The notes below the pieces were generated by a model that was given only the letters and a program-made list of their open reading frames with translations, searched no databases and had not been told where the DNA came from. From a virus, in the IMG/VR virus record IMGVR_UViG_3300035086_000030, positions 1-27,285 of that record: DNA of 27,285 nt; one strand, written 5' to 3'. Of this stretch, positions 1-27,285 are shown piece after piece. Each line of letters begins with the position of its first letter. The stretch's first letter is position 1. The translations under genes and the position numbers were made by a program.

Positions 1-807
1 GAAGTCCTTGTTGTAGGCGTGCGCCCAGCCCGCCGCGACGAGGATGTCGTACCAGTCCCGCCCGGCTGTCCCGGCTGCCTTGACCACCCGGTTGTCATCC
101 AGGACGGCAGTCCGGGCGGGCATCTGGTCCAGTGACTTCGCGACGTCGTACAGGGCCTCGCGCTCGGCGGCGGTGATCGTCGCCAGGGACCGCGGGCCGC
201 CGGACAGCATCGCCCAGGGCCTGCCGCTCGGGTGGGTGGCGCCGTTGGACGGGGCCAGCACGGTGAAGCCGCCTTCACCCCGGGTCTCGATCAGCACGAC
301 CGGCTTGGGCTTCTTCGCGCCCTTCTTAACCTCTAGGGGCGTAGGCTCCCGGGCGTCCATCTCCGCCTGCGTCTCCGGGCGCCGGGCCAGCTTGGTGTTC
401 CCGGGAACCGGCCCGTCGAGCCGGTAGCAGAAGTGCAGGCCGCCGGACGGGGTCTGCTCGGTGTACCCGGTCGTGATGCGATGCCACAAGCTGGTCAGGC
501 CGAGGAGGTTCACCTGCTCCAGGAACAAGGTCAGGTACCCCTCGGTCAGCGCGCGGCCCTCGAACTCCAGCATGTCGAGGTTGCCGGACACGGCGCCGCA
601 GACCACGCCGAAGCCTGGCGTGCTGTCATTCCACCCGCGAACCCAGGATTCTTCGGGGCGGCTGCCCTGGAACGCCTTCCAGTCGACGGCCGGGGCCTTG
701 CTGCCGTCTGCGCGGGCCGGGACCGGGCAGCCCCCGGCGGCGAGCCATTCGAGTGCTGCGTCTTTTGCGGTCTTAATCGTTGCGGTGTAGCCTTGAGGAG
801 AAGTCAT
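1..807 (-). CDS. PrimPol (bifunctional DNA primase/polymerase) N-terminal domain, cut by the left window edge
   Basis: The reading frame is open from an ATG at 807 to base 1 (269 codons) with no stop, so the C-terminus lies outside the window. I recognise the bifunctional primase/polymerase N-terminal domain: an acidic motif NLDMLEFEG, then TPSGGLHFCYR (the conserved SGGxH metal-site motif), then ETRGEGGFTVLAPS. A lysine-rich stretch (VKKGAKKPKP) precedes the third motif. The last visible residues, GRDWYDILVAAGW, match the linker that in actinophage primases leads into the D5/SF3 helicase half. Such a helicase half, without this domain, enters at the right edge (25334-27285). The start is supported by GGAAGG about 8 nt upstream. 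Role: primer synthesis for phage replication. The domain call is strong; that the two pieces are one gene is inference. Confidence 0.9.
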   Translation of the reverse strand, partial: MTSPQGYTATIKTAKDAALEWLAAGGCPVPARADGSKAPAVDWKAFQGSRPEESWVRGWNDSTPGFGVVCGAVSGNLDMLEFEGRALTEGYLTLFLEQVNLLGLTSLWHRITTGYTEQTPSGGLHFCYRLDGPVPGNTKLARRPETQAEMDAREPTPLEVKKGAKKPKPVVLIETRGEGGFTVLAPSNGATHPSGRPWAMLSGGPRSLATITAAEREALYDVAKSLDQMPARTAVLDDNRVVKAAGTAGRDWYDILVAAGWAHAYNKDF

Positions 808-840
808 TGAGCGCTTCCTTCCGAGAGTCGCTTGATGAAG

Positions 841-874
841 CGGGCCACTACCAGGACTGGCTGGTAGTGGCCCG
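841..874 (-). terminator. Perfect 14-bp stem-loop between 93-aa protein gene and primase gene
   Basis: CGGGCCACTACCAG (841-854) is perfectly complementary to 861-874, with a 6-nt loop. It lies 32 nt after the stop at 906 and before the primase ribosome-binding site. No U-tract follows on the minus strand, so it may be an actinobacterial-type terminator, an attenuator, or an mRNA-stabilising hairpin. The structure is certain; its function is not. Confidence 0.45.
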
Positions 875-905
875 GGGTCTTTCAGCCTACGCCTGCGGGC
901 TCATG

Positions 906-1187
906 TCAGTTCTCCTCGTTGTCTTCGTATGCCAGGGTCATGCCGAGCGCGTGGGCCAGGACCTTCGCGAGCGCCCGGACCTCCTCGTCGTGGACAAGGA
1001 AGACCCGCCGCCCGGACTTGCCCCAGGACAGGTCGAACTCGACGGTCGGGTACCTGATCTGCCAGCCCTTCGGCTCCTCCGTGTAGTCGCGAACCTCGAT
1101 GCCGGTGTGGACCTCCCGTCCATCGGCGTACGGGGCGCTGACTCCCTCGGCCTGGGCGTACTCCAGGCTGTTTTGCGTGGTGGGCAT
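906..1187 (-). CDS. Hypothetical protein, 93 aa
   Basis: Start chosen at the ATG at 1187: AGGAG lies 5 nt upstream, and the previous stop is one base away (TGACATG), rather than the longer in-frame extension to 1295. The product is acidic, with a predicted beta-rich middle (GWQIRYPTVEFDLSW) and a helical C-terminal part (HDEEVRALAKVLAHALGM). No cysteine pairs, membrane segment or recognised domain. It is the last small gene before the hairpin and the primase, and is probably co-expressed with the upstream run of tiny genes. Function unknown. Confidence 0.75.
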   Translation of the reverse strand: MPTTQNSLEYAQAEGVSAPYADGREVHTGIEVRDYTEEPKGWQIRYPTVEFDLSWGKSGRRVFLVHDEEVRALAKVLAHALGMTLAYEDNEEN

Positions 1188-1188
1188 G

Positions 1189-1404
1189 TCAGCTCCTTGC
1201 CTTGATCTCGATGCCGCTGGCCCCGAAGATGGTCCGCTGGTAAAGCTCGCTGTTCCGCAGGGTTCCGGCCTTGCACGCCACGGCCCGCATGGCATCCTGC
1301 ATCCGCGCGGTGTCGCCGTCTGCGATGGCTTCCTCGGCCCGGCGCAGGTCAGCCCGGATCTCGCTGATCAGCCCGCGGGCGTCGGTCTTGGTCCAGGTGA
1401 TCAT
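1189..1404 (-). CDS. Hypothetical helical protein, 71 aa
   Basis: ATG at 1404 follows the upstream stop by one base (TGACATG), with AGGAG 7 nt before it. The protein is predicted almost entirely alpha-helical (ARGLISEIRADLRRAEEAIADGD) with alternating charged residues that could form a helical hairpin. It has one cysteine and no known motif. Part of the tightly spaced early-type gene run between 3323 and 906. I do not recognise a family. Confidence 0.72.
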   Translation of the reverse strand: MITWTKTDARGLISEIRADLRRAEEAIADGDTARMQDAMRAVACKAGTLRNSELYQRTIFGASGIEIKARS

Positions 1405-1405
1405 G

Positions 1406-1624
1406 TCAGCGCTCCTGAAGGGCGTAGCGGAGGGCGCGGACCTCGGAGGTCAGGGCGAGGATGGCGAGGGCTACCGCGTTGAACTGGACGTTCTCAGCCA
1501 GCTGGAGCGTCTCCTGGGCATCCGCCGCGTACTGGGCCGCGGTCACGGCAGCCGCCGTGCTGGGCAGCTCGATCCTGGGTGCCGGGACCCTCGGGTAGTA
1601 GTCTGCTGGGGTATAACTGGTCAT
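1406..1624 (-). CDS. Hypothetical protein, 72 aa
   Basis: ATG at 1624, preceded by GAGG about 6 nt upstream, just after a strong hairpin (1645-1676). The N-terminal 25 residues are proline-rich (ADYYPRVPAPRIELP); the rest is an alanine-rich helix ending in LRYALQER, consistent with an oligomerising helix. No recognised domain. It and the next gene are separated by a single base, so they are probably translated from one message. Confidence 0.7.
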   Translation of the reverse strand: MTSYTPADYYPRVPAPRIELPSTAAAVTAAQYAADAQETLQLAENVQFNAVALAILALTSEVRALRYALQER

Positions 1625-1644
1625 GAGATCCTCATCTCCTGTTG

Positions 1645-1676
1645 CCGGCCCGCCCTGTGCCTCAGGGACGGGCCGG
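1645..1676 (-). other. GC-rich stem-loop in the gap after the 50-aa gene
   Basis: Outer arms CCGGCCCG (1645-1652) and CGGGCCGG (1669-1676) pair, and CCCTG (1653-1657) pairs with CAGGG (1663-1667) across a one-base bulge. The stem starts about 8 nt after the stop at 1685 and ends shortly before the ribosome-binding site of the next gene. The outer arms are identical to those of the hairpin at 1856-1882, so the two look like related intercistronic elements. Confidence 0.55.
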
Positions 1677-1684
1677 GGCCTTGC

Positions 1685-1837
1685 CTAGAAGGGCAGCACG
1701 CCCAGGATCAGGTGCCTGCGATGGCACCCGGTGCAGTAATGGCCGTACCAGGTCACCCAGCGGTGAATCCGGTCGCATCGCCGCAGTATTCCTGGTTCGT
1801 AGGCGCGGTTATCCTGGGGTCGGTGGGTAATCGTCAC
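1685..1837 (-). CDS. Small Cys/His protein, 50 aa (putative zinc-binding)
   Basis: I place the start at a GTG at 1837, with GGAAGG 6 nt upstream. Longer readings run back through the neighbouring gene in another frame and lack a ribosome site. The 50-residue product is basic and rich in Cys, His and Trp: one Cys near residue 21, then YCTGCHRRH near the end, which could form a small metal site. One of several tiny Cys-pair proteins in this stretch. Function unknown; DNA or RNA binding is only a guess from charge. Confidence 0.6.
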   Translation of the reverse strand: MTITHRPQDNRAYEPGILRRCDRIHRWVTWYGHYCTGCHRRHLILGVLPF

Positions 1838-1855
1838 TGTGAGCCTTCCTGTTCT

Positions 1856-1882
1856 CCGGCCCGTTCCTCGTGAGCGGGCCGG
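1856..1882 (-). other. GC-rich stem-loop in the gap after the 65-aa zinc-ribbon gene
   Basis: Perfect 8-bp stem: CCGGCCCG (1856-1863) pairs with CGGGCCGG (1875-1882) across an 11-nt loop. It begins 6 nt after the stop at 1888. The downstream minus-strand sequence AGAACAGGA resembles the CAACAGGA after the hairpin at 1645-1676. No U-tract. Probably an RNA processing, stability or attenuation element. Confidence 0.55.
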
Positions 1883-1887
1883 AAGCA

Positions 1888-2085
1888 TTACTCGACGTGA
1901 GTCGTCGTCTCGCCGTTGACGGTGAGCGTGGTGTAGAAGACCCGGCAGCCACGGCAGTTCCAGCGCGTTGACGGGTTGCCCTCCGTGGGCCGCCGGAGCA
2001 GCCAGCCGGGGAGGCCGCACTCCGGGCACGGCTGCCGCGGGGTATCCCCGAGATCGGGGAGGTTGACTCGCGGGCTGCCGGTCAT
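1888..2085 (-). CDS. Zinc-ribbon protein, 65 aa
   Basis: Start at the ATG at 2085, which overlaps the upstream stop (ATGA); the frame extends further upstream only as a shadow of the neighbouring gene. The product carries CPEC near residue 20 and CRGC near residue 45, a four-cysteine zinc ribbon, then a short beta-like tail (VFYTTLTVNGET). Such mini zinc ribbons are common in actinophage early regions, usually without assigned function. Probably binds zinc; partner unknown. Confidence 0.75.
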   Translation of the reverse strand: MTGSPRVNLPDLGDTPRQPCPECGLPGWLLRRPTEGNPSTRWNCRGCRVFYTTLTVNGETTTHVE

Positions 2086-2318
2086 GCCCAGCTGCCGAGG
2101 ATGCCCGCGAGGACGATGCGCTCGTAACTGGTAGTCGCGCAGGAGTCCCGCAGGCCCTCCAGGACAGTGCGGCGCTCCGGGGTCAGGATGACCATGGCGG
2201 AAGCGATATCCGGGTAGTCGCACTCCAGGGCCAGGTCTCTCGCGACGGCCGTGAGCTTCTCCACGGCGGCCTTGTGCGCGGCCATTGCCTCTTGCAAGCC
2301 GGGTCTTTCCTTGCCCAT
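2082..2318 (-). CDS. Hypothetical protein, 78 aa
   Basis: ATG at 2318 overlaps the previous stop as TAATG, which implies translational coupling. The first 35 residues form a likely helix (LQEAMAAHKAAVEKLTAVARDLALE). The remainder, SAMVILTPERRTVLEGLRDSC, could form a second helical unit. No known motif and no membrane segment. It sits in the small-gene run between the regulator gene and the primase. Confidence 0.73.
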   Translation of the reverse strand: MGKERPGLQEAMAAHKAAVEKLTAVARDLALECDYPDIASAMVILTPERRTVLEGLRDSCATTSYERIVLAGILGSWA

Positions 2319-2461
2319 TACTCCTCCTCTTCAGAGAGTATCTCAGCGACCTTTGCGGCATAAGCCTTCAGGGCTGATGTGACCGGCGGCACCAGGGGCA
2401 GCAGCGCTATTGCCGTTACCCGGGTGAGATTAGCTATCTTGTCAATTCTCTTGTCGGTCAC
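2318..2461 (-). CDS. Hypothetical protein, 47 aa
   Basis: Start chosen at the GTG at 2461: it overlaps the upstream stop as GTGA and AAGGTG lies 5 nt before it. The product begins VTDKRIDKIANLTR, has a mildly hydrophobic centre (TAIALLPLVPPV) and ends in an acidic tail LSEEEE. The hydrophobic stretch is too short and proline-rich for a confident transmembrane call. No family recognised. Confidence 0.6.
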   Translation of the reverse strand: MTDKRIDKIANLTRVTAIALLPLVPPVTSALKAYAAKVAEILSEEEE

Positions 2462-2640
2462 AGCAGCACCTTCAGGTGAATGAGCAGTGCGGATATCGGC
2501 TTGTTGCAGCACGCCGCGCAGATGCTGACTTCCGGGTGCTCGGGCTTTTGCGGGGTCGTGGCCTTAATGGTAATCATGCGGCCGTCTACGCTGATCCGCT
2601 TACGACCGCAGAACGCGCAGCCTCGGTTAAGGTCGCTCAT
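2458..2640 (-). CDS. Small zinc-binding protein, 60 aa
   Basis: Start at the ATG at 2640, with AGGAG 7 nt upstream; it overlaps the end of the preceding gene by 14 nt. CAFC near residue 8 and CAAC near residue 43 make a two-knuckle zinc site, with KRISVDGRMITIK between. The second knuckle is followed by another Cys. The C-terminal segment is hydrophobic (ISALLIHLKVLL). Possibly a small zinc-binding accessory factor; no specific function can be read from it. Confidence 0.7.
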   Translation of the reverse strand: MSDLNRGCAFCGRKRISVDGRMITIKATTPQKPEHPEVSICAACCNKPISALLIHLKVLL

Positions 2641-2872
2641 GGCCTGCTCCTGTGCATTCCAGGTCGTGGATGTCAGCGTGGAAGGCGCACTTCCGGTTGA
2701 GTATCCTGGCCTCCTGCTCCCCGTTCTCCGGGGTGTACGGGAGCGGGAACTCAGCGTCGAAGGTGATGGCCTTCTCCCCGCAGTCATCGCAGGTGAAGGG
2801 AGTGAAGCCTCCCGGTGCTGCGTGCATGTGCACGATGTGGCTCATGATCTTGCTTACCACCCTTGAACTCAT
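2627..2872 (-). CDS. Hypothetical Cys/His-rich protein, 81 aa
   Basis: The first ATG, at 2872, overlaps the upstream stop (ATGA). A second in-frame ATG at 2845 is an alternative start giving 72 residues. The product holds CDDCGEKAITF, like one half of a zinc ribbon, and a second Cys/His group (KCAFHADIHDLEC) near the end that may complete a metal site. It continues the series of small zinc-ribbon-like genes here. Function unknown. Confidence 0.7.
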   Translation of the reverse strand: MSSRVVSKIMSHIVHMHAAPGGFTPFTCDDCGEKAITFDAEFPLPYTPENGEQEARILNRKCAFHADIHDLECTGAGHERP

Positions 2873-3060
2873 AGTGATGGATACTGAAATCCTGTATCAG
2901 TATCTTTCGCTCCCGGCCCACCCATGCAGCCCGTGAAGTCCCAGGTCGCGTGGAAGCCGTCTGCCTGCCCGCAGTTGGGGCAGTGCGGCATCGGGCGGTG
3001 CAGTGTTCCGCAGGACTCGCACCGGGCTACTACGACGGTCTCGGGCATGTACTGGCTCAT
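2869..3060 (-). CDS. Zinc-ribbon protein, 63 aa
   Basis: ATG at 3060 overlaps the stop of the regulator gene (ATGA). Near the N-terminus, CESCG and then CPNCG about 14 residues on form a classic four-cysteine zinc ribbon, followed by a Gly/aromatic tail. It directly follows the ribbon-helix-helix gene and is probably coupled to it. It could be a nucleic-acid-binding accessory, but only zinc binding is visible. Confidence 0.78.
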   Translation of the reverse strand: MSQYMPETVVVARCESCGTLHRPMPHCPNCGQADGFHATWDFTGCMGGPGAKDTDTGFQYPSL

Positions 3061-3323
3061 GACTTCGCTCCGGTGGCGTCGTAGTGCGCGCCGCGGCCGA
3101 ACTCATCCGGCCACTCGGGCGGGTCGGCGTTGAGTTCCTCGGGAGTCAGCGCCCTTGCGTGCAGCGCGTGACGGGGCGAGTCAGTCGGCGGCAGTGCGTC
3201 GAGGACGAGCTGCCCGATGGCCGTGGAGATCGAGATGCGCCGCCGGGTCGCGTAAGTCCGCACCCGCTCGCTCTCTGCCTCTGTCAGGTAGGTCGAGACT
3301 CGCCGGTCTCTTGTTTCGCTCAT
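3057..3323 (-). CDS. Ribbon-helix-helix (Arc/MetJ/CopG-type) DNA-binding regulator, 88 aa
   Basis: The N-terminal half reads as a ribbon-helix-helix fold: strand RRVSTYLTE, helix EAESERVRTYATRRR, turn, helix ISTAIGQLVLDAL (residues about 7-45). The C-terminal half is a Pro/Asp-rich tail. Such proteins bind operators as dimers of dimers, often repressing their own genes. The ATG at 3323 has no Shine-Dalgarno sequence but sits exactly where a transcript from the promoter at 3330-3358 would begin, which fits leaderless translation. An operator-like palindrome lies just upstream. It heads the small-gene run and is the best candidate early-region regulator in the window. An antitoxin is an alternative, but no toxin gene is adjacent. 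Confidence 0.82.
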   Translation of the reverse strand: MSETRDRRVSTYLTEAESERVRTYATRRRISISTAIGQLVLDALPPTDSPRHALHARALTPEELNADPPEWPDEFGRGAHYDATGAKS

Positions 3324-3329
3324 AAGGCC

Positions 3330-3358
3330 ATTTTAGCCCGAAGTGGTACTGGTAGCAA
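3330..3358 (-). promoter_or_regulatory. Vegetative-sigma promoter producing a leaderless mRNA for the regulator gene
   Basis: On the minus strand, TTGCTA (3358-3353, four of six consensus bases) is followed after exactly 17 nt by TAAAAT (3335-3330, five of six). Six bases later comes the A of the ATG at 3323. A transcript starting at the usual distance would begin on the start codon itself, matching the missing ribosome-binding site. It is the clearest promoter I see in the window and lies in the 63-bp gap separating the late genes from the early-type run. Confidence 0.75.
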
Positions 3359-3367
3359 GGCTTTCTG

Positions 3368-3382
3368 GTTACAGACTGTAAC
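3368..3382. promoter_or_regulatory. Operator-like palindrome GTTACAG-A-CTGTAAC
   Basis: Perfect 7-bp inverted repeat with a one-base centre, ending 9 nt upstream of the -35 element; its centre is about 52 nt before the predicted start site. It is unusually AT-rich for this genome. Plausible target of the ribbon-helix-helix protein encoded immediately downstream, or of a host regulator. Binding is inference. Confidence 0.6.
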
Positions 3383-3386
3383 AGAC

Positions 3387-3677
3387 TTACTTCGCCTCAG
3401 GGCAGCCGATGTCCGGGCCGAGGGCGCTCAGCACGTCATGCAGGTCCTGCTCGTACTTCCGGCTGGGGTTAGCTGTGGCGTCACCGGGCGGCGGCTTCAG
3501 CGCGCTCAGCTTGCCCAGGGTCGTGCAGAGCTGGTGCTCCGTCTGCTGGCCCTGGACCTGCTGCTGGTGCTTGAAGTCCTGCACCTCCCAGTACGTGGCC
3601 GCCAGGTTGCCCGCCCCGACGACGATCAGCAGGAGCAGCAGGACCCCGACGTAGATCCAGCCCTTCGCGTTCCTCAT
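3387..3677 (-). CDS. Small membrane-anchored protein, 96 aa (lysis-region accessory candidate)
   Basis: ATG at 3677 overlaps the upstream stop (ATGA). One transmembrane segment lies at residues 7-27 (WIYVGVLLLLLIVVGAG). A Gln-rich helix follows (FKHQQQVQGQQTEHQL), then a probably external domain with two cysteines, KPPPGDATANPSRKYEQ and a C-terminal DIGCPEAK. I have seen this type beside holin genes in Streptomyces phages, usually unannotated. Its pairing with the membrane protein upstream suggests a role in lysis or the cell envelope, for example spanin-like or antiholin-like. That role is inference. Confidence 0.78.
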   Translation of the reverse strand: MRNAKGWIYVGVLLLLLIVVGAGNLAATYWEVQDFKHQQQVQGQQTEHQLCTTLGKLSALKPPPGDATANPSRKYEQDLHDVLSALGPDIGCPEAK

Positions 3678-4042
3678 CAGTTTCCCGCCTTCTGCACCTG
3701 CTGCACCTGCTGCGCCGCCTGGACCTGGGCGGCGACGGCGTTAATGCTCTTCTGGAGCTCTTCCACGGCGGCCTCCGTCCGGCTGACCACGTCCTTCATG
3801 CTGTGCCCGCTGTTGAGGTGGACCTGCATGCTGATGCCCGCGATGCCGTCCTCCAGCTTGCCGAGGCGCTCCAGCACGCCGGGCTGCGCGGGATGGCCAG
3901 GGCTGGCAGGCTCGCCCTCCCAGTCGGCGATGAACTGCCAGGTGCGCCGCCCGAGCTTCCAGCCCATCCGCCCGAGCCACACCGCCAGCCCGGTGACAAC
4001 GGACACCAGGGCGATCACCGCCGTCACCCAGCCCGGGTCCAT
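3677..4042 (-). CDS. Membrane protein with C-terminal coiled coil, 121 aa (DUF2746-like; holin candidate)
   Basis: One hydrophobic segment near the N-terminus (WVTAVIALVSVVTGLAVWLG, residues 5-24) is followed by a basic stretch, a Pro/Gly linker and a long coiled coil (VVSRTEAAVEELQKSINAVAAQV) ending in Gln repeats. This arrangement resembles actinophage DUF2746-type proteins, which sit downstream of tail genes in the lysis region and are often proposed as holins. It is coupled to the next membrane-protein gene by ATGA. No endolysin gene is adjacent, which weakens but does not exclude the holin call. Confidence 0.72.
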   Translation of the reverse strand: MDPGWVTAVIALVSVVTGLAVWLGRMGWKLGRRTWQFIADWEGEPASPGHPAQPGVLERLGKLEDGIAGISMQVHLNSGHSMKDVVSRTEAAVEELQKSINAVAAQVQAAQQVQQVQKAGN

Positions 4043-4080
4043 TGCCTCATCCCCTCACGCACTGCTAACCCCAGTATCAG

Positions 4081-4377
4081 TTACTGCGGGCCGATCACGA
4101 TCCGCTGCGACGCCCCGAACGTGTACGGCAGCGTGTACGAGCCGGGCAGCGTGCCCGCGGCGTACAGCTGGTTCAGGGCGGCTGCGTCAGCCATCGCGGA
4201 CTTGAGGGCGCCGACGTCGGCGACGCTCAAGCCCAGCGCCTCCAGGTCGGCGTCAGACTGGCCGGACAGCCATGCCTGGTAGGCCGCCGCGTCATCCAGG
4301 GCCTTGCGCAGCGCGATGAGCCTGCTGACCGCGTTCCCGGCGATCATGGAGGCGGAGACCCCGTTGGCAGCGAACAT
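4081..4377 (-). CDS. Hypothetical virion-region protein, 98 aa
   Basis: ATG at 4377 has AAGGAG 6 nt upstream. The first two thirds are helical, including SDADLEALGLSVADVGALKSAMADAAALNQLY; the end is PGSYTLPYTFGASQRIVIGP. I recognise this as a small protein found repeatedly among the minor tail genes of actinophages, with no experimentally assigned role that I can name. Position after the fibre gene suggests a virion or assembly component. Confidence 0.78.
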   Translation of the reverse strand: MFAANGVSASMIAGNAVSRLIALRKALDDAAAYQAWLSGQSDADLEALGLSVADVGALKSAMADAAALNQLYAAGTLPGSYTLPYTFGASQRIVIGPQ

Positions 4378-4387
4378 GTGCTTCTCC

Positions 4388-5140
4388 TTACGTCACGGGC
4401 AGTATCTCTATGTAGGACCCGGTCTCAATGTCGAAGGTATCCGCCCCGATCGTGGTCTTGCCCTGCACGGTCAGGCTCCCGGCTGCTGAAGGGACTACCT
4501 GGCCCTCGATCTCTGCCCAGTACGCTCCCGCCACGGACGTCGCCGGGCCGCCGAGCGCGGTGGTCAGCGCGGTCCTGTTGACGTTGGCGCCGCCGACGCC
4601 GGCCGCGGAGAAGAACCGGAAGCCGTAGTTCGTTGAAGTAATAGTCGGGCCGGTCACCTGGATTTGCCATTGCCCGGCGCTGGCCGCCGCGTTCAGGTGG
4701 ACGAGCACCTTGAACCGGTACAGCACTCCGGACCCGACCGGCACGGTCATCCCGGTCAGCGTGGTCATGCTGGTGGCGCTGACGGTCTGCCCGGACGCGA
4801 AGGCCGTCTGGCGGCCCGTATCGTAATCCCCGCCGTCCTCCCCCACGTAATGCAGGTTGCCCGTCGCGGCGTACAGCTTGGAACCGGAGGACGGCGTGGC
4901 TGGCGCCGACGTGTCGGCTATCTCGATCAGGTTGCTGAACTTCAGGTGGCCGTCGCTGGCAGCGCTCAGCACCGTGCTGCCCGAGGATGATCCCGGGAAG
5001 GTAAGGCTGGCAGCCGTCCCGATCGTCAGGCTGGTGTCCACCTGAACCTGGAGGAACTCAGCGAATGCCAGCAGGTGAGCCGCCTGCCCGCGCAGGGTGG
5101 CGATGTCGTTCTGGGCCTGCTGGAGCGTGTAGTTACCCAT
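4388..5140 (-). CDS. Tail fibre / minor tail protein, 250 aa
   Basis: The ATG at 5140 begins a short predicted coiled coil (LQQAQNDIATLRGQAAHLLAF), typical of trimerising fibre bases. A Ser/Thr/Gly-rich central stretch follows, then a beta-rich C-terminal domain of about 135 residues (TVSATSMTTLTGMTVPVGSGV onward) resembling globular head or fibre domains of phage appendages. It lies 3 nt downstream of the 1125-residue tail protein, the usual place for receptor-binding or accessory fibres. Host-recognition function is inferred from architecture and position. Confidence 0.72.
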   Translation of the reverse strand: MGNYTLQQAQNDIATLRGQAAHLLAFAEFLQVQVDTSLTIGTAASLTFPGSSSGSTVLSAASDGHLKFSNLIEIADTSAPATPSSGSKLYAATGNLHYVGEDGGDYDTGRQTAFASGQTVSATSMTTLTGMTVPVGSGVLYRFKVLVHLNAAASAGQWQIQVTGPTITSTNYGFRFFSAAGVGGANVNRTALTTALGGPATSVAGAYWAEIEGQVVPSAAGSLTVQGKTTIGADTFDIETGSYIEILPVT

Positions 5141-5143
5141 GGC

Positions 5144-8100
5144 TCACCACTCCGGCTGGCCGTCAGCGTCATAGGGCAGCTCAGGCACGCAATTGAACCG
5201 GAATGTCCACCGGTAAGCGTTGAGGGTCTCCGCGCGACCCCACTGGAGCAGGGAGATAGCGCCGGAGGGCAGCCACGCGGGCGGGTTGCTGATCCGGAAG
5301 AAGTCCCCGATGGACAGTGACGGGACGGCGGAGAATAGTGACTTCACCTGCGTGCGGGCCAGGTCCACGGTGACCTGCGGGTACCGGTAGACGTCTACGG
5401 TGCCCTTAGTCAGCACCCAGTCGGCCATGACCGGCAGCTGGGTGTCGGAGAACAGGTTCGCGGACAGGCTGTAGCTGTAGTCGCCGACCCCGTCCGGCGG
5501 CGGGCTGACCGACAGTGCCCCGGTGGTCAGCTGGGCGTTAACCGACCCGCCGTTGATCCGGCTGATGGTCACGTCGTTCCGGGTGAGCTGGTCGTCGTAA
5601 ACCGGCAGCGGGACGTCGGCGAGCATGGCTGCCGCGTAGTCCAGGGTGAACGCCGAAGCCTGGGCCTGCATGCTGACCCGCGTCCGGTAGCCCAGGCCGA
5701 ACTGGTCAACGGACTCGAAGACCTGGCCCTGGTCAGTGTCCTCGATCTGCTGGAGGACCGCGGTGAAGCCCATGTCCGTCTGCGGCCCCATCTGCGGGGT
5801 GTCCGTGTCATTGCCGTTCAGCTCGGCCCCGAGCCCTTCCTCCGCGCACAGCCGGGTGAACCGGTCGGCGGCCAGCTCGCCGTCGTGGCCGTTCATCGAG
5901 TCGGAGACGTCCGCCAGCTGCTCCAGCGCGTACTGCAAGACGATGAACCCGATGCAGGTGTCGTTGACGTCCCCGTTGGGGGCGATGACGACCTGGCTGA
6001 CCGCCCCGATCGTGGAGGCGGCCAGCGATCCGGTGACCGCGCCCACGGTCAGTGAGCTGCCCGGCCGGATGGCGTCGATGCTCCAGGCGATGGCGCTGCC
6101 CGAGGTGGCCAGCTCGCACGAGACCATCAGCTGGTGGCCGTTGGCGCTGAAGGCGCTCGCCGTCGAGTCGAACTTGAGGGTCACTCCGTTGTACCCGCGG
6201 AAGCCGAGCTTGCCGCCGGTCCCGTAGTAGCACTCGACCTTGGTCAGCGCCCCGGAGGCGACGACCGCGCGCATCAGGATCGAGTTGTTCGGCGGCTCAC
6301 TGGCAGCCGGGACGTCCAGCAGGAACCGCAGCACGACGTTGTTCGGCGTGGTGCTGGAGCTGTAATTCAGCGCGACCTGACCGGAGCCGCCCGCGCCGCC
6401 GGAGTGCGCCGCGAAGTTGCTGCTGTTCTGGCCCCCGCCGCCTCCGCCGCCGCCGGGGACAGACCCTGCCGTGCCGCCCTGGTCAACGTGGGCTCCGCCG
6501 TTGCCGCCCTTCCCGCCCGCGCCGCCGGCCGTGACCGCTACCCCGCCCGCAGCTCCGGTATTCGACGTGCCCCCGTCCGTGCCGTTGTTCCCGGCCGCTC
6601 CTGACCCGCCTGACCCGCCGCCGCCAGAGCCGCCGAAGAAGCCGCCGTTGTTGTTCTGGCCGCCGTGCCCGCCGTCGTGGTGGGTGGCGTTGGTGCTCCC
6701 GGTCCCGCCTGCCCCGCGCCCGGCCGGGAAAGCGATGTAGGCTCCCGCGCCGCCGCCGCTGGCGGTCACCGTGACCGCGTCCCCGGTGAAGGAGGAAGCG
6801 CCGCCCGCGGTCCCGTTGCTCGCGTGCGAGTCATCGCCCGACAGCGGGCCGCCCGCACCGCCTGCCCCGACGACGACCGGGTAGCTGAGTCCCGGGGTCA
6901 CCGCGACGGTGGCTTCCTTGGCGTACTCGCCGCCGCCCCCTGACCCGCCGGACTGGCTGTTGTTGACATAGCCGTTCATGCCGCCGCCGCCGCCGCCCCA
7001 GCACTCGGCGGTGGTCAGCGAGGAAACGCCGCCGGGGGCTGTCCAGGAGTACGTCCCGGGGACGGTGAAGGTCGCGGGGCCAACCGCGGAGTACGACCCG
7101 GTGCTGCCCGTCCAGGTGGACAGGGAGATCAGCGGCAGCGGGTCGGTGCCCTGGAAGCTGGAGTCCGAGGCCAGTGTCGGCTGCCCGGACCACGTCATCG
7201 GGCTGCCGCTGGCCAGCGCTGAGGTGAACTGGGACGCGCCGTTCTGGTCCTCGCACGTCCACAGGGCGATGGGCGCCGTGACGTCCGTCTTCAGCAGGTA
7301 GAAGCGCTTGAGCGGGGACCCGATGAGCGAGCCTTGCACGTACCGGCGCAGCGGGCCGCCCGCCTCGATGTTCACGTAGACGTCGCTGCCACTGGGGTCC
7401 CAGGACGGCGGCCACGAGCTGACCTCACCCCAGAACCGGTACCCGGTGTAAGAGGTGCCGTCCGCGGACTCGGCGGCTACCGACACCCGTACCTGGACGT
7501 TGCGGCCGATGTAGGGATAGAACTGGCCTGCCGAGTTGAGCGGGCTGAAGCTGCCGTCCCGGTTGTCCAGCGTCATCGTCATGGTGACCGGGTTGATCTG
7601 CGCGGCCTCATTCGGGCGGCCGACTCCGATCGCGATGTCCGCGCGCTGCTGGACGTAGCCGGATATGTCGGTCCAGGTTCCGTTCAGCAGCAGCTCTACC
7701 GTGATCCCGAGGATACCGCGGGGGAAGGGCACGCCCTGGAAGACCGTCGCGGCCAGGCCCAGGTTCAGCCCGAGGGAGGCCGTGGTGGTGTTGCCGGCAG
7801 TCTGGAGCGCGTGCATCGACATGCCGCTCAGCTTCATGCTGGCCGTCGAGGTGTTGGCAGCCGTGTAGGTCAGCAGGACCTTGCCAACTGCCCCGGCCCC
7901 GCCGTTAGACCCGTTGCCCGCCGTGGAGCCGCCGGACCCGCCGCCGCCGCCGGGAGTGCTGCCCGCCGTGCCGACCGTCGAGGATGTGCCGCCGTTCCCG
8001 CCGTGGCCGCCCGCGCCGCCGCCGGTAACCGCCGTGGCCCCCGCGCCGCCAGTCGTTCCCGAGTGCGCCGACCCGGTGTTGCCGTTGGCGGCGGTGCCGC

Positions 8101-8521
8101 CTGAGCCGCCTCCTCCGCCTCCGCCGAGCGAGGTACCCCCGCTGTCGGTGCAGCCGCTACCGTGGAAGTGGGTGGTGTTCGTTGACCCCGTGCCGCCAGG
8201 GCTGGGGCTGGTGCTGTTGGTCCCGGCCCCGTGCGCCAGGACGGTGACCGAGTTGCCGACGAACTTACTGGTCGCCCCGGCCTTGCCTGACCCGGACGAG
8301 CTGGTGCCGCCCGCCCCGGCCGCCCCGACGACGACCGTGTAGTTGTTCCCGGCGGTGACGGCTACCGATGTCTCCTTGGCGTACTCTCCGCCGCCTCCGC
8401 CGGGGCCTGATGCCCACTGGCCCCCAGCGCCGCTGCCCCAGCACTCCGCCTGGACAGTCGTCACTCCCGCCGGGCATGTCCACAGGAAAGACCCGGCGGT
8501 GCTGAAGGTCGTGGTGGCCAC
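5144..8521 (-). CDS. Large tail-tip / minor tail protein with two glycine-rich modules, 1125 aa
   Basis: GTG start at 8521, 3 nt after the preceding stop. Residues 1-220 are a glycine-rich module starting FSTAGSFLWTCPAGVTTVQ. Residues 260-420 contain a tail-protein segment (LGITVELLLNGTWTDISGYV, then MTLDNRDGSFSP and the YIGRNVQVRV region) common in minor tail proteins of Streptomyces phages. From about 420 a LamG-like jelly-roll region begins (APIALWTCED); it is interrupted at 483-722 by a second glycine-rich module and resumes at VVLRFLLDVPAAS. The C-terminal third (QIEDTDQGQVFESVDQFG onward) is the conserved tail-tip part. Probable role: tail-tip structure and host surface binding. The glycine-rich parts resemble polyglycine-helix adhesin domains, but that is inference. 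Confidence 0.85.
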   Translation of the reverse strand: MATTTFSTAGSFLWTCPAGVTTVQAECWGSGAGGQWASGPGGGGGEYAKETSVAVTAGNNYTVVVGAAGAGGTSSSGSGKAGATSKFVGNSVTVLAHGAGTNSTSPSPGGTGSTNTTHFHGSGCTDSGGTSLGGGGGGGSGGTAANGNTGSAHSGTTGGAGATAVTGGGAGGHGGNGGTSSTVGTAGSTPGGGGGSGGSTAGNGSNGGAGAVGKVLLTYTAANTSTASMKLSGMSMHALQTAGNTTTASLGLNLGLAATVFQGVPFPRGILGITVELLLNGTWTDISGYVQQRADIAIGVGRPNEAAQINPVTMTMTLDNRDGSFSPLNSAGQFYPYIGRNVQVRVSVAAESADGTSYTGYRFWGEVSSWPPSWDPSGSDVYVNIEAGGPLRRYVQGSLIGSPLKRFYLLKTDVTAPIALWTCEDQNGASQFTSALASGSPMTWSGQPTLASDSSFQGTDPLPLISLSTWTGSTGSYSAVGPATFTVPGTYSWTAPGGVSSLTTAECWGGGGGGMNGYVNNSQSGGSGGGGEYAKEATVAVTPGLSYPVVVGAGGAGGPLSGDDSHASNGTAGGASSFTGDAVTVTASGGGAGAYIAFPAGRGAGGTGSTNATHHDGGHGGQNNNGGFFGGSGGGGSGGSGAAGNNGTDGGTSNTGAAGGVAVTAGGAGGKGGNGGAHVDQGGTAGSVPGGGGGGGGQNSSNFAAHSGGAGGSGQVALNYSSSTTPNNVVLRFLLDVPAASEPPNNSILMRAVVASGALTKVECYYGTGGKLGFRGYNGVTLKFDSTASAFSANGHQLMVSCELATSGSAIAWSIDAIRPGSSLTVGAVTGSLAASTIGAVSQVVIAPNGDVNDTCIGFIVLQYALEQLADVSDSMNGHDGELAADRFTRLCAEEGLGAELNGNDTDTPQMGPQTDMGFTAVLQQIEDTDQGQVFESVDQFGLGYRTRVSMQAQASAFTLDYAAAMLADVPLPVYDDQLTRNDVTISRINGGSVNAQLTTGALSVSPPPDGVGDYSYSLSANLFSDTQLPVMADWVLTKGTVDVYRYPQVTVDLARTQVKSLFSAVPSLSIGDFFRISNPPAWLPSGAISLLQWGRAETLNAYRWTFRFNCVPELPYDADGQPEW
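6356..7075 (-). repeat. Second glycine-rich module (residues about 483-722) of the large tail protein
   Basis: Starts TFTVPGTYSWTAPGGVSSL and repeats the landmarks of the N-terminal module: AECWGGGGGG, GGGGEYAKEATVAVTPG, VVVGAGGAGG. It ends with a glycine-rich tract and GQVALNY. Roughly 240 residues, with many GGxGG runs. It interrupts a LamG-like domain whose halves flank it. Confidence 0.75.
7862..8521 (-). repeat. First glycine-rich module (residues 1-220) of the large tail protein
   Basis: Landmarks matching the second module in the same order: FSTAGSFLWTCPAG, AECWGSGAGG, GGGGEYAKETSVAVTAG, VVVGAAGAGG, a GGxGG-rich middle, and GKVLLTY at the end. The two copies are clearly diverged in loop lengths, so this is an old duplication or two separate acquisitions. 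Confidence 0.75.
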
Positions 8522-8524
8522 CGG

Positions 8525-8914
8525 TTATCCCACGATGGTGAAGCTGGAGCAGGAGACGGTGGCGCCGGAGGTAATCGACGTGGAGTTCAGGTTCATGTCC
8601 GCGCCGGAGGTACCGCAGGTCCCGGTGCCCACGACGGTAGTGCCGTCCGACTTGGTGATCGCGAAGTAGCCTGCCGTCCCGGTGTTGCCCGCCGTGCCGC
8701 TGGTGATCGCCCCGGCGACGGCCGTGCCGCCGGAAGAAGCCGCGAACGCCGTGGCGTTGAACGTCAGCGTGGCCAGCAGCGTGCCGGTCAGCGCGGCGTT
8801 CAGCGCGGGCTGGGCGCCCGTGTAGATCTGGATCTTGCCGCTGTTCAGCGTGGTAGAGGCGTTCCCGGTGACAGCGTTGACCGCGTTGTCATACCAGAGC
8901 GGGTTAGTCGCCAT
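8525..8914 (-). CDS. Virion-associated tail protein, 129 aa
   Basis: Start at the ATG at 8914, with AGGAGG 6 nt upstream, rather than the in-frame start at 8929. The sequence (NSGKIQIYTGAQPA, later GYFAITKSDGTTVVGTG and ending SFTIVG) belongs to a small beta-sandwich family that I know from tail regions of diverse phages. It is Thr/Ala/Gly-rich and beta-predicted with no membrane segment. Its position before the large tail-tip protein supports a minor tail or fibre-associated role. Confidence 0.75.
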   Translation of the reverse strand: MATNPLWYDNAVNAVTGNASTTLNSGKIQIYTGAQPALNAALTGTLLATLTFNATAFAASSGGTAVAGAITSGTAGNTGTAGYFAITKSDGTTVVGTGTCGTSGADMNLNSTSITSGATVSCSSFTIVG

Positions 8915-9014
8915 CGCCGTCCTCCTCAACCTCGTCCGGGGCCGCGTTGCGCGCCCCTAGCCGTATCGCCAGCCCGACCGTGCAGGTGATGTCCTGCGGG
9001 GCCTCGTCGTCCAT
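8904..9014 (-). CDS. Tiny acidic protein, 36 aa, between tape measure and tail genes
   Basis: ATG at 9014, preceded by GGGAGG that overlaps the tape-measure stop (GGGAGGTAATCATG), an excellent ribosome site. The frame reads MDDEAPQDITCTVGLAIRLG and ends in an acidic tail (DEVEEDGDGD) at the TAA at 8904, overlapping the next gene by 11 nt. It exactly fills the gap between 9017 and 8914, and its stop lies just inside the next gene, as expected for a coupled gene. No family recognised. Confidence 0.65.
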   Translation of the reverse strand: MDDEAPQDITCTVGLAIRLGARNAAPDEVEEDGDGD

Positions 9015-9016
9015 GA

Positions 9017-11473
9017 TTACCTCCCGAACGCCGCCTGGACGACGCCGCCGCCCTTGGTCCGCACCGTGTACCGGATGTCTTCGAGCTGCTCTTCGCTCAG
9101 CCCCAGCTTCCGGAAGCTCGCTCCCAGCTCCAGGGTGATGTGCAGGCCGCCGTCCGTGTCACCCGGGCCGAGGACGCGCTCCGGCCGTCCGGTGCCGTTG
9201 TACGCCATGGTGAGGCCGGGCATCAGCCAGCCGCCCTTGTCATACCAGTTGTTGGCCACCTCATGAGCCCACGCCCCGCCAGGGGAACCGTACCGGTCGT
9301 GGATGTACTGGAGGCCCCAGCGGATCTGGGTCGCCGGGTTAGTCCTCCAGTCCGATCCTGCCGAGGCCATCTTGTCCGCGGGCAGGGACTGCGGGATGCC
9401 GTAAGCGCCGCTGCTCGGGTTGAGCGCGTTCCAGCGCCATCCGCTCTCCTGGTTCCAGAGGCTGATCAGCGGCGCCAGCTGGCTCCTTGGCCACCCGAAC
9501 GCGCCGAGCAGGTCAGCGGCGTACCGCTGCGCGCCCGCGGCTGAGCTGCCGGGAGGAGCCTCGCCGCCGAAGGCGCCGCCCACGGAGTGGATGACCGACT
9601 TGGCCGCGTTGGTGGCTGCCTTCCGGGCCTGGTTCATGCCGATGCCGATGCCGTTCATGATGTGCTTGCCGGCGTCAATGGCCCAGGCGGGCGGCGAGTG
9701 AATGCCCAGGGCGGCGAGGATGTCACTGGCCAGGTGCTTGAAGAAGTTGACGACGTCGTTCCAGACGGCCCTGATGCCGTTGAACATGCCGCTGATGATG
9801 TTCCGGCCGCCCTGGTACAGCCAGGTCCCGGCGTTCCTGAAGTACCCGACGATCGTGGAGCCGATGCCGCGCAGGAAGGAGCCGATGTTCCCCCAGATGC
9901 TCCTCGTCGCGCCGTAGACGGAGTTCCACGCGCCGACGACAGCGTTCTTCACGTTGTTGCCAACCTGGGTGGCCAGCGCGCGGATATCCCCCCAGACGCC
10001 GGACAGGAAGCTCCTGATGTTGTTCCAGACCTGCCCGGTCACCGCCTTGATGGCGTTCAGGGCGGCGGTCCAGTTGCCGGTCAGGATCGCGATGAAGACC
10101 TTGAAGATGGCGGCGAGGATGTCCCAGGCAGTGCGGAAGATCAGCGTGACGACCGAGACCCAGACCTTGAAGAACGCGGCGATGATGTCCAGGGCTGTCT
10201 TGATCTCGTTGTAGATCACGCTCCAGGCGACCTTGGTCACGGCCGCGATGAGGTCCCATTCAATCTTCCAGATGGTGAACAGGCCGACGAGCACGGCCTT
10301 GACCGGGGCCGCCAGGTGGTCGAAGCCACTCTTAATCCTGTTGATCATGTCATCGAAGAAGCCGGTGACCGCATGGACCCCGTCCATGGTCCAGTTCTTG
10401 ATGTTCGTCCAGATCTGGTTCCAGTGCTTCGCCAGTTGGAGGCCGGCAGCGACAAGGGCGGCGATGGCGATGACTACGGCAGCTATCGGGGAGGTCAGGG
10501 CCAGGATGGCGATAGTGAGCAGGGCGAGCACGGGCAGAAGCAGCCGGTGGACCTGAAGCCACTTCATTGCGATGGCGGTGGCATTAGCCATGGCAACGAT
10601 CCCGGGGATCAGGTCGGCAGTCAGCTGGACGAAGGCGGGCAGGAGGAGCTTGAGGATCTGGAGCCCCGCTGGCATCAGCTGGATGAACAGCTGCATCAGG
10701 ACCTTGATCAGGTCGGTGACCGCCTTGCCCAGCAGCGGGCCGATCTGCTTGGCCGCCTGAGACATCACCTTGGTGAACTCGGTGAAGAACGGGGACTTGA
10801 CCAGCGCCGCGAAGTCATTGATCAACGGGGTCAGCACGGCCGCGCCCGCGGTGGCCAGTGCCTGGAGGGCGGGCATCAGCGACTGGAGCAGCCCGACGCC
10901 GAGCTTAGCCACCGTCAGCACGACCGGGGCCATGGCAGCCTGCGTCTGCTTCCACGCTGTCTGGAGCTTAGTTACCTGGTCCGCTAGCCCCTGCTGGCTC
11001 CCGGACAGCTTGGTCGTGTGCTGGTCGAGGGTCAGCTGGGCAGCGTCGAGGGCCTTCTGCTCCGTAGCGAGTGCGGCAGTCTTCTGCTTGGCGGTTGTCG
11101 CGCCGGCTACCGCCTGGTCATAGGACTGCTTCGCCTTTTCCACCGCGTGGTTGTAAGCGAGCTGGGCGGCCTGGTTGGCGGTCGTGGACTTCTTCAGGTT
11201 CTCGAAGATAGGGATGGCAACTGCTCCGAAGGCGCCGACCGCCAGCCCGGCCGCGCCGAGGGGAGCGGCCATGGCCAGCGCGCTGGACAGCCCGGCGAAC
11301 AGGCCGCCGCCGATGGCGCTGTTCTTCCCGGCAGTGCCCAGGCGAGCGGCGAACTTCTCGGAGAAGCCCTTACCGGCCTCATCCCCGGCCTTCGTCGCGG
11401 CGGCGGTGGCCTGGGACAGCCCCGGGGACGTGCCGTTCGTCACGCGCACGGTGACGCTGACGATGTTAGGCAT
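9017..11473 (-). CDS. Tape measure protein with C-terminal lytic transglycosylase domain, 818 aa
   Basis: ATG at 11473 with AGGAGG 6 nt upstream; it overlaps the end of the frameshifted chaperone by 8 nt. The N-terminus has a Gly/Ala hydrophobic segment (about 55-90) and a helical coiled region (about 95-170). Strongly hydrophobic stretches follow near 265-350, then a long Trp-repeat region (WDLIAAVTKVAWSVIYNEIK, WNSVYGATRSIWGNIGSFLR), and GIHSPPAWAIDAGKHIMNGI, typical of tape measures. Residues about 650-740 form an SLT-type muramidase domain (LWNQESGWRWNALNPSSGAYG) with likely catalytic Glu near 676. It sets tail length and probably cuts peptidoglycan during DNA entry. By the usual 1.5 angstrom per residue the tail would be roughly 120 nm. 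Confidence 0.95.
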   Translation of the reverse strand: MPNIVSVTVRVTNGTSPGLSQATAAATKAGDEAGKGFSEKFAARLGTAGKNSAIGGGLFAGLSSALAMAAPLGAAGLAVGAFGAVAIPIFENLKKSTTANQAAQLAYNHAVEKAKQSYDQAVAGATTAKQKTAALATEQKALDAAQLTLDQHTTKLSGSQQGLADQVTKLQTAWKQTQAAMAPVVLTVAKLGVGLLQSLMPALQALATAGAAVLTPLINDFAALVKSPFFTEFTKVMSQAAKQIGPLLGKAVTDLIKVLMQLFIQLMPAGLQILKLLLPAFVQLTADLIPGIVAMANATAIAMKWLQVHRLLLPVLALLTIAILALTSPIAAVVIAIAALVAAGLQLAKHWNQIWTNIKNWTMDGVHAVTGFFDDMINRIKSGFDHLAAPVKAVLVGLFTIWKIEWDLIAAVTKVAWSVIYNEIKTALDIIAAFFKVWVSVVTLIFRTAWDILAAIFKVFIAILTGNWTAALNAIKAVTGQVWNNIRSFLSGVWGDIRALATQVGNNVKNAVVGAWNSVYGATRSIWGNIGSFLRGIGSTIVGYFRNAGTWLYQGGRNIISGMFNGIRAVWNDVVNFFKHLASDILAALGIHSPPAWAIDAGKHIMNGIGIGMNQARKAATNAAKSVIHSVGGAFGGEAPPGSSAAGAQRYAADLLGAFGWPRSQLAPLISLWNQESGWRWNALNPSSGAYGIPQSLPADKMASAGSDWRTNPATQIRWGLQYIHDRYGSPGGAWAHEVANNWYDKGGWLMPGLTMAYNGTGRPERVLGPGDTDGGLHITLELGASFRKLGLSEEQLEDIRYTVRTKGGGVVQAAFGR

Positions 11474-12034
11474 CCCAGTCCTCCTCTCCGCTCCCGGTTT
11501 CCCTGTCCGGGTTACCCATCTTCCAGATCTTCAGCAGCCGGATCAGGCTGACGTCCTCCTCCAGCACCTCGCTGGGCAGCTTATGGAACCGGTCACACAT
11601 CCCGATGACGGTGTTCGCGTACGTAAGCTCGGCCGGGGGGGCTAGGACATCTCCATCGCCATCAGTGCCTCCAGGGACGGCTGCCCATCGCTGGAGCTCT
11701 GCGCCAAAGGGGCGTCCACGCCCGCCATCTGCTCCATCCACGCTGAGATGAGCCGCAGGATGAACTTTGGCTCCTGAACTTGCACGCCGTCGAGGTCAGC
11801 GGGGACGTCCCTGCCGTCCTCGTCGGCGAGGTTCCATTCCACCAGCGCGCTGGCGAACCTCTCCATCATCGCGTCGCCCGCCTCGTCAGGGCTCTTGCTC
11901 AGGCGGGTGAGCGCCAGGAACTCCCGGATGGACAGTGACCGGATGGTCACCTCCAGGCCGTCCAGCTCATCGTCTTCGCCCTCGAACTTCAGGACGTAGA
12001 GGGTGGACTTCTTGAGGAACTTCTTCTTGCCCAT
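11466..12034 (-). CDS. Tail assembly chaperone long form made by -1 frameshift (gpGT-type), 189 aa
   Basis: The short chaperone frame (12034-11642) and a second frame ending at 11466 overlap, with the second frame at -1. At codons 109-110 the zero-frame sequence is C CCT TTG, a textbook X XXY YYZ slippery heptamer (CCCTTTG, 11711-11705). After slippage the reading continues GAELQRWAAVPGG and ends EEDWDA, adding 79 residues to the first 110. A second frame with no start and ribosome site of its own, placed between tail tube and tape measure, is the hallmark of lambda G/GT-type chaperones, in which the T extension contacts the tape measure. Frameshifting is inferred from sequence. Confidence 0.85.
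11642..12034 (-). CDS. Tail assembly chaperone, short form (gpG-type), 130 aa
   Basis: ATG at 12034 overlaps the upstream stop as TAATG; the frame upstream of this ATG is only a shadow. The product starts with a basic segment (MGKKKFLKKSTLYVLKFEGE), has an acidic helical middle, and matches the usual size and place of the siphophage gene upstream of the tape measure. Translation ends normally at a TAG at 11642 unless ribosomes slip at 11711-11705. In lambda-type phages the short form coats the tape measure during tail assembly and is absent from the virion. Confidence 0.87.
   Translation of the reverse strand: MGKKKFLKKSTLYVLKFEGEDDELDGLEVTIRSLSIREFLALTRLSKSPDEAGDAMMERFASALVEWNLADEDGRDVPADLDGVQVQEPKFILRLISAWMEQMAGVDAPLAQSSSDGQPSLEALMAMEMS
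11705..11711 (-). other. -1 ribosomal frameshift slippery site CCCTTTG
   Basis: In the chaperone frame the codons read GCC CCT TTG; slipping one base back re-pairs both tRNAs on CCC and TTT. The heptamer lies 20 codons before the zero-frame stop, and the -1 frame is open from there to 11466. Confidence 0.8.
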
Positions 12035-12297
12035 TACCTTGCATCCTTGCCCTGGAGGTAGGCGACCGAGATGGCCGTTACCTGAGCGTCCGTCAGGCCC
12101 TGGCACTCCGGGGGCGCGGGAGTCGTCTTGCCCGCAGCCGCGGAGGCCAGGAACCAGGCCGGGTACGCCTTCGTGCAGGCTGCCACCGACGCCTGCGGTG
12201 CCCGGCTGCCGCCCGTAAGGGCAACCGGGACCGCGATGGCCGCGACGATGGCTGCTGCCGCGATGGCGCCGCAGGCAACAGCCTTCCTGCGGTTCAT
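12034..12297 (-). CDS. Small membrane-anchored secreted protein, 87 aa, inside the tail operon
   Basis: The ATG at 12297 overlaps the tail-tube stop as TAATG, and the gene ends as TAATG with the chaperone, so it is coupled on both sides. The N-terminus is RRK followed by a hydrophobic segment (residues 8-28, Ala/Ile/Val) typical of a signal anchor. A short external domain with two Cys (ACTKAYPAWF and PECQGLTDAQV) follows. Similar small C...P..C-G-L-[ST]-D proteins occur in Streptomyces genomes and phages without known function. An envelope protein between tail tube and chaperone is unusual. Superinfection exclusion is a possible but untested role. Confidence 0.75.
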   Translation of the reverse strand: MNRRKAVACGAIAAAAIVAAIAVPVALTGGSRAPQASVAACTKAYPAWFLASAAAGKTTPAPPECQGLTDAQVTAISVAYLQGKDAR

Positions 12298-12725
12298 TAG
12301 TTCGTGGTCCACGTCGGGACGGTGCCGTCCGCGAGCTGGCCGGGAACCTGCCACACCAGCGAGCCGTCATTGGCCCGGGTGATCTGGTAGTCCGACAGGA
12401 TGCACTCGTTCGGCAGCTTCGGCAGGCCCGAGGTGGTGCCGTTCGGGCTGAGCGTCACCGTACGGACGACACTAGTCGACGGGATCGTCTTGAAGACGTC
12501 GTGGGCCTGGTTCGCCGTCGAGGCGTTGAAGACACCGTTCATCGTGATGCTGAAGTCAGCCAGGAGCAGCAGCTCCTCCTTGGCGGACTTGTCAACGCCC
12601 GTGATGTCCTGGACGCCGCGGGGCATCGCAAAGCTGTAGTTGGTGATGTCGTTGCTGATCGTCCTGGGAGTACCGCCGCTGTCATCGACAGCTACCACGG
12701 ACCCGAGGCCGGAGACCTTGCTCAT
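12297..12725 (-). CDS. Tail tube-like protein, 142 aa
   Basis: ATG at 12725 with AGAGGG about 7 nt upstream. The start MSKVSGLG and the segment DITGVDKSAKEELLLLADFS match the start of the neighbouring 318-residue tail protein (MTKVSGLG and DVTAINKSAHERLGL). The C-terminal half has the pattern of a compact siphophage tail-tube protein (VRTVTLSPNGTTSG, then QITRANDGSLVWQVPG). Its place upstream of the chaperone and tape measure, and its small size, make it the likely main tube subunit. Which of the two related proteins is the abundant subunit cannot be decided from sequence. Confidence 0.82.
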   Translation of the reverse strand: MSKVSGLGSVVAVDDSGGTPRTISNDITNYSFAMPRGVQDITGVDKSAKEELLLLADFSITMNGVFNASTANQAHDVFKTIPSTSVVRTVTLSPNGTTSGLPKLPNECILSDYQITRANDGSLVWQVPGQLADGTVPTWTTN

Positions 12726-12728
12726 GTC

Positions 12729-13211
12729 TTACCCTCTCTCTGCCCTGGTCCGGATGCGGTCCAGGCTCTGCTGGCTGTCTTCCACCCAGTCTTCAGTACG
12801 GCTATGCCACCGGGTCTCGCCCGTCTTCGCCCGGAAGTCACCCGGCCGCACGTACAGCAGTGGCTGCTTGTCCAGCGGGAGCATGTGCCTGCCGGACAGG
12901 TAGCACCGCTGGCCGGCCGGGAACGTGAACTCGAACGTGTTAAGTCCCGTGCGGGCGACCGTGTGCTTGCGCTCGGAGTCAGCCATGATGAACTGCGCCC
13001 GCTCCCGGCCGTCGCTGTCGGACAGGTCCACGATGGTGACCCAGCCGTGCCGCCAGTGCTCGCACCAGATCTCCGCGCAGGTGGCCTTGCGCCAGTGGCT
13101 GCTCAGCGGCATCGACATGCCGTACGTCTTGTACGCGGTCGGGGCATGCAGCGGCTGACTGCGGCTGACCATCGCGCCCTGGTGCCCGAACGGCACTTGC
13201 ATGGTCCCCAT
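12729..13211 (-). CDS. Conserved actinophage tail-region protein, 160 aa
   Basis: ATG at 13211 overlaps the upstream stop (ATGA). The sequence has a distinctive motif, SSHWRKATCAEIWCEHWRHGW, near residues 37-57, and later FEFTFPAGQRCYLSGRHMLP and DWVEDSQQSLDRI. I recognise this family from tail regions of many Streptomyces phages, always unassigned. The Cys/His/Trp cluster suggests metal binding or a compact fold. It lies between the two tail-tube paralogs, so a tail or tail-assembly function is likely. Confidence 0.8.
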   Translation of the reverse strand: MGTMQVPFGHQGAMVSRSQPLHAPTAYKTYGMSMPLSSHWRKATCAEIWCEHWRHGWVTIVDLSDSDGRERAQFIMADSERKHTVARTGLNTFEFTFPAGQRCYLSGRHMLPLDKQPLLYVRPGDFRAKTGETRWHSRTEDWVEDSQQSLDRIRTRAERG

Positions 13212-14167
13212 CAGAACACCTGTCCCGCCGCCTGGTTCCGCACGAAGACCACGTTGAACACGGCCCAGGTGAAGGTGCCCGTGGTGATGATCTTGAGGAA
13301 CTCGTTGATGGTCGCTGTGTTGGCCGTGGCCAGCCGCTGGGAGCCGACCGTGGTCATCGCCGTGGTCGTCAGGCCCGTGGTGGTGTAGGACCCGCCGGAG
13401 GTCGTCGCTGACTGGATGTCGATCGTGACGGACGTGCCGACGAACTCAACAAGCTGGAAATACGCCTGCGCCCCGAACGTGGTCCCCGCACTGGGGTTCT
13501 CGTCAATCGCCGAGCCGGTCGTGGCCGTGGTATCCGTGCGCAATCCGGCGGTGATCGTCTTGCCCCACTCCAGGCCGAAGCCGTTCTGGTCCACCTGGAC
13601 CTTCACGGACAGGTTCCCGCTGGCGTCCCGGGTCGGATCGTAGTTGACCTGCTTGCCGATGCAAGCCGCGGCCGGGTTCAGCAGCGTCGAGCCGTTCAGG
13701 TAGGTCGCGACGACGTCCGTGGTCGGCAGCAGCGACAGCGCGTCGTGGGAGAAACCGATAGCCTTCCAGCTCCAGGTCGGGGCGCCCGTGTACGTCAGGA
13801 TGATCGTGCCCAGGGCTGGCAGCACGTAGGTGCCGTCGAAGGTGCCCTGGTTGACGCCGTTGATGTTGACCTGGGTGCCGGTGCCGCCGATGACGGTAAC
13901 CAGGACCGGGGTGGCGTAGGTGCTGACCTGCGGCACGGTCGTGGCAGGCACGCTCGGTGAGGAGACCGTGCCCGCGGCCTCCCACCAGGAGGTGAACTGC
14001 ATGCCGCCGATGCGCACCAGTCCAAGGCGCTCGTGCGCGCTCTTGTTGATCGCGGTGACGTCCCCGAGGTTGGAGCCGCCGCCGACCTGGTCAACGCTGG
14101 CCACGTCGCCGGACAGGTCGTACCCGCCGATGTAGAACTGGTCGCCCAGCCCCGAGACCTTAGTCAT
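13211..14167 (-). CDS. Major tail protein-like, 318 aa, with an inserted beta domain
   Basis: ATG at 14167 overlaps the upstream stop as TAATG. The beginning (MTKVSGLGDQFYIGGYDLSG) and the part from about residue 139 (ALSLLPTTDVVATYLNGSTL, CIGKQVNYDPTRD, NGFGLEWGKTITAG) match a family I know as the tail protein of Streptomyces phages. Between them, about residues 67-138 are extra: a beta-rich segment with TPVLVTVIGGTGTQVNINGV, YVLPALGTIILTYTG and APTWSWKA, resembling a small domain seen on other actinophage virion proteins. The C-terminus is a beta-sandwich-like region. Probably a tail-tube or tail-decoration subunit. Confidence 0.85.
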   Translation of the reverse strand: MTKVSGLGDQFYIGGYDLSGDVASVDQVGGGSNLGDVTAINKSAHERLGLVRIGGMQFTSWWEAAGTVSSPSVPATTVPQVSTYATPVLVTVIGGTGTQVNINGVNQGTFDGTYVLPALGTIILTYTGAPTWSWKAIGFSHDALSLLPTTDVVATYLNGSTLLNPAAACIGKQVNYDPTRDASGNLSVKVQVDQNGFGLEWGKTITAGLRTDTTATTGSAIDENPSAGTTFGAQAYFQLVEFVGTSVTIDIQSATTSGGSYTTTGLTTTAMTTVGSQRLATANTATINEFLKIITTGTFTWAVFNVVFVRNQAAGQVF

Positions 14168-14634
14168 TAGGCCACCTGATTCCAGCAGTCATTGATGATG
14201 ACTGGCAGTGTGATTGTCATGATCCGGTACGTGGTGCTGCCGATCGTCTCGTAGCCCGCTTGCGCCCGCAGCTGCTGGCCGCCCTCGCCGAGCAGGTCAA
14301 CGTTGCGGACGGTACCGCCGAGGGTGTAGTCCGCGCTGTAAGCCCCGAGCAGCGCCGTCGAGGCGGACATCAGCTGGGGATCGAGGTTGTCCTCGGGCTT
14401 GGTCAGCATGTTCCCGTAGATGCGCGCGTACAACACGACGTAGCCGCTGGTGGAGCTCAGGCCGGAGCCGGGCGGGAACGGGCTGATCTCCTGAATCCAC
14501 AGCGCGCAGGTCAGGCCGGACCCGGGGGCGGACTTCGGCTCGTGGGTGTTGACCCGCCGGAACTGGCCGGTGGCCGCCGCGACGGACTCCGCGGACGCGA
14601 TGAAGGCCCGGACGGCGGCGGCGTCAAAGCTCAC
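14167..14634 (-). CDS. Tail completion / tail terminator-like protein, 155 aa
   Basis: GTG at 14634 overlaps the upstream stop as GTGA. The N-terminal helix (DAAAVRAFIASAESVAAATG) followed by alternating strands, with ENP-like loops and GGQQLRAQAGYETIGS, resembles tail terminator or completion proteins. These sit between neck and tail-tube genes in siphophages, exactly as here. It would cap the tail tube and join it to the head. Assignment rests mainly on size, predicted fold and order. Confidence 0.68.
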   Translation of the reverse strand: MSFDAAAVRAFIASAESVAAATGQFRRVNTHEPKSAPGSGLTCALWIQEISPFPPGSGLSSTSGYVVLYARIYGNMLTKPEDNLDPQLMSASTALLGAYSADYTLGGTVRNVDLLGEGGQQLRAQAGYETIGSTTYRIMTITLPVIINDCWNQVA

Positions 14635-15059
14635 TCCATCCTCCTCGCGTACGGGGCGAAGGCTTCCTCAGCCAGGCGCCTGGCGTTGCGGTCCGTCTCC
14701 TGGAAGGCCAGCCGGAAGCCGTGGTATCCCTTGAACCGGGTGGTCTCGTTCCGGGAGCCGGTGCCCTCCAGCCAGGGACCGTACGTGGCGAGGTCAGTCG
14801 TGACGACCGTGTCGGTGGCCGGGTCCTCCACGATCACCGGCAGCGTGTACTTGCCCGTGACGTACGTGCGCGACTCGCGGGTCTGCCCGATGGAGCGCAG
14901 GAACCGGCCCGTGTTCTCCCTGATGTGCATGCTGAAGAGGGAGGTGACCCGCTCCTCGGCGTCGTTGGCGATGTGCTCGCGGATGGCGTTGATGCCCTCG
15001 CGCAGGGCTATCTCCGCGCGGCTATCAAACAGCGGCCCTGTCGTGGTCACGGTCTCCAT
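14631..15059 (-). CDS. Neck / minor tail protein (HK97 gp10-like), 142 aa
   Basis: ATG at 15059 follows the previous stop by one base (TGACATG). The N-terminal part is helical (SRAEIALREGINAIREHIANDAEERV). Later regions contain the pattern typical of gp10-type neck proteins, ending in TRFKGYHGFRLAFQETDR and a C-terminal helix. Order (connector, this gene, tail terminator, tail tube) supports a head-tail joining role. Family call is moderate; position is strong. Confidence 0.72.
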   Translation of the reverse strand: METVTTTGPLFDSRAEIALREGINAIREHIANDAEERVTSLFSMHIRENTGRFLRSIGQTRESRTYVTGKYTLPVIVEDPATDTVVTTDLATYGPWLEGTGSRNETTRFKGYHGFRLAFQETDRNARRLAEEAFAPYARRME

Positions 15060-15060
15060 G

Positions 15061-16125
15061 TCACACCGCCCGCTGCCGGAGCGTCCGGCCGTACGTGGCG
15101 ACGACCTTGCGCCGCAGGTCCGGCAGCGACCCGCCGGGGACCATGACCTGGCCCTCGCCGATGGTGCGGGCGTACCCGGAGGTCTTCTGGTAGACGTAGT
15201 TCAGCGCCTCGGCAATGGCCAGCTCATGCACCTCGGGCGGTATCCGGGCAACGGTCACCGGGGCCGCGTCCGCGTGGGTGGCCGCGGTGGTGCCGCCGAA
15301 GCCGCGGACTACCTTCAGGGTGCGGAAGGCGTAGACGGTAGCGCCGGAGTGCGTGGCCAGGACGGTGCCGCCCCAGGATCGCACGACCGTCAGGACGTTG
15401 CCGGTGACGGACAAGATGAGCATCATCTCGCCGTCGAGCTGAACGACCTCGCCGCTGTCGAACTTAGTGCCGTCCGTGACCGTCAGCAGGACGTCGGACG
15501 TGGCCGCGGTCCCGCAGCCGCTGCCCTGCTGGACCTGGGTCGTGCTGACCGCCGCGGTATCGGAGACCAGCATGGACTCGCTGTCCACGGTGATGACGTC
15601 CCCGGTGTCGACCAGGGAGGAGTCACTGACGGCAATCGTCGTCGCGGACGTGGAGGACACGGTCCCGACGAGGGCGCCGCCGGCCCGCGTCTGAGTCCAG
15701 TACCCGAACGTCCCGGCAATGGAGATGTTGCGCTGGATGCCTGAGCCCTGGCCGAAGGACGCGGACTTGGTGCGGTCTAGCTCCAGGTAGGTGTAGGGCG
15801 GGCTGTAGTTCGGGTGGCCCCAGAAAATCGAGGTGTTCGGGATGACCACGCCGCCGGACTTCACGACGGGGACATTCGTGGTGACGTCGGCCAGCTCGCG
15901 CTCATCGAACCACAGGCGCCAGGGGTAGGCGCGCTGGTAGTTCGGAAAGTCCCAGTAGGCGGTTTCGATGTTGTTCCAGAACCGGCGGTGCGTCAGCCGG
16001 TCGAGGTCATCGGCCGCAGCGGAGATGGCGGAGTCGACATGCCGCGCCATGTCTGGCGTCAGCGCGATGTCGGGCGCGCTCATCACGTCGTAACGCGAGG
16101 AGTAGCAGGCCCTGTATACCGCCAT
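15061..16125 (-). CDS. Head-tail connector / adaptor protein with an inserted repeat region, 354 aa
   Basis: I prefer the ATG at 16125 (MAVYRACYSSRYDVM); an in-frame GTG at 16146 would add 7 residues. The first 60 residues are helical (MARHVDSAISAAADDLDRLTHR), as in gp6-type adaptors, followed by a beta-rich part (WDFPNYQRAYPWRLWFD). The C-terminal end returns to helices (VHELAIAEALNYVYQKTSGYA). In between, residues about 155-293 hold imperfect copies of a beta unit. The position between capsid and neck genes fits a ring that connects portal and tail. Typical adaptors are shorter; the repeat insertion accounts for the extra length. Confidence 0.78.
   Translation of the reverse strand: MAVYRACYSSRYDVMSAPDIALTPDMARHVDSAISAAADDLDRLTHRRFWNNIETAYWDFPNYQRAYPWRLWFDERELADVTTNVPVVKSGGVVIPNTSIFWGHPNYSPPYTYLELDRTKSASFGQGSGIQRNISIAGTFGYWTQTRAGGALVGTVSSTSATTIAVSDSSLVDTGDVITVDSESMLVSDTAAVSTTQVQQGSGCGTAATSDVLLTVTDGTKFDSGEVVQLDGEMMLILSVTGNVLTVVRSWGGTVLATHSGATVYAFRTLKVVRGFGGTTAATHADAAPVTVARIPPEVHELAIAEALNYVYQKTSGYARTIGEGQVMVPGGSLPDLRRKVVATYGRTLRQRAV
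15247..15663 (-). repeat. Imperfect beta-repeat region inside the connector protein
   Basis: Two units share SDSSLVDTGDVITVDSESML and TDGTKFDSGEVVQLDGEMML. Two downstream pieces share VVRSWGGTVLATHSGA and VVRGFGGTTAATHADA. The layout suggests two or three copies of one domain, some partial, inserted between the N-terminal adaptor part and the C-terminal helices. Similar GD.I.id.E.M / RG..GT.A..H units appear in other phage structural proteins. Confidence 0.65.
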
Positions 16126-16209
16126 CCTGTGATCTCTTTCCGCCACTGGCCGTTGTCGTACCGGCCGGATTAGCTGGGCTTTTCAGTTGTCCCTGAGGCC
16201 AGGGTACAT

Positions 16210-16410
16210 CTACATCCCGGAATGCACGCTGACGTCCCAGTCGCGGGGGTACTGCCAGCCGTCAAACGGGCAGAACAGCACCCCGGACTCCGGCGCCTGA
16301 AGCAGCGGGGTCCCGTCGTTCGGGCAGGCCATGGGCTGAGTCGAGTCCCAGTTGTCCTTCTGGATCGCCTGCTCCCGCAAGGTGGCCAGGAGGTCCACGC
16401 CCATGACCAT
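16210..16410 (-). CDS. Zinc-ribbon protein of the connector region, 66 aa
   Basis: ATG at 16410 has AGGAGGG upstream at a good distance; a second ATG lies two codons on. The product starts with a helix (VDLLATLREQAIQKD), then CPNDGTPLLQ and CPFDGWQYPRDW, each offering one clear Cys in a CPxDG turn. This is a family I recognise next to connector genes in actinophages. With a single Cys per turn, plus Asp/His, metal binding is possible but not certain. Role in virion assembly is inferred from conserved position only. Confidence 0.78.
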   Translation of the reverse strand: MVMGVDLLATLREQAIQKDNWDSTQPMACPNDGTPLLQAPESGVLFCPFDGWQYPRDWDVSVHSGM

Positions 16411-16413
16411 GGC

Positions 16414-16776
16414 TCAGCCCTCCTGCGCCGTCAGCCGGGCTACCAGCTCCGCCTTCGGCAGGGTGCCGCTAGGACCGCTGTAAGGCACGCCACGCTCCTT
16501 GCACAAGGCGATCAGGTCCCTCGTCGCGTACGCCGAGTAATCCGGCCTGTCGTCGTCTGCGGCCTCAGCAGCAGGCTCTTCCGGAGCTGGCTCTTCCTCG
16601 GCAGGCTCCTGCACGTTCTCCTGCACGGGCAGCTGCACATCCTCCGGCACGTCCGCGCCAGGCTGGTGATTGCCGCCAGTCGTTACCTTTCCCACTGCTG
16701 CCTCCTCGAAGCACATCGGGCATGCGGGTACTGACTCCGCGATGGCCTGGCAGCCGCATGCTTGGCAGCTCCACAT
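16414..16776 (-). CDS. Zinc ribbon plus acidic linker plus SAP-like domain, 120 aa
   Basis: ATG at 16776 overlaps the upstream stop (ATGA). Residues 1-25 carry CQAC and CPMC, a zinc ribbon. Residues 35-75 are a Pro/Glu/Ala-rich acidic linker. Residues about 79-120 (YATRDLIALCKERGVPYSG, then LPKAELVARLTAQ) look like a SAP helix-extended-loop-helix domain, usually nucleic-acid-binding. This modular architecture is unusual for a gene within the head-assembly cluster. It may link DNA to the head or act as an assembly factor, but function is unknown. Confidence 0.72.
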   Translation of the reverse strand: MWSCQACGCQAIAESVPACPMCFEEAAVGKVTTGGNHQPGADVPEDVQLPVQENVQEPAEEEPAPEEPAAEAADDDRPDYSAYATRDLIALCKERGVPYSGPSGTLPKAELVARLTAQEG

Positions 16777-17015
16777 CAGTACACACGAGCAAACGATGCC
16801 AGCAGCGCATCGACCGCAGCCTGCGCGTCTGCCTCCGTTGCGTAATGCGAGCTGTTGTACTGAACAGAGCTAGTGACATCCCCGAAGTACAGGAGGACAT
16901 CGAACCCGGTCGATCCGCCATTGTCGTAAATCTGAACCTTGGCGATCCGCTCGGAGTTATACAGGATCGGCGGCCTGCCCGGTGCCTGTACGTCTGCGTC
17001 TAGCCGGAAGAACAT
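16776..17015 (-). CDS. Hypothetical protein, 79 aa
   Basis: Start at the ATG at 17015, with AGGAGG 4 nt upstream, rather than the longer frame from 17078. The product (MFFRLDADVQAPG, ILYNSERIAKVQIYDN, FDVLLYFGDVTSSVQY, then a helix EADAQAAVDALLASF) reads as an alpha/beta fold with a small sheet packed on a C-terminal helix. No cysteines, no known motif. Coupled to the zinc-ribbon/SAP gene by ATGA. Probably an accessory of the head gene cluster. Confidence 0.72.
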   Translation of the reverse strand: MFFRLDADVQAPGRPPILYNSERIAKVQIYDNGGSTGFDVLLYFGDVTSSVQYNSSHYATEADAQAAVDALLASFARVY

Positions 17016-17023
17016 CACTCCTC

Positions 17024-17530
17024 CTAAGCGGCGGTCACTACCGCGCCCGCGTCGTACGGAATGTACGTCACGGACCACGTGATGGCACCCGTGTTAGTTG
17101 CGCTGGTCGTCACCTGGATAGAACCCGCCGGAACCAGGGCCAGTCCTCCGTCATCAGCCGAAATACCGAGGTCTACTCCCGGCACGACCGCCGTCGGGGC
17201 TAGCACCACCAGTGCGGCCACTCCGCTATTCAGCGACGCAACCGCGAGCGACGACCCCAGCGCGAAGTTGATGATGGACGTAGCCGACGCCAGCGTGGCC
17301 ACCTGCGAGGACCCTCCCGTGGGCTTGTGCCCCACTGACAGGGCGCATGCCTGGTTCTGGATAGCAGTCGTGACCACGCCGGTAAGGCTGGTGACCACGA
17401 CGCGCCCGCCAGTGACCGTGAAGATATCTCCGCTGGTGCTGGCGGGCAGTGTCTTGGCCGCCCCGGTAACGAGCACGCCGTAGTTGGCCGCGAACATCGC
17501 GGTCACCTGAGCGTAGGGGCTAACTGGCAT
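17024..17530 (-). CDS. Structural accessory protein, 168 aa; paralog of the upstream 159-aa protein
   Basis: Start at the ATG at 17530, one base after the upstream stop. The apparent longer frame from 17785 is a shadow of the neighbouring gene. Shared with the upstream protein: DIFTVTGGRVVVTSLTGVVT versus DLFIVAGGEVLLTSMYGLVT, and the C-terminal GAITWSVTYIPYDAGAVVTA versus GAITWVVTYVPLTDGATLVA. Ser/Thr/Ala/Val-rich and strongly beta-predicted. Members of this family lie close to capsid genes in actinophages, which suggests capsid decoration or head-fibre proteins, but I know of no proven role. Confidence 0.78.
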   Translation of the reverse strand: MPVSPYAQVTAMFAANYGVLVTGAAKTLPASTSGDIFTVTGGRVVVTSLTGVVTTAIQNQACALSVGHKPTGGSSQVATLASATSIINFALGSSLAVASLNSGVAALVVLAPTAVVPGVDLGISADDGGLALVPAGSIQVTTSATNTGAITWSVTYIPYDAGAVVTAA

Positions 17531-17531
17531 G

Positions 17532-18011
17532 TTAGGCCGCCACCAGCGTTGCGCCGTCCGTAAGCGGCACGTAGGTAACCACCCAGGTGATGGCGCCGTC
17601 AGTGCCAGCGGAAACAGACTGGATCTTGCCCGTCGAGATGACCGCCAGCGGCAGCGCGAACGGGCTGACGGAAACGTTGGACGCGCCGGACGGCGAGGCG
17701 AGCTTCGGGGGCGCGGTCGTGGTGGCCACGCCGAATCCCAGGACGCCGCCCGCCACCGTGTCGGTGGTGCCGATGTCGGTGGCAACGCACAGCTGCGTGG
17801 CGTCGCCAGCCGTTGGGGTTACCTTCAGGTAATACGAGTTGGCAACCGTGATCGACACGGTGACAAGCCCGTACATCGAGGTGAGCAGTACCTCTCCGCC
17901 CGCGACGATGAACAGGTCCACCGTGGTCGCGGCAAGGGTACCGGTGTTCTTGCTGACCCTCGTGCCCAGCACCATCTGCCGGAGCTGACGGCCTGCTACT
18001 CCAGATGCCAT
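17532..18011 (-). CDS. Structural accessory protein, 159 aa; paralog of the downstream 168-aa protein
   Basis: ATG at 18011 has AGGGGG 7 nt upstream. A short basic N-terminal segment (GRQLRQMVLGTRVSKNTG) precedes a beta-rich body with LFIVAGGEVLLTSMYGLVTV and the C-terminal GAITWVVTYVPLTDG that it shares with its neighbour. No Cys pairs or membrane segments. As the second gene after the capsid it is probably made in quantity. A decoration or head-fibre role is likely from position and fold, not shown. Confidence 0.78.
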   Translation of the reverse strand: MASGVAGRQLRQMVLGTRVSKNTGTLAATTVDLFIVAGGEVLLTSMYGLVTVSITVANSYYLKVTPTAGDATQLCVATDIGTTDTVAGGVLGFGVATTTAPPKLASPSGASNVSVSPFALPLAVISTGKIQSVSAGTDGAITWVVTYVPLTDGATLVAA

Positions 18012-18023
18012 GACTCAGCCCCC

Positions 18024-18494
18024 TTACGCGCTCAGCTTGGCGAGGTTGGCCGGGGTCCGCTGCACTCCCAGGTCGTGCACGATCGCGGCGCCGATTCCGG
18101 AGCCGGTCACGGTGCCCTTGACGTAGGTGTAGGTGTCCGGGACCTGAGTGCCGAACAGGGTCCACACCGACGCGACAGCGGTCGTCAGGCCGGTCGTGGT
18201 GCCGTGGGTGAAGGTCGCGGCGGCGGTGATGCTCGCCTTGGCCCACACGCCCGTTCCGTCCGTCTGAAGGTTCCAGTAGACGCGGGTGATCGGCGCCCAC
18301 GCGGGGGTGAAGAACGACCCGGCCCGGTAGGTGCCGCCGAAGCTGGTAGCGATGGTCAGCGTCAGGACCGCGGTCGCGCCGGTCGTCACGAAGCTGATCG
18401 CCTGGCCTGCCGCGAGGGCAATCGCCGGGCCGCCCGTGCTGATGGGCACGATGTTGAAGACGCGGCCGAGGCCGTCGCTGGGCATTACGGGCAT
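18024..18494 (-). CDS. Probable capsid-associated structural protein, 156 aa
   Basis: ATG at 18494 has GGGAA about 5 nt upstream. Residues 1-130 are Thr/Ala/Gly-rich and beta-predicted (GQAISFVTTGATAVLTLTIA, RVYWNLQTDGTGVWAKASIT). The C-terminus is VQRTPANLAKLSA. It is the first gene after the major capsid, separated from it by a 152-bp gap with a strong hairpin. No clear similarity to the two paralogs downstream. Candidate decoration protein by position; not recognised by family. Confidence 0.72.
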   Translation of the reverse strand: MPVMPSDGLGRVFNIVPISTGGPAIALAAGQAISFVTTGATAVLTLTIATSFGGTYRAGSFFTPAWAPITRVYWNLQTDGTGVWAKASITAAATFTHGTTTGLTTAVASVWTLFGTQVPDTYTYVKGTVTGSGIGAAIVHDLGVQRTPANLAKLSA

Positions 18495-18592
18495 TGGGTT
18501 CCCGCTTTCCGTGCTGACTCAAGGTCTTGGGGCGGGGTGTCGATGCCGCCTTGCTCACTCAGCCGTGTCGGTACGGCCTACCCTGGTTGCTA

Positions 18593-18632
18593 CGCCAGGC
18601 TGGCTAGCTTCCCTCACGCTGCCAGCCTGGCG
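18593..18632 (-). terminator. Strong 12-bp hairpin after the major capsid gene
   Basis: CGCCAGGCTGGC (18593-18604) pairs perfectly with GCCAGCCTGGCG (18621-18632), with a 16-nt loop that can add three more pairs. It begins 15 nt after the capsid stop. There is no U-tract, so partial termination or 3'-end protection of capsid mRNA is as likely as full termination. The rest of the 152-bp gap (18495-18646) holds a weaker stem near 18562-18577 and no promoter that I can support. Confidence 0.5.
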
Positions 18633-18646
18633 CCACTGCACTCAGC

Positions 18647-20065
18647 TTAGCGAGTCGCCAGCTGAACGAACGGGGACAGCGTGTTCGAGCTGCCGCTATG
18701 CGGGGTCAGGGCGCTCTGAATCCAGGGGCGGCCGTCCACGCGCTCGATGATCTTGAACGCGGTCTGGTCATTCTGGAAGAATGCCTGGTCACTGGAGCTG
18801 ACCTCCACCTGCTGGCGGTCACCGATCAGGTAGTAGCTCAGGTCGACGTAGTTGATGTCGCCGGTAGTACCCAGGGTAGGAAGCTTCTCGGTGAAGATCA
18901 CCGGGCGGCCGAGGATCGTCATGGGCGGAGCCTCCGAGCCCGGCTGGCTCCATCCGCCGATCCAGACAGGGCCGCCGCCCGTGCCGACAGCCAGGGCCAT
19001 GGTCGAGAGCTGCGGGATCGTGTCGTTGTTGGCGATCCAGACAGCGTTGGACTGCGAGGTCGGCAGCATGCGGGAGTACATGTTGACGATGTTCTCCCAG
19101 AGGATCGTCTTCGTCGCCTGGCCGGACTCGGCCGAGACCGAGACGGAAGCCGGGCACGAGACGAAGCCCAGCGGGGTGCCGACGCCGGACTCGGTCATGA
19201 AGGCGATGTCCTCGAAGAAGGACAGTCCCTGCGGAACGCGGGTGTCGAAGAACGCGCTGAAGGCGGGAGCGTCGTTCAGCAGCTCGTTGGGCGTCTTGAA
19301 GAATCCCGCGAGCTTCTTGGCGACCAGGTTGACCCGGCCGAAGGTGGCCGTCGACTCAGTGAGCGAGCTGGCCTCCTCTGCCCAGTAGAACTGGATTCCG
19401 CCGAACACCGACGTCGAGTGGCTGGTGTCGTCCACGGTGGGGATCGGGACGCTCAGCGTGTTCATCGGGATGACCGACGCCCGGCTGCGGACGATGCTGT
19501 TCTCCAGGGCAAGGGTGAGCAGCTCCGAGCGCATGATCTCCGGGATCAGGTAACCGCCCGCGCCTGGCTCCTCCGAGCCGAAGCTGTTCATGAACTCGCG
19601 TACGTTGGCCAGCTTGCGCAGCAGGTCCTCGCGGTTGTGCCGGCTCGATGGCCGGGCCTCCTCGCGGATCGCGGTGCAGTACTCGCCGATGCTCGCGAAG
19701 CGGTCCTCGGCCTTGTACTTCTCCTGGAACCGGGCGCCCGGGGCTGCCCTGTTGTACGCCGCGCCACGGCCCTTGGCGACAACGGCGGTGCCGTCCACGG
19801 ACAGGCCCGGCTTGCCATCGGTGAGGGTTACCCGCGGCTGCCTGCCGTCCGGGGTCTCCCGGATCATGTCGGACAGGACCGACTGGACCTGGACCTTCAG
19901 GTCGTCGTTGAGGGTGTCCTTGTTCTTCGCGGTGAACTGGCTGGTAAAGCCGTCCACCAGCTCCTTGAGGTCCGCCCGGTTGGACAGGTCCTTGAGCCGG
20001 GCCGGGTTAGTCAGCAGCTCCACCAGGCCATCGGAGTCGGTGGGGACTGTGATCTTCGGTGCCAT
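18647..20065 (-). CDS. Major capsid protein, HK97 fold, 472 aa
   Basis: The ATG at 20065 overlaps the protease stop as TAATG, with GGAGGG 5 nt upstream. Residues 1-150 are helical and charged (LKELVDGFTSQFTAKNKDTL, REEARPSSRHNREDLLRKL), typical of a scaffold-like delta domain removed by the prohead protease. Residues about 165-472 form the HK97-type shell domain: EEPGAGGYLIPEIMRSELL, VPIPTVDD, WAEEASSLTESTATFGRVNL, then LGRPVIFTEKLPTLG and DLSYYLIGDRQ near the end. It assembles into the icosahedral head. Order portal, protease, capsid is canonical. Confidence 0.96.
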   Translation of the reverse strand: MAPKITVPTDSDGLVELLTNPARLKDLSNRADLKELVDGFTSQFTAKNKDTLNDDLKVQVQSVLSDMIRETPDGRQPRVTLTDGKPGLSVDGTAVVAKGRGAAYNRAAPGARFQEKYKAEDRFASIGEYCTAIREEARPSSRHNREDLLRKLANVREFMNSFGSEEPGAGGYLIPEIMRSELLTLALENSIVRSRASVIPMNTLSVPIPTVDDTSHSTSVFGGIQFYWAEEASSLTESTATFGRVNLVAKKLAGFFKTPNELLNDAPAFSAFFDTRVPQGLSFFEDIAFMTESGVGTPLGFVSCPASVSVSAESGQATKTILWENIVNMYSRMLPTSQSNAVWIANNDTIPQLSTMALAVGTGGGPVWIGGWSQPGSEAPPMTILGRPVIFTEKLPTLGTTGDINYVDLSYYLIGDRQQVEVSSSDQAFFQNDQTAFKIIERVDGRPWIQSALTPHSGSSNTLSPFVQLATR

Positions 20066-21171
20066 TACTTCCCTCCGAGGGCGAGTAGGTGCGCGAGTGA
20101 TACAGAGTCAGACAGGGAACCATCGGAGTTCCAGTTGTCCGGGATCTTGGCGGACTGGCCGAGTGCGGCGGCCCGCTTGATGATGTGCTTGCGGATGGCG
20201 TCATGGTCAGCGCCGCCGCGGCCGACCGCGTGAATGGCCTTGTCCAGGTCCTCACCGTCCGCGATCGGATAGGACCCGTCCGGCATCGCCTCCCCGGACT
20301 TGGCCATCGAGTCGCGGTCGTCGGCCTTGTACTTGTCATTGCGCAGGCTGTTCGACGGCATCGGCTTGGCCGGGTGCTTGCCGTCAGGGCTGGCCGGGAT
20401 CGGGTGGAGCTGGTGCCCCTCCGTGTCCCAGTAGTCGTTGTCCTTATCCGTCGAGGCTTGGTAGTCGTCGTCCCCGTCGTCCTTGGGATCGAACACCCAC
20501 GCGCCCTCGCGCATCAGCCACCCGTTGTTGTCAGCCGGGTTCGTGCCCGCGTTGCGCGGCCGGGTGAACAGGACGTTCTGCACGCCCTTGCGCGGGTCGT
20601 AGACGTAGTCCGCCAGGCCCTCGCTGCACGCCTGCTGGGCCGACAGCCAGGTCTCGGAGTCCATCATGGCCAGGAAGTCGGCAGCCGGGCGGCCGGTGCG
20701 GTCCGCGTAGATGGACGCGATGTTGGCCGTCTCAGCGTCGAGCAGCTCCGCCATCTTGCGCAGGTCGCCCGCGTCGCCGGCCGCGAACGCCTGGCCGTTG
20801 TGGATCATCATCTTGGCGTTCTTCGCCATGCCCAGCTTGCCCGGCGACGCGGCCTGCGCGATGAACGACGCCGCCGAGGCAGCGATCCCGTCAATGTAGA
20901 CGGACACGTCCTGATGGCGCAGCAGCTGGTTGTAGATGCTGATGCCGTCGAAGATCTCGCCGCCGGGGGAGTTCAGGTACAGGTCGATTGGTCCGTCGAT
21001 CCCGTCGAGCTGAGTGTTGAACTCCGCGGCGCTAACGCCGAAGAAGCCGATCTCGTCATAGATCATGACCTGGGTCGGGCCTGCGACCTGATTGACGATC
21101 TTGAACCACTGCGTGGCAGGCTGGCTGCGCGCGTAGTTCCGCAGCCGGAGCCGCATCTCTGCTGGGTTCAC
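20065..21171 (-). CDS. ClpP-type prohead protease with C-terminal DUF6582-like domain, 368 aa
   Basis: GTG at 21171 overlaps the portal stop as GTGA, with GGGAG 6 nt upstream. Residues about 25-195 form a ClpP/S14 fold: DLYLNSPGGEIFDGISIYNQ, nucleophile Ser near 99 in GIAASAASFIA, His near 124 in MMIHNGQ, and Asp near 171 in MMDSETWLSA. It would cleave the capsid delta domain during head maturation. After an acidic linker, residues about 284-350 (DRDSMAKSGEAMPDGSYPI, DLDKAIHAVGRGG, KRAAALG) match a small domain widespread in actinophage proteins. That C-terminal domain might act as a scaffold, which is inference. Confidence 0.93.
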   Translation of the reverse strand: MNPAEMRLRLRNYARSQPATQWFKIVNQVAGPTQVMIYDEIGFFGVSAAEFNTQLDGIDGPIDLYLNSPGGEIFDGISIYNQLLRHQDVSVYIDGIAASAASFIAQAASPGKLGMAKNAKMMIHNGQAFAAGDAGDLRKMAELLDAETANIASIYADRTGRPAADFLAMMDSETWLSAQQACSEGLADYVYDPRKGVQNVLFTRPRNAGTNPADNNGWLMREGAWVFDPKDDGDDDYQASTDKDNDYWDTEGHQLHPIPASPDGKHPAKPMPSNSLRNDKYKADDRDSMAKSGEAMPDGSYPIADGEDLDKAIHAVGRGGADHDAIRKHIIKRAAALGQSAKIPDNWNSDGSLSDSVSLAHLLALGGK

Positions 21172-22547
21172 TTCCGGCTCCCTTCCAGTGCATGGTGGCC
21201 GTTCAAGGTGGACAGGTACCGCAGCGCGTTCATCGCCTGCTGTTCAGCATCCGGTGCAGCCGAGGGCAGCGCGGGAGCGCCGGGAACCCAGCCAGGAGGC
21301 AGCGCGGGCTGCTGCTCAGCCTTCTCGACCACGGCCATGTCGGGCAGGCCGATCTCCTCCAGCACCGCGTGCGGGTCGAAGCCCGCGTCGATGAAGACCT
21401 TGGCGGCGTTCGCCTTGGCGAGCAGCTCCGCGTTGTCGGACTCGCGGTCTGGCTTCTCCGGGGACTCGAAGTCGAACTCCACGTTCGCCGCCGTCGAGCC
21501 GAACAGGGGGAGCAGCTTGAAGTTGAGCGTGTCGCGGCGGCGCTCCAGGCGTGGCACCGTGGACCAGCCGGTGAAGATCTGCTCAGCAGTTTCAGCATTT
21601 GCCCTGTTCACGTCGTCAACCGTGCCCAGCATGTGCTTGTGCATCCGGCTGGACTCCCGCAGCTCGTCCCGGTTCTGGAGGCGCAGGTTGCCGTACTCCA
21701 TGTCCTTGTTGTTCGACCCGGCCGGGGCAGCGTACGTCGAGCCGTTGGTCAGCACAGCGATCCGCCCGGCGCGGGCCACGCCCTGGTGCGCCTCCCGCCA
21801 CCGGTCGACCATCTGGTCGAAGTCAGAGTCGTTCATGGCGTCGGGGACCGTGATGATCGCTCCCGGGTTGGCGCCGTTCAGGAACAGGTTCCGCTGGTAC
21901 TGGGTGGCGTAGTCCTGCTGCTCGATGTTGGCCATGACCGGCTGGATGCCACCGGTTCCGCGGAACGGGTCCTCCGGGTCAGGGCGGCGCTCATGGATGA
22001 CCTCGTCGCGCAGTAGCGGAACCTGCTCGCCATTCGGCCCGGTGAACATCCAGCCTGCGATCAGGCCGTCATCGCTGGGCACCGGGAGCATCTTGTCCGG
22101 TCGCACCACCCACATGGCAGTCGGGATGCGCAGCGCGTTCTCCCGGTCCAGTACCCAGAAGCACTCGCCCGCCAGCTCGAAGTACTGCTGGGACATCTCG
22201 CGGAACTCGAAGCCCGAGTAGTAACTGTTCGGCTGGTCCCACAAGGTGAGCGCCGCATGCTGCACGACCTCCGTGCGCTGGTCGGTACCGCGGTCAGCGG
22301 TGGTGTACCGGACCCGGCCGTCCCTCGGCGCCTTCTTGTACAGGTGCCAGGCAGGGCCGGCGGTGGCCTCAGCGAGCAGGGAGACGATGGCGAAGATGGT
22401 GCCGCTGCGCTTATACGCGCGCAGGTACGACTCGTTGCCGGCTGCCCCGCCGCGCAGGTTCATCATCACGCCGCCTCGCCGGGGCGGGGACAGCGGTACC
22501 GGCGGCCCGGCGGCCTTGTTGCGCATCGCGCGCAGGCCCGACTTCAC
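21168..22547 (-). CDS. Portal protein, HK97 family, 459 aa
   Basis: GTG at 22547 overlaps the upstream stop as GTGA. The ribosome site is weak, so a start further in (near MMNLRGG) is possible. Typical HK97-type features: YLRAYKRSGTIFAIVSLLAE, WHLYKK, HAALTLWDQPNSYYSGFEFR, VWVVRPDKM-like strand (AMWVVRPDKMLPVPSDDG), EVIHERRPDPEDPFRGTGGI, then RNLFLNGANPGAIITVPDAM and the wing/crown helices with ANAETAEQIFTGWSTVPRLE. The C-terminal tail is Pro/Ala-rich. It forms the dodecameric DNA entry channel at one capsid vertex and docks the terminase. Confidence 0.95.
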   Translation of the reverse strand: MKSGLRAMRNKAAGPPVPLSPPRRGGVMMNLRGGAAGNESYLRAYKRSGTIFAIVSLLAEATAGPAWHLYKKAPRDGRVRYTTADRGTDQRTEVVQHAALTLWDQPNSYYSGFEFREMSQQYFELAGECFWVLDRENALRIPTAMWVVRPDKMLPVPSDDGLIAGWMFTGPNGEQVPLLRDEVIHERRPDPEDPFRGTGGIQPVMANIEQQDYATQYQRNLFLNGANPGAIITVPDAMNDSDFDQMVDRWREAHQGVARAGRIAVLTNGSTYAAPAGSNNKDMEYGNLRLQNRDELRESSRMHKHMLGTVDDVNRANAETAEQIFTGWSTVPRLERRRDTLNFKLLPLFGSTAANVEFDFESPEKPDRESDNAELLAKANAAKVFIDAGFDPHAVLEEIGLPDMAVVEKAEQQPALPPGWVPGAPALPSAAPDAEQQAMNALRYLSTLNGHHALEGSRK

Positions 22548-22828
22548 TCAGGGTCCGCGATGATGTGCTCAAGCACGAACAGGGATACGCCGATGGCGAG
22601 CCAGCCCCAGCCGTGCGCGACGTGGAAGGCGGCGAAGTCTCCGGCACTGAAGCTGAGCACGGTCAGCGGGATTTCCGTCAGGCGCTTGAGGCTGGCCCTG
22701 TGCGGGGCGACGACATAGCGCCCTGCCGAGAAGATGGCAGAAGCCGCCGCCTGCCCCAGCTTCCGTGTCGCGGGACCGAGCCGGGGTGCACGGCGGTGGA
22801 CGTGATCCGGGATGACCGTGATGGCCAT
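22544..22828 (-). CDS. Small membrane-associated protein, 94 aa, between terminase and portal
   Basis: ATG at 22828 with AGAGGCGG upstream. The N-terminus is basic (HVHRRAPRLGPATRKLG). Two hydrophobic stretches follow: a weaker one around AAASAIFSAGRYVVA and a stronger one near residues 65-88 (FHVAHGWGWLAIGVSLFVLE). A membrane protein between the large terminase and the portal is not usual. It shares GTGA coupling with the portal. Similar short phage membrane proteins have no known role; an envelope-targeted accessory is possible. Confidence 0.72.
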   Translation of the reverse strand: MAITVIPDHVHRRAPRLGPATRKLGQAAASAIFSAGRYVVAPHRASLKRLTEIPLTVLSFSAGDFAAFHVAHGWGWLAIGVSLFVLEHIIADPE

Positions 22829-22848
22829 TCAGGCCGCCTCTCCTGCGC

Positions 22849-22866
22849 GTTACCACTGAGGGTAAC
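22849..22866. repeat. Inverted repeat GTTACC-N6-GGTAAC after the large terminase gene
   Basis: Perfect 6-bp arms (22849-22854 and 22861-22866) in the 40-bp gap before the small membrane protein, upstream of its AGGAGAGG ribosome site. It could be a weak RNA hairpin or a protein site; GTTAC and GTAAC recur in the operator-like palindrome at 3368-3382. Confidence 0.4.
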
Positions 22867-22868
22867 AC

Positions 22869-24206
22869 CTAACGCGTGTAAAACACCCGCAGGCCGGGCT
22901 TCCGTCGCATGTCCTGGTACATGACCGCGTAGCGCAGCGCATCACAGGAGTGGTCATCCTGCTTGACCGGGGCCTCGCGCTGGCTGGCTGACCCGGGCTG
23001 GCTGCGCTGGTCCCACACGTACGTGGTGACCTCCTCTTGCAGGCAGGTAGGCCGCCGGGCCTCCAGTAGCTTAGGGTCTCTCCGGGTCAGCGTGTCCTTG
23101 CAGATGACCAGCCGCGGCTTGCCGGTCGCGTCCTTTCGCAGCCGCTGCTGGACCGCTTCAATGCCGGTCTTCACGTCCTTCATGGCGGCGAGCGTGGACA
23201 TTCCCAGCTCCTTTTCCAGGATGGCACGATCACCCGCGTCATGGTCACAGATGATCCTCGACGGCGGCGCTGAGTCGTACTTAATAGCCTGGGCGACCAT
23301 CTTCGCGGCGTCCGGGACCATTATCCCGGTCTGGTAAATCTCCTTATAGACGTGCATCCGGCCGTCCGGGTCAATGGCAATCCACATCGCGACGAAAGGG
23401 TTAGTGAAGCCCCAGTCAATGGCGATGACGCGGTCCCATTCCTTCGGCGGCTTGCGCTCCGGGAAATTAGGGACGATGTGGATCGCCGGGTCGAACTCGT
23501 CGTAGATGAGGCCCTCGGCCGCGACCCACTGGCCGAGCAGGTAACGCTGGCGGCGAACGGTCGGCAGCGTGTCGAGAATGGCGAGGTAGTTCTTGCCGGC
23601 CTCGGTCCAGGCGCCATCCTGGTAGTACGCGGGATTGTCCTCGTGCCTGGAGTACAGCAGGCGGCTGCGCCCGGTGTCCGCCCGGACCTTCAGGTGGTGG
23701 GACGGGCTGCCCGGGTTGGTCAGCATGATCAGCTGCTGGTACGGCAGCACGCCGTTGCGCAGCCGGGTGATGAGCACGTCGAGGTCGTCGGGAACCGTCT
23801 CGATCGCCTCATCGACCAGGATCACGTCATACTCGGTGCTGAGAAGCTTCGTAGGGCGGTCGAGGCCACCCACCACGAGTGTTGACCCGTTCGCGTACCT
23901 GAACGCCGCAGGCTCGCTCCCAGAGCCGCCGAAGAAGGTCACGTGGTTCATCGCGATGGCCTCGACGGCGACTTTCTTCTTGTACGTCATCAGCGTCGAG
24001 GCGCTCAGCGACACGTGCGTCTTGCGGACCACCAGCGCGCGGACGCCCGGCTTGCTCATGCACAGCAGGTGCAGCTTCAGCAGCGCGGCCTGGGTCTTGC
24101 CAGTCCCGGCCGGGCCAGAGACCAGTATCTCCGCGTCTTTCGCCTTCATGAGGTCACGCGCGGCCCCGCGCAGCTCAACGCGGACGACCGTGTCAGCCGT
24201 CGTCAT
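22869..24206 (-). CDS. Terminase large subunit (ATPase-nuclease), 445 aa
   Basis: The ATG at 24206 overlaps the small-subunit gene by 14 nt. ATPase half: Walker A GPAGTGKT (residues 31-38), Walker B VILVDEA (128-134), and the coupling motif MLTNPGSP near 161. Nuclease half, RNase H-like: VIAIDWGFTNP (Asp 264), IICDHDAGD (Asp 321/323) and KQDDHSCDALRYAV (Asp cluster 417-422). All catalytic acids are present, so it appears intact. It packages DNA through the portal and cuts concatemers. No frameshift; length is typical. Confidence 0.97.
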   Translation of the reverse strand: MTTADTVVRVELRGAARDLMKAKDAEILVSGPAGTGKTQAALLKLHLLCMSKPGVRALVVRKTHVSLSASTLMTYKKKVAVEAIAMNHVTFFGGSGSEPAAFRYANGSTLVVGGLDRPTKLLSTEYDVILVDEAIETVPDDLDVLITRLRNGVLPYQQLIMLTNPGSPSHHLKVRADTGRSRLLYSRHEDNPAYYQDGAWTEAGKNYLAILDTLPTVRRQRYLLGQWVAAEGLIYDEFDPAIHIVPNFPERKPPKEWDRVIAIDWGFTNPFVAMWIAIDPDGRMHVYKEIYQTGIMVPDAAKMVAQAIKYDSAPPSRIICDHDAGDRAILEKELGMSTLAAMKDVKTGIEAVQQRLRKDATGKPRLVICKDTLTRRDPKLLEARRPTCLQEEVTTYVWDQRSQPGSASQREAPVKQDDHSCDALRYAVMYQDMRRKPGLRVFYTR

Positions 24207-24660
24207 CGCTTAGCCCGAGGATCTCGTACCTCAGGTTCCCGGTGATCTGCACCTCGGGCTTCGCGTCGAGGCCGAGCAGCTTCGCCTCACGGTCGTTGAT
24301 CTTCACCAGCCGGTCGGTGGCGGCCAGCACGATCGCGTCGTCCTCGACCACGTTGCCGGCATCGTCGTGCACGACGTGCCCGTTGTCGATGACCGCGTGC
24401 CGCCGGGCGATGACGTCCTCGACCACGGCGCGCATCTGCTGGAGCTGAGCCTGCTGGTGCGCCCGGTACGTCTCGACGGAGGCCACCGGGACCTCGCGCA
24501 TGACCGCCTGGAAGTCCTTGTGGACGAGGGCGTCGCTCACGCCCAGCTCGTCGGCGATCTCCTTGAACGTCTTGCCCTGGTCGCGTAGCTCCACGACGCG
24601 CTTGCGGCGCCGCGTGATCTCTGCCTGCTTGCGCTGGGTACCCGGAGCACTCATCTCCAC
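24193..24660 (-). CDS. Terminase small subunit (HTH protein), 155 aa
   Basis: A GTG at 24660 and an ATG at 24654 are both possible starts; neither has a strong ribosome site. The N-terminal third has a clear helix-turn-helix (KTFKEIADELGVSDALVHKD, residues 29-48). It is followed by long helices (YRAHQQAQLQQMRAVVEDVI, ATDRLVKINDREAKLLGLDA) for oligomerisation and a short C-terminal tail. The gene directly precedes and overlaps the large subunit. It should recognise the packaging start on phage DNA and form a ring that regulates the large subunit. Confidence 0.88.
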   Translation of the reverse strand: MEMSAPGTQRKQAEITRRRKRVVELRDQGKTFKEIADELGVSDALVHKDFQAVMREVPVASVETYRAHQQAQLQQMRAVVEDVIARRHAVIDNGHVVHDDAGNVVEDDAIVLAATDRLVKINDREAKLLGLDAKPEVQITGNLRYEILGLSDDDG

Positions 24661-24685
24661 CTGCCTGAATTAACTCCAGTATCGC

Positions 24686-25069
24686 TCAGCAGCCAGGATG
24701 CTGGCCAACGGACCGGTAAACGGTCCAGGTGTCGCCGTGCTCGATCCAGGAGACGCCGTACTTGGCCGAGGACTTCTCCCAGGAGCCGCGGACGGCCGCC
24801 GAGGGGAAGACGTTGATCCCGACGTAGGCGTTGCGCGCTGGCAGCCAGGCTACCGCGGAGTCGGTGACGCCGCCCATCGGGGCCGGGCCGCAGTCGGCGA
24901 GCCTCGTCGCTCCGATGCCGCTGGCGACCTGCTGCACGGTCAGCTGCGCGTGCACGGGAACCGGGCCTGCCTCGTGCCGGGCGTGCAGCCACAAGCCGAG
25001 GAGCGCGACGGCGGCCACGGCGACCGAGGCCACGATGACGAGCCGCCGCGCTCGCTGGCTGACGTTCAC
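24686..25069 (-). CDS. Membrane-anchored secreted protein, 127 aa
   Basis: GTG at 25069 overlaps the upstream stop as GTGA. The N-terminus is NVSQRARR followed by a hydrophobic segment (residues 9-27, VIVASVAVAAVALLGLWL), a signal anchor. The external domain of about 95 residues is beta-rich (GVTDSAVAWLPARNAYVGIN, WIEHGDTWTVYRSVGQ) and has two cysteines that could form a disulfide. I do not recognise the family. An envelope protein between replication and packaging genes could serve host interaction such as superinfection exclusion; this is only inference. Confidence 0.78.
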   Translation of the reverse strand: MNVSQRARRLVIVASVAVAAVALLGLWLHARHEAGPVPVHAQLTVQQVASGIGATRLADCGPAPMGGVTDSAVAWLPARNAYVGINVFPSAAVRGSWEKSSAKYGVSWIEHGDTWTVYRSVGQHPGC

Positions 25070-25266
25070 TGACCCGGGTTCCCGTGATCGACCTGGATCT
25101 CCGCCTTGATGAAGTTGACGCTTAGCCCGCGAGCTCCGTCGCCGCTGCGCACGAGGCGCCAGGAGGTGACGAGGTTGCTCACGTCCAGGTCGTCCACGAA
25201 CAGGCGATCGTGCAGTCCGCCTGTCCCTACGACGAGGGTCACAGTGCGGGCAGGTGACTTGGCCAT
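25066..25266 (-). CDS. Hypothetical protein, 66 aa
   Basis: Start at the ATG at 25266: AGAGGAG lies about 7 nt upstream, whereas the longer frame from 25320 has none. The product is beta-predicted (RTVTLVVGTGGLHDRLFVDD, LVTSWRLVRSGDGA, VNFIKAEIQVDHG), like small phage proteins with a xxxDxVDVSxxVxxxxL pattern. No cysteine or membrane segment. It follows the primase-helicase after a 67-bp gap. Function unknown. Confidence 0.72.
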   Translation of the reverse strand: MAKSPARTVTLVVGTGGLHDRLFVDDLDVSNLVTSWRLVRSGDGARGLSVNFIKAEIQVDHGNPGQ

Positions 25267-25333
25267 CTCATTCTCCTCTGGTCTGGATGACGTCACCTGA
25301 ATGCTAGCTCGCCCGGTCAAGGGTCACTCTCCG
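25267..25333. other. 67-bp gap between helicase and 66-aa protein genes
   Basis: Contains a perfect 8-bp palindrome TGACGTCA (25288-25295) and, on the minus strand, TTGACC, which could be a -35 element, but no convincing -10 element at the right distance. I see the ribosome site of the downstream gene and nothing else I can support. Confidence 0.4.
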
Positions 25334-27285
25334 TCATGAATTCGGGTAGTAGCCAGGAGGTGGCCAGACCTGTGCAACCTGGCCGTTCGAGGGGGGACCC
25401 GCGGGGTAGACAGATCTGTCTGCTTGCACAGGTTGCACAGGGTTGGGGAATTTTCCTTGAGAGATCTCCATGCGAGAAAGTTCCGTAGGCTGTGCAACCT
25501 CTGCAAGTCCCAGCTCAGAGGCCATCTTGAACCGGACCCCCTCCCACACGGTGGGCTGCTTCGGGGCCTCTCCGACCCATCCGCGGAGGTCATTTCCGGC
25601 CCAGCGCGAGAGTCCGGCGAGAGCTGTGGTCCGACGTGATTCAACGCCATTCCGGGCCGTTTCCGAGTGCTGCCCGAAGCGCTGGCCGAACGTCTCCTTC
25701 GACCACGCAGCGTGACCGTTGGCGGAGAGCCAGGCGTTGAAGCCGGTGAGCATCTCCGCGGCAATGATGCACCGGCCGGCCTCGGCGATGAGCCAGTCAC
25801 GCCAGAATCCGAAGACCCGGTCAGACTCAGCGCGCCATGCCGCGGTGTCCCGGGCGATCACCGTCGTCAGCGTGAGCGAGTGCGCCTTGTCCGCGTACCA
25901 GGCCCGCGCGCCCTCGACAGCCCAGGTGACGATCGCGTCGTGCTGCCCGTCCGCGCCGTCCTTGATACGCCCCTTCAGCTCGGGGTCGCCCGGCTTGTCC
26001 AGCGGGGAGCGCAGTAGCTCACCCGGCTTGCGGAACGTGTACTTGAACCGCAGCAGCGCCAGCCGCCGCCAGGTTCCGTGGTCGCACTCGCTGACCACCG
26101 GGTCGTAATTGGTGGCGATGAACAGGGAGTGCGACGCTGCGAAGGTCATGTTGTCCTTGTAGACCAGCCTGGCCTTGATGCGCCCGACGTCCATGATCCG
26201 CTTGATGGCCGTGATGTCGAGGGACCGGCCCTCGGTCAGCTCCTCGCCGATGAGCAGCCGCTGCCCGCGCAGGTCGGCCCGCTCCGTCGAGTGCTCGCTG
26301 CGCCCGGCCTTGTCGGAGGAGAACAGCTTGGGCGAGGCCATGTCCGCGTAGTCGCCGAGAGCGGGGACGAGCCCGTCCGTCCCGAGGCAGCCCTTGCCGT
26401 TCTCCCCGGAGCCTTGCAGTAGCGGCAGGACGCCGTCCGGGGTGGTGTGGCCGGTGATGGCCTGCCCGATCCGCCGCTGCCACCAGGACCGCTCCGGCTC
26501 GTCCAGCGCCGTCAGCGCCGCTGTCCAGTCCGGGTGCGCGAGGCCGGGCCGGTAGCTGCCCCGGGTGACCTTGGTCAGGAGCCGCCGCGGGTCGTGCGGG
26601 TAAGCCTGCCCGGTACGCAGGTCGACCACCCCGCCGGGAGTGTTGAGGATGTCAGGGTCAGTGTCGAAGTCCCCGGCCTGCCGGTAGATGCCCGGCACCC
26701 CGCGGCACAGGTCCGTGATGGCTGAGATCCGCGGCCTGGACAGCAGCTTGCCGACCGCGGCGACCGCGTCCATGTTCCCGGTAGCGACCGCGGCGCCGTG
26801 CAGGCTGATGAAGAACAGCCGGACGGCCTCGGTGACCGGGGCGTCGTCGGTGGCCGCCCATCGCTGCCCGTCCCAGGTGAGCCATCCCAGCCCTGACGCC
26901 CACAGGAAGCGCCCGTTCAGCGCCGTGGCGACCCGCTCGGCCAGGTAGGCGTCGGTAAGCCCTCCCGGGGCGGAGACGGGCCGCACGCCGTTGTCGGCAG
27001 GGGAGGCCAGCACGGCAGCGGGGTCAGCCAGGATGGCGGTGACGGCCGCCTCAGCGTCACGCAGGCGGGCCTGCTTCAGCAGCGGGTCGGCGTCCTCAGC
27101 CGCCTTGCGCGCCTGCGTGGCGGTGCCGTAGGTCTCTAGCGCATCGGCCGGGTCCATGTCCTGCTCGAAGACGGCGATGACCGCGGCCTTGGAGTAGCCG
27201 ATCCCCTCCTCGAAGTCCGTCGAGCTGGAGAAAACGTAGAAGCCCAGGTCCTCCCGGCTGCTGGCGGAGACGCCCGTTGCCTTGC
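25334..27285 (-). CDS. D5-type primase-helicase (SF3 helicase), cut by the right window edge
   Basis: The frame is open from the stop at 25334 to the window edge. The ATG at 27157 is internal, because 42 more codons upstream read as family sequence (SASSREDLGFYVFSSS, then GYSKAAVIAVFEQD). Counting from that ATG: a D5 N-terminal-like region (about 70-220), Walker A GSGENGKG (249-256), Walker B LLIGEEL (301-307), sensor FIATNYDP (346-353) and an arginine-containing GTWRRLALLRF (361-371). The usual Ser/Thr after the Walker A lysine is Gly. It is the replicative helicase half of a phage primase-helicase. The missing N-terminal PrimPol part is probably the one at 1-807. Confidence 0.93.
   Translation of the reverse strand, partial: KATGVSASSREDLGFYVFSSSTDFEEGIGYSKAAVIAVFEQDMDPADALETYGTATQARKAAEDADPLLKQARLRDAEAAVTAILADPAAVLASPADNGVRPVSAPGGLTDAYLAERVATALNGRFLWASGLGWLTWDGQRWAATDDAPVTEAVRLFFISLHGAAVATGNMDAVAAVGKLLSRPRISAITDLCRGVPGIYRQAGDFDTDPDILNTPGGVVDLRTGQAYPHDPRRLLTKVTRGSYRPGLAHPDWTAALTALDEPERSWWQRRIGQAITGHTTPDGVLPLLQGSGENGKGCLGTDGLVPALGDYADMASPKLFSSDKAGRSEHSTERADLRGQRLLIGEELTEGRSLDITAIKRIMDVGRIKARLVYKDNMTFAASHSLFIATNYDPVVSECDHGTWRRLALLRFKYTFRKPGELLRSPLDKPGDPELKGRIKDGADGQHDAIVTWAVEGARAWYADKAHSLTLTTVIARDTAAWRAESDRVFGFWRDWLIAEAGRCIIAAEMLTGFNAWLSANGHAAWSKETFGQRFGQHSETARNGVESRRTTALAGLSRWAGNDLRGWVGEAPKQPTVWEGVRFKMASELGLAEVAQPTELSRMEISQGKFPNPVQPVQADRSVYPAGPPSNGQVAQVWPPPGYYPNS

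Follow-up and report, generated by a model that had tools for sequence, protein, structure and literature searches.

Does a primase gene that appears in two halves, one at each end of a viral contig, mark the point at which a complete genome was opened, or do the halves belong to different genes on a larger molecule? We addressed this question for IMG/VR virus record IMGVR_UViG_3300035086_000030, which was analysed over its entire length of 27,285 bases and is referred to below as the window. The original prediction held that a PrimPol piece at the left edge and a helicase piece at the right edge are one gene, and that the window is essentially the whole of a ~27.3-kb circular or permuted genome. 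The parts of the gene concerned are the following.

1-807, minus strand: 5' portion of the primase gene, encoding residues 1-269 with the PrimPol domain and the beginning of the linker; truncated at the left edge, with the Pfam Prim-Pol match at about 205-747.
27095-27285, minus strand: continuation of the linker (KATGVSASSRED...YVFSSSTDFEEGIGYSK...), of the same family as the left-edge PrimPol according to a linker HMM.
26960-27094, minus strand: switch from the PrimPol-family linker to another D5 helicase clade, the probable domain-swap boundary; the linker match extends to about residue 63 and helicase matches begin at about residue 107.
25334-26959, minus strand: D5/SF3 helicase domain and C-terminus of the primase, with the stop at 25334; assigned by D5_N, Pox_D5, phrog_1156 and a tree.

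The left-edge frame comprises 269 codons, starts at an ATG at position 807 and runs off the edge at base 1, where its last residues are ILVAAGWAHAYNKDF. It matches Pfam Prim-Pol (PF09250, E = 2.3e-11) and phrog_19930 of the PHROG collection (E = 2.2e-38). It is indeed a PrimPol half that ends in the linker, although the end first quoted for it was wrong, as eight more residues (AHAYNKDF) follow GW. The right-edge frame (25334-27283) has 649 codons, enters from the right edge with its N-terminus cut away, and matches D5_N (PF08706, E = 1e-17) and Pox_D5 (PF03288, E = 1.3e-4) in Pfam. Its first two bases, GC, complete a codon and precede KATGVSASSREDLGFYVFSSSTDFEEGIGYSK; they are compatible with a glycine codon, as in the RPGK of the family, which is a weak test by itself. 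An HMM built exclusively from family linkers (51 unique) matched the start of the right piece (E = 9.5e-9, 38.2 bits) and no second window ORF above noise. Not one of 10,000 shuffled controls reached this match, the best scoring 13.8 bits. The right piece therefore opens inside the linker, as proposed, with its quoted opening corrected to [N]GC-KATGVSASSRED.

Several observations join the two pieces. In pairwise BLAST against the proteins of Arthrobacter phages Peas, RootBeer and Karkharias, residues 18-246 were covered by the left piece and residues from 264 onward of the same protein by the right piece, confirming that they are adjacent in one full-length protein of a known family. Both ORFs lie on the minus strand, in the orientation needed for joining, and have similar composition at third codon positions (GC3 of 0.89 and 0.87). 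When the ends are joined in the minus direction, the PrimPol and D5 pieces share one open frame only if 1+3n bases are added, as had been anticipated; adding no base gives 10 stops and adding two gives 13.

Used singly as queries against viral contigs, the two pieces returned no matches, and a family alignment was required to find relatives. Scanning viral contigs and bacterial genomes then yielded at least 160 related loci, and in those listed a C-terminal half nearly always follows PrimPol in the same frame. The 144 uncut PrimPol frames among them have a median length of 844 codons, and only three are shorter than 600 codons (15, 264 and 532). The frame of 532 codons (L213) is followed just downstream by a helicase match in a different frame, as after a frameshift, and two loci (L035 and L038) have an early stop in or near the PrimPol match. 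The right piece was matched in-frame in 62 of the 160 PrimPol loci listed, in the best cases from residue 1; in most of the others the C-terminal half is too distant for it to match. The agreement in family protein, strand, frame and linker bears out the prediction of one primase gene split by the window edges, and alignment shows the two pieces to be consecutive parts of one family protein. The intact gene would be a single PrimPol-D5 helicase frame of about 927-928 codons.

A complete genome could also encode PrimPol and helicase as two genes, the first terminating and the second starting within or close to the missing bases. Stand-alone helicases of about 520 codons do occur in the same clade as that of the window (L230, L274 and L282), and an ATG is available at 27157. 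This arrangement is nonetheless very unlikely, since linker homology extends in frame to the cut on either side and the gene is one frame in intact relatives.

The length of the missing stretch can be estimated from the linker. Among 141 relatives, the spacing from GW to the G of GK is 15 residues in 86 and 16 in 54, with 24 residues in one outlier that lacks the GW anchor. Eight residues of this spacing are present in the window, so that 7 or 8 codons plus one base, or 22 or 25 nt, are predicted to be absent from the record; the earlier expectation of about ten codons was slightly high. The missing bases would carry the remainder of the linker without a stop. The BLAST end points by themselves would imply a longer gap, which was rejected since the KxxGxSA motif is in register in the alignment. 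An exact 23-mer scan found no contig spanning the junction, and the two ends of the window share no direct repeat, overlap or other similarity.

To judge whether the ends are neighbours, we turned to relatives obtained by terminase and capsid searches. The window carries all of its head-tail genes on the minus strand (terminase, portal, protease, major capsid, tail, tape measure and tail fibre, from PHROG matches), and three genes serve as landmarks.

22869-24206, minus strand: terminase large subunit (phrog_2), the first gene of the collinear head-tail block; 70% identical in G001.
18647-20065, minus strand: major capsid protein (phrog_10), used as a query for finding relatives; 73% identical in G008, 66% in G001 and 64% in G013.
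4081-4377, minus strand: small gene beyond the tail block, common to G008 and G017 and marking the far side of the replication arc.

Three relatives (G001, G013 and G008) keep the gene order of the window on circular maps that were opened at other points. Exact end repeats of 127 nt, the length of a common assembly k-mer, close G001 and G013 into circles of 39,577 and 45,938 bp. In G008 (IMGVR_UViG_3300036783_000047) the end repeat is 99 nt long, apart from a single stray base at the right end, and gives a circle of 27,027 bp whose contig ends fall within the capsid gene. G008 resembles the window in its capsid (73% identity), tail protein (67%) and head-tail order, and it has a PrimPol-helicase in the same arc; unlike that of the window, this protein is of another type, with a DUF3987-like helicase, and lies on the opposite strand. 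Measured from the gene preceding the terminase to that following the tail block, the G008 arc runs continuously for 6.3 kb and includes this 743-aa PrimPol-helicase, and its counterpart in the window, counted across the ends, measures about 6.0 kb. The closure of G008 at 27,027 bp together with the matching arc is the strongest sign that the window ends are neighbours.

As expected of a complete contig, the window thus has one gene whose halves, at the two ends, agree in strand, frame and spacing, and a closed collinear relative of equal size. Against closure stands the lack of end overlap, which circular assemblies normally leave, and genome size is not conserved among the closed relatives, which reach 39.6 and 45.9 kb besides 27.0 kb. 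A fragment had in fact been suspected from the 39-46 kb relatives, an idea abandoned when G008 proved to close at 27.0 kb. We infer that the window ends adjoin each other and close the genome. The claim of an essentially whole genome is supported in this form by the split gene and the closed relative.

Two further readings bear on this point. The window might be a fragment of a larger genome with two different PrimPol-helicase genes, each edge cutting one of them; ends without overlap and the larger size of some relatives would agree with this. Such a fragment would require chance cuts within 22 or 25 nt of complementary points in the linker, on the same strand and in frame, and a collinear relative closes at 27.0 kb, which together make it highly improbable. 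A linear genome with true ends, such as cos ends, inside the primase gene would equally leave a contig that ends there with no overlap. However, relatives close or open at other map positions, and such ends normally lie near the terminase genes and not within a coding frame. The missing 22 or 25 nt also exceed the usual cohesive ends of actinophages, and we give this reading almost no credence. The preferred reading is that the linear map derives from a circular or circularly permuted DNA that would have been opened at an arbitrary point within the PrimPol-D5 linker during assembly. Splitting a gene across contig ends is an ordinary consequence of assembling such DNA. The molecule itself may be circular, or linear and circularly permuted, as the data fit both forms.

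The contents of the replication arc differ among the relatives. G001 (L133-L134), G008 (L140-L141), G013 (L137-L139) and G017 (L130-L132) share a common head-tail block and carry differing replication genes in the same arc, among them a 932-aa AAA protein in G001, another PrimPol-helicase in G008 and a helicase without PrimPol in G017.

The nearest relatives of the PrimPol piece and of the helicase piece are not the same. The PrimPol of the window is 35-38% identical to that of Arthrobacter phages Shambre1, Peas, RootBeer and Karkharias, which are of the phrog_19930 type. Like the window, the proteins of these phages have the linker GW-(15/16)-GK-xxGxSA followed by a D5 helicase in one protein. 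Unlike the window, they have a helicase of another D5 clade, and their genomes measure 39-44 kb. In a tree of helicase domains (n = 86), the window groups with L293, L230, L231 and L232 (support 100/99), and all 35 PrimPol-family helicases are separated from it by a branch with 100/100 support. From about residue 107, the right piece is 55% identical to the helicases of L230 and L293, two IMG/VR loci that are nearest to it in the tree and differ from it in having no such PrimPol or linker in the same frame. Indeed, none of the 67 loci listed from the helicase search has the window's PrimPol or linker in frame; loci were gathered by PrimPol or helicase patterns, and the same combination may exist beyond those listed. 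Microbacterium phages Isperia and OscarSo encode a DNA primase/polymerase/helicase whose helicase domain is 35-37% identical to that of the window. They differ in an N-terminal half that is not of the window's PrimPol type, in genomes of 32-33 kb and, as annotated, in another head-tail type. The window thus has the PrimPol and linker of the phrog_19930 family and not the helicase clade of that family. By sequence similarity, membership of the family is limited to PrimPol and linker, and we do not claim it for the full-length protein.

A domain swap inside the right piece would explain why the two pieces have different nearest relatives. The primase is probably the product of such a swap, combining an actinobacterial PrimPol and the linker that belongs to it with a helicase of another D5 clade, while relatives of 27 to 46 kb keep one head-tail block and exchange whole replication arcs of unrelated kinds at one position of the map. 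The switch is placed at about 26,960-27,095, in continuous sequence away from the contig ends, and this speaks against two half genes having been joined into a chimera. The same switch between families could be read as an assembly error, with the final 200-300 bases of the right end taken from the PrimPol gene of another phage and misjoined to the helicase. That misjoin would have to supply the very linker needed to complete the PrimPol at the opposite end; moreover, the frame is unbroken through the boundary, G+C is similar, and phage primases commonly exchange modules. There is accordingly very little chance that the contig is chimeric.

Taken as a genome, the window very probably represents a small tailed phage of actinobacteria that is nearly complete, with 27,285 of about 27,307 or 27,310 bp. 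It belongs to a known kind of phage, and its most distinctive point is the mosaic primase. The tape measure protein has a transglycosylase domain, and Pfam and PHROG recognised no separate endolysin among the window genes scanned. Neither an integrase nor a repressor was recognised in the window; as several small genes are without any match, this no more than hints at a lytic life style. Another sample contains a 5.6-kb contig (G016, L146, IMGVR_UViG_3300046472_000118) that is 99.3% identical over 5,347 nt and covers only positions 14173-19517 of the window. This identity places the phage species in at least two samples.

In PrimPol-D5 proteins, the D5 helicase ring unwinds DNA and the PrimPol domain lays primers. 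By analogy, the product of the split gene is most likely a phage replication protein and would serve the window's phage in this role. Two sequence elements lie in or close to the gene. A perfect-looking GC-rich hairpin (836-877, minus strand), with a 14-bp stem around GGGCCACTACCAG / CTGGTAGTGGCCC, is located ~30-60 bases upstream of the primase start; folded computationally, it has no T run after it and is a possible regulatory or replication element. At the 3' end of the primase, a TTGCACAGG / CTGTGCAA motif recurs several times within positions 25369-25500, in both orientations, and all perfect TTGCACAG matches of the window fall there; these are possibly iteron-like binding sites of a replication protein. 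A related PrimPol is also found on a 34.5-kb circular 'plasmid' (L008, Streptomyces sp. NBC_01335 plasmid unnamed2, NZ_CP108372) that has terminase, portal, capsid and tape measure genes in addition to an integrase, and is apparently a phage-plasmid or extrachromosomal prophage.

These results turn an apparent fragment into a nearly complete genome, and statements about genes missing from it rest on all but 22 or 25 nt. Complete viral contigs that are missed by overlap tests can be recognised in the same manner, from one gene split over both ends, conserved spacing at the split and a closed collinear relative.
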